The notes under the pieces: model-generated
The model's database searches: none
The model's input: only the letters and a program-made list of their open reading frames with translations
What the model was told of the DNA's origin: nothing
Assembly: GCF_010365305.1 (NCBI RefSeq)
Contig: NZ_CP048279.1
Span: forward strand, 1,178,001-1,242,000
DNA: 64,000 bases
Reading direction: 5' to 3'
From: Staphylococcus sp. MI 10-1553
Lineage (GTDB): Bacteria; Bacillota; Bacilli; Staphylococcales; Staphylococcaceae
Shown: positions 1 to 64,000 of the stretch, one piece after another
How the letters are laid out: each line of letters starts with the position of its first letter
Position numbering within the stretch: the stretch's first letter is position 1
Position numbers and translations under genes: made by a program

Positions 1-45
1 AATCGAGAGTTATAAGCAAAGTGAACCATTTTTAATAGCAAAATG

Positions 46-83
46 AAGGGCCTAGCGAATTGAGTTGTTAGAGCCCTTTTTTA
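46..83 (+). terminator. Rho-independent terminator
   Basis: The arms AAGGGC (46-51) and GCCCTT (72-77) are followed by a run of T. It ends a transcript that enters from the left edge, so the upstream gene lies outside the window. Confidence 0.6.
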
Positions 84-868
84 TTGTATTTTAACGAAGA
101 ATCGTATAAGGAAGCTCTTCATTTTTAGAATGTATTTGAGTTCGACTGTTGTTGAGCTAGCCCTTTATTTATCTGCTTATACAAGTTTATATTCACTATT
201 TTAACGAGTTTACTTTTGAAAAGAAGCGGTATATACTATAAAAATTAGTTATCACAAGCAAGAAATAGGATAATAAGTTTAACTAAAGATTTCCTAATAC
301 TTTTACGATATAACTGAATCTTGTATGATCACATCTTAGTCACTACTTATATCTTAAGTTAAATATGTGTAATAAATCGTAATCCCTCCAAATTTTCAAT
401 AGCAGTACACTCGATTTGTGGTATACTATAATTCTTGAACTCATATTTACGGTACAAGCCTGTTTTATTAATCATATTCATCTATCGTACACGGATACAC
501 ATATTCATCATTGAAATCTAATAAAAATACATAAAACTATTTTAATATAGATTTGATTGTCTTATTAAAATAACACTGGTTATTGTAAATTGTGTTTAAG
601 AAATGAATTAAATGTGAGATAAAGCATTCTTGATTTTTTAAGCTTTATGGTGCATTAAAACGCTTTGATTTACTGTTTAAGTGTTCTAATAAAATAAGTT
701 GAATTTTTGCGACAATTGCGCATTTTTCTGATTTGAGATGGTTTTTTTAAATGTCACTTTTCATTTGTCGCATTTTGTATTAATATGTAATTTGTGTTTC
801 AAGAATTGTGTAGAATTGCAATGCTTGTGTGCGGATAAATTTTTATTTAAGAAAGGTAGTCATAATAA
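84..868. other. Long AT-rich intergenic region before the XRE gene
   Basis: No convincing gene is present in these 785 bases. An 8-bp inverted repeat, TGCGACAA at 708-715 and TTGTCGCA at 765-772, lies 97-160 bases upstream of the XRE start. A TTGTCG...TAATTT pair with 17-bp spacing (about 767-795) is a possible promoter. The inverted repeat overlaps that promoter, so it could be an operator for autoregulation. That is inference only. Confidence 0.35.
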
Positions 869-1333
869 ATGGATAGACAAAGTTTTACTGAATTAATTCA
901 AAGCAAGTTCAAGATGGTACGTATTGAGGCAGGTTATACACAAGATACAATGGCTCAAACGATCGGCCTATCTAAAAAAACATTAGTACAAATTGAAAAA
1001 GAGCGTGTGTTACCAAATTGGACAACATGTGTATCTATTTGTGCATTATTTAGAGATTCTGAAGTATTGAACGGTACATTCGGTTGCGATCCTTTAGAAA
1101 TCGTTCAAACTATTTCAAGAAACCAAGCAGCTTACCCTAGATATTCAACAGTAAGTGATATTTATTGGGATACACTTGCAAGCAAAAATGGTTACATCTT
1201 ACAAACAAACAAAGTAAGCGAACTTTACCGTATTCTAGATGCAGATAAACAACCTATTTTTGCATCACCAAAATTGAGAGAAGCTGAAACTTACTTCCAA
1301 CGCAACGTGAAAGAAGAGCTTATTCGTGCATAA
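869..1333 (+). CDS. XRE-family transcriptional regulator
   Basis: This is a 154-residue protein. An N-terminal Cro/CI-type helix-turn-helix at about residues 14-45 reads VRIEAGYTQDTMAQTIG then SKKTLVQIEKERVLPNW. The C-terminal ~90 residues are of unknown fold and could be a dimerisation or ligand domain. The ATG follows GAAAGGTAG at a good distance. The gene is monocistronic: a long AT-rich region precedes it and a strong terminator follows 23 bases after its stop. The HTH shows that it binds DNA, but its targets cannot be read from the sequence. Family assignment is secure; function is unknown. Confidence 0.85.
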   Translation: MDRQSFTELIQSKFKMVRIEAGYTQDTMAQTIGLSKKTLVQIEKERVLPNWTTCVSICALFRDSEVLNGTFGCDPLEIVQTISRNQAAYPRYSTVSDIYWDTLASKNGYILQTNKVSELYRILDADKQPIFASPKLREAETYFQRNVKEELIRA

Positions 1334-1356
1334 TTTAAAATAAATGATAAAATGTG

Positions 1357-1394
1357 GGAGCATCAACAAACGAACTGTTGCGTGCTCCTTTTTT
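1357..1394 (+). terminator. Terminator of the XRE gene, insertion point of a group II intron
   Basis: The stem GGAGCA...TGCTCC is extended by CAACA/TGTTG (1357-1368 with 1376-1388) and followed by TTTTTT. The intron's GTGCG start lies two bases after the T tract. Class IIC introns are known to insert behind terminator hairpins. Confidence 0.85.
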
Positions 1395-1395
1395 A

Positions 1396-3263
1396 GTGCG
1401 CTCGGCATGGGTAACACCTTGACGGTGAAAGTCCGTTACAGGCTTGGTAGTAGGAACTGTTAGCGAAAGACAAGGGTGTCCATTGTGAAGTGGAATCTGA
1501 AGGAAGTCGGACGCAAACACTCGCACTGACGAACAGAAACATCATACTAAGGCTATGTGGAATGGATGAATCTGCTAAACAAGATGAAGTCCTATACTAC
1601 CCGAGTTCTATATAGTAAATGATGCGGTGACATGAGTGGAAAGGGGTTACACCTTACCCGGGGAGGTCTCATCAGCGGTATTTCTACCGTAGTAACAACG
1701 AATGATGAGAAGTCAGCAGAAGTCATAGTAGGGAAAATGTACCGAAGGACTGAACAATATTCAATACAAAGTAAAGATTGGAGGTTATAGATTTACGACG
1801 TACAGAATACGGTCTTAACCGGCAACTTATGGAAGGATAAGTAGTGGAACGAAAAAGAATACATAAGTGTGTACAGTAAATCTTAGGTGAAATGAAAGAA
1901 ATGTATCGTAAGTCTTCATCTCTGATGGAGCTTGTTGTAAGACCTGACAACATAGAAAAAGCTATCAAGAAGGTAAAGAAAAACAAAGGTGCTCCTGGAA
2001 TTGACGGCATGAAAGTCAGTGAACTCCATGCCCACTTTGCGCAATACTTTTCGCAGATAAAAAAGAAACTGCTTGATGGTACTTATCAACCTCAAGCAGT
2101 TCGAAAAGTTCAAATTCCCAAACCAAACGGGAAAATGCGTGTGCTTGGTATTCCTGTCGCTAGAGACAGAGTGATACAACAAGCGATTAGACAAGTGATT
2201 GAACCCGGCATCGACCGAACATTTTCAAATCATAGCCATGGTTTCAGACCTCATCGTAGCACAGGAACAGCACTTAAGCAATGTGCTGCCTATTACGAAG
2301 AAGGCTATAAAATAGCTGTGGATTGTGATTTGAAACAGTGCTTTGACATGTTGAATCATGATAAGCTCATGTATTTGTTCGAACGCCACGTTCAAGATAA
2401 GTCAATTTCTAAATTTATCCGTAGAAGTTTACAAGTGGGTGCTATTGACCTATCTGGCGAAGTCGCAGAAAGAAAGATAGGTGCGCCACAAGGGGGCGTT
2501 ATCTCTCCCTTACTATGTAATATCTATCTACATGAACTGGATAAAGAACTCGAAAAGCGTGGACACCGTTTTGTACGATATGCCGATGATTTTGTTATCT
2601 TTGTACGCACAAAACGTGCAGGTGAACGCGTAATGACGAGTGTAACGAAATTTATTGAAAAGCAACTGAAGTTGGTTGTCAATGAAGAGAAAAGTAGAGT
2701 CGGAGCAGTTACACGTTTAAAGTTTTTGAGTTGTCTAATAACCAAGGTCAATGGGGTTTATTGTTTCAGACCGACTACGGAAGCAAAAAGAAATTTAATA
2801 CGCGCCTTAAGGAAAATAACGAAACGAAATAGACCTGGTACCTTTAAAGAGATTATCACTGAAATCAACCAAGTAACACGAGGTTGGATAAATTACTTTG
2901 GCAGAGGTTTTATCAAAGGATTTATTGAAACTACGCAATCTTGGCTAAACCGCCGACTTAGACAACTCATTCTTAAACGGTGGAAAAGAGTAAGAACTCA
3001 ATATAAGATGTTACGCCAATATGGTCTTGACCATAGAAGTGCAATGAAAATCGCACAGTCTCGCAAAAAGTACTGGCGATTATCGAATACGCATGAGGTT
3101 CATCGTGCACTTACAACAAAACAACTCTACAAGTGGGGACTGATACCATTAGCCCAGCTTGCAGAGTTGGCTTACGCAAGGTATTGAACCGCCGAGTACG
3201 GAACCGTATGCTCGGTGGTGTGAGAGGACGAATAGTTAGTTAATGGCTATTCTCCTACTCGAT
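1396..3263 (+). mobile_element. Group IIC intron, copy 1 (intact domain V)
   Basis: The element is 1868 bp. It starts GTGCG, encodes one reverse transcriptase/maturase, and ends behind domain V and domain VI hairpins at ...CTACTCGAT. Its boundaries come from comparison with the second copy at 23263-25130: identity begins at TTTTTTAGTGCG and stops after CTCGATT. Domain V (3188-3219) has a 9-bp lower helix, a 2-nt bulge and a GAAC loop. Its CGC triad (3190-3192) includes the conserved G.U wobble of class IIC. The insertion behind a terminator also fits class IIC. It is not inside a gene, so splicing restores only an untranslated transcript tail. The exact 3' end may be off by a base or two. Confidence 0.9.
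1892..3187 (+). CDS. ltrA: Group II intron reverse transcriptase/maturase
   Basis: This 431-residue protein splices and mobilises the intron that encodes it. The reverse transcriptase domain covers about residues 20-300. Visible motifs include the finger motif GAPGIDGM, QAIRQVIEP, HGFRPHRST, the GAPQGGVISPLL block and the catalytic FVRYADDFVIF. A maturase X domain with the conserved GWINYFGRG follows. The protein stops soon afterwards, with no HNH endonuclease domain, as is usual for class IIC. The ATG lies in intron domain IV. Copy 2 differs at only two residues (Ala to Val in KQCAAYY, Cys to Arg in VYCFRP). Confidence 0.93.
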   Translation: MKEMYRKSSSLMELVVRPDNIEKAIKKVKKNKGAPGIDGMKVSELHAHFAQYFSQIKKKLLDGTYQPQAVRKVQIPKPNGKMRVLGIPVARDRVIQQAIRQVIEPGIDRTFSNHSHGFRPHRSTGTALKQCAAYYEEGYKIAVDCDLKQCFDMLNHDKLMYLFERHVQDKSISKFIRRSLQVGAIDLSGEVAERKIGAPQGGVISPLLCNIYLHELDKELEKRGHRFVRYADDFVIFVRTKRAGERVMTSVTKFIEKQLKLVVNEEKSRVGAVTRLKFLSCLITKVNGVYCFRPTTEAKRNLIRALRKITKRNRPGTFKEIITEINQVTRGWINYFGRGFIKGFIETTQSWLNRRLRQLILKRWKRVRTQYKMLRQYGLDHRSAMKIAQSRKKYWRLSNTHEVHRALTTKQLYKWGLIPLAQLAELAYARY

Positions 3264-3394
3264 TAAGGAAATGATGTTTAACCCAGTTGTTTTTGGGTCA
3301 TATGGTTAGATATGTATGTGACTGGGGAGCAACAATGACTGGATAGGTCTATTATTGTTTGATTCCAGTTGAAATTTAGAGGAGAGATGTATAT

Positions 3395-4525
3395 ATGCAA
3401 GCGATTTTAGTCGTATTGTTTATGATCGTGATTGGCGCTGTTATTGGTGGCGTCACGAATATGATTGCTGTCAAAATGTTATTCCATCCATTTAAGGCTT
3501 ATCACATTTTTGGTAAGCGTGTGCCTTTCACTCCGGGGCTGATCCCGAAAAGAAGAGCGGAAATTGCTGAAAAAATTGGACAAGTTGTTGAAGACCATTT
3601 ATTAACTGAGTCTTTAATGAGAGAAAAGTTAGAAACGCCTGATATGCGAGCGACTGTGCATCGTGCCGTTTCACAACAAGTGACAGCGTTAGAAAAAGAT
3701 CATGTGACGGTGCAATCTTTAGTGGAACGATTTGATATTGATGTCGTTAAAGATGGCGAAAACTTTGTTGAACGTTTTACGAAACAAAAGTTGAACGAGA
3801 AATATCAAAAATATCAAACAGACAAAATTGCAGAACTGATTCCTGCAAAAGTGATGGCTGAGATAGATCATAAAGTGAGCACATTAGATACTTTGTTACT
3901 AGAGAGAGTGCGTATTTATTTAGAATCTGAAAAAGGTTATGACGATATTTTAGAAATGTTAGAGACGTTCTTTGTTGAAAAAGGTAAAATTGTGTCGATG
4001 CTCCAAATGTTTATGACTAAAGAAGCGATAGCAGAACGGATTCAGAGAGAATTAATTCGTTTAACGACACATTCTAAGGCGCGAAGTATTTTGGCAACAC
4101 AAATTCAAGCAGAATATGAAAAATTAAAGCATGACACGTTACAAGAATGGATTAAACCAGAACATATGGCTGATATCGAAGCACAAGTGAGTGCATTTGT
4201 GTTAAAGCAAATGGATTTAACACAACGCGCACATATGCCGCTTAAATCGCTTGTACCACACCTGTTTGAGATGTTGCATGATAGAGGCATCGATCGTATT
4301 ACAGATTTGATTCTCGATACTTTAGCACAACGTCTATCAACCATTTTGAAACAAGTGAATATTCGCGGATTAATTGAAGAGCAAATTAATCGTTTTGACC
4401 TAGATTATATTGAACGTTTAATTTTTGAAATTGCGAATAAGGAATTGAAATTGATTATGTTACTTGGCTTTATTTTGGGAGGATTGATTGGATTTTTCCA
4501 AGGATTAATAGCAATCTTTGTATAA
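3395..4525 (+). CDS. DUF445 (UPF0754) membrane protein, YheB-like
   Basis: This 376-residue protein belongs to a family conserved across Bacillales whose function is unknown. An N-terminal membrane helix (about residues 3-25) leads into the family signature GGVTNMIAVKMLFHP, followed by GKRVPFTPGLIPKRR. A long helical middle follows, and a second hydrophobic segment closes the protein (LIMLLGFILGGLIGFFQGLI), so both ends are probably membrane-anchored. The ATG follows GAGGAGAGATG. A YlbF-family gene lies 88 bases downstream, the same pairing as yheB-yheA in Bacillus. The group II intron ends 131 bases upstream and probably separates this gene from its original upstream flank. Confidence 0.88.
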   Translation: MQAILVVLFMIVIGAVIGGVTNMIAVKMLFHPFKAYHIFGKRVPFTPGLIPKRRAEIAEKIGQVVEDHLLTESLMREKLETPDMRATVHRAVSQQVTALEKDHVTVQSLVERFDIDVVKDGENFVERFTKQKLNEKYQKYQTDKIAELIPAKVMAEIDHKVSTLDTLLLERVRIYLESEKGYDDILEMLETFFVEKGKIVSMLQMFMTKEAIAERIQRELIRLTTHSKARSILATQIQAEYEKLKHDTLQEWIKPEHMADIEAQVSAFVLKQMDLTQRAHMPLKSLVPHLFEMLHDRGIDRITDLILDTLAQRLSTILKQVNIRGLIEEQINRFDLDYIERLIFEIANKELKLIMLLGFILGGLIGFFQGLIAIFV

Positions 4526-4613
4526 CACTATAAAATGTGGTATCGTAAGCTAGGAAAGAGGTTGAAAGAGACAGAATTCAATCTTAAACTACACAACTCA
4601 AGGAGAGATTAAA

Positions 4614-4958
4614 ATGGCTGTAAATTTATATGATTACGCAAACAAATTAGAGCAAGCTTTACGTGAAAGTGATGAGTACAATGCAATTAAAGATGCATAC
4701 GCTAAAGTAGAAGCTGATGAAAATTCTAAAAAATTATTTGATGCGTTCCGTGAAACACAAATGAACTTCCAACAAAAACAAATGCAAGGTGAAGAAATTA
4801 GCGAAGAAGATTTACAAAAAGCGCAAGAACAAGCGCAACAAATCGAAAAAGATAGTAATATTTCTGAGTTAATGAATGCTGAGCAAAAAATGAGCCAAGT
4901 ATTCCAAGAAATCAACCAAATTATTGTTAAACCTTTAGACGAAATTTACGCTGACTAA
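4614..4958 (+). CDS. YlbF/YmcA-family protein, YheA-like (UPF0342)
   Basis: This is a small, acidic, almost wholly helical protein of 114 residues, rich in Glu, Gln and Lys. Its length and pattern match the YheA/UPF0342 branch of the YlbF/YmcA family. Members of the wider family act as small cytosolic helical adaptors, but no enzymatic role is established for YheA. The ATG is preceded by AAGGAGAG. A strong terminator follows 21 bases after the stop, so DUF445 and this gene probably form a two-gene unit. Confidence 0.85.
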
Positions 4959-4979
4959 TAAAAATAAATTATTGTAGAA

Positions 4980-5017
4980 ACGAGTTTGAGATGGTATGTC
5001 TCAAGCTCGTTTTTTTT
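4980..5017 (+). terminator. Rho-independent terminator
   Basis: A 12-bp stem, ACGAGTTTGAGA (4980-4991) with TCTCAAGCTCGT (4999-5010), is followed by seven T. It separates the YlbF-family gene from the yhaO-yhaN-yhaM operon. Confidence 0.9.
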
Positions 5018-5217
5018 AGATTAACCGAATTAGTGATGCACCATTCATATTTTTTATCTCATTTACCTTTATATTCAATTCTACGGTGCTAAAAAAAGTT
5101 AACCATTTCAATAATACTTAAATGAGACGCGCTTTAAATTACGAAAATATGATAAAATAAATGAATACGAAACATGCATACATAGATGAAATTTGATGAT
5201 AAAAGGAGAATGCTTGA

Positions 5218-6405
5218 ATGGTTAAGTTTTTGCATTGTGCAGATTTGCATCTCGATAGTCCATTTGCATCCAAGCGCTATTTAAATCCGACAATTTTGAA
5301 AGATGTTGAAAATAGTGCATACGAAAGTTTTAAGAATATTATTGACCTTGCGTTAAGAGAAGAGGTCGATTTTGTCATAATTAGTGGAGATTTGTTTGAC
5401 CAACACAATCGTACTTTAAAGACGGAAGTGTTTTTAAAATCTCAATTTGAACGTTTGCAGAAAGAACAAATTTTTGTCTACATTGTACATGGAAATCACG
5501 ATCCTTTATCGGATGAAACTAAAACGAAATGGCCTGAAAATGTGACTGTATTTTCAAATCAGGTCGAAACATACCAAGCGATTACGAAAACGGGTGAAAC
5601 GGTGCATCTTCATGGTTTTAGTTATGAAAAACGTGAAAGTTACGAAAATAAAATTGATGCCTATCCGACGAATGAAAATCGCAATGTTGTACATATTGGC
5701 GTATTGCACGGGACTTATAGTAAATCTGAAGCTTCAGATCGTTATACGGAGTTTCGATTGGAAGATTTAAATGCGAAATTATACCATTATTGGGCTTTGG
5801 GTCACATTCATTTAAGACAACAACTGAGTGATCTGCCTGAAATTCATTATCCTGGCAATATTCAAGGTCGTCATTTTAAAGAACAAGGCGAAAAAGGCTG
5901 TTTAATTGTGGAAGGCGACCATGTTGCGTTAAAGACACGCTTTGTACCGACACAATTCATCCGTTTTGAATCGGCAACGTTAGAAACGGAAGATGTAAGC
6001 CAACAAGCGTTATTCGAACTTATTCAAGACTTTAAAGATAGTGTCAGACATCAAGGTCGTGCGTTTTATCGATTACAGCTGAATATACGCGGCGATGAAA
6101 TGATTTCACCTCAAGTTTTAGAACAGCTAAAAGTGTTATCCACAGAATATGAAGAAAATGAACGTCACTTTGTCTTAATTGATGAATGGGATGTCCGTTA
6201 CATTGATATTCGTCAAAAATCTATTATTCAAGAGTTTCCTGTAGAGTTACTTGAGCAAGATGATGTGTATGAGCGTGCAGTAAAAGATTTGTATATGAAT
6301 CCGAAAGCCTCAAAATATTTAGAGAGCTATCAACAGCATGATCGTAAAGCGTTGGTTGCACGTGCAGAAGCCATCATTGAAGCCGAGTTAAAGGGGGGCG
6401 ATTAA
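5218..6405 (+). CDS. yhaO: SbcD-like DNA repair exonuclease, YhaO family
   Basis: This is a 395-residue calcineurin-like metallophosphoesterase of the SbcD/Mre11 superfamily. Metal-binding motifs appear in order: HCADLHLDSPF near the N-terminus, SGDLFDQHN near residue 60, VHGNHDPL near 95 and ALGHIHLRQ near 200. The C-terminal third fits the capping domain. Its partner is the SbcC-like ATPase starting three bases after its stop. By analogy with SbcCD/Mre11-Rad50, the pair would process DNA ends or hairpins in the cytoplasm. The ATG follows AAAGGAGAATGCTTG. Confidence 0.9.
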   Translation: MVKFLHCADLHLDSPFASKRYLNPTILKDVENSAYESFKNIIDLALREEVDFVIISGDLFDQHNRTLKTEVFLKSQFERLQKEQIFVYIVHGNHDPLSDETKTKWPENVTVFSNQVETYQAITKTGETVHLHGFSYEKRESYENKIDAYPTNENRNVVHIGVLHGTYSKSEASDRYTEFRLEDLNAKLYHYWALGHIHLRQQLSDLPEIHYPGNIQGRHFKEQGEKGCLIVEGDHVALKTRFVPTQFIRFESATLETEDVSQQALFELIQDFKDSVRHQGRAFYRLQLNIRGDEMISPQVLEQLKVLSTEYEENERHFVLIDEWDVRYIDIRQKSIIQEFPVELLEQDDVYERAVKDLYMNPKASKYLESYQQHDRKALVARAEAIIEAELKGGD

Positions 6406-6408
6406 CCG

Positions 6409-9333
6409 ATGAAAATTAAATCAGTTGAAATTTATGGTTATGGTCAATTTGTCCAACGAAAAGTGGAATTCGATCAATATTTTACTGAAATATTTGGACA
6501 AAATGAGGCAGGTAAATCGACACTTCAAGCATTTATACATTCGATTTTATTTGGCTTCCCAACGAAAAAGGAAAACGAACCGCGTCTTGAACCACGTATG
6601 GGCAATCATTATGGTGGGCGTGTGACGTTAATTTTAGATGACGGTATGGAAGTGGATGTGGAACGTGTCAAAGGCCGTGCCCAAGGGGATGTCAAAGTTT
6701 ACATGCCTAATGGAACGATTAAAGATGAAGAGTGGTTAAAAGCGCAGTTGAATTACATCAATAAAAAGACGTATCAAGCGATTTTCTCTTTTAACGTTCT
6801 AGGGCTTCAAGACATTCATAAGCATATGAGTGAGGTCCAATTACAAAACTTTTTAATGCAAGCAGGTGCACTCGGTTCTACAGAATTTATCGGTATGCGT
6901 GAACTGATCAATCAAAAGAAGCAAGAACTTTATAAAAAGTCAGGTCAAAATCCTGAAATCAACCGTAAAATTGAAGAAGTTCGTAACTTGGAGTATCAAA
7001 TCCGCGAAGAATCAGCAAAAATGGAATCGTATCAACGTTTGACTGAAGACCATGAAAAGGCGACACGACGTCTTGACACATTAAAACAAAACCTGGGCCA
7101 ATTAACAGCATTGTTTGAAGAAAAGCAAAAAGAAGTGGCTTTAATCGATCAAGTTCAAGAATGGAAAGGATTAGAAGCGGATTTAAATATTGAACCGTTA
7201 GAGTTTCCAGAAAAAGGGATTGATCGCTATGAATTGGCGAAAGTTCAAGTGGATCATTTAGAACGTGATATCGGTTTACGTGTTGAAAAACAACAACAAT
7301 TACAAAATGAGAATGAGCAGTTGTTTGTGCCTGAAAAATCACTTTATCAAAACTTTGAATCCATCGCGAAACAAGAAGATCGTGTGAAGCAGCAGGACAT
7401 GGAATTGAAACAAAATGAGCGAGAATTCAATCAACATGAGATGGAAATTGAAAGTTTGAAGTCTCATATCGGCTGGCAAGAGCTGCATGATGATGTCGAT
7501 TCGAGTGAGGCACAAAAAAGTTTTGCGAGTGAGACGTTAAAGCAAAAGCAAGAAAATTTACAGACCTTACAACAACTGAAAAAGATGCAGGATGATTATC
7601 AAATTGAAACGGTGTCTTTTGAGGAAGAACTGCAACATTTAACTGGTCAGTTAGTTGATGACGAAAACTTCGAAAAGAAAAAAGTCTATGATCAACGGCT
7701 GTTAGAATTGAACGAAAAGCGCAATCTGTTTGATAAGATGAAGGCGTCTTTTGAACAAGAAACGGAACAAAAACAACAGCAACAACGACGCATTAGAGGA
7801 GCATCACTCTTCCTAGCTATCATTTCTATTGCGTTTGCCATCTGGATGTTCGTCACAGAAGCGATGGTGGCAGGTATTGTGTTAACTGTAATGGCCATAG
7901 TGTTTATCATTGGTATGACATTATTCCGTTCCAAACCAGTTGGATATGATACACAATTTTCTGAAGAGCTCGCCCAACTAGAACAAGAAGTCGAACAACT
8001 TGAAGCGGAATATGATTTAGACTTTGATTTATCGACACAATATCAGTTGCGTGATCAAATTGCACAACGTCAACAACAATTGGCAATTTTAAAAACAAAA
8101 GTACGACACGCAAATACACAATATGAAGATACACATACTGCATGGATAAATGCAACGAACAAGTTACAACAATTGAAAGCGTCACTTCACTTGTCTGAAA
8201 ACTTGTCAGATGAACTCCTTGTCGATGCGATTCAGACGATTCAAAAGATCAAAGACCATCAACAATATCTCGTAAAATTGCATGAAACGTACTTAAAATT
8301 AAGTGAATCATTGGAAACATTTTATACAGAAGTGAATGACAAAATTGGTTCAGTATTTAAAGAATTTGATAGAAACACACTGTTCCATGATGTGCGAGAA
8401 TGGTTAAAAACAACGAGTCAAGATATGACGCGTCATGAACATAATACTGAACAATTAAACTTGTTAGAAAATGAACTGAAACATTTGAAGCATCGTTTAA
8501 ATGAAAATCACCAAGAAATTCAAACTTTGTTCGGTGCGATTGGTGCGCTAGATGAGGAAAGTTATTATAAACATCACGAACGCTATCAACGCTATCATGA
8601 ACGTTTAGCACGTTTTAATGACTTGACACACTTCCTTGATAACCAAAACTACGGCTATGAAAAGAGTTCTAAATTAAGCGAGAAAACAACGGCGCAACTT
8701 GATGAAGAATATCAAAAGTTATCTCAACAAATCGATACTTACAACGAACGCTTTTTGGAAGTACAAAGCGAAGTGAGCGACTTATTAGCGCAAATGAATC
8801 ATATGGAAACGGATGATACATTGAGACATTTACGTCATCAATATCAACTTTTAAGAAATCAATTAAATGAAAGTGCTGAAGATTGGGCGGCGTTAAGCTA
8901 TCTCGAAGCATTAGTAGATGAACATATTAAACAAATTAAAGATAAACGATTGCCGCAAGTTGTAAATATTGCGACAGATATTTATAATGATTTAACGAGC
9001 GGTCAATATGTACAAGTTACTTATGCGAATGAGCAAGTCATGGTGCGTCACCAAGATGGTCAAATGTACCACCCAATTGAATTGAGTCAGTCGACGAAAG
9101 AGTTGCTTTACATTGCACTCCGCTTAAGCCTTATTCAAACATTGAAGCCGTACTATTCGTTACCGATTATTATCGATGACGCTTTTGTACACTTTGATGC
9201 TGAACGTAGAGTGAAAATGATGAAATATTTAAGAGACATGTCTGAAGAGTATCAAATTCTTTACTTTACATGTTCACGTGATACCAATATTCCAGCAAAA
9301 CAGCTTGTCACGTTAAATAAGATAGATAAATAG
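6409..9333 (+). CDS. yhaN: SbcC/Rad50-like AAA ATPase, YhaN family
   Basis: This 974-residue ATPase has the Rad50 architecture. An N-terminal Walker [11 protein letters not shown], is at about residues 29-38. Two long coiled-coil arms rich in Gln, Glu and Lys flank the centre. A C-terminal Walker [13 protein letters not shown], lies near residue 925, preceded by an [16 protein letters not shown] signature. Unlike SbcC, the middle holds two adjacent hydrophobic helices at about residues 465-508 in place of a zinc hook, so the coiled coil may be membrane-tethered, as in YhaN of Bacillus. It starts three bases after yhaO, so the two genes are translationally linked. Confidence 0.9.
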
Positions 9334-9350
9334 AATGGGAAGGCGTTAAA

Positions 9351-10292
9351 ATGAGAAATATTGAAAAGCTACAACCTGGAGACACGGTGAATCACTTTTT
9401 TCTCATCCATCGTGCGACTCAAGGCGTAACTGCGCAAGGTAAAGATTATATGACGCTTCACTTACAAGATAAAAGTGGTGAAGTAGAAGCGAAAGTTTGG
9501 ACAATTACAAAAGAAGGTATGAATCAATTAAAGCCTGAGCGTATTGTGCATATTAAAGGCGATATGATCAATTACCGCGGTCGCAAACAAATGAAAGTGA
9601 ATCAGTTTCGACTTGCGACTGAAGAAGACGGGTTACGTACGCAAGACTTTATCGATGGGGCACCGATGTCTCCTGAAGAAATAAAAGATGCGATGCAAGA
9701 TTACATTTTCGAAATAGAAAACGCACCTTTACAACGTGTGACGCGTTATTTACTGAATAAACATGAAGATAGTTATTTTGTGTATCCAGCAGCGAGTACA
9801 CATCATCACAACTTTGTAAGTGGTTTAAGTTATCACGTTTTGACGATGTTAGAAATTGCCCGTCAATTATGTATCATTTATCCAGAACTGAACAAAAGTT
9901 TGTTGTACAGCGGTATTATTTTACATGATATGGGGAAAGTAAGAGAGTTGTCCGGTCCGATTGCGACATCATACACATTGGAAGGGAATTTACTCGGTCA
10001 TATTTCAATCGCAAGTGATGAAGTGGCAGATGCAGCTCGTGAGTTGAATGTAGATGGTGAAGAAATTCTGTTACTCCGTCATCTCATTTTGTCACATCAT
10101 GGTAAATTAGAATATGGCTCACCTAAATTGCCTTATGTGAAAGAAGCGGAAATTCTAAACTTTATTGATAACATTGATGCACGTATGAATATGTTTGAAA
10201 AAGCGTTTAAGAAGATTGATAAAGGTCAATTCACGGAGCGCATTTTCGGATTAGAAGGACGTCAATTTTATAAACCTGAAAAGTTGGATTAA
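9351..10292 (+). CDS. yhaM: 3'-5' exoribonuclease YhaM
   Basis: This 313-residue nuclease has an N-terminal OB fold (about residues 15-95, [19 protein letters not shown]) and a central HD domain. HD metal ligands are seen in [16 protein letters not shown] near residue 147, [10 protein letters not shown] near 190 and LILSHHGK near 244. The family trims single-stranded RNA, and in vitro DNA, in the 3' to 5' direction using a divalent metal. The S. aureus homologue is called Cbf1. It starts 17 bases behind yhaN in the same operon, with GGGAAGGCG upstream of the ATG. Confidence 0.93.
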
Positions 10293-10369
10293 TCAATAAA
10301 TGTTTTGACGCGCTCATGCATCGTATTTGAATATAGTTCTCCTTATTCCTTTTTAAATTTTAACAATTG

Positions 10370-10700
10370 CCATCATGGATTCGCGTTCCTAGGGGCTAAT
10401 CCTTCAATTAAATTCGGCTTGATTGAAGTGTAAACACTGGATAGATGCCGAATTGGATTTTGAGAGCAGTACAGAAATCTCATGTGTAACAAAGATTTCG
10501 AGGTACTGCCCCCCGCAAGGCTGACTAGACTTCTCAAAAGCATGCGCATTGAGAAGTCAGACAGCTACTGCGATGAACAGTAACCACTATCAAAGTGATT
10601 AGACGTGATATTGTTTTTTACCTTTCCCTCAGGAGTCTCGCCCATTTGAGCAATTGAACTTCAAAGACAGTAAATGAGGGCAAACTTAATTGCACCCGAG
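10370..10700 (-). repeat. Structured intergenic repeat, copy A
   Basis: No gene is present between yhaM and prsA. The region is built of hairpins. GAGCAGTACAGAAATC at about 10461 pairs with GATTTCGAGGTACTGC at about 10495. GACTTCTCAA at about 10528 pairs with TTGAGAAGTC at about 10548. The same blocks, in the same order, recur at 17560-17895: the CTAGGGGCT/CTAGGAGCT box, the hairpins, GGCTGACTAGACTTCTCAAAAGC, and CAGGAGTCTC near the end. The strand is uncertain; read leftward, it starts with GAGACTCCTGAGGG. It may be a mobile-element remnant or a structured RNA. Confidence 0.6.
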
Positions 10701-10796
10701 CCTCGTTTTATCAGTTGTAATTTCCAAAGTAACTCAATTTTTATAGGAGAGATATTCGGGTGAGAGGAAACTCAGCCAAGTTTGAAATCTATACTA

Positions 10797-10834
10797 AAAA
10801 GGTGCGGAGACTAAAATAGTTGTCTCGCACCTTT
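10797..10834 (-). terminator. Terminator of prsA
   Basis: AAAGGTGCGGAGAC (10798-10811) pairs with GTCTCGCACCTTT (10822-10834) with one bulged base. On the minus strand the stem is followed by TTTTTAG. It lies just downstream of the prsA stop. Confidence 0.8.
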
Positions 10835-10848
10835 CCTTTTTCGCGCAA

Positions 10849-11805
10849 TTACATGCCTAATTGACCGCCTTGTGATGATTGTTTTTTCAACGCATCTGGA
10901 TTTAAAATATTATCCTTGATGGCTTTTTCCACATCACGATCTTTATAATCAACATTATATTCGTCAAGCAAATCTTTATAAGCGTCTGTTAAGATTTTAG
11001 GGTCTTTTTGTAATTTATTTTGAATGATTGTTTCTTTTAGTTTAGATTTCTCTTTATCAAAATCATCTTCTTTATCTGCACGAATGATATGGTAACCATA
11101 TTCAGTTTTAACGACATCTGAAATTTGGCCATCTTTCAATTTGAACAGTGCTTCTTCAAACGGTTTAACCATTTGTCCTTTGATGACATAACCAAGGCTA
11201 CCATTTTTATCTTTTGTTGAATCCATCGACTCTTCTTTTGCTAACTTGTCGAAGTCTTTAGGATTTTTATCGAGCTTCTCTTTAATCTCATCAATTTTTT
11301 TCTTAGCGTCTTTATCTGATAAGCCTTCTTTATCGTCTTTATCTTGTTTGACTTTAATTAAAATATGAGATGCTTTTTTCGTATTATCTTTAATTTCTTT
11401 ATCTGAAACTTTGACTTTTTCATTTAACAACTCTTTTTGGTAGCTAACCAATTTACGTTGTTCTTTATAATCGTCAATCGTCATACCTTGTTGTTTCAGT
11501 AAACTTTCAAATTGCTTTTTACCACCATATTTTTCAATTTCTTCGTCAGTTTCTTTATCGATTTGTTTTTGATCGACCTTATCGTTATATTTTTTCTCTA
11601 AAATTTTATTCAATAATACTTTAAATGATTGGCTTGCGATTTGATCATTACCAATTTCTTTTAAAACGTCTTCCACTTTAACGTCTCCCGCTTTAGAAGT
11701 AATTAAGGTTTGATCTTTTGAAGTAGGGGCATCATTTCCACATGCTCCGAGTAATACTGCACTTGCTGTAATAGGAATAAATAATTTTTGTATGCCTTTC
11801 TTCAT
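10849..11805 (-). CDS. prsA: PrsA foldase lipoprotein (parvulin PPIase)
   Basis: This extracytoplasmic peptidyl-prolyl cis-trans isomerase helps secreted proteins fold. The start at 11805 (MKKGIQKLF) gives 318 residues and has AAAGGAGC upstream; an in-frame ATG at 11835 would add ten residues before the signal peptide and is less likely. The lipobox LLGAC places the lipidated cysteine at about residue 22. The central parvulin domain (about 135-235) contains KASHILIK, FDKLAKEES, GSLGYVIKGQM and YGYHIIR. The chain is Lys- and Asp-rich. Its own terminator follows. Confidence 0.95.
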   Translation of the reverse strand: MKKGIQKLFIPITASAVLLGACGNDAPTSKDQTLITSKAGDVKVEDVLKEIGNDQIASQSFKVLLNKILEKKYNDKVDQKQIDKETDEEIEKYGGKKQFESLLKQQGMTIDDYKEQRKLVSYQKELLNEKVKVSDKEIKDNTKKASHILIKVKQDKDDKEGLSDKDAKKKIDEIKEKLDKNPKDFDKLAKEESMDSTKDKNGSLGYVIKGQMVKPFEEALFKLKDGQISDVVKTEYGYHIIRADKEDDFDKEKSKLKETIIQNKLQKDPKILTDAYKDLLDEYNVDYKDRDVEKAIKDNILNPDALKKQSSQGGQLGM

Positions 11806-12015
11806 CTTATGAGCTCCTTTATATGTAATTAACACACATAAATATTACCATAATGTCTTTCAGCAACCAATGAAGAAGGGCAAAAATACGACTAAAAGAT
11901 GAGCACGTGTTCATATTTATAACATTTTTAATGAATAATTGTGTTATTCCATGCCAATGATGATGTAGTGTTCATGCCTTATCTCAAATTATGATGATTG
12001 TGCATTTGCTGATGT

Positions 12016-13079
12016 TCATTGCTCTCTTAACAATAATGTTGCTGAAAAACCTACAAGTAGTAAGAGTGCTGCAAGATAGAAATCGATTGCCATGGAACCA
12101 GTCACATCCGTTAAAAAAACCAGTGATATATGGTGCGAGAATAGAAGCAGTCATACCGATAAAGTTGTAAACACTAAGCGATGTCCCTAATGCATTTTTA
12201 GGCGCATTATTTGCTACGACTGCAATTAACACCGGATTTGTACTAATCTTTCCGAAATACCGGTTTTCGTCTTCCTAATTTATCTGAAAGCCAACTAAAG
12301 AATAAAGATCCTGAAATTGCTGCCCATGGTACGAGTGATGCGACAAAAGCAACTTGTGCGCCGCTAATCCCTCTTTATGATTCTAAGTAATAATCAGAAA
12401 AAACCTTAAATTGAACAAAAGATAATGATATACGTTAAATTCAGATTGCGATTTTTAAGCAAGTTCGACAATTTAAAAGGTGCTAAGTTGTCTTCTTGTT
12501 GCACTTGATGTCGAGGGTGCTCTTTAATAATGTGATACATTAAAAATGCGATGATTAAAATAGGATAGCCACAATGAAAAATGGTGTTCTCAAACTCATC
12601 CCCATTTCAGAAACGGTAATGCTTGAGATGAAATAGCCGATAGATGTTCCGAAAGCCATGCCACTATTAATTAAAGCATGCCTAATGTTCCGGTATCGCT
12701 TCTGAAGATAGTGCATATTGTGGACTGTAGAACATCTCTTAAGCTAATCCAACAATGACCCATGCGATGACCAATAAGATATAACTCGGCATCAATCCTG
12801 TAATAACCATAAAAATAAAAAGAGGGGAGTAATATTTTTTCTGCCTATTTTATCTCCCATGATACCTGTGGGAATTTGGGTCGCTGTATAACCAATAAAG
12901 AATAAACTCATTATTAAACCTAATTATGCATTGTTTAACGTGAATTCTGTTTTAATATGACCCCTAAGCGAATTTAAAATTGTTCGTGCTGCATAAATAA
13001 CTAACCAACCTAATGTAAAAACGGCAACAAGACTCATCTAATAGCGTGGCTGAACTTGATTTGCTTTGTCATGATTCAT
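12016..13079 (-). pseudogene. Decayed MFS transporter
   Basis: Read leftward from an ATG at 13079 (GAAGGAGTGATG upstream), the sequence translates as MNHDKANQVQPRY and then meets a stop. It continues as SLVAVFTLGWLVIYAARTIL..., a typical first MFS helix, interrupted again after TEFTLNNA. Further stops and frame changes follow. The last readable part is at 12232-11984 (AVVANNAPKNALGTSLSVYNFIGM and ITGFF), and the C-terminal frame ends ...LLREQ at 12016. About 1064 bp remain of an expected ~1200. Many independent lesions point to an old loss, not a sequencing error. The substrate is unknown; the length and motifs resemble ACS-type major facilitator proteins. Confidence 0.85.
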
Positions 13080-13244
13080 AATCATCACTCCTTCAAAAAA
13101 CTTTCACCTAAAGGGTAACGAATCATGCACGCCTAAGCATTATCAAAGCTACCCATTTTTACGTCATTTTTTAATCATTTTAGCCAAATTTTGATATGGC
13201 AGCATACAGAAAAGTATGGGGGAGATACATTTATTGACGCAAAA

Positions 13245-13285
13245 CAAAAAAGACTGATACATTTCAAAAAGTGAAAATGTATCAG
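13245..13285 (-). terminator. Terminator of the DUF3267 gene
   Basis: CTGATACATTT (13254-13264) pairs with AAATGTATCAG (13275-13285), followed on the minus strand by TCTTTTTTG. The stem overlaps the last codons of the gene. Confidence 0.85.
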
Positions 13286-13848
13286 CCCATATTGATATGT
13301 TTTGAATGTTCATTGTGTACTAACAATAGGAAACCATTTTGATGTTCTTCGACGTAATGCCCTTGACGAACTGAAAGGATAACTTTTAAGTAGAGTATGT
13401 CCATTACAGAATAACCAGCATTCAATGCTAATAAAAACATAAAGTAATGGCCATACTCAGGGTTTGCGCGTGCTACAAGGATACAAATGATTGTAATCAC
13501 TATGAGTGGCATGATGAGACATATACAAAAAAAAGACTTGCGTATTGGACGATCAAGATAAATATTGTATAATGGCAGCCACGATTGACGTATTAACTTG
13601 TGAACTCTTAAATATTTCAAGTAAGGCAATATCGTAATAATATGAATAAGTTTGTGAATGGGATATAAAAATAACATTAAGACAATAAACAATAGAAAGT
13701 TTTGATCTGTAAATGGTACATCAGAATAATAATGAAACATTTCAAAACTAACAAAAAATGTGATAACAACCGTTACAAAACTTATAAAAGCAATACGAGG
13801 TAAACCAAATCTTGAATGGACATCAATTGAACGCAAACAGTTTAACAT
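13282..13848 (-). CDS. DUF3267 membrane protein
   Basis: This 188-residue protein has four hydrophobic segments: about residues 20-38, 50-72, 108-126 and 132-155. DUF3267 proteins are putative membrane zinc metalloproteases recognised by an HExxH-type motif at the start of a helix. Here the motif reads HKLIH (PIHKLIHIITILPY), so the catalytic Glu is replaced by Lys and protease activity is doubtful. The ATG lies behind AAAGGAGC. The gene follows hpr in the same direction (48 bases after its stop) and has its own terminator. The role is unknown. Confidence 0.75.
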   Translation of the reverse strand: MLNCLRSIDVHSRFGLPRIAFISFVTVVITFFVSFEMFHYYSDVPFTDQNFLLFIVLMLFLYPIHKLIHIITILPYLKYLRVHKLIRQSWLPLYNIYLDRPIRKSFFCICLIMPLIVITIICILVARANPEYGHYFMFLLALNAGYSVMDILYLKVILSVRQGHYVEEHQNGFLLLVHNEHSKHINMG

Positions 13849-13896
13849 TTACAAGCTCCTTTGCTATCAGTAATATAACGTATTATCTACCTGAAA

Positions 13897-14427
13897 TTAC
13901 TGTTCGTCAAGCAAATTTTCTCGAATATGATTTTGACATAAATTCACGTCATTAATAAAGTCTTTACCGTGCAATTTAGCAACGAGATAGTGAACATCAC
14001 TAAAGCTTGGAAGGTGGAACATTTCAGTTTGGAAATCTTTTGAAGCATTGTAGATTTTATTTTGTTCTTCGTCATATTGTTCGAAAATTTCATCTACTAA
14101 AGCTTTACCTTTATCCGTTAAAGTAATGTACGTATTCCTCTTGTCATTGTGGTCTTTCTCCATGTTAAGCAATGCTTGTTGTTCTAGGCGCTTTGCAAAA
14201 TTATATGCTGTTGAAACGTGCATTACACCGTATTTAGATATGTCTGAAATAGTTGCGCGACCAAAAGCGTATAGAGTTAATAAAATCAGATGTTCATTCA
14301 TGGCGATACCCGATTTTTTTAACCAACGCTGCCAATCGCTTTCGGCATTTTTCCATAGAACTTTAGATAACATGGCAATTTTATGTGTGTAAAGCATTCC
14401 CTCAATTTGTGCTTGTCTGTCATTCAT
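13897..14427 (-). CDS. hpr: MarR-type transcriptional regulator Hpr/ScoC
   Basis: The 176-residue protein begins MNDRQAQIEG at 14427, behind GAAAGGAGTC; an upstream in-frame ATG lacks such a site. A winged-helix MarR core spans about residues 25-120. It includes SGIAMNEHLILLTLY, the recognition region ISKYGVMHVSTAYNFAKRLE, and the wing KDHNDKRNTYITLTDKG. In Bacillus, Hpr (ScoC) represses exoprotease and transition-state genes. Its place beside prsA, hit and ecs matches that organism's arrangement. Targets in this host cannot be inferred. Confidence 0.9.
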   Translation of the reverse strand: MNDRQAQIEGMLYTHKIAMLSKVLWKNAESDWQRWLKKSGIAMNEHLILLTLYAFGRATISDISKYGVMHVSTAYNFAKRLEQQALLNMEKDHNDKRNTYITLTDKGKALVDEIFEQYDEEQNKIYNASKDFQTEMFHLPSFSDVHYLVAKLHGKDFINDVNLCQNHIRENLLDEQ

Positions 14428-14528
14428 AATGCTAGACTCCTTTCTTAGACTATAAAAAAGCATGATACTGTATTGTACCATGCTTTAACGTCATTATATC
14501 GAATTATGTTCTTTCAAACACTAAAAAA

Positions 14529-14885
14529 TTATTTTTTTGTTGGAAAATTTGTCATTTCTTCGCCACGATTTTGTAGATTTTCGATATGTGATTGAAGTTG
14601 TTTAATATTTGGATCGATGTCAGCTTTAAATTCACCAATCATCGTTTTCACTTCATCACCAATTGAGCTAGCAAAACTTTGGCTTTCATTTTTAATTTGA
14701 GCGATATAACGTTTAATATCATGGATACTATTTTTCATCGTATCGACTTCAAGTTCAAGTTCTGTTTTAGGTCGTGCCGCTTTTGGATTGGCGATACGCG
14801 TTTGACCATCTCTCGCAACTAAAGCTACACCTAAACCTGTTGCCACACCAGCAACAACGCCTAATGTCATTCGAACGATTTTCAT
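14529..14885 (-). CDS. YtxH-like membrane-anchored protein
   Basis: This 118-residue protein has one N-terminal hydrophobic segment (about residues 4-24, TLGVVAGVATGLGVALVA) with a Gly-rich pattern, and a long amphipathic C-terminal helix, the layout of YtxH/general stress proteins. The tail is probably cytoplasmic and possibly coiled-coil. Function is not known. It is leftward, 77 bases after the HIT gene, with GAGGAAAATT before the ATG. Confidence 0.7.
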   Translation of the reverse strand: MKIVRMTLGVVAGVATGLGVALVARDGQTRIANPKAARPKTELELEVDTMKNSIHDIKRYIAQIKNESQSFASSIGDEVKTMIGEFKADIDPNIKQLQSHIENLQNRGEEMTNFPTKK

Positions 14886-14962
14886 AATTTTCCTCCTCGG
14901 ACAATTTTCTTTTATATATACCCATTTGTTTATAAAATATGCGGTTTAAGAATAATTTAATC

Positions 14963-15388
14963 TTATTCGATGTTTGAAGCAATTTGAGTAGCAATGTCTG
15001 CCTTTTGTGCATCATCAATTTGAGATTCATTTGTTTCCCAATGATAACCGAAGCCATCGATGTCATTTTCATAACGTGGAATTAAATGAAAATGAATATG
15101 GAAAACGGATTGTGATGCATATTCGCCATTGTTTTGAATGACGTTTAAGCCGTCTGGGTTAAATGTTTTCTTAATCGCATTCGCCACAATCGGCAATGCT
15201 TCTCCGATATGTTTCATCGTTTCAGCATCTGTTTCATAAATGTTTGGTGACGGCTTTTTAGGAATGAGTAATGTATGGCCTTTAGAAACTTGAGAAATAT
15301 CTAAAAATGCATAGACATAATCATTTTCGTAAACTTTAAAACTTGGAATGTCGCCGGCAATAATCTTTGAGAATATCGTTTCAGTCAT
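14963..15388 (-). CDS. hit: HIT-family nucleotide hydrolase
   Basis: This 141-residue histidine-triad protein has its catalytic motif HIHFHLIPR at about residues 98-106, preceded by GLNVIQNNGEYASQSVFH. The N-terminal TIFSKIIAGDIPSFKVYEND is typical of the HinT/Hit branch, which hydrolyses nucleoside phosphoramidates or related nucleotides in the cytosol. The start at 15388 has GAGGGA upstream; the in-frame ATG at 15442 has none. It is divergent from ecsAB with about 135 bases between, as in Bacillus. Confidence 0.93.
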   Translation of the reverse strand: MTETIFSKIIAGDIPSFKVYENDYVYAFLDISQVSKGHTLLIPKKPSPNIYETDAETMKHIGEALPIVANAIKKTFNPDGLNVIQNNGEYASQSVFHIHFHLIPRYENDIDGFGYHWETNESQIDDAQKADIATQIASNIE

Positions 15389-15523
15389 ATAGATTCCCTC
15401 ATTTCTTGATTTAGTTTTATTATAGCACGTGTGACTGTTCATGTAACGATATTATCAAATGTCTATTAAATAGCAATGGCAATAGTATTTTTGATACAAT
15501 AACAGTTATGGAGGTGCAGATGA

Positions 15524-16261
15524 ATGACTGTACAAATTAAAAATTTAACAGGCGGTTATGGTAAAAAGCCTGTCATTAAAAATATAAATTTTGAACTCAC
15601 AGATGGAGAAATTGTTGGTTTAATCGGCTTAAATGGTGCGGGTAAAAGTACAACAATCAAACATATTTTAGGATTGTTGACGCCGACTGAAGGTGACATG
15701 TCGATTTCAGGCATTCATATTAAAGATGATATACATGCATATCGACAACATTTATCGTATATTCCAGAAGCACCTGTCATTTATGATGCGCTTACGTTAA
15801 AAGAACACCTTGAAATGACAGCGATGGCTTATGGTATTGACTACGATACAGCGATGGAACGCGCAATGCCCTTATTGAAGGTGTTTCGATTAGAAGATCA
15901 ATTACACATTTTTCCGAGTCATTTTTCTAAAGGGATGAAGCAAAAAGTAATGATTATTTGCGCGTTTATTGTAGAACCAGATTTTTACATTATAGACGAG
16001 CCATTTTTGGGCCTTGATCCGATTGGAATACAGTCGATGCTTGATTTGATGGCATCTAAAAAAGAAGAAGGTCGTACAGTGTTGATGAGTACACATATTT
16101 TAGCGACTGCTGAACGTTATTGTGACCGTTTTATTATATTAGATCAAGGTGAAATCGTCGCGATGGGGGATTTGGATGCGTTACGTCAACAAACAGCGAT
16201 GCCACATGCGACGTTAGATGAAATCTACATTCATGTCACTAAAGGAGCACAATCCTCATGA
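15524..16261 (+). CDS. ecsA: ABC transporter ATP-binding protein EcsA
   Basis: This 245-residue ABC ATPase shows Walker A LNGAGKST at about residue 38, the signature HFSKGMKQKVMI near 135, Walker B FYIIDEPFLGLDP near 155 and the switch His in MSTHIL near 190. It pairs with EcsB, whose ATG overlaps its last codons (ATGA). Ecs exporters in Firmicutes affect protein secretion, membrane lipid balance and processing of peptide signals. The transported substrate is not readable here. The RBS is GGAGGTG. Confidence 0.95.
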   Translation: MTVQIKNLTGGYGKKPVIKNINFELTDGEIVGLIGLNGAGKSTTIKHILGLLTPTEGDMSISGIHIKDDIHAYRQHLSYIPEAPVIYDALTLKEHLEMTAMAYGIDYDTAMERAMPLLKVFRLEDQLHIFPSHFSKGMKQKVMIICAFIVEPDFYIIDEPFLGLDPIGIQSMLDLMASKKEEGRTVLMSTHILATAERYCDRFIILDQGEIVAMGDLDALRQQTAMPHATLDEIYIHVTKGAQSS

Positions 16262-17472
16262 AAACGGCAAGACAACTTTTTCGAGAGCGTTTAAATGCAC
16301 AACGAAAAGAAAAAAATTACTATAACAAATTTATTTTCAACGGCCATTTTTCAGTGTTTCTCGTCATATTATTAGGTGCGTTTATATTGGGATATGGTCA
16401 ATGGTTAAAGCATGTACCTGAAGGAATCAATTACATGCTGTGGGTATCCATTGTGTTGTCCATCACATCCATCTTTCCATTAAAAACTTTGTTAGAAGAT
16501 GCTGACCGCTTATTTTTACTTCCGTTCGAACGTCAAATGAAAGTGTACATACGTGACAGTATCATTTTTAGTTATTTATCAAGATTGCCATTACAAATTT
16601 TAATGCTTATTGTGTTTTACCCATTAATAAACACGGTTTATCCAGAACGTATGGCGAACTTCATTGTGACCATTGTTTTAGCCATCATTTTACCGTTAGC
16701 AGGATTATGCTTAAAGTGGGAATGGTACCGCTTTAGACTTGAAAACTGGTCTGTTCAACTCGTACTGTTCATTTTCAACCTTGGTGGCTACTATGTCATG
16801 TTGTCGGCCTTTGATTTGTCAGTTGTCATCGCAGTCATGGGCATTATCGTTTTATGTTTATTGCTGAACAGATTGAATGTTAATCAGCTGTTTCCATGGG
16901 AGGCAATGATTAAGCAAGCCCATCAACATCGTATCAACTATTATAAATTTGTGAACATGTTTACCGACGTCAAAGGAATGCAAGAACAAGCAGTCCGTCG
17001 CCGTTATCTTGATTTCATGTTAAAAACGCCGAAACCATTTGATGCGACACAACTCTATCCATTTCTATTTAAACGTAACTTTTTACGTGGCAAAGACGCA
17101 TTAAACATGACATTGCGTTTAGTGATTATATGTACATTAATCATGGTCTGGCTAAACCATCCATGGGTCAATGCGGTCATTGGTAGTTTGGCGATGTATA
17201 TTATCGTGTTACAAATGTCACAATTTTATACTCAAGAAGCGTATAGTTTATGGCCGCAAGTTTGGCCGGTGTCAGAATTGTATGTCATAGAAGGTTACCG
17301 AAAGTTTTTACAACAAACTGTACTTATCATAGGTATCTTATTCAGTATCGTATATGTGTTACTACATGTGACTCAGTTTTATTTCGTCATCTTCTTTTTT
17401 ATCGTCGGTTATTTAACCATCCGCAGTACGATTAAGAAATTAAAATATCAAGAAAGTTTATTGAAGGATTAA
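16258..17472 (+). CDS. ecsB: ABC transporter permease EcsB
   Basis: This 404-residue polytopic membrane protein has hydrophobic segments at about residues 31-49, 57-78, 98-120, 130-150, 168-200, 285-320 and 355-390. It is the membrane half of the EcsAB transporter, translationally coupled to ecsA by a 4-base overlap. The basic N-terminus (RERLNAQRKEKNYYNKF) and the loop LFLLPFERQMKVYIR are typical of EcsB. No ecsC follows; the next 500 bases are a structured repeat. Confidence 0.9.
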   Translation: MKTARQLFRERLNAQRKEKNYYNKFIFNGHFSVFLVILLGAFILGYGQWLKHVPEGINYMLWVSIVLSITSIFPLKTLLEDADRLFLLPFERQMKVYIRDSIIFSYLSRLPLQILMLIVFYPLINTVYPERMANFIVTIVLAIILPLAGLCLKWEWYRFRLENWSVQLVLFIFNLGGYYVMLSAFDLSVVIAVMGIIVLCLLLNRLNVNQLFPWEAMIKQAHQHRINYYKFVNMFTDVKGMQEQAVRRRYLDFMLKTPKPFDATQLYPFLFKRNFLRGKDALNMTLRLVIICTLIMVWLNHPWVNAVIGSLAMYIIVLQMSQFYTQEAYSLWPQVWPVSELYVIEGYRKFLQQTVLIIGILFSIVYVLLHVTQFYFVIFFFIVGYLTIRSTIKKLKYQESLLKD

Positions 17473-17499
17473 ATAAAATGGTTAAACGTAGAAACAGGC

Positions 17500-17895
17500 T
17501 GTGACATAATAATTTTTGATGCTTTTGATGCAGTGTTTTGTTTAACTTGCCCTTTCCCTACAATTTGTGTTTTTTGATTGCCCTCATAGCTTCTCGTTCT
17601 TCTAGGAGCTGAACCAATAACTAACCAACGCTTTGATTTTAATATTACATTTGTTGAAGCGTTGGTGGATTTTGGGAGCAGTACAGAAATCTTATGTGTA
17701 ATAAAGATTTCGTAGTAATACCTCCGAAAGGCTGACTAGACTTCTCAAAAGCATGCGGTCAGACAGCTACTGCAATAAACAGTAATCACTATTTAAAGTA
17801 AAGAAGTGACTGTTAGCAGTATGCACTGATTCTTCAGGAGTCTCAGTCTTTGGGCAATCTTACTTCAAATCGTAGGAAACTGAGGGCAAGTTTAT
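17500..17895 (-). repeat. Structured intergenic repeat, copy B
   Basis: This is a degenerate relative of the repeat at 10370-10700. It shares GGGAGCAGTACAGAAATC, GGCTGACTAGACTTCTCAA, CAGACAGCTACTGC and TTCAGGAGTCTC in the same order. An extra inverted repeat, CCAACGCTTTGA (about 17626) with GAAGCGTTGG (about 17656), is specific to this copy. The second arm of the TTCTCAA hairpin has been lost here, unlike in copy A. The 500 bases between ecsB and traP contain no gene that I can support. Confidence 0.6.
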
Positions 17896-17995
17896 GAAAT
17901 CAAGAAAACCAATAGCATCCATTTTTATGTCCCATTCATCTTCATTTTTCGACTGTTCTATCATTTTTAATGAATCATAAATCCAAGAATAGGAT

Positions 17996-18027
17996 AAAGG
18001 CTGGGAAAACTTAATGTCCCAGCCTTT
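17996..18027 (-). terminator. Hairpin downstream of traP
   Basis: AAAGGCTGGGA (17996-18006) pairs with TCCCAGCCTTT (18017-18027). The T tract is weak on the minus strand, so termination is likely but not certain. Confidence 0.6.
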
Positions 18028-18045
18028 ATGTCCTAGACTGTTTTT

Positions 18046-18555
18046 TTAACATTCCTCTTTAGAAATTGGATAAAAGAATTGTTCTAAATATGAAGCGTGT
18101 GTACTTGATGATCCTGCAAGTGGGCGAACAGCTTCTTTAGAAAAATGTTCACGGAATGCAGAAGATTTTTTGTAGTCTTCATATGCTTTACGTGACGAAA
18201 ATCCTAACAATACTTTATAAATATTGCTTTGTAAAGGTTTTAATAATCGGTAAGTATTGAAACCATCATATTCATCTAAATGAGGAAGGTAACTCTCTAG
18301 TTTCTTTTCCAACTGATATTTATGATCTTCAGTCGTCGGTATTGATATTAACGCATGAAAATCATCATTTGAAATTGAACCAAAGCGTGTTAAGACGCGA
18401 AACTTTTTAGGCTGTTGAAAAATAGTCTCGCCATTTGTCTCCTCAATCATGACAGATTGGTCGTTACCAGAAAAAATAAATAAGTCATGGTTTTCGTTGT
18501 TGAGTTGGATTTGATTTAAATATCCGTAAGTACCATATGTGATATAAAATTTCAT
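18046..18555 (-). CDS. traP: TRAP, antibiotic biosynthesis monooxygenase-fold protein
   Basis: This 169-residue protein matches staphylococcal TRAP (originally 'target of RNAIII-activating protein') in length and sequence type, starting MKFYITYGTYGYL. The second half (about residues 65-165) fits a dimeric ABM-type ferredoxin-like domain. The quorum-sensing role first proposed for TRAP was later disputed; a stress or DNA-protection role has been suggested instead. The ATG follows GGAGGAAAACACC. It is divergent from the hem operon, as in S. aureus. Confidence 0.88.
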   Translation of the reverse strand: MKFYITYGTYGYLNQIQLNNENHDLFIFSGNDQSVMIEETNGETIFQQPKKFRVLTRFGSISNDDFHALISIPTTEDHKYQLEKKLESYLPHLDEYDGFNTYRLLKPLQSNIYKVLLGFSSRKAYEDYKKSSAFREHFSKEAVRPLAGSSSTHASYLEQFFYPISKEEC

Positions 18556-18864
18556 GGTGTTTTCCTCCTTGTTTCATTTATTATAAGTTTTTCTCACTTA
18601 AATCACCACTAAAAAATACCTAATTCCCCTTAACTTAAGCGACTATTTTTGTACGATTTATTCATGTCATATGATTCATAAAATACGCTCTAAATATACA
18701 TGAATAAGGGCAAGAAAATCATGTCAAAATTGCAAGGCAGCATTGTCGACATCTCTCAGTCAAATGTACATTTTAAATTTTTATGACATTTGAGCCAGAT
18801 ACTGATGGTAGGGGGACTTGATATGATATATTAATGAAGAATGACGTTGTTTAAGGAGGAACAT
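18556..18864. other. Divergent intergenic region between traP and hemE
   Basis: This is a 309-base AT-rich stretch. It holds the traP ribosome binding site at the left and the AAGGAGG of hemE at the right. A TATGAT/TATATT-rich segment near 18820-18835 probably carries the hem promoter, but no good -35 match is obvious. No ORF or strong hairpin is seen. Confidence 0.4.
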
Positions 18865-19899
18865 ATGGGTACGACAAAAAACGATACAATTTTGCGTGCG
18901 ATTAAAGGAGAAGCAGTCTCTCATACCCCTGTTTGGTTTATGAGACAGGCGGGACGTTCACAACCAGAATATCGCAAATTAAAAGAAAAATACTCACTTT
19001 TCGACATTACACATCAACCAGAATTATGTGCTTATGTCACTGCACTACCGGTTGAACAATACAACACAGATGCAGCGGTATTATATAAAGATATAATGAC
19101 ACCACTAAAATCAATCGGTGTAGACGTTGATATTAAATCTGGCATTGGACCCGTGATCGCTAATCCGATTCGACAAATGTCTGATGTGGAAGCATTAGGT
19201 CAAATCAATCCAGAGCGCGATATCCCTTATGTTTTAGACACAATCAAATTATTGACTGAAGAAAAATTAAATGTCCCATTGATTGGTTTTACAGGTGCGC
19301 CATTCACTTTAGCGAGTTATATGATTGAAGGTGGCCCATCTAAAAACTATAATCAGACGAAAGCACTTATGTATAGTGATGAAGCGACATGGTTTAAATT
19401 AATGGACGTGTTGACAGACATGTCGATTCGTTATGTCGGTGCACAAGTGAAAGCGGGTGCACAACTCATTCAAGTGTTTGATTCATGGGTAGGGACTTTG
19501 AATCAACCGGACTATGACTACTATATTAAGCCGTGTATGGAAAAACTGATCACAGGGATTAAAGCTTACAACGTCCCTGTCATTATGTTTGGCGTTGGGG
19601 CAAGCCATTTAATAGAGTCGTGGAATGCTTTACCTATCGATGTCTTAGGGCTAGATTGGCGTACATCGATTAATGAAGAACGTGCCAAAGGGGTTTCAAA
19701 AGCATTACAAGGCAATTTAGACCCAAGCATTTTATTAGCACCGTGGGAAGTCATTGAAGCACGCTTGAAACCAATTTTAGATCAAGGGATGGCACACGGG
19801 CGACACATTTTCAATTTAGGTCACGGCGTCTTTCCTGAAGTGAAACCGGAAACGTTAAAAAGCGTGACTCAATTTGTGCATGACTATACAAAGCGTTAA
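18865..19899 (+). CDS. hemE: Uroporphyrinogen decarboxylase
   Basis: HemE converts uroporphyrinogen III to coproporphyrinogen III in the cytosol. The 344-residue protein starts [12 protein letters not shown] at 18865, seven bases behind AAGGAGGAAC; the in-frame ATG at 18841 lacks a site. The family signatures are intact: [16 protein letters not shown] near residue 19, [19 protein letters not shown] with the catalytic Asp near 70, and [17 protein letters not shown] near 140. It is first in the hemE-hemH-hemY operon. Confidence 0.96.
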
Positions 19900-19936
19900 T
19901 TTGCAAGAATCGAGTATATAAAGGACGGATTAAAAG

Positions 19937-20869
19937 ATGAAAAAACAAATAGGATTATTAGTGATGGCATACGGGACACCTTACCAAAAGAGTGACATCG
20001 AACCGTATTATACCGACATTAGACACGGTAGAAAACCATCCGAAGAAGAGTTGAACGATCTCATTTTACGCTATGAGGCGATTGGGGGGCTGTCGCCGTT
20101 AGCAGGAACGACTGAACGTCAAGCAGAAGCAATTCAGAAGGCGTTAAATGAGACTTATGAAGATGTTGAATTCAAGTTGTATATCGGATTGAAACATATT
20201 CACCCATTTATTGAAGATGCTGTTACACAAATGAATGAGGATGGTATTAAAGAAGCAGTAACAGTCGTTTTAGCACCGCATTTTTCTAATTTCTCAATAG
20301 CATCATATAATCGTCGTGCTAAAGAAAAAGCCGATACGTTTGGCATTCAGTTGCATCATGTTCAACATTATTATCAACAGCAACAATTTATCGATTATTG
20401 GACGATGCGTGTTAATGAAACTTTAGAAAATATTCCACAAGAAGAACGTGCAAAAACAGTTCTCGTCATATCAGCACACAGCTTGCCTGAAAAAATGATT
20501 AAAGAAAGTAATGACCCGTATCCATTTGAACTTGAAGATACAGCGCGTTTAATTCAAGAACAGTCAGCGATTGAACATGTTGCGGTCGGTTGGCAATCAG
20601 AAGGCAACACAGGTACACCATGGTTAGGACCTGATGTTCAAGATTTAACACGTGACTTATTCGAACAAGAAGGGTATCAACATTTCATTTATACGCCAGT
20701 TGGTTTTGTTGCAGAACATTTAGAAGTGTTATACGACAATGATTATGAATGTAAAGTTGTTTGTGATGCGGTCGGCGCAACATATCATCGCCCACCTATG
20801 CCTGACACGCACCCATTGTTTATCGGTGCAATTGTGAGTGAAATTACAAAAATTTTCCCGAAAGCGTGA
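19937..20869 (+). CDS. hemH: Ferrochelatase (coproporphyrin ferrochelatase)
   Basis: This 310-residue enzyme inserts ferrous iron into a porphyrin. In Gram-positive bacteria the substrate is coproporphyrin III (the CpfC role), followed by decarboxylation by HemQ/ChdC encoded elsewhere. Visible features are VMAYGTP near residue 10, RYEAIGGLSPLAGTTE, the active-site ISAHSLPEKMI with His near 182, and GPDVQDL with PVGFVAEHLEVLYDND near 265. It lies 37 bases behind hemE and overlaps the hemY frame. Confidence 0.95.
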   Translation: MKKQIGLLVMAYGTPYQKSDIEPYYTDIRHGRKPSEEELNDLILRYEAIGGLSPLAGTTERQAEAIQKALNETYEDVEFKLYIGLKHIHPFIEDAVTQMNEDGIKEAVTVVLAPHFSNFSIASYNRRAKEKADTFGIQLHHVQHYYQQQQFIDYWTMRVNETLENIPQEERAKTVLVISAHSLPEKMIKESNDPYPFELEDTARLIQEQSAIEHVAVGWQSEGNTGTPWLGPDVQDLTRDLFEQEGYQHFIYTPVGFVAEHLEVLYDNDYECKVVCDAVGATYHRPPMPDTHPLFIGAIVSEITKIFPKA

Positions 20870-20874
20870 GAAAC

Positions 20875-22278
20875 ATGACAAATGTAGCAATCATTGGTGC
20901 GGGTATTACAGGTTTATCGAGTGCGTACTTTATTAAACAAACGTATCCGCATGTGAATGTAACGATTTATGAAGCAACAGATCGACCTGGTGGCAAAATT
21001 AAAACGGTGCAACGCGATGGCTATACGATAGAACTTGGGCCCGAATCTTATTTAGGTCGCAAAACGATAATGACTGAAGTGGCCAAAGCAGTAGGGATGA
21101 CAGATGATGATATAGTGACTAATAAAACAGGCCAGTCTTATATTTTTGCCAATGATACATTATATCCGATTCCAGGTGGTGCCATTTTAGGTGTACCGAC
21201 TGATATCAAACCATTCATGTCAACAAAACTCATCTCAATGAAAGGGAAGTTTCGCGCATTAAAAGACTTAACGATTAAACCGATTGAGATGGAAAATGAA
21301 GACATGTCGGTAGGTGAATTTTTTAGAACACGTCTCGGTGACGAAGTACTCGAAAATTTAATTGAACCGTTACTGAGTGGTATTTATGGTACAGACATTG
21401 ATGCGTTAAGTTTAATGAGCACGTTTCCGAACTTTAAAGCATTAGAAGAAGAACACGGCAGTATCATTAAAGGGATGCAGCACGTCAAAAAGGAACGTCA
21501 ACAACAGGCACAACATAATCAACAGGGCCCACAAGGCCAGTTTAAGCAATTTAGAAATGGTTTGAATGACTTTGTGAACAAACTTGAAAAATGGCTTAAA
21601 GCGCATGATGTGACATTTCATTTTGAAACACCCGTGCATGATTTAATTGGGACACAAAAGGGGTATTATGTTGAGTTAAATGACGAAACGCGTACATTTT
21701 ATGATGGCGTCATTGTAGCAACCCCACATCAAGTGTTTAGAGAGTGGTTTAGTACTGATCCGATGTTTGATTATTTTTCTGAATTAGAAGCATCGTCTGT
21801 CGCCACAATAGTCTTTGCGTTTGATGAAGCCAATATTGAAAATACGTATGATGGCACAGGATTTGTGATTGCGAGAACGAGTGCGACGGATATTACTGCA
21901 TGTACATGGACTACCAAAAAATGGCCACATACGACACCAGAGGGCAAAGTACTCATTCGCGCATATGTAGGCAAACAAGGTGACAACATCGTCAATGAAA
22001 AAACTGATGAAGAACTGGTAGCAATCGCCAAAAATGACTTACAACAAATGATGACATTTCATGGGGATCCTGACTTTACAATTGTGAATAAAATGTCATT
22101 TGCGAGTCCTCAATATCATGTCGGTCATATTGCTCGAATTAAAGCAATACAACAACATATTTGTGACAATTATCAGCATTTGCAAATAACAGGTGCACCG
22201 TTTGAAGCGGTTGGATTGCCAGACTGTATTCGACAAGCAGAAACTGCAGTCAAACAATTGTTGTCACGAATTGGATAA
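20875..22278 (+). CDS. hemY: Coproporphyrinogen III oxidase (HemY/CgoX)
   Basis: This 467-residue FAD enzyme oxidises coproporphyrinogen III to coproporphyrin III with oxygen. The N-terminal dinucleotide-binding motif is VAIIGAGITGLSSAYF, followed by EATDRPGGKIKT and ELGPESYLGRK. The C-terminal FAD motif ends with FEAVGLPDCIRQAE. I place the start at ATG 20875; a GTG at 20866, overlapping the hemH stop, would add three residues. It is last in the operon and has a terminator directly downstream. Confidence 0.94.
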   Translation: MTNVAIIGAGITGLSSAYFIKQTYPHVNVTIYEATDRPGGKIKTVQRDGYTIELGPESYLGRKTIMTEVAKAVGMTDDDIVTNKTGQSYIFANDTLYPIPGGAILGVPTDIKPFMSTKLISMKGKFRALKDLTIKPIEMENEDMSVGEFFRTRLGDEVLENLIEPLLSGIYGTDIDALSLMSTFPNFKALEEEHGSIIKGMQHVKKERQQQAQHNQQGPQGQFKQFRNGLNDFVNKLEKWLKAHDVTFHFETPVHDLIGTQKGYYVELNDETRTFYDGVIVATPHQVFREWFSTDPMFDYFSELEASSVATIVFAFDEANIENTYDGTGFVIARTSATDITACTWTTKKWPHTTPEGKVLIRAYVGKQGDNIVNEKTDEELVAIAKNDLQQMMTFHGDPDFTIVNKMSFASPQYHVGHIARIKAIQQHICDNYQHLQITGAPFEAVGLPDCIRQAETAVKQLLSRIG

Positions 22279-22286
22279 ATGATAAG

Positions 22287-22316
22287 AAAAAGCTGCGAGA
22301 TGTTGCAGCTTTTTTC
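22287..22316 (+). terminator. Terminator of the hemEHY operon
   Basis: AAAAAGCTGC (22287-22296) pairs with GCAGCTTTTT (22305-22314), followed by T. Confidence 0.9.
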
Positions 22317-22540
22317 ATTTATTACATTTTAACGCTGATTGTGACTGATCATATTTTTAATACGTATAAAAGCATTTGTGGTCTTTGTGTATGACTTAAC
22401 TCAAATGTGAACTTAATTTTTAAAGTTTTGTGATAGCACTCTATTATTTGACGATTTTAAAAATTTATGTTTTAAAATGGATATCTCTATTTATGATATG
22501 ATAATGATGTTGAATCTATAGAAAGAAGGCGTATTGTATC

Positions 22541-23095
22541 ATGACAAAGCTATATATTGTGCATGGTTACCAAGCCGATGCATCGAAGCATTGGTTTCCT
22601 TGGTTAAAGGAAACACTTGAAATTGAAGGCCATGATGTGGAAGTACTCAACTTACCTAATTCACATGAACCTAATGTTGAAGAATGGCTTACATATATGC
22701 AACAAGCAATTCCAGAAGTTGATGCTGATACCATTTTCGTTGCACATAGTTTAGGTGTCATTACAACTTTGAAATTTTTAAACGATCTGGACGTATCGAA
22801 AGTAGGGGGCTTAGCGATTGTTTCTGGCTTCAAAGATAAGTTAGAAGGGATAGAAACTTTAGATGACTTTATCGAACAAGACATCGATTTTGAAAAGCTT
22901 AAGCATAAGATTATTAAACGTTTTGGGATTGCTTCTAAAACAGACGATATCGTGCCGTATACATTAACAGCTGAATTGTGTGAGGCACTTGATGCTAAAT
23001 TTTATTTACAAGAAGAGGGTGGTCATTTTATTGAACAAGATGGCTATGATACATTTCTGTTCTTGAGAAATAAAATATTAAAGAATTTCGATTAA
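22541..23095 (+). CDS. RBBP9/YdeN-type serine alpha/beta hydrolase
   Basis: This is a 184-residue small hydrolase. The N-terminal YIVHGYQADASKHWFPWL is characteristic of the RBBP9/YdeN family. The nucleophile elbow FVAHSLGVI places the catalytic Ser near residue 72. An Asp near residue 135 (SKTDDIVPY) and the His in GGHFIEQDGY near 163 complete the triad. The substrate is unknown. The ATG follows GAAAGAAGG. It is monocistronic and ends before a terminator that has been used as an intron insertion site. Confidence 0.9.
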   Translation: MTKLYIVHGYQADASKHWFPWLKETLEIEGHDVEVLNLPNSHEPNVEEWLTYMQQAIPEVDADTIFVAHSLGVITTLKFLNDLDVSKVGGLAIVSGFKDKLEGIETLDDFIEQDIDFEKLKHKIIKRFGIASKTDDIVPYTLTAELCEALDAKFYLQEEGGHFIEQDGYDTFLFLRNKILKNFD

Positions 23096-23222
23096 AATAT
23101 GGCAAATTCGTAAATGTATACCAATTCGCTTGCTTTTTTAGGTGAGCCTAAATATAATGTAGGTGTAGGATACAATTCTACATAATATTTGTATTCTCCT
23201 AATCATGTTTAAGATTCCATTT

Positions 23223-23261
23223 ACTCTCAAGGTCCTCCTTTCGCCTTGAGAGTCTTTTTTT
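23223..23261 (+). terminator. Terminator of the hydrolase gene, insertion point of intron copy 2
   Basis: ACTCTCAAGG (23223-23232) pairs with CCTTGAGAGT (23244-23253), followed by CTTTTTTT. The intron begins directly after TA at 23263, the same position relative to the T tract as copy 1. Confidence 0.88.
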
Positions 23262-23262
23262 A

Positions 23263-25130
23263 GTGCGCCCGGCATGGGTAACACCTTGACGGTGAAAGTC
23301 CGTTACAGGCTTGGTAGTAGGAACTGTTAGCGAAAGACAAGGGTGTCCATTGTGAAGTGGAATCTGAAGGAAGTCGGACGCAAACACTCGCACTGACGAA
23401 CAGAAACATCATACTAAGGCTATGTGGAATGGATGAATCTGCTAAACAAGATGAAGTCCTATACTACCCGAGTTCTATATAGTAAATGATGCGGTGACAT
23501 GAGTGGAAAGAGGTTATACCTTACCCGGGGAGGTCTCATCAGCGGTATTTCTACCGTAGTAACAACGAATGATGAGAAGTCAGCAGAAGTCATAGTAGGG
23601 AAAATGTACCGAAGGACTGAACAATATTCAATACAAAGTAAAGATTGGAGGTTATAGATTTACGACGTACAGAATACGGTCTTAACCGGCAACTTATGGA
23701 AGGATAAGTAGTGGAACGAAAAAGAATACATAAGTGTGTACAGTAAATCTTAGGTGAAATGAAAGAAATGTATCGTAAGTCTTCATCTCTGATGGAGCTT
23801 GTTGTAAGACCTGACAACATAGAAAAAGCTATCAAGAAGGTAAAGAAAAACAAAGGTGCTCCTGGAATTGACGGCATGAAAGTCAGTGAACTCCATGCCC
23901 ACTTTGCGCAATACTTTTCGCAGATAAAAAAGAAACTGCTTGATGGTACTTATCAACCTCAAGCAGTTCGAAAAGTTCAAATTCCCAAACCAAACGGGAA
24001 AATGCGTGTGCTTGGTATTCCTGTCGCTAGAGACAGAGTGATACAACAAGCGATTAGACAAGTGATTGAACCAGGCATCGACCGAACATTTTCAAATCAT
24101 AGCCATGGTTTCAGACCGCATCGTAGCACAGGAACAGCACTTAAGCAATGTGTTGCCTATTACGAAGAAGGCTATAAAATAGCTGTGGATTGTGATTTGA
24201 AACAGTGCTTTGACATGTTGAATCATGATAAGCTCATGTATTTGTTCGAACGCCACGTTCAAGATAAGTCAATTTCTAAATTTATCCGTAGAAGTTTACA
24301 AGTGGGTGCTATTGACCTATCTGGCGAAGTCGCAGAAAGAAAGATAGGTGCACCACAAGGGGGCGTTATCTCTCCCTTACTATGTAATATCTATCTACAT
24401 GAACTGGATAAAGAACTCGAAAAGCGTGGACACCGTTTTGTACGATATGCCGATGATTTTGTTATCTTTGTACGCACAAAACGTGCAGGTGAACGCGTAA
24501 TGACGAGTGTAACGAAATTTATTGAAAAGCAACTGAAGTTGGTTGTCAATGAAGAGAAAAGTAGAGTCGGAGCAGTTACACGTTTAAAGTTTTTGAGTTG
24601 TCTAATAACCAAGGTCAATGGGGTTTATCGTTTCAGACCGACTACGGAAGCAAAAAGAAATTTAATACGCGCCTTAAGGAAAATAACGAAACGAAATAGA
24701 CCTGGTACCTTTAAAGAGATTATCACTGAAATCAACCAAGTAACACGAGGTTGGATAAATTACTTTGGCAGAGGTTTTATCAAAGGATTTATTGAAACCA
24801 CGCAATCTTGGCTAAACCGCCGACTTAGACAACTCATTCTTAAACGGTGGAAAAGAGTAAGAACTCAATATAAGATGTTACGCCAATATGGTCTTGACCA
24901 TAGAAGTGCAATGAAAATCGCACAGTCTCGCAAAAAGTACTGGCGATTATCGAATACGCATGAGGTTCATCGTGCACTTACAACAAAACAACTCTACAAG
25001 TGGGGACTGATACCATTAGCCCAGCTTGCAGAGTTGGCTTACGCAAGATATTGAACCCCCGAGTACGGAACTGTATGCTCGGTGGTGTGAGAGGACGAAT
25101 AGTCAGTTAATGACTATTCTCCTACTCGAT
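23263..25130 (+). mobile_element. Group IIC intron, copy 2 (altered domain V triad)
   Basis: This 1868-bp element matches copy 1 along its whole length with only about a dozen substitutions. In domain V the lower helix reads ACCCCCGAG instead of ACCGCCGAG, so the base at 25058 is C where copy 1 (3191) has G. This turns the class IIC catalytic triad CGC into CCC and replaces a G.U wobble with a C-U mismatch. The upper helix also gains a G.U pair. The maturase is intact, so the copy may be splicing-defective yet still able to supply protein in trans. Confidence 0.88.
23759..25054 (+). CDS. ltrA: Group II intron reverse transcriptase/maturase, copy 2
   Basis: This 431-residue reverse transcriptase/maturase is nearly identical to the one at 1892-3187. 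It has the same RT blocks, FVRYADDFVIF active site and GWINYFGRG X-domain motif, and no endonuclease domain. Two residues differ: Val for Ala in KQCVAYYEEG and Arg for Cys in VYRFRPTT. Arg is the more likely ancestral residue at the second site, but that is inference. It acts on the surrounding intron RNA and could also serve copy 1. Confidence 0.92.
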   Translation: MKEMYRKSSSLMELVVRPDNIEKAIKKVKKNKGAPGIDGMKVSELHAHFAQYFSQIKKKLLDGTYQPQAVRKVQIPKPNGKMRVLGIPVARDRVIQQAIRQVIEPGIDRTFSNHSHGFRPHRSTGTALKQCVAYYEEGYKIAVDCDLKQCFDMLNHDKLMYLFERHVQDKSISKFIRRSLQVGAIDLSGEVAERKIGAPQGGVISPLLCNIYLHELDKELEKRGHRFVRYADDFVIFVRTKRAGERVMTSVTKFIEKQLKLVVNEEKSRVGAVTRLKFLSCLITKVNGVYRFRPTTEAKRNLIRALRKITKRNRPGTFKEIITEINQVTRGWINYFGRGFIKGFIETTQSWLNRRLRQLILKRWKRVRTQYKMLRQYGLDHRSAMKIAQSRKKYWRLSNTHEVHRALTTKQLYKWGLIPLAQLAELAYARY

Positions 25131-25248
25131 TGGTTGTTTGAGTGGTGATTTTAACTCGTATGACGGGTGGAAGGGAAGTTAATTCATCACTTTAGGTATG
25201 TTTTTGCTAAAAAGTATTTAAATTACACATATTTTTAATGGGAAGATG

Positions 25249-25277
25249 TTGACGTTTTTAATGGTTAAATATATACT
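25249..25277 (+). promoter_or_regulatory. Sigma-A promoter of the tRNA cluster
   Basis: TTGACG (25249-25254), 17 bp, then TATACT (25272-25277), placed 29 bases ahead of the first tRNA-Glu. Confidence 0.8.
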
Positions 25278-25306
25278 TAAAAAGTCCTTTACAATTCTAA
25301 TGATTT

Positions 25307-25378
25307 GGCTCCTTGGTCAAGCGGTTAAGACACCGCCCTTTCACGGCGGTAACACGGGTTCGAGTCCCGTAGGAGTCA
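25307..25378 (+). tRNA. tRNA-Glu (TTC), copy 1
   Basis: Cloverleaf with anticodon TTC in CCTTTCACGG. The acceptor arms are GGCTCCT and AGGAGTC, with discriminator A. It differs from copy 2 only by a compensatory C/T and G/A change in the acceptor stem. No CCA is encoded. Confidence 0.95.
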
Positions 25379-25427
25379 TCACAACTTTTTAATTTGAAAT
25401 TTTTATTTTAAAAAAATTAAAAAATTG

Positions 25428-25456
25428 TTGACATTAGATTGATAGTTTGTTATGAT
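25428..25456 (+). promoter_or_regulatory. Second sigma-A promoter inside the tRNA cluster
   Basis: A consensus TTGACA (25428-25433), 17 bp, then TATGAT (25451-25456), 31 bases before tRNA-fMet. It probably drives the fMet to Glu block. Confidence 0.85.
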
Positions 25457-25487
25457 GGTTAAGTAAGTGATTTACAAATACTATTAT

Positions 25488-25561
<74 letters not shown>

Positions 25562-25572
25562 TTTTTATAAGT

Positions 25573-25649
25573 GGTCCCGTAGTGGAGCGGTTTAACACGC
25601 CTGCCTGTCACGCAGGAGATCGCGGGTTCGATTCCCGTCGGGACCGCCA
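25573..25649 (+). tRNA. tRNA-Asp (GTC)
   Basis: Anticodon GTC in CCTGTCACG. The acceptor arms are GGTCCCG and CGGGACC, with discriminator G and encoded CCA. Confidence 0.95.
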
Positions 25650-25659
25650 TTATTAAAAT

Positions 25660-25732
25660 GGTTCAGTAGCTCAGTCGGTAGAGCAAAGGACTGAAAATCC
25701 TTGTGTCGGCGGTTCGATTCCGTCCTGAACCA
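25660..25732 (+). tRNA. tRNA-Phe (GAA)
   Basis: Anticodon GAA in ACTGAAAAT. The acceptor arms are GGTTCAG and CTGAACC, with discriminator A. Confidence 0.95.
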
Positions 25733-25745
25733 CTTCTTAAATCAC

Positions 25746-25819
25746 GGCGGTTGTGGCGAAGTGGTTAACGCATCGGATTGTGGTTCCGACATTCGTGGGT
25801 TCGATTCCCATCAACCGCC
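25746..25819 (+). tRNA. tRNA-His (GTG)
   Basis: Anticodon GTG in ATTGTGGTT. The extra G at position -1 pairs with C73, as expected for tRNA-His. The arms are GGCGGTT and AACCGCC. Confidence 0.95.
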
Positions 25820-25838
25820 TATATCGTTTAATTTTTAT

Positions 25839-25909
25839 GCGGGTGTAGTTTAATGGCAAAACCTCAGCCTTCCAAGCTGATGTTGTGGGTTCGATTCCCA
25901 TCACCCGCT
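25839..25909 (+). tRNA. tRNA-Gly (TCC)
   Basis: Anticodon TCC in CTTCCAAG. The acceptor arms are GCGGGTG and CACCCGC, with discriminator T. Confidence 0.95.
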
Positions 25910-25919
25910 TCATTGTTAT

Positions 25920-25994
25920 TCCACAGTAGCTCAGTGGTAGAGCTATCGGCTGTTAACCGATCGGTCGTAGGTTCGAGTCCTACCTGTGGAGCCA
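25920..25994 (+). tRNA. tRNA-Asn (GTT)
   Basis: Anticodon GTT in CTGTTAAC. The acceptor arms are TCCACAG and CTGTGGA, with discriminator G and encoded CCA. Confidence 0.95.
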
Positions 25995-25995
25995 C

Positions 25996-26067
25996 GGCCC
26001 CTTGGTCAAGCGGTTAAGACACCGCCCTTTCACGGCGGTAACACGGGTTCGAGTCCCGTAGGGGTCA
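25996..26067 (+). tRNA. tRNA-Glu (TTC), copy 2
   Basis: Anticodon TTC. The acceptor arms are GGCCCCT and AGGGGTC. It is otherwise identical to the copy at 25307 and starts one base after the tRNA-Asn CCA end. Confidence 0.95.
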
Positions 26068-26070
26068 TAC

Positions 26071-26103
26071 AATCAGAAGTGAAATATCGCTTCTGATTTT
26101 TTA
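26071..26103 (+). terminator. Terminator between tRNA-Glu 2 and tRNA-Ser
   Basis: AATCAGAAG (26071-26079) pairs with CTTCTGATT (26090-26098), followed by TTTTTA. It lies only 14 bases ahead of tRNA-Ser, so tRNA-Ser is made either by read-through or from a promoter hidden in this hairpin. Confidence 0.8.
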
Positions 26104-26116
26104 TATTTTATAAGGT

Positions 26117-26205
26117 GGAGAGTTGTCCGAGTTGGCCGAAGGAGCACGCCTGGAACGCGTGTAGGCGCCAAAAGCGTCTCGAGGGTTCGAATCCCTCACT
26201 CTCCG
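26117..26205 (+). tRNA. tRNA-Ser (GGA), prophage attachment gene
   Basis: This is a class II tRNA with a long variable arm (GTAGGCGCCAAAAGCGTCTC), anticodon GGA in CTGGAACG, arms GGAGAGT and ACTCTCC, and discriminator G. It is complete at its 3' end. The phage integrase gene begins 62 bases downstream. Confidence 0.95.
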
Positions 26206-26267
26206 TAAACTATAGCTTGAAACCATTGGTTTAATGAGATTTATGAAAAGCAAGTGTCAAATATGTG
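26180..26267 (+). other. Probable prophage attachment site (attL region)
   Basis: The T-arm and acceptor end of tRNA-Ser (about 26180-26205) followed by 62 non-coding bases lie directly next to the integrase stop. Tyrosine integrases commonly use tRNA 3' ends. The matching attR lies outside the window, so the core sequence cannot be defined here. Confidence 0.6.
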
Positions 26268-27314
26268 TCAAGAAAATAATTCTCTGACACGTTGACCTTG
26301 CTCTTTTTTATGTTCGTCGAGCAGATGGGAATAAATATCAAGAGTAATAGATATTTTATAATGTCCTAATCTTTTACTTATATACTCGATTGGTATTCCT
26401 TTCGAAAGTAAATACGATGTGTGAGTGTGTCTTAATGCATAAGGTGTTATTGAATCGTCTTTTAAACCTACTTCTTTTTTTGCATGATTAAATGCTTTAG
26501 ATACAGCACTATGACTTAATTTGAACAGTTTACCATCAACACGCTTAGGTAACTTAGCCAACTTAGATTTAATAAGTTTTATGTCTTTTTGAGCAACTTC
26601 TACAAAGCGATCAGCATTGGCTGATTTAGTACCTCGTAAATGTATAATGCCTTCTTTCTCATTTAAATCTATATCTATCATATTTATTGCATCGCTATAT
26701 CTAGCTCCAGTAATTGCTAAAATAAAAAGAAAAATATAACTTTCTTCATTTCGTTTTTTAAAATATTCAATCAAATTTTCGTATTGTTTTATTGTCATAA
26801 ATTTTGTAGCTTCTTCTTTTGATTTTTTCGTTCCTTTGACTTCCACATTATAGGTAGGGTCCTTTTTTAAATAACCATCATATAATGCATCACGCAAACA
26901 ACGAGATAAACAGCCATGCACTTTTCGTACAGTTTCATCAGTATGACCCTCACCGTAATCATTTAAAAATTTCTGATACTCTGTTCGAATAATATTTTTT
27001 ATTAACATACCTGCACCGAAATATTTTTCAAACAAAATAATAGAACGTTCATACCAATAATATTGGCGCTTAGATAAATTTTTCTTATTTTTTATCACAA
27101 GCCAATCATTGTAATACTCCTTAAATGTTTTATCGTCAATTGCATTTCCATCTTCTAAATCGCGTATCAATTGTTGTGCTGCATTAACCGCCTCAGCTTT
27201 AGTTTTGAATCCTGATTTACGTTTCTTGCCTGATTTAAAAGAGGGGTGTTTGACGTCGTATTGCCAGGACGATGACGTTTTATTTTTACGTTTTGTTACT
27301 GTAAATGATGCCAT
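26268..27314 (-). CDS. int: Phage tyrosine integrase
   Basis: This 348-residue protein starts MASFTVTKRK at 27314, behind GAGGAGGAAC; a further in-frame ATG at 27371 lacks a site. An AP2-like arm-binding N-terminus (WQYDVKHPSFKSGKKRKSGF) precedes the SAM-like core-binding domain and the catalytic domain. Catalytic residues are Arg at about 205 (TGARYSDAI), the box TPYALRHTHTS with Arg 295 (Tyr takes the place usually held by His), His 318 in LGHYK and nucleophile Tyr 328 in DIYSHL. It catalyses integration at tRNA-Ser. No excisionase gene is obvious next to it. Confidence 0.95.
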   Translation of the reverse strand: MASFTVTKRKNKTSSSWQYDVKHPSFKSGKKRKSGFKTKAEAVNAAQQLIRDLEDGNAIDDKTFKEYYNDWLVIKNKKNLSKRQYYWYERSIILFEKYFGAGMLIKNIIRTEYQKFLNDYGEGHTDETVRKVHGCLSRCLRDALYDGYLKKDPTYNVEVKGTKKSKEEATKFMTIKQYENLIEYFKKRNEESYIFLFILAITGARYSDAINMIDIDLNEKEGIIHLRGTKSANADRFVEVAQKDIKLIKSKLAKLPKRVDGKLFKLSHSAVSKAFNHAKKEVGLKDDSITPYALRHTHTSYLLSKGIPIEYISKRLGHYKISITLDIYSHLLDEHKKEQGQRVRELFS

Positions 27315-27349
27315 TTTGTAGTTCCTCCTCAAAAAAAGTAAAAAATAAT

Positions 27350-27369
27350 AAGGGTACGGCAAGGTACCC
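27350..27369 (-). terminator. Terminator of the leftward CI-HIRAN unit
   Basis: GGGTAC and GTACCC form a 6-bp stem around GGCAAG. On the minus strand a TTATTATTTTTT tract follows. It separates the repressor transcript from int. Confidence 0.7.
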
Positions 27370-27449
27370 ATGTATATTATTCGAAACTTGAAACTATAAG
27401 ACTTTTCACTTTACCCTCATCGTCTAGTGATAAAGTGACGTAATAATCC

Positions 27450-28469
27450 TTATTTAAAGTAAGATATTTCCAATTTTAAACCATAATTTTTTTCTTTTGT
27501 TACTATCTTTTCTTCAATATAATCAAATTCTTTATATTTTCCACCATAAATATAGGCTGTACAATCAACTATGTTATCTAAATAATCGTTTAAGGATTCT
27601 GCATTCTCTTTAGGAATATATCCAACAGTGAATTTACCGTACTCGTTAGAAATCATAACCTTTATAGCATTAGAATCATAAATGTTATTTGGTTCTTTTT
27701 TTAAATAAACTCCCGGAACACTTTCGTAACTAGCTATTTCAAATAATTCACCGCCTAATTCCAGTTCCTCTATTAATTCGTTTCCTCTTAAATCTTCATA
27801 CAAGAAAATAAATTCTTCGTTCTTTTTCATAGAATTTATCATTTTTTTCAATTTATTACGTCTATTATCGTAATTTAAACCAACTACGATAAAGGATTCA
27901 CGAAGAATGTTGTCGGTCGTTTTCTCGTCATTTATTGAATCATGGTTTTCCACATTGTTTTGTGTTACAACAGGGGAATTGTCTTTTATTTGTTGAAATT
28001 CTGAATGGTTAGTATATAAGTTTGTCGCTAACGAATCTTTGTTTGATTTTAAGTTATTTAATTCTTCTTTTAATAATTCGATTTCTTTTTCTTTAGTACG
28101 TAATAAATCTTTTTGTGTTTCTAGAGTTGTTTTTTGTTCGTCCAGCGCTTGAGATAAAACTTCTATAGCTATCACAGATTCAACATTAGTAAATTTAAAA
28201 ATTAAATCCTTAGATGAATTGTCATAAGTTAAATAGATGTTATTAGATGTGAAAGTTTTTTTAGATGTCACAGAATTTATATCAGACCATGGAATTACAT
28301 ATATAAAATCCTTTTTCTCACACACGAAGGCTATCTCTTTAAGAGAAGATATAATCGAACCGCTATATTCAACTCCCTGGAAATTTGTTGTTCCCGTTGT
28401 TTCTATAATAGTTTTAAAATCAGCGAATTTATCCAAAAAATATTTCTTATCCCTTTGTTTAGCTTTCAT
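27450..28469 (-). CDS. HIRAN-domain protein of the lysogeny module
   Basis: This 339-residue protein has three parts. The first ~100 residues are a beta-rich region with SIISSLKEIAFVCEKKDFIYVIPW, reminiscent of PH-like folds. Residues ~105-145 form a coiled coil (LDEQKTTLETQKDLLRTKEKEIELL). Residues ~190-339 match a HIRAN domain, with VYLKKEPNNIYDSNAIKVMI followed by FTVGYIPKENAESL. HIRAN domains bind 3' DNA ends or damaged DNA in helicases. No ATPase is attached here. The gene lies 14 bases behind cI with AAGGAG upstream, so it is probably expressed in the lysogen. A defence, exclusion or DNA-sensing role is inference. Confidence 0.7.
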   Translation of the reverse strand: MKAKQRDKKYFLDKFADFKTIIETTGTTNFQGVEYSGSIISSLKEIAFVCEKKDFIYVIPWSDINSVTSKKTFTSNNIYLTYDNSSKDLIFKFTNVESVIAIEVLSQALDEQKTTLETQKDLLRTKEKEIELLKEELNNLKSNKDSLATNLYTNHSEFQQIKDNSPVVTQNNVENHDSINDEKTTDNILRESFIVVGLNYDNRRNKLKKMINSMKKNEEFIFLYEDLRGNELIEELELGGELFEIASYESVPGVYLKKEPNNIYDSNAIKVMISNEYGKFTVGYIPKENAESLNDYLDNIVDCTAYIYGGKYKEFDYIEEKIVTKEKNYGLKLEISYFK

Positions 28470-28483
28470 AAATGACCATCTCC

Positions 28484-29176
28484 TTACAGTATAACTTTTC
28501 CCGCTACTTTAATATCGTGACTACTATCAAAATGTAAGTCAGGATATTTTGAGTTCAACGAAACTAAACGTATTCCTTTTTCGTTGATAAATACCTTTTT
28601 TAAATAAGCTTCACCATCAATAACAAAGATACCGATTTGACCACTATTAATTTGTTTCGTTTTATCAACAAAGATAATCTCTTTATCTTCAAACATAGGC
28701 TCCATTGAATCACCGTTGACCTGCAATGCAAAGTCGTGATTAGGTATGTGTCCGTTGTACTGTGTTGTGAACTCTACACCATCTATTAACGTTTCTCCGG
28801 TACCTGCTGAAGCATAACCATAAACGGCGACCTCTTCTGATACTATGTTGTTTGAATTGATATGTAAGACTTTGTTGTTTTGTTCATCTAATTGTTCAGT
28901 AGCGTAGTCTAATACACGCTTTTGACGGGAAGGTGTGAGTTGGATTAATGTAGTTATTGAGTCGCTAACTAACGTATCATCAATCCCCATCAAGTTTTCT
29001 GGTTTAATATTTAACCCTTTACAAATTTTAATTATATTTTCTACTTTAGCATTGAACACTCCTCTTTCTAATATAGAACGAACTGTCGTATAAGCTAACC
29101 CTATTTCTTCTGAAAAAGCTTTAACCGAACCGGATTTTAATTCCATTAAATGTTTTAAATGTTTTTCTTTTTCCAA
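28484..29176 (-). CDS. cI: CI-like repressor with LexA/S24 autoprotease domain
   Basis: This 230-residue repressor keeps the prophage silent and is inactivated by RecA-stimulated self-cleavage. The N-terminal HTH (about 16-60) contains SVKAFSEEIGLAYTTVRSIL. The S24 domain holds the predicted cleavage site Ala124-Gly125 (YGYASAGTG), nucleophile Ser157 in NGDSMEP and general base Lys193 or 194 in AYLKKV. Translation starts at a TTG (29176) behind GAGGTAACC. The promoter and four operators lie directly upstream. Confidence 0.93.
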   Translation of the reverse strand: MEKEKHLKHLMELKSGSVKAFSEEIGLAYTTVRSILERGVFNAKVENIIKICKGLNIKPENLMGIDDTLVSDSITTLIQLTPSRQKRVLDYATEQLDEQNNKVLHINSNNIVSEEVAVYGYASAGTGETLIDGVEFTTQYNGHIPNHDFALQVNGDSMEPMFEDKEIIFVDKTKQINSGQIGIFVIDGEAYLKKVFINEKGIRLVSLNSKYPDLHFDSSHDIKVAGKVIL

Positions 29177-29208
29177 TTTTGGTTACCTCATTTCTAAAAT
29201 ATACTTAT

Positions 29209-29237
29209 ATAATAACATGCGAAAAATCGTATATCAA
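29209..29237 (-). promoter_or_regulatory. Repressor-maintenance promoter (PRM-like)
   Basis: On the minus strand, TTGATA (29237-29232), 17 bp, TATTAT (29214-29209), ahead of cI. Operator O1 fills the spacer, so full occupancy should repress cI itself. Confidence 0.75.
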
Positions 29238-29356
29238 GGCAAAGGAAATAAAAAAATACGAAAATTAGTATTGACTAGGCACGAAATTTCGTATATAGTG
29301 TACTTAAGCACTTCGGCAGTGCTAATTTTTAAAATTTCAAATACGAAAATTCGTAT
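29217..29356. promoter_or_regulatory. Four phage operators in the cI-cro intergenic region
   Basis: Four 16-bp imperfect palindromes share the pattern ATACGAA-WW-TTCGTAT: O1 at 29217-29232 (ATGCGAA..ATCGTAT), O2 at 29256-29271 (ATACGAA..TTAGTAT), O3 at 29279-29294 (GCACGAA..TTCGTAT) and O4 at 29341-29356 (perfect half-sites). O1 lies in the cI promoter, O2 and O3 flank or overlap the -35 and spacer of the cro promoter, and O4 lies just before the cro ribosome binding site. Confidence 0.85.
29271..29299 (+). promoter_or_regulatory. Lytic promoter (PR-like)
   Basis: TTGACT (29271-29276), 17 bp, TATAGT (29294-29299). Operator O3 sits in the spacer and O2 ends on the -35, which fits repression by CI and Cro. 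It drives cro and the early operon. Confidence 0.85.
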
Positions 29357-29372
29357 AATTGGAGGAGGTACA

Positions 29373-29588
29373 ATGTTGACCAATTTAGAAAAAGTTAGAA
29401 AACAGAATAAAGTATCTCTGGTGGATATCGCAGACTTATTAGAGGTTCGATATCAAACGGTATCAGATAAGATTAACGGTATTTCTGATTTCAAATTTGG
29501 AGAAGCGTTACTTATTAAAAATACTTTCTTTCCAGAGTATGAAATTGAATATCTGTTTTCAAGAGAAAAAGAAAAAGTCACAACTTAA
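29373..29588 (+). CDS. cro: Cro-like regulator
   Basis: This 71-residue protein starts MLTNLEKVRKQN at 29373 with GGAGGAGG upstream. A helix-turn-helix, VSLVDIADLLEVRYQTVSDKIN, covers about residues 15-36. It is the first gene of the rightward early operon, faces CI across the operator region, and is expected to bind the same four palindromes with a different order of preference. Confidence 0.82.
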   Translation: MLTNLEKVRKQNKVSLVDIADLLEVRYQTVSDKINGISDFKFGEALLIKNTFFPEYEIEYLFSREKEKVTT

Positions 29589-29599
29589 AGGAGGACACT

Positions 29600-29860
29600 A
29601 TGAACGAAGAAGAAAAAAATAAATTTCTATCAATATTGAATGACAGCAATTATCGAATGACCATTGCAAGTTTACTGATAATAGCAATGGAAGAAAGAGA
29701 TTCTAATTTCAATCGGTCAGTCGGCTATCTCATAAATTCTTTAAACGAAAATAACCGACCAACAGAAGAGGCTAAAACAAAATCGATATTACCAACGCTG
29801 TTATCGATACTAGCAATGACAATGTCGATAGTAGCAGTGGTATTGCAAATTTTAAATTAA
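29600..29860 (+). CDS. Small early phage protein with C-terminal membrane helix
   Basis: This 86-residue protein is mostly polar, with a C-terminal hydrophobic segment (about residues 62-86, ILPTLLSILAMTMSIVAVV), a tail-anchored topology. The ATG follows AAAGGAGGACACT, 11 bases behind cro. Its last 89 bases are shared with the convergent gene 29772-30056, which also encodes its membrane helix there. I do not recognise the family. Confidence 0.6.
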   Translation: MNEEEKNKFLSILNDSNYRMTIASLLIIAMEERDSNFNRSVGYLINSLNENNRPTEEAKTKSILPTLLSILAMTMSIVAVVLQILN

Positions 29861-30056
29861 AGTTTTCGAAGAATTCTCTACCTTCATCAGAGATATAGAC
29901 GTAATCGTCATGAATAGGAAAATAACCGTCAAAATCCACAATTTTTTGATAGATGTAATTTTTGTTTAATAAACGATCAGTAGTTCTATTATCTTTGTAT
30001 TTCAATTGGCCTTTAAGGTAAAGCGAAAACAAGTAACAGTACATTTTAAAACTCAT
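29772..30056 (-). CDS. Leftward membrane-anchored small protein inside the early region
   Basis: This 94-residue protein starts MSFKMYCYLF at 30056, with an excellent GAAAGGAGGTGAG upstream. The N-terminal two-thirds look like a winged-helix domain, with the wing HDDYVYISDEGREFF; the last ~24 residues form a membrane helix (AIPLLLSTLSLLVSITALVI). It runs against the lytic transcript and has its own extended -10 promoter, so it is probably made in the lysogen. Its 3' end overlaps gene 29600-29860 by 89 bp. A superinfection-exclusion or immunity role is possible but unproven. Confidence 0.65.
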   Translation of the reverse strand: MSFKMYCYLFSLYLKGQLKYKDNRTTDRLLNKNYIYQKIVDFDGYFPIHDDYVYISDEGREFFENFNLKFAIPLLLSTLSLLVSITALVISILF

Positions 30057-30089
30057 ACTTCTCACCTCCTTTCGCCAGGAGATAAGAAA

Positions 30090-30098
30090 AGTATAGCA
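30090..30098 (-). promoter_or_regulatory. Extended -10 promoter for the leftward gene
   Basis: Read leftward, the sequence is TGCTATACT, an extended -10 (TGN-TATACT), 34 bases ahead of the ATG at 30056. Between them, CTCCT could pair with AGGAG of the ribosome binding site across a GGCGAA loop. Confidence 0.55.
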
Positions 30099-30128
30099 CA
30101 ACGAAATTTAAATAAGGAGAAAAGAAAA

Positions 30129-30338
30129 ATGGAATTTATCGGATTTGCAGATGCACAAGAATTTATCAAAATTAGCGGTATTTCTGAATGGCATCTTGAA
30201 CATGAAGTATATGCAAATGCAGATTTCAGAAAGACGTGTATGTTCAGATTCGGAAAAGGCGGTAAACGCTATATCGAGATTGAACCAGCGCTTAAATTTA
30301 TTAAAGAAAACATTTTAATCAGAGAAACGGACTTATAA
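30129..30338 (+). CDS. Small phage DNA-binding protein, DUF771-like
   Basis: This 69-residue protein starts MEFIGFADAQEFIKISGIS at 30129 behind AAGGAG. The layout of a short helix pair followed by FRKTCMFRFGKGGKRYIEIEP resembles the winged or excisionase-like DUF771 family of staphylococcal phages. The similarity is by eye and modest. An excisionase function is possible, since no xis lies near int. Confidence 0.5.
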   Translation: MEFIGFADAQEFIKISGISEWHLEHEVYANADFRKTCMFRFGKGGKRYIEIEPALKFIKENILIRETDL

Positions 30339-30351
30339 GGAGGTGATTAAA

Positions 30352-30528
30352 ATGAAAAACATTATTGCATGGTTCATGACGGTTGCCGTCGCATTTGTAC
30401 TAGGTACAGCGCTTGCTTTTGTAGGTGTGTACTTTACCACAATCTTATTTGTGCTAACTGTGGTTGAAATCATCACATACTACGGTACCTACTACACAAT
30501 CGAAGCATTAAAAAAGACTGAGTGCTAG
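30352..30528 (+). CDS. Small two-helix membrane protein
   Basis: This 58-residue protein starts MKNIIAWFMTVAV with AAGGAGGTGATT upstream. Two hydrophobic segments (about 4-24 and 26-47) fill nearly all of it. It belongs to the early operon and starts 14 bases after the previous gene. No family is recognised. Confidence 0.55.
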   Translation: MKNIIAWFMTVAVAFVLGTALAFVGVYFTTILFVLTVVEIITYYGTYYTIEALKKTEC

Positions 30529-30608
30529 CTGCAACTAGCAAACAGTCGAAGTAATAAAAAATATTTTTTTATGGATTAATTATACCACAAATCATAGGAG
30601 GAACCATC

Positions 30609-30815
30609 ATGTCAGAAAAAATCAAAGTATCCTACACAGAATTTAAAAATTTAATCGCTTCTGAAACTAAATTAGAACAGGAAAATCAGGAGCTTAAAGA
30701 AAGAATTGAGATTTTAGAGGGTCTTTATAAATTTAAGTCCGAAGAAGCCGAAAAATTAAAGAGAGAATTAGACAATTGGACTCTCGAAGATCACGAGGAG
30801 GAACCCGTATTTTGA
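30609..30815 (+). CDS. Small coiled-coil phage protein
   Basis: This 68-residue, highly charged, helical protein has heptads through LEQENQELKERIEILEGLYK. The ATG follows AGGAGGAACCATC. Its TGA overlaps the TTG start of the next gene. The function is unknown. Confidence 0.6.
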   Translation: MSEKIKVSYTEFKNLIASETKLEQENQELKERIEILEGLYKFKSEEAEKLKRELDNWTLEDHEEEPVF

Positions 30816-31057
30816 CTAAATCAGAAGCTTTAAAAATAGCAAATCACATCAACAAGTTGATTTATAAATCCAACAAAACAGCTTCATTAAGATTTTCAAT
30901 GAGAAACGGAAAACCCGAAATTTCATTCATATATGTCGTCGAATTTGGACGTGCTAAACATATAAAAATTTCAAAATGGTTCACCGAAGAACTCGTTGAA
31001 GAAGCAATTAAAGAAATTGAAAGAATTTTGAAAGAGGAGGCGTCATTTGATGAGTAA
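30812..31057 (+). CDS. Hypothetical phage protein with TTG start
   Basis: This 81-residue protein starts at TTG 30812 (TKSEALKIANHINKLIY), placed behind GAGGAGGAAC and overlapping the previous stop as TTGA. A longer frame upstream would overlap more and lacks a site. The composition is basic with mixed alpha/beta character. The family is not recognised. Confidence 0.55.
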   Translation: MTKSEALKIANHINKLIYKSNKTASLRFSMRNGKPEISFIYVVEFGRAKHIKISKWFTEELVEEAIKEIERILKEEASFDE

Positions 31058-31535
31058 TTTATTTGACCTTAATCAAAACGAACTCACAATTTTAGAAATG
31101 CTGGAAAATGAAGAATTAAGTTTTGATGATGTAAAAGACACATTAGACGCAATTCAAGACGAGCAAAAACGTAAATATGATTCTATGCAAAAGATGGTTC
31201 TATCGTTAAAAGGTGATGTAAATACATTAAAAGAACGTGAGACGGCACTTAATAAACGTCGTAAATCATATGAAAACAAAATCAAATCACTTCAAAATTA
31301 TATGCTTGAATCAATGAAGTTTAAAGGCGAAACGAACTTTAAAACTCAGGAATTCACATACTTCATTCGTAAATCTGACTTAACTCAGATTGATGACGAA
31401 AGTGCAATACCTGATAAGTACAAAGTAGAACAAGCGCCTAAAATAAACAAAACGCAAATAAAGAAAGACATTAAAGCAGGAATTGAAGTTAAAGGTGCAT
31501 CGCTCATCGAGAATGAAAGTTTAGGGGTGAGATGA
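31050..31535 (+). CDS. Siphovirus Gp157-family protein
   Basis: This 161-residue protein has a long N-terminal coiled coil (about 15-90) and the C-terminal region FKTQEFTYFIRKSDLTQIDD with IPDKYKV, which matches the Gp157 family. The family has been linked to phage resistance in Streptococcus thermophilus, but its biochemical role is unclear. The ATG at 31050 lies behind GAGGAGG and is preferred over the TTG one codon earlier. It precedes the recombination/replication genes. Confidence 0.8.
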   Translation: MSNLFDLNQNELTILEMLENEELSFDDVKDTLDAIQDEQKRKYDSMQKMVLSLKGDVNTLKERETALNKRRKSYENKIKSLQNYMLESMKFKGETNFKTQEFTYFIRKSDLTQIDDESAIPDKYKVEQAPKINKTQIKKDIKAGIEVKGASLIENESLGVR

Positions 31536-31709
31536 TTGGAAGTATGGAAACCAATTTTAAACTATGAGGGTTTATATGAAGTGAGTAATACAGGAAAAAT
31601 AAAGAGTTTAAAGAAAAGTATCATCATGAAACCACCTACAAATAACAGTGGTTATAAAACAAAGGTCAACTGTGGGGTTGGTTACAGGAGGATGCATCAT
31701 GACATTTAA
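31536..31709 (+). pseudogene. Truncated NUMOD4-type homing endonuclease
   Basis: From a TTG at 31536 behind GGGGTGAG, 57 codons read EVWKPILNYEGLYEVSNTG then KIKSLKKS. This is the NUMOD4 DNA-binding motif found at the N-terminus of HNH homing endonucleases. The frame ends shortly afterwards (GYRRMHHDI) without HNH residues and overlaps the next gene's start. The catalytic half has been deleted. It shows that a mobile endonuclease once sat here. Confidence 0.7.
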
Positions 31710-32400
31710 CATAAAACCAGCATCAGAAATACAAAAAAAGAAAATAACTTATTTATTATATGCACCTCCTGGAACCGGTAAAACACATACGATCAATTTT
31801 TTAGAAGGTAAAACATTATATATATCTGTAGATAAAACAGAATACCCACTAAGAAATAATCCGGATGTAGATATTTTAGATTTTAATACTCACGAGGCTT
31901 GGAATGAATATGCTGAACTAGCAAAGTTTTTAAAAGAATCAGACTTATCGAAGTACGAAAATATAGTAATAGATAACATTTCTGAATTGTTTAGAGCGAT
32001 GTTAGCAAATTTAGGAAGAGACGGACGAAATCAAAGAGTCCCAGAAATGAGACATTATCAACAAGTAGATTTCTTCATAATTGACAGTTTTAGATTTATG
32101 CAATCACTGGGCAAGCGTCTCGTTTTTTTAGCGTGGGAAACCACAGAAGAATTTCATTCGGAGGGTGGTCAAATTCTCACTAAAACTGTGCCGGATATTC
32201 GGAAAACTATACGTGATAATATCGCAGGACTGTGTCAAGTAGTTGCAAAATTGAAGTATAACGAAAAGACAGAAACAAGAGGTTTTTACTTACAAGCTAC
32301 AAATAGTATTTACGCTAAAAATCAGTTAGATAGCAGAAAACATTGTCTGCAAGATGAATTATTTAACGTTGGCGGGGAGGTGGTCAACAATGGCGACTAA
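31699..32400 (+). CDS. Phage P-loop nucleotide-binding protein
   Basis: This 233-residue ATPase has Walker A APPGTGKT at about residues 23-30 and a Walker B-like ENIVIDNIS near 88. The pattern fits the phage 'nucleotide-binding protein' family (RecA/Sak4-like) that accompanies DUF669 single-strand binding proteins. It probably assists recombination or replication. The start at ATG 31699 has CAGGAGGATG upstream. Its stop overlaps the helicase start. Confidence 0.8.
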   Translation: MTFNIKPASEIQKKKITYLLYAPPGTGKTHTINFLEGKTLYISVDKTEYPLRNNPDVDILDFNTHEAWNEYAELAKFLKESDLSKYENIVIDNISELFRAMLANLGRDGRNQRVPEMRHYQQVDFFIIDSFRFMQSLGKRLVFLAWETTEEFHSEGGQILTKTVPDIRKTIRDNIAGLCQVVAKLKYNEKTETRGFYLQATNSIYAKNQLDSRKHCLQDELFNVGGEVVNNGD

Positions 32401-33747
32401 CTTCCAACTGAGAGATTACCAAATTGAATTAATTAATGGATTATATGATTCGATTGGAAAAGGTAATCAAAACATTATGGTACAGTCGCCTGCCTGAATG
32501 CAGGAAGCGGTAAGTCTGTCACCATGTCAGAGGTAGCAAGGCGTGCGACTGACAAAGGCAATAGAGTGCTGTTTTGCGTACACAGGATAGAGTTAGTGAA
32601 CCAAATCAAAAACACGTTTCGATTAAACAATGTTGACATGGATCTATGTCATGTCGGAATGGTTCAAACAATCAAGAATCGTGTCAAACGTGGTGCAGAA
32701 CCTGAACCGTCAATCATCTTAGTGGACGAAGCGCACCACTCATTAGCAAAAACGTATCTCGATATATTCGAGGCGTTTCCCGACGCGTATGTGTTTGGCT
32801 TCAGCGCAACACCATGTAGATTAAACGGTAGAGGTTTTACAGACGTGTTCACTGATTTAATACCTGGTAAAACAGTTAAATGGTTAATCGACAACAAACG
32901 ATTAGCACCGTTTAAATATTATTCGGTGAATTTGCTCGACGCTAATCAATTAAAAACAGCTAGCACAGGTGACTACCGTTCTGATTCAATTACAAACGCG
33001 ATGAAAACGACAATTTATGGTGATGCCGTTGAAAACTATAAGAAGTTTGCTGACGGTAAGAAAACTATTATCTACACTCACAATGTTGAATCGAGTAAGC
33101 AGGTTGCAGAAAAGTTTAATCAATCAGGTTATAAAGCGTTGCAAGTTGATGGTAAAACACCTAAATCTGAACGTGATGCAGCAATGGCAAAATTCAGAAA
33201 TAACGAGGTTAATATACTCGTTAATGCCGAGTTGTACGGCGAAGGTGTAGACGTGCCAGATTGTCACTGTGTCATACTGCTACGCCCTACTAAATCACTG
33301 ACGTTATTCATTCAGCAGACTATGCGTGCGATGCGTTATCAAGAAAACAAGACAGCAATCATCATAGATCATGTAGGCAATTATCTTACACATGGGTTAC
33401 CTACAACCGAGCATGACTGGCATGAGCATTTTAAAGGCGTTGATAAAAAGAAGCGTGAAGAGAATACTGTTATGGCTAAACAATGCCCAGAATGTTTTAG
33501 TGTAGTAGCTTCTACACACTCGGAATGTCCATATTGCGGGCATGAATGGAAATCAGAAGAGCAAGCATTACAACAAGATTCAGAAACAGAATTAGAAGAA
33601 ATTACAGAAGAAACATTTATCAAATTAAATTTTAAAGAACCTAAAGACTGCAAGAGTATGAAAGAGTTATACGAATTAGCTAAAAACAGGGGTTATAAAC
33701 CTGGTTGGGCATACTTTCAAGGCAAACATTTAGGACTAATCAAATAA
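32390..33747 (+). pseudogene. DEAD/DEAH-box helicase broken by an 8-nt insertion in Walker A
   Basis: The helicase starts at ATG 32390 (MATNFQLRDYQIELINGL), reads to QSPA, and meets TGA at 32495. Removing eight bases (about 32493-32500) restores SPAGSGKSVTMSEV and a continuous frame of 449 codons. Downstream motifs are intact: VDEAHHSLA, GFSATP, IIYTHNVE and QQTMRAMRYQ. A four-Cys zinc ribbon (CPECFSVV...CPYCGHEW) is at the C-terminus. As it stands, only a fragment starting at an internal ATG (32524) could be made, lacking Walker A. It is either inactivated, rescued by recoding, or a sequencing error. Confidence 0.85.
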
Positions 33748-33764
33748 AAAGGAGATTTTAAATT

Positions 33765-34268
33765 ATGACAAACTTTACTTTAAATATGGAGGATACTTTC
33801 GATGGAGGTATCCAAGATGGGACTTATGAAACGGTGATTACAAAGTGTGAGGAAAATGTAACGCCAGGTGGAGCAGAACACGTAGACATGCGCTTAACAA
33901 TCAGAAATGACGTAAATCAAAAATATAAAAATAACGTTATTTTCCATAAGATTTGGAAAGCAAAAGCAACTGGTAAATACGACATGCGATTTTTCAACAC
34001 AATCGGTGCAGCGGCACAATTGCAACAAGGTAAAGCATATTCGTCAATTGAAGAATTATTCAATGACTACTTAGGCAAACCAGTTAAAGTCACAGTTAAA
34101 AACGAAACTTCAGAATATAACGGCAACACTTATGAAAATCTAAACGTTAAACGTTGGGATAAAACAGCGTTACCGGAAATGACACATCAATTTAAAACTA
34201 CCGAAGACGGTGAGAATCCATTTGCAGGTGGAGAAGTTAATGTTGATGATGACGACTTACCATTTTAA
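33765..34268 (+). CDS. DUF669 single-strand-binding-like protein
   Basis: This 167-residue protein is an OB-like DUF669 member that substitutes for SSB in phage replication clusters. Its acidic tail ends DDDDLPF, closely like the DDDIPF tip by which bacterial SSB recruits partners. The ATG follows AAAGGAG. It sits between the helicase and the primase, which supports a single-strand DNA role. Function is inferred from context and tail. Confidence 0.8.
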   Translation: MTNFTLNMEDTFDGGIQDGTYETVITKCEENVTPGGAEHVDMRLTIRNDVNQKYKNNVIFHKIWKAKATGKYDMRFFNTIGAAAQLQQGKAYSSIEELFNDYLGKPVKVTVKNETSEYNGNTYENLNVKRWDKTALPEMTHQFKTTEDGENPFAGGEVNVDDDDLPF

Positions 34269-34296
34269 TTCGTAAATAAAAACAAGGAGGGTTATT

Positions 34297-36603
34297 ATGT
34301 ACGACAATATACCTTACGAATTAAAAGAATTAGATCGTTGGTGTTGCTTCAAGATTGAGCAAGGTACAAACGGGCGTAAAACAAAACGCCCTTATAACCC
34401 CCTTACCAATCAAATGGCGAAGTCCAACGACGAAAATACATGGGTATCGTTCGAAGATGCCGCAAGTCTATCTATCAATTATGACGGTATTGGTTTTTTC
34501 TTCAAAGAACCATATATCGGTGTCGACCTAGATGGTGTCGGTAAAGAAATTACCGAATATTTAGAAAATGAAGAAGCCGAAAACATTGTTTCGGAATTTA
34601 TAGAGATACTCGAAACCTATGCAGAAATCAGTCCATCGGGAAGCGGTATTCACTTAATTGTTAAAGGTGAATTACCTGCAAAAGGTCGCAGACGTGGCAA
34701 TGTAGAAATTTATAATCATGGTCGATTCTTCACGATGACAGGCAAACACATTGGTGGATATAACCGCATTAACGAAGATGAGATGAATAAACTATCCTAC
34801 TTACACAGTAAATACATTCTAAAGCCTGATACAGAAAAGAAAATTATTAACACCAACAAAGGATTCGGCAATGATTTATCAATAGAACAGATTATCGATA
34901 TTGCTAAAAAATCTAAAAATGGTTTACGTTTTACTACTCTATACGAGGGGGATTGGTCACAATTCTACTCATCACAATCAGAAGCGGACCTCGCATTCTG
35001 TAACGACCTAGCGTTTTGGACCGCACGTGATCCACACAAGATGGACGCGATTTTCAGAAAATCAGTGTTATACCGTGATAAATGGGATGAAACTCGTGGT
35101 GAAGATACGTACGGCAATATCACAATTTCAAGAGCAATAGAAAGTTGCAGCAACGAGTTTATTCCTGAAGTTTCACCCGATAACGATTTTCAGATTTATG
35201 TCATGGAGCAAGACGTTAAGCCTGCAAAGAAAGACAAGCGTTATTCATACGATGACACGGGCAACGCTGAACGATTACGTGATTATTACGGCGATTACAT
35301 TCGATACAACTACACAGCAAATGCATGGTTTTACTATGACGGCAAGCGTTGGAAAAAAGACGATGCAGGTAAGATGAAGCATCTTGTGGATAAAGTTGTG
35401 AATAAGTTGAAAGACGAAAAATTGTACATCAGTGATGATGTGGACGAAGAAGATATGAAGAAGTACCGATATCGACACTGGAAAGATTCACGTAACCACA
35501 GTAAAAAAGTGAACATGATGAAAGAATGTCAGCACTTGTTGCCGATTCATCATCATAATTTTGATACGGATTTCACACTTTTTAATACTCAAAACGGTTA
35601 TATCGATTTAGCTACCGGAATGCTACACGAACATGAGAAAAACAAATTCTTTACAAAAATGAGTAACACAGAATACACAGATAATGCTGATTGTCCGATA
35701 TGGTTAGACTTCCTAAATGACATATTTTTAGGAAGACAAGAATTAATTGATTATATCCAACGAGCAGTCGGTTACTCATTATCAGGTTTCACATCAGAAC
35801 AAGTGCTATTTGTTTTATACGGTAATGGTCGAAATGGTAAATCAGTATTTTTAGACATCATGAATGAAGTTTTTGGAGATTATGCAACGAACATTCGACC
35901 ACAAGCAATCATGGCCGGTAAAAATAATTCTGACGCATCACCTGAAATCGCCAAACTCGATGGCGCTCGATTCGTTACTACTACAGAACCGAATGAGGGT
36001 GACCGATTTGACGAGGGATTATTAAAACAATTAACCGGTGGTGACAAGGTGTCAGCACGACGATTATACGAAAACGAATTCGAGTTTACACCACAGTTGA
36101 AACTTTGGATGGCAACGAACCATAAGCCATATGTTAGAGGCACTGACGAGGGAATATGGCGAAGATTCGTCATCATACCATTCGAAAAGCAAATACCGCT
36201 TCATGAAGTTGATAAGGATCTAACACAGAAACTTAAAAAGGAACTGCCTGCAATCATTAAGTGGTGTGTTGACGGTTACCTTGAGTGGCAACGTCTCGGA
36301 CTTGCTGAACCAAAAATCATCAGAGAGCAGAGAGAAGAATACCGTACAGAAATGGACCCTATTGAGATGTTTTTAGATGAGTGTTGTAGAAAAAGAAGCG
36401 AAACATCAAGAGTCAAAGGTAGTTTACTATTTCAGGCTTACGATATGTGGGCGAAAGAGAATCATCAGTACCGTATGACTAGTACTAAATTCGGTAAAGA
36501 AATGAAGAAAAAAATAAAATGGAAGCCCTCAAACGGAATTCAATATTTAGGAATAGAACTTTTGAAAGAGTACAACCCTAATTTTATAAAACTCAACTTG
36601 TAA
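34297..36603 (+). CDS. Phage primase-helicase (AEP-type N-terminus, D5/SF3 helicase C-terminus)
   Basis: This 768-residue replication protein has an N-terminal archaeo-eukaryotic primase-like domain with YIGVDLDGVG near residue 72 (the DxD pair) and SPSGSGIHLIVKG near 112. The C-terminal half contains the D5 N region (CPIWLDFLNDIFLG) and an SF3 helicase with Walker A YGNGRNGKSVF near 507 and the LKLWMATNHKP motif. It primes and unwinds the phage origin. An iteron array lies immediately downstream. Confidence 0.88.
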   Translation: MYDNIPYELKELDRWCCFKIEQGTNGRKTKRPYNPLTNQMAKSNDENTWVSFEDAASLSINYDGIGFFFKEPYIGVDLDGVGKEITEYLENEEAENIVSEFIEILETYAEISPSGSGIHLIVKGELPAKGRRRGNVEIYNHGRFFTMTGKHIGGYNRINEDEMNKLSYLHSKYILKPDTEKKIINTNKGFGNDLSIEQIIDIAKKSKNGLRFTTLYEGDWSQFYSSQSEADLAFCNDLAFWTARDPHKMDAIFRKSVLYRDKWDETRGEDTYGNITISRAIESCSNEFIPEVSPDNDFQIYVMEQDVKPAKKDKRYSYDDTGNAERLRDYYGDYIRYNYTANAWFYYDGKRWKKDDAGKMKHLVDKVVNKLKDEKLYISDDVDEEDMKKYRYRHWKDSRNHSKKVNMMKECQHLLPIHHHNFDTDFTLFNTQNGYIDLATGMLHEHEKNKFFTKMSNTEYTDNADCPIWLDFLNDIFLGRQELIDYIQRAVGYSLSGFTSEQVLFVLYGNGRNGKSVFLDIMNEVFGDYATNIRPQAIMAGKNNSDASPEIAKLDGARFVTTTEPNEGDRFDEGLLKQLTGGDKVSARRLYENEFEFTPQLKLWMATNHKPYVRGTDEGIWRRFVIIPFEKQIPLHEVDKDLTQKLKKELPAIIKWCVDGYLEWQRLGLAEPKIIREQREEYRTEMDPIEMFLDECCRKRSETSRVKGSLLFQAYDMWAKENHQYRMTSTKFGKEMKKKIKWKPSNGIQYLGIELLKEYNPNFIKLNL

Positions 36604-36613
36604 TTTTACATTG

Positions 36614-36873
36614 TGGAAGGGTTATTGGAATAGTTTTGGAAGAGTTTTAGAAAAACCCTTCCAGTCTTAAAACGTTGGTATAAAGCCTTTTATATTACTT
36701 TTATTTCTTATTTGGAAGAGTTGGAAGAGTAATAAAAGAAAAGTAAATAGATAAAAAGAAATAGAAATAGTATTTAAAAAGTTTCCTGAAACCCTTCCAA
36801 CTAATAAAAACTCTTCCAAACCATTGGGAGAGTAAGGAAGTAGCGATATTTTAACTACTCCTAAACCCTTCCA
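36614..36873. repeat. Iteron array of TGGAAGRGTT decamers, putative phage origin
   Basis: In the 289-bp gap behind the primase, TGGAAGRGTT or its complement AACYCTTCCA occurs at 36614, 36637, 36654(-), 36713, 36722 (last base A), 36790(-), 36809(-) and 36864(-), with looser matches at 36626 and 36825. Forward copies fill the left half and inverted copies the right. No gene is present. The arrangement next to a primase-helicase suggests the replication origin. Confidence 0.6.
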
Positions 36874-36892
36874 ACTATTACGGAGGATACAA

Positions 36893-37201
36893 ATGACAGA
36901 ACAAGACATTCAAAACTTAATCAGAATCGCAGTGTCAAAAAATAATATGATTTTCAGGGCTAATGTTGGAAAAGTAAAAACAGCAGATGGAAGAATCTTT
37001 GATACAGGGTTGCCGCCAGGTTTTTGTGACCTATTCGGTTTTAGACCAGACGGAAGAATATTTTTTATTGAAGTAAAAAAACCAGGTGGCAAAGTTAGAG
37101 AGGTGCAAAAACACTTTATAGAAGTTGTTAAACGTAACGGTGCTATTGCAGGCGTCGCATACAGTGTGGAAGATGCCCTGAAAATTATCGAGGAGGGCTA
37201 A
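36893..37201 (+). CDS. VRR-NUC domain nuclease
   Basis: This 102-residue stand-alone VRR-NUC protein has the catalytic core GFCDLFGFRPDGRIFFIEVK with the following GKVREVQKHFIE, matching the PD-(D/E)XK fold. Such phage nucleases may resolve branched DNA. The ATG follows CGGAGGATACAA. It is the first gene beyond the iteron array. Confidence 0.88.
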   Translation: MTEQDIQNLIRIAVSKNNMIFRANVGKVKTADGRIFDTGLPPGFCDLFGFRPDGRIFFIEVKKPGGKVREVQKHFIEVVKRNGAIAGVAYSVEDALKIIEEG

Positions 37202-37203
37202 TC

Positions 37204-37401
37204 ATGAATTGTATTTTTGGAAAGAAAGCACAGAAGTATACAGAAACAACAGTTGACTACTATGACGAGCTGAAAACAAAAAGCGCTTATCGAAAATATA
37301 AAAACAGTCGCAAAGATAAATCGCACTTAGATAAATATCCGCAGTTCGTTAAACCAAGCAGATTTTACAATTATTTACTTAGCAAGGTGATGTGGAGATG
37401 A
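37204..37401 (+). CDS. Hypothetical phage protein
   Basis: This 65-residue, very basic, Tyr- and Lys-rich protein (YRKYKNSRKDKSHLDKYP) starts two bases after the VRR-NUC stop, with GAGGAGGGC upstream. No family is recognised; it could bind nucleic acid by charge. Confidence 0.55.
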   Translation: MNCIFGKKAQKYTETTVDYYDELKTKSAYRKYKNSRKDKSHLDKYPQFVKPSRFYNYLLSKVMWR

Positions 37402-37559
37402 AAATTAGAAGCGTAGACAGACGAATTGTATTAACTGATGACCAAGTTAAAGCTATGGAAAAGAACGGATTAAAACGCAGCGACGTATACAACAGGATAT
37501 TTGGGTTAAATTGGCCTGTTGATAAAGCAGTCAGTAAACCGGTAAGGGGGCGTAATTAA
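37398..37559 (+). CDS. Small basic phage protein
   Basis: This 53-residue protein, MKIRSVDRRIVLTDDQVKAM through NGLKRSDVYNRIFGLNWPV, looks helix-turn-helix-like (a short sequence after a turn, SDVYNRI). It overlaps both neighbours (ATGA at its start, TAATG at its end), so it is translationally coupled. GTGGAG precedes the ATG. Its function is unknown. Confidence 0.6.
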   Translation: MKIRSVDRRIVLTDDQVKAMEKNGLKRSDVYNRIFGLNWPVDKAVSKPVRGRN

Positions 37560-38044
37560 TGGAAATTAAAGAATTGAAAATCGGTGATGAGGTGCAAGTT
37601 GTATTTGGTTCACAACGTATGAGAGATGCAGATGATGAGAAATGGGTTTATGAGCCATATTTTGAGAATGGAACAGTTGCCAGCGTGGGCGAATACGGTA
37701 AAAATGCGAAAGTCGAATTTAAAGACGGTAGCTTTACTATTATCGATGAAGACACAGAGTGGTACCTGATTCCAAGCAGCACGGAAGTTGCTACACACGA
37801 AGCATCGGAAATAAAGAAACCACATCATTATATGTTCGAAAATGGTACTGAGGCCATCAAAATTATCAATATGATTGTGAAAAGGTATAAACAATCGATT
37901 GTCGCAGCACAAATCTATAACGCAATAAAATACATCATTAGAGCGCCTTTTAAAAATGGGATTAAAGATTTGAAAAAAGCAAAAGAAAGTATAAATTTTG
38001 CTATCAAATTTTGGGATAACAAAGAGATGGAGTATAAAGAATGA
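37559..38044 (+). CDS. DUF3310 protein with SH3-like N-terminus
   Basis: This 161-residue protein has a beta-rich N-terminal half (residues 1-75, IGDEVQVVFGS then GKNAKVEFKDGSFTII), which looks like an SH3-type barrel. The C-terminal DUF3310 region has HHYMFENGTEAIKIINMIV and NAIKYIIRAPFKNGIKDLKKA. DUF3310 is a common phage nucleotide-kinase-like or binding domain of unknown activity. It starts inside the previous stop (TAATG). Confidence 0.75.
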   Translation: MEIKELKIGDEVQVVFGSQRMRDADDEKWVYEPYFENGTVASVGEYGKNAKVEFKDGSFTIIDEDTEWYLIPSSTEVATHEASEIKKPHHYMFENGTEAIKIINMIVKRYKQSIVAAQIYNAIKYIIRAPFKNGIKDLKKAKESINFAIKFWDNKEMEYKE

Positions 38045-38292
38045 CAGACAAGCCACAAGCAAAATCTTACTTAAAACAATACTTTGGTACAAAGCGTTAT
38101 TTATATCAAGACGGGCGTAAAGTAGCGCATATGCACGTTGTTAATGGTGTGTATTTGTTGCATGGTCATTTCAAAACTAAATTCACAAGATTGAAATTAG
38201 AGTTTGATAATAAGCAAGAATTTTATGACTATCTTAAAAAACATGAATTACATTTTGAAGAATCTAAACAGTTAAGTTTTTTTGAGGTGTGA
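38041..38292 (+). CDS. Hypothetical phage protein
   Basis: This 83-residue protein (MTDKPQAKSYLKQYFGTKRY) is beta-rich in the middle with a helical end (DNKQEFYDYLKKHEL). It overlaps the DUF3310 gene by four bases. No known domain is recognised. Confidence 0.55.
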   Translation: MTDKPQAKSYLKQYFGTKRYLYQDGRKVAHMHVVNGVYLLHGHFKTKFTRLKLEFDNKQEFYDYLKKHELHFEESKQLSFFEV

Positions 38293-38295
38293 TAA

Positions 38296-38481
38296 ATGAT
38301 TTTATCTAACAGTGTAAGACAACGCTATCGCACTGATACAGCAGGCAAATCAGCGACAGAAATTAATCAGGAATTATGCAAACGTGGCGTAAAAGGTTTT
38401 GTTGTTAATGTGAATCACAATCGCGTAACGATGTTAGTAGAGAGACGTGATGTAAAACGGAATAAGGAGTGTATGAGATGA
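38296..38481 (+). CDS. Hypothetical small phage protein
   Basis: This 61-residue basic protein (MILSNSVRQRYRTDTAGKSA) has alternating hydrophobic residues near the C-terminus (VVNVNHNRVTMLVERR). It starts three bases after its neighbour and its stop overlaps the next start (ATGA). The family is unknown. Confidence 0.5.
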   Translation: MILSNSVRQRYRTDTAGKSATEINQELCKRGVKGFVVNVNHNRVTMLVERRDVKRNKECMR

Positions 38482-38735
38482 GTACCAATTTAGAACAAGC
38501 GTTTTTAGGTCGTGTTGAGTTAATCGAGAATAAACCGTTGTTTGATGGTGTTCAATATATCTTTAAGACAGTTACAGGTAAAAAGCTAAGTGTGGTTAGA
38601 CACAAATTTTCACACGGAAATGAGATTGGGCAAGGATTATATGAACTTGCAGATATAACGAACGGAAAAGTTGATGTCGTTCAAGGTTATTTGACACCAG
38701 AAAGAGTGATTGAAATTTTAAAGGAGGAACGATGA
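38478..38735 (+). CDS. Hypothetical phage protein
   Basis: This 85-residue protein starts MSTNLEQAFLGRVELIE at 38478, behind AAGGAGTGTATG. It is probably a small beta barrel (GRVELIENKPLFDGVQYIF) with a C-terminal helix ending TPERVIEILKEER. It overlaps its upstream neighbour by four bases. Function not known. Confidence 0.55.
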   Translation: MSTNLEQAFLGRVELIENKPLFDGVQYIFKTVTGKKLSVVRHKFSHGNEIGQGLYELADITNGKVDVVQGYLTPERVIEILKEER

Positions 38736-39130
38736 TGAAAATTAAAACTAAAAAGCAAATGACGTTACCACAGTCGATTGAATGGGCGTGGGAGAACGGT
38801 ATTAAGAATAAAGGTTTTGTTGGAAGTAAAGGTGGGAGAGTGGAATTTGACTCTAAAGGTTGGTTCAAAACTTTAATGATTGTAGAACCGGACGAAATTT
38901 TTACTATCGAAGTCGAGGAAGAAATCACGGAGAGAACTATAATCCCTAATTTATTAGAAGTGTATGAGTTTGAGGGAGAATTAGTTTTTTTACCTCAAAA
39001 AGAAAAGACTATAAAAGACCTGCTAGAAGAATCTGCCCTTGAAGAAAATGTTACTACTAAAACTTTCTACCTTATACACGATGATGGGACGCTAACGTTA
39101 GTTTGGAAAGACGGAAAATTGGTGGAATAA
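38732..39130 (+). CDS. Hypothetical phage protein
   Basis: This 132-residue protein (MKIKTKKQMTLPQSIEWAWE) is of the kind commonly found in staphylococcal phage accessory regions, but I cannot name its function. Two adjacent ATGs (38732 and 38735) follow AAGGAGGAACG; either could be used. It overlaps the previous gene by four bases. Confidence 0.55.
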   Translation: MMKIKTKKQMTLPQSIEWAWENGIKNKGFVGSKGGRVEFDSKGWFKTLMIVEPDEIFTIEVEEEITERTIIPNLLEVYEFEGELVFLPQKEKTIKDLLEESALEENVTTKTFYLIHDDGTLTLVWKDGKLVE

Positions 39131-39132
39131 AC

Positions 39133-39516
39133 ATGAAAAAATTATTAGGCAGACTCTCAAAAATGGAATATACAATCGAACAGGTTAAATCAGAACGAGA
39201 TTCACTTATAAAAGACATAGCTAACCTGCGTATGCAGCGTGATGACTTGCGCAAAGAATGCGATGAGCTTATTGTAAGTAACCACAAAATTATTCAAGAT
39301 AATGCTAAGTTACAACAACAGAAAGAACATTATAAGGAAATTTGGGGCTCTTTAAGGAAGGAATATTTTGAATCATACAAGCGTGATATTTCACTGCCTA
39401 CGCATGAAAGAAATGTAGTAAAAGAACAACAAAAATTATCATTCTTGTATATGATGGATATTTTGGAAGATACTACACACCTACAAGAGTTTTTAGATGA
39501 AATGGAGGACGAGTGA
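39133..39516 (+). CDS. Coiled-coil phage protein
   Basis: This 127-residue protein starts MKKLLGRLSKMEYTIEQV at 39133, two bases after the previous stop. A long coiled coil covers about residues 5-70 (RDSLIKDIANLRMQRDDLRK and following), then a helical tail. It is probably a small scaffold or regulator; nothing more specific can be said. Confidence 0.55.
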   Translation: MKKLLGRLSKMEYTIEQVKSERDSLIKDIANLRMQRDDLRKECDELIVSNHKIIQDNAKLQQQKEHYKEIWGSLRKEYFESYKRDISLPTHERNVVKEQQKLSFLYMMDILEDTTHLQEFLDEMEDE

Positions 39517-39517
39517 G

Positions 39518-39889
39518 ATGGAAGAATTTGCCACTAATGATTTAAACATTCACATTCAACAATTAAAGGAAAAAAATATAATCAGTACAGAAGACATATC
39601 AGACGGTTATCATACTTTCGGACAATTGTATCACGATAGAGCAGTTCTATTTGCAGTAATCCTGAACACATATAAAGGAAAAGCTTGGAAATCGAAACAA
39701 CATGATGACGGAACAATGTTTGACGGAATGTTTATTGTTGGCATCACAACACCACAAGGACATTACACATATCACTATGATTTAGAGTATTGGGATATTT
39801 ACAATGTTAAGGAAGTAGAAAAAGCGCCAAAATGGGACGGACATACTCATGAAGATATTAATAGATTATTCGGACTAATTAACAATTAA
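39518..39889 (+). CDS. Hypothetical phage protein
   Basis: This 123-residue protein starts MEEFATNDLNIHIQQLKEKN at 39518. A central region rich in aromatic residues (GHYTYHYDLEYWDIYNV) and the ending KWDGHTHEDINRLFGLI give it a compact alpha/beta look. Related proteins are frequent near phage dUTPase genes, but no activity is known. Confidence 0.55.
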   Translation: MEEFATNDLNIHIQQLKEKNIISTEDISDGYHTFGQLYHDRAVLFAVILNTYKGKAWKSKQHDDGTMFDGMFIVGITTPQGHYTYHYDLEYWDIYNVKEVEKAPKWDGHTHEDINRLFGLINN

Positions 39890-39908
39890 AACAAGGAGGA
39901 AACAAACA

Positions 39909-40439
39909 ATGACTAATCAATTAACAGTAGAACAGTTAGAAGAATTACTAACGATACAAAACGAATTCGACGATAGAATACCGACATTAAACCTAGATGA
40001 TAGCAAGATTGCATACGTGGTTGAGTTTTTCGAATGGTTTAACACGTTGGAGACGTTTAAAAATTGGAAAAAGAAACCAGGCAAACCTTTAGAAACACAA
40101 CTTGATGAACTTGCTGACTTGTTAGCATTTGGGTTGAGCATTGCGAATCAACAAGTAAGCGATATTAATCATATTTTAGATTATATCGAAGATGGGGATT
40201 ATCACGAATATATTGAAAATATAGATGTAAACTTCAATGATAAAGATATTGTTTATGAATTTATGAATGGTATAGATGCATTATATACTGGGTGGTTTAA
40301 TGTCCAATTATTTTTACCGTTTGCAATTGCAATCCAATACTACACTATCGACGACCTTATCACAGCATACAAAAAGAAAATGGAGCGTAACCATGCAAGA
40401 CAAGACGGAACAGCAGACGCAGACAAAGGATACGTCTAA
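39909..40439 (+). CDS. Dimeric all-alpha dUTPase
   Basis: This 176-residue enzyme belongs to the dimeric, MazG-related dUTPase family, which hydrolyses dUTP to dUMP. Metal-binding motifs are EFFEWFNTLETFKNWK near residue 39 and ETQLDELADLLAFGLSIA near 60. In staphylococci, phage dUTPases can also derepress SaPI islands by binding their Stl repressor; whether this one does cannot be seen. The ATG follows AAGGAGGAAACAA. Confidence 0.85.
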   Translation: MTNQLTVEQLEELLTIQNEFDDRIPTLNLDDSKIAYVVEFFEWFNTLETFKNWKKKPGKPLETQLDELADLLAFGLSIANQQVSDINHILDYIEDGDYHEYIENIDVNFNDKDIVYEFMNGIDALYTGWFNVQLFLPFAIAIQYYTIDDLITAYKKKMERNHARQDGTADADKGYV

Positions 40440-40506
40440 ACAGGTCGAATTCGACCACTTTAAAAAAGACATACTAACTAGAGTGAAAGAGGTGCTTGGG
40501 AAGTGA
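40393..40506 (+). CDS. Small phage protein overlapping dUTPase
   Basis: This 37-residue protein, MQDKTEQQTQTKDTSKQVEF onward, begins inside the 3' end of the dUTPase gene in another frame, behind TGGAGCG. Its stop overlaps the GTG of the next gene. It is very polar, and its function is unknown. Overlaps of this kind favour a real gene, but the evidence is thin. Confidence 0.45.
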   Translation: MQDKTEQQTQTKDTSKQVEFDHFKKDILTRVKEVLGK

Positions 40507-40730
40507 CACAGTATTTAATTACTACATTCACAGACTCAACAGGTCAAAGCTTTACTGAAGTGACTAAAGCTAGGGAGAATCAGAAGTTTACAGTTGTGTT
40601 AGCAGAAAGTAAAGAGGAAGCGTTAAGGACGTATAGACGACAGATTTTATTTGACGCTCTTCGATTAGTGTCAAAGGGTTTCAAAGATTTTAGAAATGAA
40701 TTTAAAAATTGGAAAGGTGACAAGCAATGA
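40503..40730 (+). CDS. DUF1381 phage protein
   Basis: This 75-residue protein, starting at GTG 40503, reads MTQYLITTFTDSTGQSFTEV with the characteristic VVLAESKEEALRTYRRQ of DUF1381. The family is restricted largely to staphylococcal phages, lies just ahead of rinB, and has no known activity. It overlaps both neighbours by four bases. Confidence 0.75.
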   Translation: MTQYLITTFTDSTGQSFTEVTKARENQKFTVVLAESKEEALRTYRRQILFDALRLVSKGFKDFRNEFKNWKGDKQ

Positions 40731-40870
40731 AATACATCATCACAAGCGCAGTGATTCTCTATGTCGCTTATCAATACTATATCAAACGTACTGCTAATGA
40801 CGACATAGACACATTTAACCTATACGATCATATCGATTTAAATAATATTCGTGCGGAGGTGTCGTACTAA
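40727..40870 (+). CDS. rinB: RinB-like transcriptional activator
   Basis: This 47-residue protein (MKYIITSAVILYVAYQYYIK) has the RinB-type second half TANDDIDTFNLYD ending IRAEVSY. RinB is a short phage protein that activates the integrase gene in phage phi11. Here the first half is hydrophobic, so it may be membrane-associated. It shares an ATGA overlap with its upstream neighbour and TAATG with its downstream one. Confidence 0.7.
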   Translation: MKYIITSAVILYVAYQYYIKRTANDDIDTFNLYDHIDLNNIRAEVSY

Positions 40871-41046
40871 TGTGGATTATCATATCGGTAATACTCGGAT
40901 TAATAGTATTGATAGTATTGGCAGACAATAGTCTGTTACGTAAAGAGAACGAGACCCTAAAGTATACCAATATCTATTTAAGCGTTAAGTTTAAAGACGA
41001 TGTCGATGCTAAAGAGTTTGAACGCTTTATTAAAAAATATAAATAA
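40870..41046 (+). CDS. DUF1514 membrane protein
   Basis: This 58-residue protein, MWIIISVILGLIVLIVLADN, has one N-terminal membrane helix followed by a charged cytoplasmic tail. It matches DUF1514 proteins that regularly sit between rinB and rinA in staphylococcal phages. The function is unknown. Confidence 0.75.
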   Translation: MWIIISVILGLIVLIVLADNSLLRKENETLKYTNIYLSVKFKDDVDAKEFERFIKKYK

Positions 41047-41057
41047 CGGAGGAGAAC

Positions 41058-41480
41058 ATGACTGATATTAAACCTGGAACATTTCGCTATATAGAATCAG
41101 AAATATATAATCTTGAACATACAAAGCAAGACATTCAACGGTTGCGATTAGAAATACTTAATCCAACTCAACCCGTCGATAATAATATCATCTATGGTCC
41201 GCTTCAGTCAGGAGAACCTGCAAGAACAACAGAAATTATGGCAACGCGGTTAATGACTAATAAGATGCTGCGTAACCAAGAAGAGATGGTACAAGCAATC
41301 GAACGCACGTATAGCAAACTATCAGATGAATACAAGAAAGTTATTTATCTGAAATACTGGGCATCTAAAAAGTATAAGATGGAACACATTGCTGATGAAT
41401 GTCATATGCATAGAAATACAGCTGGTAAGATAAGAAAGAACTTTGTAAAGGCTGTCGCATTGGAAGTAGGAATGAAATAA
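41058..41480 (+). CDS. rinA: RinA-family late transcription activator
   Basis: This 140-residue activator switches on the packaging and structural operon. The C-terminal part resembles sigma-70 region 4 (HIADECHMHRNTAGKIRKNF) and the middle carries LSDEYKKVIYLKYWASKKYK. It starts behind CGGAGGAGAAC. The late promoter region with direct repeats follows directly, as in phi11-type phages. Confidence 0.88.
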   Translation: MTDIKPGTFRYIESEIYNLEHTKQDIQRLRLEILNPTQPVDNNIIYGPLQSGEPARTTEIMATRLMTNKMLRNQEEMVQAIERTYSKLSDEYKKVIYLKYWASKKYKMEHIADECHMHRNTAGKIRKNFVKAVALEVGMK

Positions 41481-41482
41481 CT

Positions 41483-41530
41483 GTGTGCGTAGCGTGTGCA
41501 TAGAGCGTATTATTTAATGATATTATAGTA
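41483..41530 (+). promoter_or_regulatory. Late (ter) promoter with RinA-site candidate
   Basis: Two direct repeats of GTGTGC at 41483-41488 and 41494-41499 are spaced 11 bases, one helical turn. A TATTATAGT -10 region at about 41521-41529 follows without a good -35. An activator-dependent promoter is the natural reading. Confidence 0.5.
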
Positions 41531-41562
41531 GTGTGGAAATCAAAGACATACTATATTATTCG

Positions 41563-41591
41563 AGGACTGGGATATATTCCTGGTCCTTTTT
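41563..41591 (+). terminator. Leader hairpin ahead of the late operon
   Basis: AGGACTGGG pairs with CCTGGTCCT around TATATT (41563-41587) and is followed by TTTTT. It could attenuate late transcription before the first gene. Confidence 0.5.
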
Positions 41592-41606
41592 GTTTGGAGG
41601 TAAACA

Positions 41607-41984
41607 ATGGAGCTGAACAAATACCAATCACTTAAGAAACCGTCAGACAAACAATCACACTTGCTTTTGTTGATGCATTCGGTTGGTGAGTTATCTAATG
41701 TATATCAATTAGATGATAACGATATAGATCGTTTAACGTTAGTACTAGGTGATGCGTTAGAACATATCACATGTATAGCTACATTAAATAACATCTCGCT
41801 AGATACTGTTGCAGGATTGAATGTGAATAGCTATCAACCTGAGTTACACAAAGTGATTAACAAAGGTGATGCGGTTACTTTTAATAAACAGAAGTATATC
41901 GTACATGATGTGATTGGTAATCAAGTATTAATTGCTAACCAAACAAACGATTTAGTAGTAGATATTAAAGACATTGGAAGGTGA
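41607..41984 (+). CDS. MazG-like phage protein
   Basis: This 125-residue protein has a first half (HLLLLMHSVGELSNVY, then VLGDALEHITCIATLNNISL) with the helical spacing of MazG-like pyrophosphohydrolases. The canonical ExxE metal-binding Glu residues are only partly kept, so activity is doubtful. The second half is beta-rich (KGDAVTFNKQKYIVHDVI). It is the first gene of the late operon, behind TTGGAGG. Confidence 0.55.
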   Translation: MELNKYQSLKKPSDKQSHLLLLMHSVGELSNVYQLDDNDIDRLTLVLGDALEHITCIATLNNISLDTVAGLNVNSYQPELHKVINKGDAVTFNKQKYIVHDVIGNQVLIANQTNDLVVDIKDIGR

Positions 41985-41989
41985 TTGTA

Positions 41990-42346
41990 TTGGCAATCAT
42001 GAGACGGTGTAATCACCCAACATGCAATACATTAATTAGTCACAACGAACGTTATTGTGATAAGCACAAAACGTACACAAACGATAAATACAACGATGTA
42101 CGACAGCGTAATGATCCAGAATATTTAAGGTTCTATAAATCAAAACAGTGGCAGAATATGCGTGAATTAGTGATGATAGAAAATCATTACTTATGTAAAT
42201 CGTGTGGGCGACAAGCGGACGTTGTAGACCATATTATACCGACAAAAGTAGATTGGTCGAAAAGATTAGACAAAAACAATTTACAACCATTGTGCAACGA
42301 ATGCCACAACAAGAAAACGAAGAGAGAAGTCCCCCGCAGCAATTGA
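41990..42346 (+). CDS. HNH endonuclease of the packaging module
   Basis: This 118-residue HNH nuclease starts at TTG 41990 behind GGAAGGTGAT. Zinc ligands include CNHPTC near the N-terminus, CKSCGRQADVVDHIIP near residue 68 and LQPLCNECHNKKTKR. In cos-type phages an HNH protein beside the terminase is needed for genome cleavage during packaging. It lies 94 bases ahead of terS. Confidence 0.85.
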   Translation: MAIMRRCNHPTCNTLISHNERYCDKHKTYTNDKYNDVRQRNDPEYLRFYKSKQWQNMRELVMIENHYLCKSCGRQADVVDHIIPTKVDWSKRLDKNNLQPLCNECHNKKTKREVPRSN

Positions 42347-42400
42347 CGGGGGTGGGGTGAAAGGGACAAGAGAACGGCGCCCACTCTTCTTCTCAAAGAT
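42330..42400 (+). other. Candidate cos site region
   Basis: Between the HNH gene and terS lies a GC-rich stretch, unusual for this AT-rich phage, with GACGGGGGTGGGG followed by GAACGGCGCCCACTC. Cos sites of HNH-type staphylococcal phages map to this position. The cleavage point cannot be identified. Confidence 0.35.
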
Positions 42401-42440
42401 TTCCCAATATTATTTAATTTTTAGTAGGAGGTGCTAATTT

Positions 42441-42911
42441 ATGGCCGGTAGACCTAAAAAACTGCTCAATAATTCAACTAGAAATAACACCAAAGAAGAA
42501 ATTTTAGAAAAAGAAAAGCAAGAAGCCGAATTAAGTAAGTTTTCAAAGATAAACGCTGAACCACCCGACTTTTTAGACGATATTGCAAAAGAAGAATATC
42601 GACGTGTAATTCCTTACATGCAAGAATTGCCTATTTCTAATTTAGATCAAGCACAACTAGCACAGTATTGTAGTTTCTATAGTGATTTTGTACAAGCGAG
42701 TGAGTTGATAACTAGAACAGGCGGTGTGGTTATTGAAACGGAAAAGGGTTCAAAGGTCAATCCTGCATTCACTGCAAAAGAAAAAGCAGGAACTCGAATG
42801 CAACAAGCAGCAAACACATTAGGATTAACGATTGATAGTCGTTTGCGTATCGTTGTGCCTGAAGAAAAAGAAGATGATGACCCATTTAAAGAATTTGTGA
42901 GTGATGACTAA
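42441..42911 (+). CDS. terS: Terminase small subunit, P27 family
   Basis: This 156-residue DNA-recognition subunit of the packaging motor starts MAGRPKKLLNNSTR, has the P27 core PPDFLDDIAKEEYRRVIPYM and LTIDSRLRIVVPE, and ends acidic. Its stop overlaps the terL start (TAATG). The ATG follows TAGGAGGTGC. Confidence 0.88.
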   Translation: MAGRPKKLLNNSTRNNTKEEILEKEKQEAELSKFSKINAEPPDFLDDIAKEEYRRVIPYMQELPISNLDQAQLAQYCSFYSDFVQASELITRTGGVVIETEKGSKVNPAFTAKEKAGTRMQQAANTLGLTIDSRLRIVVPEEKEDDDPFKEFVSDD

Positions 42912-44614
42912 TGATTGACTACACGACTCTTTACGCACAAAAAGTTGTTAATGGCGATATATTAGCCAGTAAAAAGAATATAGCTGTTGCTAAACGCCAT
43001 TTAAATGATTTGAAAAACCCGCCAGAGGGTTGTTATTGGGACGTTGAGAAAGCGAACAAAGCTATTAAGTTTATTGAGATGTTACCAGACCCTAAAACGA
43101 ACGAACCTATGCCACTAATGCTATTTCAAAAATTTATTGTAGGTAGTATTTATGGTTGGCGTCGTAATGGGAGATACAGACGATATACAAAGGGCTATAT
43201 TAGTATGTCGAGGAAACAGGGAAAGTCACTTACTGTTAGCGGAATTTCATTAAACGAATTACTTTTTGGACAATATCCTAAGTATAACCGGCAAATTTAC
43301 GTATCATCTTCTACTTATAAGCAAGCACAAACTATTTTTAAAATGGCTAGTCAACAAATCAAGTTATTGCGTTCGCAAAGTGATTATATCCGTAAATCTA
43401 CTGACGTTCGTAAAACTGATTTAGCACACATTGCGTCAGAAAGCGTATTTGAGCCACTATCAAACAATCCTGATGCTGTGGACGGTAAAGACCCAACTGT
43501 CGCAATTTTAGACGAGCTGGCGAGTATGCCGGACGATGAGATGTATTCACGTTTTAAAACAGGTATGACATTACAGAAGAACCCTCTCACTCTCTTAATT
43601 TCGACAGCGGGCGACAATTTGAATAGTCAGATGTACCAAGAATATAAGTACATTGCTAAAATTCTTTCAGGAGAAGTTAAAGCTGACAATTACTTTGTTT
43701 ATTGCGCTGAAATGGACTCGGAGGAAGAAGTTAACGATGAATCACTGTGGGTTAAAGCGATGCCGTTACTTGAATCTGATGAGCATAGGGATACAATTCT
43801 ACGTAATATTAAATCAGATATTCAAGATGAGTTAGAAAAAGGCACATCATTCCACAAGATACTGATTAAAAACTTTAACTTATGGCAGGCAAATAAAGAA
43901 GATAGTTTGATTAATATTAGCGAATGGGAATCAGTCGAAATTAATAAAAATGACTATAACCTTTACGGGCGTGATGTTTATATTGGTGTCGATTTATCAC
44001 GTTTAGATGACTTGACTTCTGTTGGTTTTATTTTCCCAAACGATAATGAATCGGTTTTAATCGATAGTTATTCGTTCATAGGTTTACGAACCACATTAGA
44101 ACAAAAAGCAAAGCGAGATAAGATTAATTATGAATATATAGTTAATCAAGGAGAAGCGGAAACGACGACATCAGAAAGTGGCATGATTGATTATAAACGT
44201 GTGATTGAATACATTTTGCAAGTTGTTGAGGAATATGACTTAAATGTTATTGCTGTTTGTTATGATCCATGGAATGCGCAGTCGTTTATCACAAGTTTGG
44301 AAACAATGATGATTGACTGGCCATTGATCGAAGTTGGGCAAAGCTTTAAAAGTCTATCGCAAACTATCAAGCAATTTAGAATGTGGGTAGCAGATAAAAA
44401 GGTACGTCATTTTGGAAATCATCTTCTTACTGTTGCAGTTAATAACGCGGTATTGATGTACGATGGTGAAGATAATGTAAAAATCAATAAGAAATTGAAC
44501 AGGCAAAAGATTGACCCTATTATTTCGGTCATTACTGCATTTAGTGAGGCGAGAATGCATGAGTTCGAGACGGATTGGTCATCTATTTATGAAAGTGATG
44601 AGTTTGGTTTTTAG
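42911..44614 (+). CDS. terL: Terminase large subunit
   Basis: This 567-residue packaging ATPase-nuclease carries the Walker A-like SMSRKQGKSLTVSG at about residues 98-111 and Walker B VAILDELASMPDDE near 198. The nuclease half contains the metal-binding IGVDLSRLDDLTSV near 358. It forms the motor that fills the prohead. It is coupled to terS. Confidence 0.93.
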   Translation: MIDYTTLYAQKVVNGDILASKKNIAVAKRHLNDLKNPPEGCYWDVEKANKAIKFIEMLPDPKTNEPMPLMLFQKFIVGSIYGWRRNGRYRRYTKGYISMSRKQGKSLTVSGISLNELLFGQYPKYNRQIYVSSSTYKQAQTIFKMASQQIKLLRSQSDYIRKSTDVRKTDLAHIASESVFEPLSNNPDAVDGKDPTVAILDELASMPDDEMYSRFKTGMTLQKNPLTLLISTAGDNLNSQMYQEYKYIAKILSGEVKADNYFVYCAEMDSEEEVNDESLWVKAMPLLESDEHRDTILRNIKSDIQDELEKGTSFHKILIKNFNLWQANKEDSLINISEWESVEINKNDYNLYGRDVYIGVDLSRLDDLTSVGFIFPNDNESVLIDSYSFIGLRTTLEQKAKRDKINYEYIVNQGEAETTTSESGMIDYKRVIEYILQVVEEYDLNVIAVCYDPWNAQSFITSLETMMIDWPLIEVGQSFKSLSQTIKQFRMWVADKKVRHFGNHLLTVAVNNAVLMYDGEDNVKINKKLNRQKIDPIISVITAFSEARMHEFETDWSSIYESDEFGF

Positions 44615-44625
44615 GAGGTGGCATC

Positions 44626-44823
44626 ATGAATTTTGATAAAATATATACGTTTTTAAAGTTACTGGTTGCTAACATTGTTGGTATCCTTTTTTTATTGGGA
44701 TTGATTACGGTTAATATTGCAGTTTATTTTGGTTATGGACTTGTAATTGGTTTAATTGTTACAGGTTCGTTCCTTATTTTAATCGCGCTGATTATTGACC
44801 GTGAATCTAAAGAAAGGAGGTAA
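44626..44823 (+). CDS. Small membrane protein between terL and portal
   Basis: This 65-residue protein has two membrane helices (about 9-33 and 35-57) and a charged tail RESKERR. The position matches the DUF1056-type small proteins found here in many Firmicute siphophages; the assignment is by position and topology. The ATG follows AGGAGGTGGCATC. Confidence 0.6.
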   Translation: MNFDKIYTFLKLLVANIVGILFLLGLITVNIAVYFGYGLVIGLIVTGSFLILIALIIDRESKERR

Positions 44824-44828
44824 ATTGA

Positions 44829-46100
44829 TTGGGTATTTTCTACAGAGAAAAACGTGAATTACAGTATAACGAAGATGATTTGCAGATGATGGTACAAACT
44901 TTACCAGGCTTTCAAGGGCAACCGATACGGAGCTATACAGACGTTGAAGCTATACAACACAGTGATATTTTTACCGCTGTCATGATGATTGCATCTGATT
45001 TAGCGCGTATGCCGATTCGCTTAACGAATAATGGCGAGATTGATTTTAATAACAAAATCACAAAACTTTTAAATATACGTCCTAATCCTTTTTATAACGG
45101 CTATATTTTTAAGTTAGTCGTGTTTGCTAACTCTCTACTTACATCGCATGGATATGTCGAAATATCGAGAGATAACAAAGGGAACCCAGTTAATCTTGCG
45201 TTTCGTAAGACATCTGAAATCGAGTTGAAATTGAGTCCATCTGGTCGTTATTTTTATGAATTTAAAAAAATAGATGATAACGGAAAATCGACATCACGCA
45301 AAATCAAATTCGAAGATATGCTTGATATTAAATTCTACTCGCTAGATGGTATTAACGGATTGTCGTTACTTGATACATTGAGCAAGACTATTGATTCTGA
45401 TAATAACGGTAAAGACTTTCTAAACAACTTTTTAAGAAACGGTACACATGCAGGCGGAATACTCAAGATGAAAGGTGTGCTTAATGATAAAAAAGCACGC
45501 GAGAGAGCTAGAACAGAGTTTCACAAAGCATTTAGTGGTACAAAACAAGCAGGTAAGGTTGTTGTATTAGATGAATCGATGACTTTTGATCAATTAGAAG
45601 TTGATACTGAAGTTTTGAAATTGATTCGTGAAAATAAATCATCCACACGTGAGATTGCAGGCGTGTTTGGCATACCGTTGCATAAATTTGGTATTGAAAC
45701 AACGAATATGAGCATTACAGACGCAAATTTAGACTATCTATCCACACTTAAACCTTATACAACGTGTGTATGTGCCGAGTTGAACTTCAAGTTTAACGAT
45801 GAATTTACTGACGTTATACGAGAGTTCAAGTTTGATACAACTGAAATACGTGTTGTTGATGAGAAAACACAAGCTGAGATTGATAAGATTAATCTTGATA
45901 GTGGTAAAACGAATATCGATGAAGTGCGTATACGTGATGGATTACCACCCGTTCCAGGCGGTTATGGTAGTATCCACCGTGTTGATTTAAATCACGTCAA
46001 CATTGAAATGGTTGATGATTATCAGATGAATAAATCACGTGGCACTGATAATAAATTGAAAGGTGGTGAGGAAAATGGAGAAGGAGACGAGAACAGGTAA
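44829..46100 (+). CDS. HK97-family portal protein
   Basis: This 423-residue protein starts at TTG 44829 behind AAAGGAGGTAAA. Portal features include the N-terminal VEAIQHSDIFTAVMMIASDL, the central GINGLSLLDTLSKTI and the crown region FGIPLHKFGIETTNMSITDA. Twelve copies form the vertex through which DNA enters. The 3' end overlaps the protease gene by 26 bases. Confidence 0.92.
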   Translation: MGIFYREKRELQYNEDDLQMMVQTLPGFQGQPIRSYTDVEAIQHSDIFTAVMMIASDLARMPIRLTNNGEIDFNNKITKLLNIRPNPFYNGYIFKLVVFANSLLTSHGYVEISRDNKGNPVNLAFRKTSEIELKLSPSGRYFYEFKKIDDNGKSTSRKIKFEDMLDIKFYSLDGINGLSLLDTLSKTIDSDNNGKDFLNNFLRNGTHAGGILKMKGVLNDKKARERARTEFHKAFSGTKQAGKVVVLDESMTFDQLEVDTEVLKLIRENKSSTREIAGVFGIPLHKFGIETTNMSITDANLDYLSTLKPYTTCVCAELNFKFNDEFTDVIREFKFDTTEIRVVDEKTQAEIDKINLDSGKTNIDEVRIRDGLPPVPGGYGSIHRVDLNHVNIEMVDDYQMNKSRGTDNKLKGGEENGEGDENR

Positions 46101-46647
46101 TATCGTTGAGGTTCGTTCTAATGATGATAATGACATGTTTATCGAGGGCTATGCTTTAAAATTCGACACATGGTCAGAAAATTTAGGTGGTTTTAAAGAA
46201 ACTATCTCAAAACAAGCATTAGAAAACACTGATTTATCAGACGTACGTTGTTTAGTCGACCACTTACCATCTCAAATTATCGGTAGGACGACGGCGGGTA
46301 CACTCGATTTAACTATTGATGACACAGGTTTGAAATATCGTTGTAAGTTACCAAACACAACATTTGCGCGTGATCTATATGAAAACATGCGAGTGGGCAA
46401 TATTAACCAATGTTCATTTGGTTTTATGCTTGATAGCGACGGCGATGAAATGCGTTTCGATGAAAAAGAAGGTATTTACAAACGTACATTAAAGGCAATC
46501 CGAGAACTTACAGATGTGTCTGTTGTAACTTATCCCGCTTATAAAGATACAGACGTAAAACCTGCATTGAGAAGCATTGAGAACTTCGAACATGAAAAAC
46601 GCAAAAACGAAATTAGACAAAGAATTGAAAAATTAAAAATTCGGTGA
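46075..46647 (+). CDS. HK97-type prohead protease
   Basis: This 190-residue serine protease (family U35/S78) matures the capsid. It starts MEKETRTGNIVEV at 46075 behind GGTGGTGAGG. Active-site candidates are the His in RCLVDHLPSQIIG near residue 59 and the Ser in NINQCSFGFML near 112, with ELTDVSVVTYPAY near 153. Confidence 0.92.
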   Translation: MEKETRTGNIVEVRSNDDNDMFIEGYALKFDTWSENLGGFKETISKQALENTDLSDVRCLVDHLPSQIIGRTTAGTLDLTIDDTGLKYRCKLPNTTFARDLYENMRVGNINQCSFGFMLDSDGDEMRFDEKEGIYKRTLKAIRELTDVSVVTYPAYKDTDVKPALRSIENFEHEKRKNEIRQRIEKLKIR

Positions 46648-46700
46648 AGTTGAACACCGTAAAAAATACAACCATAAGACGTTTTAGACGTCTATTTTTT
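46642..46700 (+). terminator. Double hairpin between protease and major capsid genes
   Basis: CGGTG/CACCG (about 46642-46659) and AGACGT/ACGTCT (46677-46693) are followed by ATTTTTTA. It may act as an attenuator or as a 5'-end stabiliser of the highly expressed capsid message. Confidence 0.55.
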
Positions 46701-46725
46701 ATGCAAAATTTTAGGAGGAAAATAA

Positions 46726-47949
46726 ATGGACAAAATTCAAATCTTGCTTGGAAAAATTGAAGATACCAAGCGTCAAATTGATTTAAAAGTTAAATTTGCA
46801 ACACGCGCACTTGATAATGATGAATTGGAGAAAGCTGAACAGTTGGAAGAAGAAATCTCTAACTTACGTTCAGAATTAAAAGCGAAAGAAGAAGAACTTG
46901 CCTCATTAAAAGACGAGGACGATAACACAGAATCAGATACAGTAACGGCTACTGACGAACGTTCTACTCGCTCACAAAATTTCAACGCTTTTGATTTAGG
47001 TGTTATTCCCGAAACTAAAGTAACGTCACAAGAAGTTCGTGATTTTACAGCTTATCTTGAATCACGTAACGACATTAAAGGTGGTTCATTAAAAACTGAC
47101 TCAGGCTTTGTAGTAATCCCCGAAGAAATCGTTACAGACATCTTAAAGTTGAAAGAAGTTGAATTCAACTTAGATAAGTATGTAACAATTAAAAAAGTTA
47201 CTAATGGATCAGGTAAATATCCAGTAGTACGTCAATCAGAAGTTGCAGCGTTACCGGAAGTTGAAGAACTTGCAGAAAACCCTGAACTTGCTGTAAAACC
47301 TTTCTTTGAGTTAGCTTACGACATCAAAACACGTCGTGGATATTTCCGAATTTCTCGAGAAGCAATCGAAGATAGCAAAATCAACGTGTTACAAGAATTG
47401 AAATTGTGGTTAGCACGTACAATCGCAGCAACACGTAACAAAGCAATCATCGATGTAATCCAAAAAGGTGGTAAAGGTGAAAAAGGCGAACAAACTAAAT
47501 TAGAAACAATCCCTGCTACTGGTATCGATGGATTAAAAGACGCTGTTAACTTACACATCAAACCGAATTACGAACACAACGTTGCAATCGTATCACAAAC
47601 AATGTTCGCAAAATTAGACAAAGCGAAAGACTTGTTAGGTAACTACTTAATCCAACCTGATGTGAAAGAGAAATCTCAACAACGCTTATTAGGCGCTAAA
47701 ATTGAGATTTTACCAGATGAAATGCTTGGAGAAAAAGGTAACGAAAAACTTATTTTCGGTAACTTAAAAGACGCATTAGTGTTATTCGACCGTTCTCAAT
47801 ATCAAGCGGCTTGGACAGATTACATGCACTTTGGTGAGTGTTTAATGGTTGCAGTGCGTCAAGACGTACGTATTTTAGATTACAAATCCGCAATTGTTAT
47901 TGATTATAAAGACCCTAAACCGCAAGAAGAAGAAGTTCAATCAATCTAA
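46726..47949 (+). CDS. HK97-fold major capsid protein
   Basis: This 407-residue protein has an N-terminal coiled-coil scaffold (delta) domain over about residues 1-75 (LEKAEQLEEEISNLRSELKA), expected to be removed by the prohead protease. Mature shell sequences begin near residue 100 and include GGSLKTDSGFVVIPEE, RQSEVAALPEVEELAENP and ALVLFDRSQYQAAWTDYM. The ATG follows TTAGGAGGAAAATAA. Confidence 0.94.
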   Translation: MDKIQILLGKIEDTKRQIDLKVKFATRALDNDELEKAEQLEEEISNLRSELKAKEEELASLKDEDDNTESDTVTATDERSTRSQNFNAFDLGVIPETKVTSQEVRDFTAYLESRNDIKGGSLKTDSGFVVIPEEIVTDILKLKEVEFNLDKYVTIKKVTNGSGKYPVVRQSEVAALPEVEELAENPELAVKPFFELAYDIKTRRGYFRISREAIEDSKINVLQELKLWLARTIAATRNKAIIDVIQKGGKGEKGEQTKLETIPATGIDGLKDAVNLHIKPNYEHNVAIVSQTMFAKLDKAKDLLGNYLIQPDVKEKSQQRLLGAKIEILPDEMLGEKGNEKLIFGNLKDALVLFDRSQYQAAWTDYMHFGECLMVAVRQDVRILDYKSAIVIDYKDPKPQEEEVQSI

Positions 47950-47964
47950 AGGAGTGGCTAAACA

Positions 47965-48123
47965 ATGGCTAAATACAAAGTATTGACTAGCTATAAAGAC
48001 AAACAGCTCTCTCGTGTTCTGAATGTAAATGATGTGGTTGAAATGACTGTAAAGCGTGCAAAAGAAGTCAATGAGAATTTGAAACCTAAAAACGGCATTC
48101 TAGAACGCATTGATAATAAGTAG
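47965..48123 (+). CDS. Small protein behind the capsid gene
   Basis: This 52-residue protein, MAKYKVLTSYKDKQLSRVLN, has the DVVEMTVKRAKEVNENL segment typical of short head genes placed between capsid and connector. It may decorate the head or act in connector assembly. GGAGTGGC precedes the ATG. Confidence 0.65.
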   Translation: MAKYKVLTSYKDKQLSRVLNVNDVVEMTVKRAKEVNENLKPKNGILERIDNK

Positions 48124-48132
48124 GTGATTGCA

Positions 48133-48423
48133 GTGATTGATCTCGAACTATTAAAAAAGCATTGTAAAATCGACCATAATTTTGAAAACGACTTACTGGA
48201 AATGTATTACGAGTGGGCAAAACAGGATATAGCAGCAGCAATCACTGATGACCTTAATTGGTTAGAAACGCAACCGCTTTTTAAAGCTGCTATATTCCCG
48301 CTCACTGCTTATTATTATGAAAATCGAATCGCTTATACTGAGCGGAAATTAGACTATGCACCGCATATGGTTTTGAGTGTAGTGCATAAATTGAGGGACG
48401 CATATGCGGTTCGATTCGAATAG
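48133..48423 (+). CDS. Head-tail connector, gp6-like
   Basis: This 96-residue helical protein (MIDLELLKKHCKIDHNFEND) matches the HK97 gp6-like connector family, which forms a ring under the portal. I choose GTG 48133, with AGGTGATT upstream; GTG 48124 would add three residues. It overlaps the next gene by 20 bases. Confidence 0.82.
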   Translation: MIDLELLKKHCKIDHNFENDLLEMYYEWAKQDIAAAITDDLNWLETQPLFKAAIFPLTAYYYENRIAYTERKLDYAPHMVLSVVHKLRDAYAVRFE

Positions 48424-48736
48424 ATTAAATGAGCGTGTAACGTTTTATGAAGATATCAGTAAGTCGATAAAAGGATTACCGCAAAAACCAATTACAAAAG
48501 AGTTATATAGTTGTTATGCATCTGTACAAGACGCGAAAGAGTCTGACACACAGACGAGTATTCAAAACAGTACAGAATTCATCAAAACAATTATTATACG
48601 CGATCCACGCGGTGATTATAATCCAACAAATAAGCATTACGTATTGCATGATGGTAATCGTTATGATGTGGTTTATGTCAAAAAGGATTATCAAGATAAA
48701 TCATTCATACGTATTTATTGTAAGGTCGTGATTTGA
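48404..48736 (+). CDS. Head closure protein (head-tail adaptor)
   Basis: This 110-residue protein starts MRFDSNRLNERVTFYEDISK and contains KELYSCYASVQDAKES, matching SPP1 gp16/HK97 gp7-type stoppers that seal the filled head. It lies between connector and tail-completion genes and is coupled to both. Confidence 0.85.
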   Translation: MRFDSNRLNERVTFYEDISKSIKGLPQKPITKELYSCYASVQDAKESDTQTSIQNSTEFIKTIIIRDPRGDYNPTNKHYVLHDGNRYDVVYVKKDYQDKSFIRIYCKVVI

Positions 48737-49113
48737 TGCCCGCAAAAATTAGTAGAAACGATATAGAACAAGGTCTTATGCGTCAACAACTTAATTTCAA
48801 GGCTAATCAAAAGCGTGTATTGCTTGCAGGAGCAATGTCATTGATACCCGCTTTAAGAAAAAACACGCCATTGAGCGATAGAAATAAACACGCTAAAGAC
48901 CATATATCAGTATCTAATGTAAAAACAGATAAAGACAGCGGAGAAAGTTATGTGACGATCGGTTATACAAAAGGTTATGCGCATCGTATACATGCGACAG
49001 AGTTTGGAACAATGTATCAACAACCACAGTTATTCATTACAAAAACAGAAAAAGCAAACAGAGATACAGTATTTAAAGCGATGTCTACTGCTTTTAGGAG
49101 GTTGAATAAATGA
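48736..49113 (+). CDS. HK97 gp10-family tail completion protein
   Basis: This 125-residue protein starts MPAKISRNDIEQGLMRQQ, sharing one base with the previous stop (TGATG). The central AMSLIPALRKNTPLS and the GYTKGYAHRIHATEFGTMYQ region are characteristic of gp10-like proteins at the head-tail junction. Confidence 0.85.
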   Translation: MPAKISRNDIEQGLMRQQLNFKANQKRVLLAGAMSLIPALRKNTPLSDRNKHAKDHISVSNVKTDKDSGESYVTIGYTKGYAHRIHATEFGTMYQQPQLFITKTEKANRDTVFKAMSTAFRRLNK

Positions 49114-49472
49114 ATATTACAGAACTGATTTACGATACCATTGTTCAAAACGAAGATATAACCATTGATGATAATGTTTTTAGGTATGTCGTACCTCAAA
49201 ACTTCCACACACATACTGACAAGCCTATTGTAAGGATTGTTCCGCTACCCTATCACTCTGATGAATATGCTGATGATACCGAATTAACGAGAGAGTATGA
49301 CTTTCAAATAGACATTTGGTGGTCATCAGACGAGCCATACGAGCAAGCAGAATTGATTGTACAAGCATTAAAAGATATAAATTTCAAAACTTATTATAGA
49401 GAACCTTTGTACGAAGTCGAGACTCAGACGTTTCGGGAAATTATTCGTGCAAACGGTTCTCTTTTAATTTAG
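49110..49472 (+). CDS. DUF806 tail terminator-like protein
   Basis: This 120-residue protein (MNITELIYDTIVQNEDITID) has FQIDIWWSSDEPYEQAELIV, matching the DUF806 family placed just ahead of major tail protein genes. By position it is the tail terminator that caps the tube. Four-base overlap with gp10. Confidence 0.8.
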   Translation: MNITELIYDTIVQNEDITIDDNVFRYVVPQNFHTHTDKPIVRIVPLPYHSDEYADDTELTREYDFQIDIWWSSDEPYEQAELIVQALKDINFKTYYREPLYEVETQTFREIIRANGSLLI

Positions 49473-49483
49473 GAGGAAGATTA

Positions 49484-50425
49484 ATGGAAAAATTAAAATT
49501 AAACTTGCAACATTTTGCAGAATCAACTGGCGTATCTGGTATCGCTATTGGTGTAACTAACTTTTATTGGGCGCCGATCGAAACTGATACAGATAAAGAA
49601 TGGGAAGTTAAAGGCGGACATCGCACACGATTCTTGAAAGAAATCGAAGTTGACCGTCCACAAGAGACTGAAGAAGAGTACGGTGACAACATTGTTGCTG
49701 CAACTGCCGTTTCAAACGGTAAATTATCAGTTAAAACGACGTTCGTATCGATTCCGGCTGAGCAAAAAGCGTTTTTGGCAGGTGCTAAAAAAGGTGAAGG
49801 CGGTTTTAAATATGGTGCAAACGATATTCCGCCAGACGTGGCAGTTGTGTTTGAACGTACAAATCACGATGGTTCATCTGAATGGGTCGGTTTATTCAAA
49901 GGTAAATTCACACGCCCGTCATTAAGCGGACAAACTAAACAAGACAAAGTTGAATTCCAAAATGATGAGGTTGAAGGCTCATTTGTTGACCGTTTGTTTG
50001 ATGAATCATCACATGTAACTGGATTCGACAAAAAAGGCGAACATAAAGGACGCGACTACGTTTTCACTGAAACATTTGGTAAAACGTTTGATGAATTTAT
50101 CAAAGATTTGAATCAGGATCTAGAAATGGAATCGGTGGAAAAAGCGATGCCGGGAAAGCAGAATGAGGAAAGCGTTAGAAGTGTAACACTTTCCAAAGAA
50201 TCTACTACAATTAAGAAAGGTAAAACTGAACAATTAGTAGTTACTACTGCTCCTGTGGGCAAAACAGTTACTTATCGAGTAACGGAAGGTAGTCAGTTCA
50301 TCAGTGTGAATAACAGTGGTTTAGTTACGGCTAAAGCAGTAGGACGCGGTGTAGTTACAGCTACATCAGGTAACCAAAGTGACACTATTAGTGTCGAAGT
50401 ACAAGACGAAGTACAATCTATCTAA
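49484..50425 (+). CDS. Major tail protein with C-terminal Ig-like (Big_2) domain
   Basis: This 313-residue tube protein has a phi13-type tail core over about residues 1-225 (VSGIAIGVTNFYWAPIETD, ending GRDYVFTETFGKTFDEFI). After a linker, residues ~232-310 form a bacterial Ig-like group 2 domain (SVTLSKESTTIKKGKTEQLV and FISVNNSGLVTAKAVGRG). The extra domain would project from the tube and may hold on to cell-surface carbohydrate. The ATG follows TTAGGAGGAAGATTA. Confidence 0.92.
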   Translation: MEKLKLNLQHFAESTGVSGIAIGVTNFYWAPIETDTDKEWEVKGGHRTRFLKEIEVDRPQETEEEYGDNIVAATAVSNGKLSVKTTFVSIPAEQKAFLAGAKKGEGGFKYGANDIPPDVAVVFERTNHDGSSEWVGLFKGKFTRPSLSGQTKQDKVEFQNDEVEGSFVDRLFDESSHVTGFDKKGEHKGRDYVFTETFGKTFDEFIKDLNQDLEMESVEKAMPGKQNEESVRSVTLSKESTTIKKGKTEQLVVTTAPVGKTVTYRVTEGSQFISVNNSGLVTAKAVGRGVVTATSGNQSDTISVEVQDEVQSI

Positions 50426-50428
50426 TTT

Positions 50429-50456
50429 AAGAGGGGGCTACCCCTCTTTTATTTTT
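50429..50456 (+). terminator. Terminator behind the major tail protein
   Basis: AAGAGGGG (50429-50436) pairs with CCCCTCTT (50441-50448) and is followed by TTATTTTT. Partial termination here would lower expression of the downstream tail genes. Confidence 0.85.
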
Positions 50457-50491
50457 GCGCAAAAATAAAAAAATGAAAGTAGGAATCTAAT

Positions 50492-50938
50492 ATGGCGAGA
50501 CCATCAATTGAATTAATTACTGGATACACAAAAGCAGGTAAACCACAGACAAAAAAATACTTAGCAAAACCAATCATTACACTATTCGACACAATTCAAG
50601 GGACTAAATTAGCAAAAAAAATGCAAAACTTTTACGCGGATTCTGATTTTAAAGAGTTGACGGAAGAAGAATACGCAAGTTTATCAGAAACAGAAAAAGC
50701 AGAATACAACGACAAGTTGCAAGAACAAGAGAAGAGAATGCTTGAAATGTTTGATGCGATTGAAGAAATTACGACTTTTATTGCAGAAATGTTTGGCAAT
50801 CAATTCACATCAGAAGAATTACAAAAAGGTTTAGAAAGCGGGGATAAAGGTTTTGAGACGCTTTCTGAAGTTCTAGGCTCACTAATTGCAGGAGATGTGG
50901 ACGAAACAAAAAAGTTCGTGACCGAGAACACGAAATAG
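50492..50938 (+). CDS. Tail assembly chaperone gpG
   Basis: This 148-residue helical chaperone starts MARPSIELITGYTKAGKPQT. It is the short product of a pair like lambda gpG/gpGT that coats the tape measure during tail assembly. Its 3' end contains a slippery A AAA AAG at 50908-50914, beyond which a -1 shift gives the longer gpGT. ATG behind GAAAGTAGG. Confidence 0.87.
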   Translation: MARPSIELITGYTKAGKPQTKKYLAKPIITLFDTIQGTKLAKKMQNFYADSDFKELTEEEYASLSETEKAEYNDKLQEQEKRMLEMFDAIEEITTFIAEMFGNQFTSEELQKGLESGDKGFETLSEVLGSLIAGDVDETKKFVTENTK

Positions 50939-51123
50939 ACCCTGATGACCTTACACCAGAGGGACAATATAAAAATTATATGAAACTAGCAAAGAAGTTA
51001 ATTGAAGAAGGCATGGACCCCGATAAAGTCGCGAACATGCCTATTCACTTCTTTTTAAATATTGTCGCGTCGGAAGTAGAAACAAAGAAAAAGGCTAAAA
51101 GTTTTGCAGAAATATTTGGCTAG
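50492..51123 (+). CDS. Tail assembly chaperone gpGT, -1 frameshift product
   Basis: Ribosomes that slip -1 at 50908-50914 leave ...VDETKK and continue VRDREHEIDPDDLTPEGQYK to the stop at 51121. The product has about 210 residues. The T part has no start codon of its own with a ribosome binding site, which supports expression only as a fusion. In lambda, the T part binds the tail tube protein. Confidence 0.85.
50908..50914 (+). promoter_or_regulatory. Programmed -1 frameshift site
   Basis: Heptamer A AAA AAG in the gpG reading frame (ACA AAA AAG). The zero-frame stop is 22 bases downstream. No obvious strong stimulatory stem was found. Confidence 0.85.
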
Positions 51124-51138
51124 AAAGGAGGTTACGCT

Positions 51139-54100
51139 ATGGCAAATCCTATAGGTAATATGGTCATACGTGTTGACTTGGACGGCTCAGGCTTTAATAA
51201 AGGCATTGCAGGTTTAAACCGTCAAATGCGAATGGTCTCGCGTGAGATGAGCGCTAATTTATCACAGTTTGGACGCTATGATAAATCTTTAGAGAAATCA
51301 AGGTTGAAAGTTGAGGGATTAACTAAGCGTCAACAATTGCAAACACAAAAAGTTAAAGAATTAAAGGCACAATATAATCGTCTATCCGCTGAAACCGGAG
51401 AAAATAGCGCTAAAACACAAGCTGCTGCTGCTAAATACAATCAAGCTTATGCAGAGTTAAATAAGTATGAGCGAGAGTTACAAGAAGCAACGAACGAAAT
51501 GAAAAAGATGGAAACGCAACAACGTGCTTTGAATACTTCTATGGGAAAAATCGGTTCAAATTTATCGAAATGGGGACCGAAATTCCAAGAAATCGGACGT
51601 AGTATGCAGTCCATTGGTCGTAACATGAGTTTGTATGTAACTGCTCCAGTTGTAGCCGGTTTTGGTGCGGCAGCAAAGAAAAGCATAGACTTTGACGACT
51701 CTATGCGTAAAGTTAAAGCCACATCGGGTGCAACAAGCGGAGAATTCCAACAACTCCGCGATAAAGCGTTGGAAATGGGTGCAAAAACTAAGTTTAGTGC
51801 CAGTCAATCAGCAGAAGCTTTGAATTACATGGCCTTAGCCGGGTGGGATACCAAAGATATGCTTAACGGTATCGATGGCGTCATGCAGTTAGCGGCAGCT
51901 TCAGGCGAAGATTTAGGACAAGTGAGCGATATCGTAACTGACTCGTTAACAGCATTCGGTTTGAAAGCTAAAGATAGCGGTCACTTTGCTGATGTGTTAG
52001 CACAAACAAGCTCTAAAGCAAATACTGACGTTCGCGGTATGGGTGAAGCCTTCAAATATGCAGCACCAGTAGCAGGGGCGTTAGGATACACTGTGGAAGA
52101 TACATCAATAGCCATTGGTTTAATGAGTAATGCGGGTATAAATATGCTCGAACACACAGTAATGTGTGCGTAGAAATCGGTGAATTCGGTAGAGGTTAAG
52201 GTGGTAAAACACTATATTAATACCGAGCCAAGCGTGTGAACGTTCAAAAAGTAACACGAAGGTGTAGAGACTAAAAGTTGAACTAGAACAAGTAATAATA
52301 CTTTCACGAGCGCCGATTATCCTATTAGGATAAAGATATAGTCCGACACTCAAAGGAAACTTTGAGATTATAGGGTAAACTCCTATAAATAACTGTTGAT
52401 TAAAGGTGAAAAAGCAGGTACAGCATTACGTACTATGTTTACTAACCTAGCAAAACCTACAAAAGCGATGAAAAACCAAATGGACGAGTTAGGTATATCC
52501 ATTACAGACAGTCAAGGTAACATGTTACCTATGCGCGACGTTATGGATCAATTGCGTGGTAAGTTTAAAGGCTTGTCTAAAGACCAACAAGCAAGCGCAG
52601 CAGCTACGATTTTCGGTAAGGAAGCGATGAGTGGTGCATTAGCTGTTATTAATGCTTCTGATGAGGATTACAAAAAATTGACGAAGTCTATCGATAATTC
52701 AACAGGTGCATCTAAACGAATGTCCGATGAAATGGAAGGCGGTATTGGTGGCTCTATTCGAAAGATGAAATCAGCTTTTGAGTCACTCGCGATTAGTATT
52801 GGTGATGTGTTAGCCCCTCATATACGTAGATTAGCTGACCTTTTAGCAGCATTAGCAACAAACTTTACTAATATGCCTGGTTTTGTAAAAACGGCAGTTG
52901 TTGGTTTTGGTTTGTTTGCAGCTGCATTAGGACCGGTCATTCTAGCAACTGGTTTATTCACTTCAGCAATAGGAAGTATCGCAGGTGTTGTAGGACCTGC
53001 GATGTTAGCGGTGTCTAAAGCGGGCGGAGTTATGGCTTTATTAGGTACCAAAGCGCCATTAGCAGCGAAAGGTTTAACGCTTGTCGGCGGTGCGTTTAAA
53101 TTTATGCTTGGTCCAGTCGGATTAGCAATTTCCGCAATTTTTGCTATCGGTACAGCGTTCGTTATTGCTTATAAAAAATCTGAAACATTCAGAAGCATTG
53201 TAAATAAAGTAATCAATCCAGTTGTTTCAGGTTTCAAAGGTCTTTGGAATGTAGCAAAAAACGTTTTTGATTCATTGAAAAATCTCTTCTCAGGAAATTC
53301 CTTACCTACAGTCGATTTACTATCCAAAATCATGCCTAAAGAAACAGCAACCAAAGTCTCAGCAACTTTAATGCAAGTGAGACAAACATTCATCAACGCA
53401 TTCAGTGATATATGGAATTTTGGTCAGGAAATAGGTCGAAAACTTACTTCTTTCTGGAAAGAAAATGGTGATGATCTAATTCAAGCATTCGTGAATATTG
53501 GCAACTTTTTTAAAGGTTTCTTTGTTGAACTTAAAAATTTAATAGGTCCTAATTTACGTGAATTAGGTACTTTAGTTAAAACGGTATTCATGAATGTAAT
53601 TGTGCCGACAATCAAAATAGCAATGCAGATTATTTGGAGTGTCATGAAATTTTTATGGCCACTTATAAAGACATTGATTGTGGATACTTGGAATAATATC
53701 AAGGGGATTATAAAAGGCGCATTAGACGTTATATTGGGTATTGTTAAAGTTTTTAGTGGCATTTTTACAGGTCAATGGGGCAAAGCATGGTCCGGTGTCA
53801 AACAGATTTTCAGTGGTGCATTAACGCTAATTTGGAATTTGATTCAATTATGGTTAATAGGTAAGATTCTCAAAGTGGTAAAAGTATTTGCAGGATTGTT
53901 TAAAGGTGCATTCAGTGCTCTATTCAAAGGCGCAAAAAATATTGTAACATCATCACTTAAATTTATTTGGTCGATAGTTAGCAATATTTTTGGAAAAATT
54001 TCTTCATTCACACGTAATATTTTCGGTAAACTTTCTAATTTTATAAAAAATATATGGAGTTCGATTCGTGATTCAGTGGTGAATATAGTAAAATCGCTTT

Positions 54101-56265
54101 GGTCTCGAATACGAAATATCTGGAATTCTTTATATAAAGGTTCTCGCAATACTTTTAATAATCTGAAAAAATGGTTAACGAATTTGTGGTCATCGTTAAG
54201 GAATAGGGTTGTTGACACAGTATCGAATATGTGGTCTCGAATCAAAGGAATTTTTAACAATTTATATAGCGGGACACGCAATATTTTTGATCGCGTCAGA
54301 AATTCGATAGTTGATAAGTGGCGCTCCATTAGAAAATCCGTAACTGATATTGTCTCAAAATTATGGGGTTCGGTGCGACGAACTTTTAATAATATGTCTG
54401 ATGGTTTACGTAATATCATAGGAAAAATTAAAGACCATATAGGTGGTATGACAGGTGCCGTTAAAAAAGGGATAAATGGTTTGATTGATGGTCTAAATGG
54501 TATTGGTAAACATTTAAGTCTACCTAAGATACCTAGATTGTCAACCGGTACACAACGTATTAACAGACACGTCAAAACAACTCATGACGGACGATTAAAA
54601 GAAGGTACTATGGCAGTTGTAGGTGACAGAGGTCGAGGAAATGGTAAAGGTATTGATGGTCGACGCGAGTTGATTCAATATCCGAATGGACGCACAGTAC
54701 TCACACCTGCAAAAGATACAACGACATGGCTTCCTAAAGGGTCACGCGTTATTAGTGGTAGTCAAAGACAAGGTATGACTGGTATACCTAAATTAAATAT
54801 AGGTACTTGGTTCGGTAATGCTAAAAACTGGTTGTCAGAAAAGGCGAGCTTTATTGGTGGCAAGGTTGGAGATGTAAGTAAATGGATTACAGATAAAATC
54901 GGTGACGTTATGGACTTCATTGACAATCCAGGAAAACTACTAAATAAAGTGTTAAGTGGTTTAGGTATTAACTTCGATTCCATTACTAAAGGCATGGGCA
55001 TTGTTGGCGACATTACTCGCGGTGCTTGGAAAAATATTAAAAAGGCAGCAACGAAATGGATTGAAGAAGGCTTCAACTCAATAGGCGGAGAGTTTGTCGG
55101 TGGTGTTTTAGACCCTGATAAAATCAATTACCATTATGGTCATACTGCTGCGTACACAGCTGCAACTGGTCGTCCTTTCCATGAAGGTGTCGACTTCCCG
55201 TTTGTTTATCAAACTGTACGTACACCTATGGGCGGACGTGTGGCTAGACAAGCATTTATGCCAGGCGGATATGGTAACTGGGTTAAAGTTATTGGTGGAG
55301 CAATGGAATTAATCTTTGCTCACCTCAAAAACTTCAGCAAAACACCAGCAAGTGGAAAAACTGTCAAAGCTGGTGACGTTATCGGTTTAACTGGTAATAC
55401 AGGTTTTAGTACAGGGCCACACTTGCATTTCGGTATTAGAAAAAACGGAAGAGACATTGACCCTGAGCCTATTTTGAGAGAAGCAAAACGGAAAGGTAAA
55501 TTAGGTGGCATGGGTGGCGGTAAAGGTTATCCTGCCGGCTCAGGTGCAGCATATGCAAGTCGTGTTATCAGTCAAGCGCAGAGTATTCTTGGTGGTCGAT
55601 ATAAGTCACGTTACATTCACGAACAAATGATGCGTGTGGCTAAACGTGAGTCAAACTATCAACCTAACGTAGTAAACAACTGGGATATCAATGCTTTACG
55701 TGGCGATCCATCACGTGGGTTGTTCCAAATTATTGGAAGTACATTCCGTGCTAATGCAAAACCTGGTTACAATAATTTTAGCAATCCATTGCATCAAGCA
55801 ATCTCAGCAATGCGATATATCGTTGCTCGTTATGGTTGGGGTGGATTCAAACGCGCTGGTGACTATGCTTACGCGACAGGTGGATTAGTTCACAAAGGAT
55901 TATATCAATTAGGAGAAGAAGGTTACCCCGAATGGATTATTCCAACTGATCCATCACGTGCTAGTGACGCAGCAAAATTATTAGCGTTAGCTAGTAAGGA
56001 TATTAGCAAAAATAAACGTCCGAAAAACTTTAATAACACTACTATCGGAAATGACAACGACAGTAACAGTAAACTTGAAAGCAAGCTAGATACTATGATT
56101 GGCTTACTGATTAAGCTAGTCGGAAGTAATGAGGAAATCGCAGACAAAGACTATACTCCTATTATTGACAATTTCGGATTGAAAGACTTTATCAATGTAA
56201 TAATGGATAAGCGTGAACGTGATAAGTCACGTAAAGGTAGATATGGCGGAGGTGCTTTAATTTAA
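51139..56265 (+). CDS. Tape measure protein with M23 and lytic transglycosylase domains (split by group I intron)
   Basis: The spliced product joins exon 1 (51139-52137) to exon 2 (52399-56265), about 1621 residues, with junction ...LMSNAG-IKGEKAGTAL. The N-terminal coiled coil precedes the conserved tape measure block KSIDFDDSMRKVKATSGATS. Several hydrophobic helices lie mid-protein, followed by a repetitive W-S-x-I-R region. An M23 endopeptidase domain (HEGVDF ... GPHLHFGI) is followed by a GH23-like transglycosylase domain (KRESNYQPNVVNNWD, GLFQIIGSTF). The protein sets tail length and helps open the peptidoglycan during DNA injection. Confidence 0.93.
52138..52398 (+). mobile_element. Group I intron without ORF in the tape measure gene
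   Basis: The 261-nt intron shows P1 between exon CGGGT and internal guide GCTCG (52146-52150), a U before the 5' splice site and a terminal G. It carries core elements AATACCGAGCCAAGC (P4-P6 side, about 52221), GTGTAGAGACTA (R, 52262) and AAGATATAGTCC (S, about 52333). Removing it restores the tape measure frame exactly. Core sequences resemble IA2-type introns of staphylococcal phages. No homing endonuclease is encoded. Confidence 0.9.
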
Positions 56266-57755
56266 TGAATGACACAATTTTAGTTAATGGTAAGTCACTT
56301 CCGTGGCTTTATGTACAAAGAGGGTTTAAAATACCCTCTTTTAATTATGAAGTGAAAACAGATGCAGTAAGTGGACGAGCAGGCAGTGTGTTCAAATCTA
56401 GGGAATTATCAGAACATAGATTTGATTTGCCGTTAGTCATACACAATGATTATCTTGCTCATAGCGGCATAAAATCGCATGACGATATTTTAAGTGAATT
56501 AGTTGAGTTTTTCGATTTTGATAAATCTGTAAAACTCCAATTTAAATCAAAAAAATGGTACTGGAACGTTTACTTTGAGGGTCCATTAGAAATAAACAGT
56601 AAAACTGAAAACAATATTAATGTTGTAACAATCAAAGTCGTTCTCGCTGATCCATACAAATATGCTGTTGAAGGAAGTCAAAACACAGCGATTAGCGACG
56701 CCGTTTCAGTAGTTAATTCTGGAACGACAGACACACCAATTATTGTGGAAGCAAGAGCGTTACAGAATTCCAATTATTTTATGATTTCAAAAGGCGACGA
56801 GGATTATTTCATGATTGGTGATGACGACTTAGATAAGCCGTTAAAAGATTATTCGCCTTTGATTTTGGAGGATGAATTCAAAACTTTAAACGGTTGGACA
56901 AGGATAGCAAATGGTAACATCGTCGATAATATTTTAGGTGGCATTGTTGGAGGCACATATAAGCTTGAAAAAAATAAAGAAGGCTTTGAATTAGCAAGTT
57001 TTCCCGAAGGTAAAGATTGGGTCGGAGCGCAGTATAAAAAAGGTTTTTCTAAAAGCCTTATCGATTTTAAGATAATTGTTAAAGGGATAATTTATCAAAA
57101 AATTAAAGGGGCTGGTAAGATAGCTTACCACATTTACGACACCGATAACCGTTTAATAGCTGTACTAGGCTATTTAAATTCTGCTGAGACGTCGGCTAAT
57201 GGTAAATTTATAGTTAGTTTGTTTAATCAGAGCGGTGACATGATTAAAATTTTTGAAGCAAGAAACGTACCTCTCGTTAATAAAATGGAAACGTTAATTA
57301 TATATATGTCATTAGAACGTATCTCCACCAATTTCAGAATAAAGGTGTGGTTATATCATCATGAAAAAGACGCTAATCGTACCAAACCACTACAAATTGC
57401 CGATAAAACGTATACAGATTCAGGAAATTTTTATCAACGTCCTGTAGCATCAATTGGTGTTTATGAAGCTAAAAATGGAGCATCACCACGTATGATGAGA
57501 ATGCATCCTTTAGGCATTTATCTTTATCAAAAACTACCTAAACCCCCAAGTGCTCGTGACATGATTATAAAGAAAGGCGATCTAATAAGAATTGATACTC
57601 ATACACAAAATGTACTTGTCAACGAAGAGTCGTTCTTGTCCGAAAAAATGTTTGGTAGTAATTATTTCAATGTTGATAAAGGACATACAGAACTCGTTAT
57701 TAATCCGCCTGGAATTTTTGATACAACTGTGAAATGGCAAGACAGATTCTTATAG
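56265..57755 (+). CDS. Distal tail protein (Dit family)
   Basis: This 496-residue protein starts MNDTILVNGKSLPWLYVQRG. The N-terminal Dit domain (about 1-140) contains VSGRAGSVFKSRELSEHRFD and VTIKVVLADPYKYAVEGSQN. The middle (about 190-390) is an insertion that could be a carbohydrate-binding module, making it an evolved Dit. The C-terminal part closes the Dit fold (VDKGHTELVINPPG). It forms the hub connecting tube and tip. It shares one base with the tape measure stop. Confidence 0.85.
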   Translation: MNDTILVNGKSLPWLYVQRGFKIPSFNYEVKTDAVSGRAGSVFKSRELSEHRFDLPLVIHNDYLAHSGIKSHDDILSELVEFFDFDKSVKLQFKSKKWYWNVYFEGPLEINSKTENNINVVTIKVVLADPYKYAVEGSQNTAISDAVSVVNSGTTDTPIIVEARALQNSNYFMISKGDEDYFMIGDDDLDKPLKDYSPLILEDEFKTLNGWTRIANGNIVDNILGGIVGGTYKLEKNKEGFELASFPEGKDWVGAQYKKGFSKSLIDFKIIVKGIIYQKIKGAGKIAYHIYDTDNRLIAVLGYLNSAETSANGKFIVSLFNQSGDMIKIFEARNVPLVNKMETLIIYMSLERISTNFRIKVWLYHHEKDANRTKPLQIADKTYTDSGNFYQRPVASIGVYEAKNGASPRMMRMHPLGIYLYQKLPKPPSARDMIIKKGDLIRIDTHTQNVLVNEESFLSEKMFGSNYFNVDKGHTELVINPPGIFDTTVKWQDRFL

Positions 57756-57770
57756 AAAGGAGGTTATACA

Positions 57771-60700
57771 TTGATTCATGTAATGAATTTCAAAGGTGAA
57801 ATCGTTGATTTTATATCACAATCAGATAGTGCGGTAATTCAAGCGGTGCATAAACGTGATATTAACGAACGTATGGAAACGTTTGATTTTACGATTTTAT
57901 CTGAACGTACAACTCACATGCAAGAGCGTAATCGGATTATCATACAAGATAAAAACGGACAATACCGTGAATTCATTATCGACAGAATTTCGGCCGATAT
58001 AGACGGTTATACTGAGGTTGAAACGGTCGCGTCATATCTTGAAGATATAACGAAAGCACGTCCGTATACACCTGGTAAACTAGAAAAGATGACAACAAAA
58101 CAAGCGTTATCCGATGTATTGAAAGATACGGGTTGGGAAGTGTCTGACGCTACTGAATATGGTGGATTACGTACAACATCATGGACATCTTATCAGACAC
58201 GTTATGACGTGTTGCTTCAATTGTGTACGACATATGGCATGATGGCAGACTTTTATATAGAAGTTGGTTCGAATCGCGTAGACAAACGTCTTGTCGTACT
58301 ACGGAAACGCAATCCTTTATTTAAAGGCAAAGAAATAACATACGGCAAAGACTTAACAGGTTTAAAACGTATTGTCGACTTCTCAGAAATCAAGACAGCA
58401 TTGTTGTGTGTTGGTCCCGAACCCGAAGAGGGAAAAAAGCGTGTTGAATTAGTCGTTAAAGATGACGAATCTCAAGCGAAATACGGCTTACCTGGTCGAT
58501 ATAATTGGGGAATATACGAACCTGAAACAGAAGACCAGAACATGACTGAAAAACGTTTGCGAACTTTAGGTACAACAGAACTCAATAAACGTAAGTCAGA
58601 GGGCATCAGTTATGAAGTAACTGCAATAGATATTGAAAAAGAGTATAAACACGAAATCGTTAATCTAGGTGACTTAGTACGTATTAAAAACCGAGATTTC
58701 ACACCACCTCTTTATGTAGAAGCTGAAGTTATATCAGAAGAATATGACTTAATCAGCAAAGATGTGACGTATGGCTTCGGTACGTATAAAGAATTTAAAG
58801 AAAGTGATTTAAGAAGCTCATTCGACAGAAAAATAGACGCTATTCGACAAAAGTTAAGCGATGGTTTATCAAACGTTAATACAATTGTTAAAGAATCGAT
58901 CGAAGGCGAATTACAGTATTTTGAACGTAAGATATTAAAAGGCGATACACCACCAGAAAAACCAGTTAATGACTTACTTTGGTTAGACACAAGTAATCCT
59001 AAAGTAGCTGTATTACGTCGTTACTGGAACGGTGAATGGATTAAGTCATCAGCTGAAAATGCTTCTGATGTTGGCGCTGTTACTCGTGAGCAAGCACTAT
59101 ATAGTGAATTAAGTAATACATTCGTAAACTTAACGATACAACATAGTCGACTGATACATGAAGTGTCTGACGTTTTAGAATCTGAATATCTTGTTGATAC
59201 CGACATAAAAGCAAAAGTAAATAGCAAATTGAACGATACAATTGGTGTATTCAACGAGATTAAGCAGAGTTTAGATAGTATGACGAGTGAAACGGCCACA
59301 ATCGGAAAACTTGTTGATACACAAGCGCTATTTCTTCAATATCGCGAAAAAATGCAAGCATTATACAACACGATTGAAAACGCAAAAATCGCGATTGATG
59401 AGCGTTTTAAACTTTTGCAATCACAATATACAGATGAGAAATACAACGAAGCTATGGAGAAAATTGCAAGTGCTTTACCAGGTGGCAACTGGAACGCTGA
59501 AACAGGTCAGCTGACTGGAGATATCCCGAATGAGGAACGTTTAAACGAACTTGAAATCGGACTACAAGAAACTTTTGCATCTCAAATTAACGGCGCTAAT
59601 CAGCTTTTAAAAAATCAAGTCGACGCAGAGTTGTTACAGTTAAAAGATGAAATTACATTGTCAGTTCATTCTGTTAATGAAAAAATTGATGGTTTAGGTG
59701 ACGGTGTGAATTTGCTTGATTCGTATAACTCAAGCCGTCCGGTTTCTATAAATAAAGACATCGTTTCAACAAAATCTTTTCAAGGAGAATACTATGCTAC
59801 AAAATTATATACCGCTGATTATCTAAAAACCATATTAATCCCAGGCGAAACCTACACATATTCTTATGAAATGGAAATTGTAGGACTATCTGAAAAAGAG
59901 GTCCCTTATACTAAAAAACACGGGATTATTTTTTATAGCAGTTCAGTTGCTAAAGATAGAATTATGTCTTATCAAGATGTTGAGAGGACGATTGGAAATA
60001 AAATCAAGTATACTCGCACATTTGTAGCGCCTGTAATAACAGACCATAGATTCGTTGCTTATGCAGGTTTTTACACTGACGACGGTACGCTTAAATATCC
60101 AATAAGTTCGAACTTAGTAGAAATAACAAATTTTAAACTCGAACGAGGTACTAAGGCAACACCTTACACCGAATCGATTAATGACAGATTAGAACCTATC
60201 AAAATACGCACGACAGAAGCTGAAAACAGCATTAAAGTGTTACAAGATAGTTTACTACTCACAGCAACAAAAGAGGACGTACAACGCACGTTAGACGACC
60301 AGTTAAAGCCATTAAAAAATGAAGTGAATGAACAAAAAGCACAACTACAAATCATGTCTGATTCAATTGACAGTAAAGTAAGTCAATCAGACTATACAAC
60401 AGATAGGAACGGTATTGTTGAACGTTTAAACAGCGCTGATTCTCAAAGACAACAATTAAGCAATCAGATTAGTGATAGAGTGACGATTAGTGAGTATCAA
60501 AGTGGTATTGAGGACACTAAACAACAAATTAACAGCAAGATAGACTCAATAAGTATCGGTGGGGAGAATATTCTTGATGGAACTAAAAATTTTACAGCAC
60601 CGTTTTTAACTAACCTTATTGAAAAGTATGGGCTGAGAACAAACGGAGAACTTATCTCTTTAGATTATGACTCTGAAAATAATCGCATTGCTTGGACTAC

Positions 60701-62816
60701 AAGACAATTAAACATTGATGTGCTACCAAACACTGATTACACATTAAGTTATGATGCTAAAACACACGATGGAATCGAACAAGGTGTAGCATATACACCT
60801 ATTATGCGATTACAAGACGATGGTTCTCAGTTTAATCCTTCAAAATATATTGCTACTGGAGATACCTATAAAAATACAACAAACGAATTTAAACGTTATT
60901 CTTTCACATTCAATACTGGAGAAACTAAAAAAATAAATATTTATTATACTTCTAAGAATGTTAATTCCTTAGTTCAAATCAAAAAAGTCAAATTAGAACA
61001 AGGAAATAAAGTAACGTCATATTCTGAATCGCAAAATGATATTAATGAACGTATTGTTAAAGTACAATCTGATGCAGAAATGTCCGCAAAAGCATACGCA
61101 GACGCACAAGACGCGTTACGTAAAACGGAAGCACAAGCATATGTCGATGGCATTGTTTCAGCAGAGGAACAACGAGCGATAGCTGATGCGCAAGCGAAGT
61201 TAGAACAAGCAAAAAAAGACGCTAAAGCTAAAGCGGATAATGCCGAAAATCTTGCTAAGCAACACGCTAATACCGTATCGACTAACGCTGAGACCAAAGC
61301 GAAAGCATATGCAGATAGCAAAGTACAACAAGTAAATCAAACACTTACAACTCACGAAACACGCTTAACTCAAAATGGTAAAGATATTGCGTTAAGAGCA
61401 ACACAAGAAGAGCTCAATGCAAGTAAAAAAACATTATCACGTGTAATTGCTGATTTAACTGTAAACACCACAACAGGATTAACGCTATCATATGACGAAA
61501 ATGGTTCGATACAATCGCACACGGTTGGGCCTGATGGGATTAAACTCGACACCTCAAAATTCGTTATTAATGACGGTGATGTTATCGTTCAAAATGGTAT
61601 CACAACAATTAAAGATGCATATATCGATAAGCTATTTAGCAAACAAGCTACAATTGAGTATTTAAAAGCAACTGACATTGACTTAAATCGTGCTACAATA
61701 AGTGGCTCAAAAGACGGGGAATCAACCGTTTTAAGTGGTGGAAAAATACGTTCTACAGGTTCATTTGCACGTACTTTTCCACAAGGTAGTGTTACTTATG
61801 AAGCCTTCACGGAATCTTGGAATGGGGTTTACCGTTCAGGATTGATTTCTAAACAATTTGGAAATCGAAAATTAACAAATATTGAGCGTTGGCTTGCTTT
61901 AACCGATAAAACAATAACAACTCAAAGGGAAATACACAGCATGTCTCCGGACAAGCGTGGCGCCCGTTTTATCGATTTTTTTGCGGAAGAAACATATAGC
62001 AGTGATGTGTTTGGTCAAGGTATGCACGTTTATTCTGGACAAGATTTAAAGATTGAAGCAGGTTATCGTTTATCTTTTGAATCTTCAAATTCATGGTATA
62101 CACAATTTTTAAGCGGAGGTGTGGAAGTTGTTAATGATGGTGCTAGCTTAGTTTTAAAACGTCAAAGCGGGTTTACTTCTCAAGCAGGTATCGGTGGACA
62201 ATATATTATATTACAAGCTTATGATGGTGCTGAACATGGGCATTTAGGTATTCTTTCTAACAATAGACATCTAAGTTTAAAATCGTCTTTTGGAGAAGTG
62301 CATTTAAGAGGCAACCAAGTAAAAGCACTTAATTCTGAGGGTACATCACTTACATCGATTACTGCATCGGATTTTGATATTTCTGGCGTAGGACGGGTCG
62401 CTTTTGAAAACGGAGATGCGTATTTACAAGGTCAAACAGGAGTGAGGTTTACGAGATATAAATCGAACACTTTTATTACTGCACAAGCAAAAGATTTTGT
62501 AAAAGCATCTTCTAGATATTTAAAAACTAACATCGAAGATTTAAAAGATGGATTAGAAACAATAAAAAAACTAACCCCCGTGAAATACGATTATATTAGC
62601 GATTTACAAGAGGGTAATACAGATGGTGACATTGGTTTTATTGCTGAGGATAGCCCCTCTATTTCAGTAAATAATGGCAAAGCGATTAGTGTTCAGAAAA
62701 TTGCTACATGGGCGATTTTAGGAATACAAGAATTGTCAAAAGAAAATAAGGAATTACAAGAAGAAATTGCAGATTTGAAAAGTAAATTTGATATTTTGTC
62801 AGAGGTGATTAAATGA
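57771..62816 (+). CDS. Tail-associated (Tal) baseplate/fibre protein with S74 chaperone
   Basis: This 1681-residue protein starts at TTG 57771 behind AAAGGAGGTTATACA. The N-terminal ~390 residues form the Tal/gp27-like hub (VIQAVHKRDINERMETFDFT). Long coiled-coil and beta segments follow, including two similar carbohydrate-binding-like blocks with the shared ending LERGTKATPYTESINDRLE / LEQGNKVTSYSESQNDINER. An Ala-rich stalk comes next. The last ~110 residues are a Peptidase_S74 intramolecular chaperone (SSRYLKTNIEDLKDGLETIK) that folds the trimer and then self-cleaves. It is probably the receptor-binding component. Confidence 0.87.
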   Translation: MIHVMNFKGEIVDFISQSDSAVIQAVHKRDINERMETFDFTILSERTTHMQERNRIIIQDKNGQYREFIIDRISADIDGYTEVETVASYLEDITKARPYTPGKLEKMTTKQALSDVLKDTGWEVSDATEYGGLRTTSWTSYQTRYDVLLQLCTTYGMMADFYIEVGSNRVDKRLVVLRKRNPLFKGKEITYGKDLTGLKRIVDFSEIKTALLCVGPEPEEGKKRVELVVKDDESQAKYGLPGRYNWGIYEPETEDQNMTEKRLRTLGTTELNKRKSEGISYEVTAIDIEKEYKHEIVNLGDLVRIKNRDFTPPLYVEAEVISEEYDLISKDVTYGFGTYKEFKESDLRSSFDRKIDAIRQKLSDGLSNVNTIVKESIEGELQYFERKILKGDTPPEKPVNDLLWLDTSNPKVAVLRRYWNGEWIKSSAENASDVGAVTREQALYSELSNTFVNLTIQHSRLIHEVSDVLESEYLVDTDIKAKVNSKLNDTIGVFNEIKQSLDSMTSETATIGKLVDTQALFLQYREKMQALYNTIENAKIAIDERFKLLQSQYTDEKYNEAMEKIASALPGGNWNAETGQLTGDIPNEERLNELEIGLQETFASQINGANQLLKNQVDAELLQLKDEITLSVHSVNEKIDGLGDGVNLLDSYNSSRPVSINKDIVSTKSFQGEYYATKLYTADYLKTILIPGETYTYSYEMEIVGLSEKEVPYTKKHGIIFYSSSVAKDRIMSYQDVERTIGNKIKYTRTFVAPVITDHRFVAYAGFYTDDGTLKYPISSNLVEITNFKLERGTKATPYTESINDRLEPIKIRTTEAENSIKVLQDSLLLTATKEDVQRTLDDQLKPLKNEVNEQKAQLQIMSDSIDSKVSQSDYTTDRNGIVERLNSADSQRQQLSNQISDRVTISEYQSGIEDTKQQINSKIDSISIGGENILDGTKNFTAPFLTNLIEKYGLRTNGELISLDYDSENNRIAWTTRQLNIDVLPNTDYTLSYDAKTHDGIEQGVAYTPIMRLQDDGSQFNPSKYIATGDTYKNTTNEFKRYSFTFNTGETKKINIYYTSKNVNSLVQIKKVKLEQGNKVTSYSESQNDINERIVKVQSDAEMSAKAYADAQDALRKTEAQAYVDGIVSAEEQRAIADAQAKLEQAKKDAKAKADNAENLAKQHANTVSTNAETKAKAYADSKVQQVNQTLTTHETRLTQNGKDIALRATQEELNASKKTLSRVIADLTVNTTTGLTLSYDENGSIQSHTVGPDGIKLDTSKFVINDGDVIVQNGITTIKDAYIDKLFSKQATIEYLKATDIDLNRATISGSKDGESTVLSGGKIRSTGSFARTFPQGSVTYEAFTESWNGVYRSGLISKQFGNRKLTNIERWLALTDKTITTQREIHSMSPDKRGARFIDFFAEETYSSDVFGQGMHVYSGQDLKIEAGYRLSFESSNSWYTQFLSGGVEVVNDGASLVLKRQSGFTSQAGIGGQYIILQAYDGAEHGHLGILSNNRHLSLKSSFGEVHLRGNQVKALNSEGTSLTSITASDFDISGVGRVAFENGDAYLQGQTGVRFTRYKSNTFITAQAKDFVKASSRYLKTNIEDLKDGLETIKKLTPVKYDYISDLQEGNTDGDIGFIAEDSPSISVNNGKAISVQKIATWAILGIQELSKENKELQEEIADLKSKFDILSEVIK

Positions 62817-62977
62817 ATTTAGAAAACATGGATAAAAACCAACTATTGAACGAAGTAAAATATTTAAATGCCTTAATTCAAACTTTAGTAAGCAAAAATG
62901 CTGAATTAACATTAAGTGTGGCAAATTATGAAACACAAGCAAGATTGAATACAGATAATGAAGCGTCTGACGAATAA
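62813..62977 (+). CDS. Small coiled-coil protein behind the fibre gene
   Basis: This 54-residue helical protein, MNLENMDKNQLLNEVKYLNA, overlaps the fibre stop by four bases (ATGA). Its length and heptads suggest it assists fibre assembly. It contains no recognised domain. Confidence 0.6.
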   Translation: MNLENMDKNQLLNEVKYLNALIQTLVSKNAELTLSVANYETQARLNTDNEASDE

Positions 62978-62990
62978 GTTAGGCGTTTTT
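62964..62990 (+). terminator. Weak terminator
   Basis: CGTCTGAC (62964-62971) pairs with GTTAGGCG (62978-62985), including G.U pairs, and is followed by TTTTTA. It overlaps the stop of the small gene. Confidence 0.6.
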
Positions 62991-63023
62991 ATTATATATA
63001 AAATTATTTAGGAGGAATTTATT

Positions 63024-63314
63024 ATGGAACAATTTACAGAATTTTATTTAGTAGAGGTTAACAAATCAGGAGAAGAAAGCGCATTAATGCAGAACTATTC
63101 AAACAGCTTCGTTCGTGGTGCATCACCTGCAAATGCGTATAAGTTTAAAGACGAAGAGCAAGTTAAAAAAGTATGTGCAATGCAAAACATGCTTGCTGGA
63201 ATTTTTAACAACGGTACAAAAACATACTATGTTAAGCAAGATGTGACACGTGAAAAATTTAAAGAAGATGGTCAGAAATACGAAGAACTATCAACGAGAG
63301 AAGAAACAAAATAA
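63024..63314 (+). CDS. Hypothetical phage protein of the tail-lysis interval
   Basis: This 96-residue protein, MEQFTEFYLVEVNKSGEESA, contains FVRGASPANAYKFKDEEQVK. Proteins of this type occur behind tail fibres in staphylococcal phages and have no known role. The ATG follows TTAGGAGGAATTTATT. Confidence 0.6.
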   Translation: MEQFTEFYLVEVNKSGEESALMQNYSNSFVRGASPANAYKFKDEEQVKKVCAMQNMLAGIFNNGTKTYYVKQDVTREKFKEDGQKYEELSTREETK

Positions 63315-63351
63315 ACCTCTAAAAAATTAGAGATAGAGGAGGTATCGTTAT

Positions 63352-63774
63352 TTGAAAAAGCAAACTTTTAGTGAAACGATTGCATTTGTTTTAATTTTCG
63401 GCTTAGGCGCTTTTACTTTTGTAAGGGCGCTTTTTTGGTCTTATGAACAAAACGAAGTGCTCAACGACTCCGAGTTTTATACCAAATTAAATGAAGTGAT
63501 GCCGATTTGGCTTTGGGGCGTGTTGTTAATGATTGCGTCGTTGATTTTGATGTTGTCAGTATTCTTTTTGCCTAAACAACCATATAACAACGTCTGTAAT
63601 TACTTGCTTATGTTCGGTGGTTTTTCAACTGCTATCATGTATTTTTTGATGACAAGTGCAAGTATATTCAATGCGATTAATTGGCTTACATGGGCGCAAT
63701 TTGCTGTCTTAACGGTTGTGTGTGGTGCGATTGGTTTTCTTGGAGGTGCGGCGATTTATGAGCGTAGAAGATAA
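63352..63774 (+). CDS. Four-helix membrane protein
   Basis: This 140-residue protein starts at TTG 63352 behind AGGAGGTATCG. Hydrophobic segments lie at about 11-29, 49-72, 81-103 and 113-134, with a basic YERRR end. It precedes a DUF2951-like gene. It is not a typical holin by sequence; the topology is compatible with an accessory membrane or exclusion protein. Confidence 0.6.
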   Translation: MKKQTFSETIAFVLIFGLGAFTFVRALFWSYEQNEVLNDSEFYTKLNEVMPIWLWGVLLMIASLILMLSVFFLPKQPYNNVCNYLLMFGGFSTAIMYFLMTSASIFNAINWLTWAQFAVLTVVCGAIGFLGGAAIYERRR

Positions 63775-64000
63775 ATTCGTGTTACGGCACGAATGGGAAA
63801 AGTCTCGTGGAAAGATTTACGAAAAGATTAATGAAAACGATCGTAAACACACAGAAGCACTGAATAAATTAGAAAAAACAGTTGATAGACAGGTTTTATT
63901 ACAACAAAGTGCATTTGAATCACAAAAGCGCTCAGAAAAACACCTCGAAACATTAAACGAGACAATGCTCAAATTTGGCAATGACTTTACGGAGATTAGA
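63758..64000 (+). CDS. DUF2951-like protein, cut by the window edge
   Basis: The ATG at 63758 overlaps the preceding gene by 17 bases. The visible 81 codons read MSVEDKFVLRHEWEKSRGKI and continue as a charged coiled coil (HTEALNKLEKTVDRQVLLQQ). The arrangement matches DUF2951 proteins of staphylococcal phages, which end in a membrane helix. That end is beyond the window. Confidence 0.6.
   Translation, partial: MSVEDKFVLRHEWEKSRGKIYEKINENDRKHTEALNKLEKTVDRQVLLQQSAFESQKRSEKHLETLNETMLKFGNDFTEIR

Follow-up and report, generated by a model that had tools for sequence, protein, structure and literature searches.

A protein with a HIRAN domain that may defend lysogens against superinfecting phages is encoded directly behind the cI repressor gene in the window, the stretch of 64,000 nucleotides of Staphylococcus sp. 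MI 10-1553 that was analyzed. A probability of about 0.5 is given to the reading that it is a superinfection-defence protein expressed in the lysogen, which would work in the manner of SNIPE but with a head that binds DNA ends and without a recognised nuclease. Defence at the entry stage is the best reading because the kinds of N-terminus joined to the HIRAN module match those of SNIPE homologues and the slot between cI and integrase holds known defence genes.

The cI-HIRAN gene pair and its protein

The minus strand carries cI, the HIRAN gene and a tyrosine integrase gene, as read from the list of open reading frames and Pfam (Table 1). The HIRAN gene is the second gene of a tightly spaced pair with cI. 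The 14-nt gap (28470-28483) and the shared orientation claimed in the earlier note were confirmed. The repressor is of S24 type, and the overlap of the cI stop codon with the predicted ribosome-binding site reads TAAGGAG. In five relatives this site likewise overlaps or abuts the cI stop, the junctions being TAGGAGG (L021, L022, and L042), TAGGAG (L038) and TAAAGGAG (Streptococcus phage 315.3). No terminator-like site was found by a consensus scan of the cI-HIRAN intergenic sequence. The promoter-like and terminator-like sites of Table 1 are weak evidence, since 13 promoter-like matches were obtained against a shuffle mean of 19.2 (fewer than in the shuffles) and three terminator-like matches against a mean of 1.1.

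By sequence comparison, the HIRAN reading frame is a real gene, because relatives at 70%, 51%, and 38-39% identity cover 99-100% of its length. One full-length relative stands for a cluster of 362 member sequences, and the named close relatives are staphylococcal. A single copy of the gene is present in the single-contig genome (2.9 Mb).

Table 1. Features of the cI-integrase region (window coordinates).
Feature	Position	Strand	Basis
HIRAN gene, 339 aa	27450..28469	-	exact reading frame; PHROG 6600 (function unassigned), 8.2e-63
PH-like N-terminal part, residues 1-112	28134..28469	-	weak PH-superfold matches, several homologues
Probable coiled coil and linker, about residues 105-185	27915..28157	-	coiled-coil Pfam matches below cutoff
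Conserved C-terminal module, residues 190-339, with HIRAN match at 254-323 (27501-27710)	27453..27902	-	Pfam and alignments
cI repressor, S24 type	28484..29176	-	Peptidase_S24 1.8e-27, HTH_26 2.3e-5 (Pfam); PHROG 4 transcriptional repressor 2.3e-43
Tyrosine integrase	26268..27371	-	Phage_integrase 1.6e-19; likely start ATG 27314, after AGGAGG (from sequence)
AAGGAG, predicted ribosome-binding site of the HIRAN gene	28480..28485	-	sequence; overlaps cI stop codon 28484-28486
Promoter-like site upstream of cI	29209..29237	-	10/12 consensus matches; consensus only
Terminator-like hairpin behind the HIRAN gene	27352..27369	-	consensus only

Three other features of the locus were observed. Two tRNA genes at 26000-26205 (Rfam) adjoin the integrase gene and are likely the attachment region of the prophage; to their left lies a 431-aa reading frame (23759-25054) that by eye resembles a group II intron reverse transcriptase. 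An 85-aa reading frame on the plus strand (28237-28494) is antisense to the start of the HIRAN gene and the end of cI, and may merit attention given the antisense control of Tha in its operon, with chance as another possible origin.

The HIRAN match (PF08797) reaches E 2.4e-10 and 40.6 bits against a curated cutoff of 24.7, and no enzyme domain above curated cutoff was found in Pfam, PHROGs, NCBIfam or PADLOC, so the stand-alone HIRAN protein described from the sequence in the earlier note is borne out. No transmembrane segment was found in it. The C-terminal module of about 150 residues has 53 invariant columns among eight relatives, and aligns with the HIRAN domain of human HLTF at the N-x-Y-D...NAIKV core (about 47 residues, profile E 2e-4). 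Both the N-x-Y-D and the G-Y-x-x-K motifs are kept (N262, Y264, D265, and K287); we take them to be the motif of the DNA-end pocket, with residue roles as in HLTF.

The other two parts of the proposed layout stand less firmly than the HIRAN part. A coiled coil probably joins the N-terminus to the HIRAN module, the best coiled-coil Pfam match spanning residues 85-216 and lying under its cutoff. The N-terminus of about 112 residues appears weakly PH-like and is not called PH here: bPH_7 gave 25.0 bits with the isolated N-terminus (cutoff 25) and 22.6 bits, below it, with the whole protein. Among 11 homologous N-termini, bPH_3 was matched in six, bPH_7 in three, DUF956 in three, GRAM in two and FERM_C in two, with further single matches to two PH-type models and nine other families. 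The N-terminal profile gave nothing significant against the PDB (best E 0.26). Homology to the PH domain of the PH-SHOCT slot protein of phage IME-SA4 was tried and rejected (hhalign probability 0.08%).

Exchange of N-termini and heads

Relatives were found for the whole protein (25) and for residues 1-115 alone (seven). The window-type N-terminus, at 76-78% identity, was found fused to a DEDDh exonuclease (P0023 and P0024) or to a SAP protein (P0021 and P0022). It was also matched in six of 84 genomes of the genus, the window's own counted; of the other five, G041 encodes a SAP protein, G068 (L015) a DEDDh exonuclease protein, and G079 and G038 (L016 and L017) one DUF4041+T5orf172 protein each, whereas G022 gave a weak match containing stops. 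An N-terminal profile made without the DUF4041 proteins recovers these two (1e-14 and 1e-13), and none of 2000 shuffles scored better than 0.12. The window N-terminus, with no transmembrane helix and with weak PH-like matches, is homologous to that of the PD-Lambda-1-like proteins L016 and L017. One of these DUF4041+T5orf172 proteins matches PD-Lambda-1 at 2.4e-122 over residues 107-533; the PD-Lambda-1 model leaves the shared N-terminus uncovered, which counts against the SNIPE-like reading.

Conversely, the HIRAN module is fused to transmembrane N-termini in P0009, P0010, and P0025, and to a DUF4428-like zinc ribbon in the slot protein L058 (1.2e-4, below cutoff), so that its partners are PH-like, zinc-ribbon or transmembrane parts. 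In viral contigs, the N-terminal scan recovered just two loci, one in the window's own prophage and one on the contig of L021; no relative was confirmed by the scan of genome contigs with the HIRAN alignment, and plasmids gave no match. In PADLOC, P0023 and P0026, both exonucleases, hit the defence candidate PDC-S48; PDC-M03B is matched by the window protein (4.4e-6) via its HIRAN part, and likewise by other HIRAN proteins. Some records give the HIRAN protein P0012 and that of phage SauPS-28 as a restriction endonuclease, which seems to be an annotation error.

Taken jointly, these fusions raise the possibility, held tentatively, that the slot proteins are built from swappable parts: an adapter, which may be transmembrane, PH-like or DUF4428-like, joined to one of several interchangeable DNA-acting heads (GIY-YIG, DEDDh exonuclease, SAP or HIRAN).

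Neighbourhoods of HIRAN genes and contents of the slot

Of the phage records searched, 20 match the window protein, 19 of them from Staphylococcus phages, and in both staphylococcal records opened (P282 and JS01) the HIRAN gene starts 11 nt after cI. The viral survey comprised four IMG/VR scans with at least 211 loci on overlapping contigs, in 34 clusters, of which 33 had enough upstream sequence. The sample is partial, as 80 of 154 and 80 of 115 confirmed loci were kept from two of the scans. Clusters are the safer unit of counting because contigs recur between scans. A cluster was called linked when more than half of its members had an HTH/CI repressor gene no further than 1.3 kb upstream and in the same orientation; the CI, XRE, ImmA, and integrase profiles used were home-made.

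Among the matches listed, 19 of the 33 clusters were linked, a CI, XRE or ImmA gene lay within 250 nt in 15, an integrase lay within 3 kb downstream in 16, and both repressor and integrase were present in 15. The linkage to lysogeny modules that the earlier note set as a check was recovered in the window's own cluster (repressor upstream at 45/46 evaluable loci) and in these 19 clusters, and not in the other 14. As a yardstick, 10 of the 241 features of four phage records (about 4%; 3/68, 3/66, 2/54, and 2/53 per record) start within 1.3 kb downstream of a repressor on its strand. When most seed clusters, nine in number (0, 1, 2, 3, 4, 8, 10, 13, and 17), were excluded and the unlinked cluster 12, which is related to a seed of A2, was kept, 13 of 24 clusters were linked among the matches listed (binomial 5e-12 at 4.5% and 9e-8 at 10%). 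All 10 sampled upstream HTH proteins were confirmed by Pfam; several diverged HTH proteins in cluster 2, recognised by eye, are overlooked by the home-made profiles, so that the linked count would rise with them. Hydrophobic transmembrane-like segments, N- or C-terminal, are present in most members of 12 of the 19 linked clusters, against 4/14 unlinked ones, a difference that is not significant (Fisher p 0.08).

The repressors beside HIRAN genes vary (S24 type, XRE with ImmA, or XRE alone), and the order repressor-(ImmA)-HIRAN-integrase recurs in unrelated phages. The same repressor-HIRAN-integrase order was observed in L056, L064, and L066, whose contigs carry integrases that we take to be Bacteroidota-like. 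Streptococcal phages have CI-HIRAN-int (315.3, and Javan349 with a HIRAN match below cutoff), XRE-DUF955-HIRAN-int (phiARI0578) or regulator-x-HIRAN-int (Javan240, Javan330, and Javan584).

Other settings were also recorded. The HIRAN gene lies between terminase and portal in Javan367, within an SPbeta gene cluster, and near a helicase gene in PaMx74. By eye, a short HIRAN gene follows an ATP-dependent DNA ligase-like gene in L229, L237, and L248, a second, repair-like context, and in five of nine members of cluster 5 (L211, L213, L214, L215, and L218) the HIRAN gene starts 5-12 nt after an integrase-like gene, not a repressor. In two genomes of the genus, transmembrane-HIRAN genes (L019 7852-8793 and L020 7782-8723) stand beside lipoprotein-like genes and not beside cI, and L033 and L044 resemble them. 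In C. difficile phage phiCDKH02 (L106 1139-2728), a HipA-like gene is followed by a HIRAN gene directly before the integrase, and its HIRAN protein matches PDC-M03B at 1e-109. HIRAN was detected in 39 of 299 genomes of the class, 34 over cutoff. Among 24 correctly oriented loci of these genomes inspected by eye with 1.5-kb flanks, a subset of 30 that excludes L073 (the window's own locus), L087, L088, L090, L094, and L095, no CI-like neighbour was seen, and a HipA-like reading frame lay upstream in six (L070, L072, L075, L078, L085, and L092).

The slot holds other genes as well. In phi11 it encodes a 301-aa protein with RNSIMH at 265, which by its sequence agrees with what has been published on Tha-1, a defence protein of prophages; the RX4H motif was present only in this protein (P0031) among the slot proteins compared. 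DEDDh and other exonuclease-like proteins were found in StauST398-1 (15 nt after cI, with a BRCT match just below cutoff), in IPP41 and in O1-69, where the protein has a hydrophobic N-terminus and its gene starts 12 nt after an S24-like repressor gene and precedes an integrase-like gene; O1-69 is an unverified, unannotated record, with the exonuclease-like and S24-like calls made by tblastn or by eye. IME-SA4 has its PH-SHOCT gene 14 nt after cI. DUF4041 proteins with hydrophobic N-termini are encoded 15 and 28 nt after the repressor in PMBT9 and EJ-1, respectively, the assignment in PMBT9 being by similarity to L016. Short proteins of no assigned function are encoded in phiSa2wa_st59 and phiETA, and the slot protein of phiSP119-3 (P0028) gave no Pfam match. 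PdpSau was considered as a positional precedent and dropped, since it belongs to the lysis module according to its paper (PMC10127798).

In 80alpha, published direct RNA-seq shows that the cI promoter drives the slot genes in lysogens, except the antisense ith, and the slot gene tha there is anti-phage (PMC11087260). According to passages of the SNIPE paper (PMC13190303), SNIPE (PD-lambda-1) cuts phage DNA during injection, its homologues without transmembrane helices can have PH or DUF4428 N-termini, and PH domains could, in the authors' opinion, bring such homologues to membranes.

The preferred mechanism would run as follows. The HIRAN gene would be co-transcribed with cI, and its product made while the prophage is silent. 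The PH-like N-terminus would anchor the protein to the membrane or to an entry partner, a step borrowed by analogy from SNIPE and one that transmembrane helices may perform in other slot proteins, and the coiled coil would space or dimerise the protein. The HIRAN head would then grip the 3' end of the incoming linear phage DNA, a capture step borrowed from HLTF, which may block circularisation or replication or hand the DNA to host nucleases. On prophage induction, cI transcription would stop, and self-harm would be limited. The action would thus be SNIPE-like, with an end-binding head replacing the nuclease. Against it, the SNIPE nuclease is essential, and we know of no HIRAN domain that is a nuclease; the slot neighbours of phiSP119-3, phiETA, and phiSa2wa_st59 have no known function, and the unlinked clusters also count against a defence role.

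The place directly behind the repressor would also suit control of induction, by a protein that detects damage via free 3' ends and adjusts the stability of cI or the choice between lysis and lysogeny, and passages of two papers tie HIRAN to damaged DNA and stalled forks (PMC11706625, PMC8262856). The variety of repressors makes a common direct partner unlikely, however, and the membrane anchors of many family members are ill-suited to a regulator of the repressor. S24 repressors, moreover, already respond to the SOS signal. Induction control is therefore regarded as unlikely. That the HIRAN gene is an ordinary passenger, one of many unrelated cargo genes without common role in an insertion-tolerant interval, is considered quite unlikely: the slot contents do differ among sister phages, one of them without Pfam family (P0028), but HIRAN recurs there across many separate clusters, and the slot proteins have kinds of N-terminus and DNA-acting heads in common.

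A role in the care of the phage's own DNA, by protecting or processing ends in integration, excision or early replication, would agree with the integrases downstream or, in cluster 5, directly upstream, and with the phage HIRAN genes located among replication genes or beside the ligase-like gene. Nevertheless, the HIRAN gene is on the lysogeny strand and should be silent during lytic growth, the transmembrane and zinc-ribbon versions fit poorly, and integration would require no holding of free DNA ends; this role is likewise considered quite unlikely. HipN is a HipS-HIRAN antitoxin proposed for HipA-type kinases, and a toxin-antitoxin part of this type is suggested by the HipA-HIRAN-integrase order of phiCDKH02 and by the PDC-M03B match of the window protein. 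It was rejected as first choice, since no kinase gene adjoins the window gene and the N-terminus has no HipS/Couple_hipA match, and it is deemed highly improbable. The superinfection-defence reading is preferred. Its extension is tentative: Bacillota temperate phages, and probably those of other phyla, may have a swappable slot for entry-site defence in the repressor operon, with the nuclease-free HIRAN version capturing the injected 3' end.

Comparison with known systems

Databases already list the gene together with its HIRAN label and neighbours, and there is brief mention in print. The layout, previously supposed to be undescribed, turns up frequently among S. aureus phages; as early as 2014, the repressor region of BU01 was said to encode a HIRAN DNA-binding protein (PMC4070920), and the mechanistic parallel, SNIPE, was published in 2026. 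In the open-access literature searched, mostly as titles and listings, no work on the function of HIRAN proteins from phages came up, and defence by nuclease-free 3'-end capture of an injected genome was described nowhere. Prokaryotic HIRAN domains were called uncharacterised in 2024, in a passage of PMC11090510. That HIRAN keeps appearing next to repressors in unrelated phages, with N-termini of the kinds seen in SNIPE homologues, gives a concrete and cheap hypothesis. If it is true, capture of DNA ends would be a further means by which prophages protect their hosts, and the cI-integrase slot would become a place to seek entry-stage defence genes.

The HIRAN proteins of S. aureus phages (P282, JS01, and P954; PHROG 6600) are the products of the same gene after cI, with 37-60% identity, but they are shorter than the window protein and lack most of the coiled-coil region. 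Human HLTF (PDB 2MZN, 4XZF) shares the HIRAN core and the N-x-Y-D motif, whereas the window and phage module has a longer segment before the core, and the window protein lacks the SNF2 helicase domain of HLTF/Rad5 helicases. HipN and PDC-M03B (HipS-HIRAN) are, like the window protein, phage or island proteins with a C-terminal HIRAN domain; they differ in their N-terminus, and the neighbours of the window gene are cI and integrase, with no HipA-like gene. Tha (80alpha/phi11) and the window gene both lie between cI and integrase of a staphylococcal prophage, in cI-operon position. By contrast, Tha is a HEPN protein with the RX4H motif and an antisense inhibitor gene, and without HIRAN, and the window protein has no HEPN match.

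The window protein is, from its domain content, not a member of SNIPE, because both DUF4041 and the GIY-YIG nuclease of SNIPE are absent, with HIRAN in their place. Nevertheless, the two proteins are alike in having a helical middle, probable in the window protein, and a DNA-acting C-terminus, predicted in the window protein, behind an N-terminal part that is of membrane or PH type in SNIPE and weakly PH-like in the window protein. The HIRAN proteins of the slot and the SNIPE homologues have the same kinds of N-terminus (transmembrane, PH/PH-like, and DUF4428/DUF4428-like), SNIPE-related proteins (PMBT9 and EJ-1) occupy the same cI-integrase slot as the window gene, and SNIPE relatives of the genus Staphylococcus have the PH-like N-terminus of the window protein.
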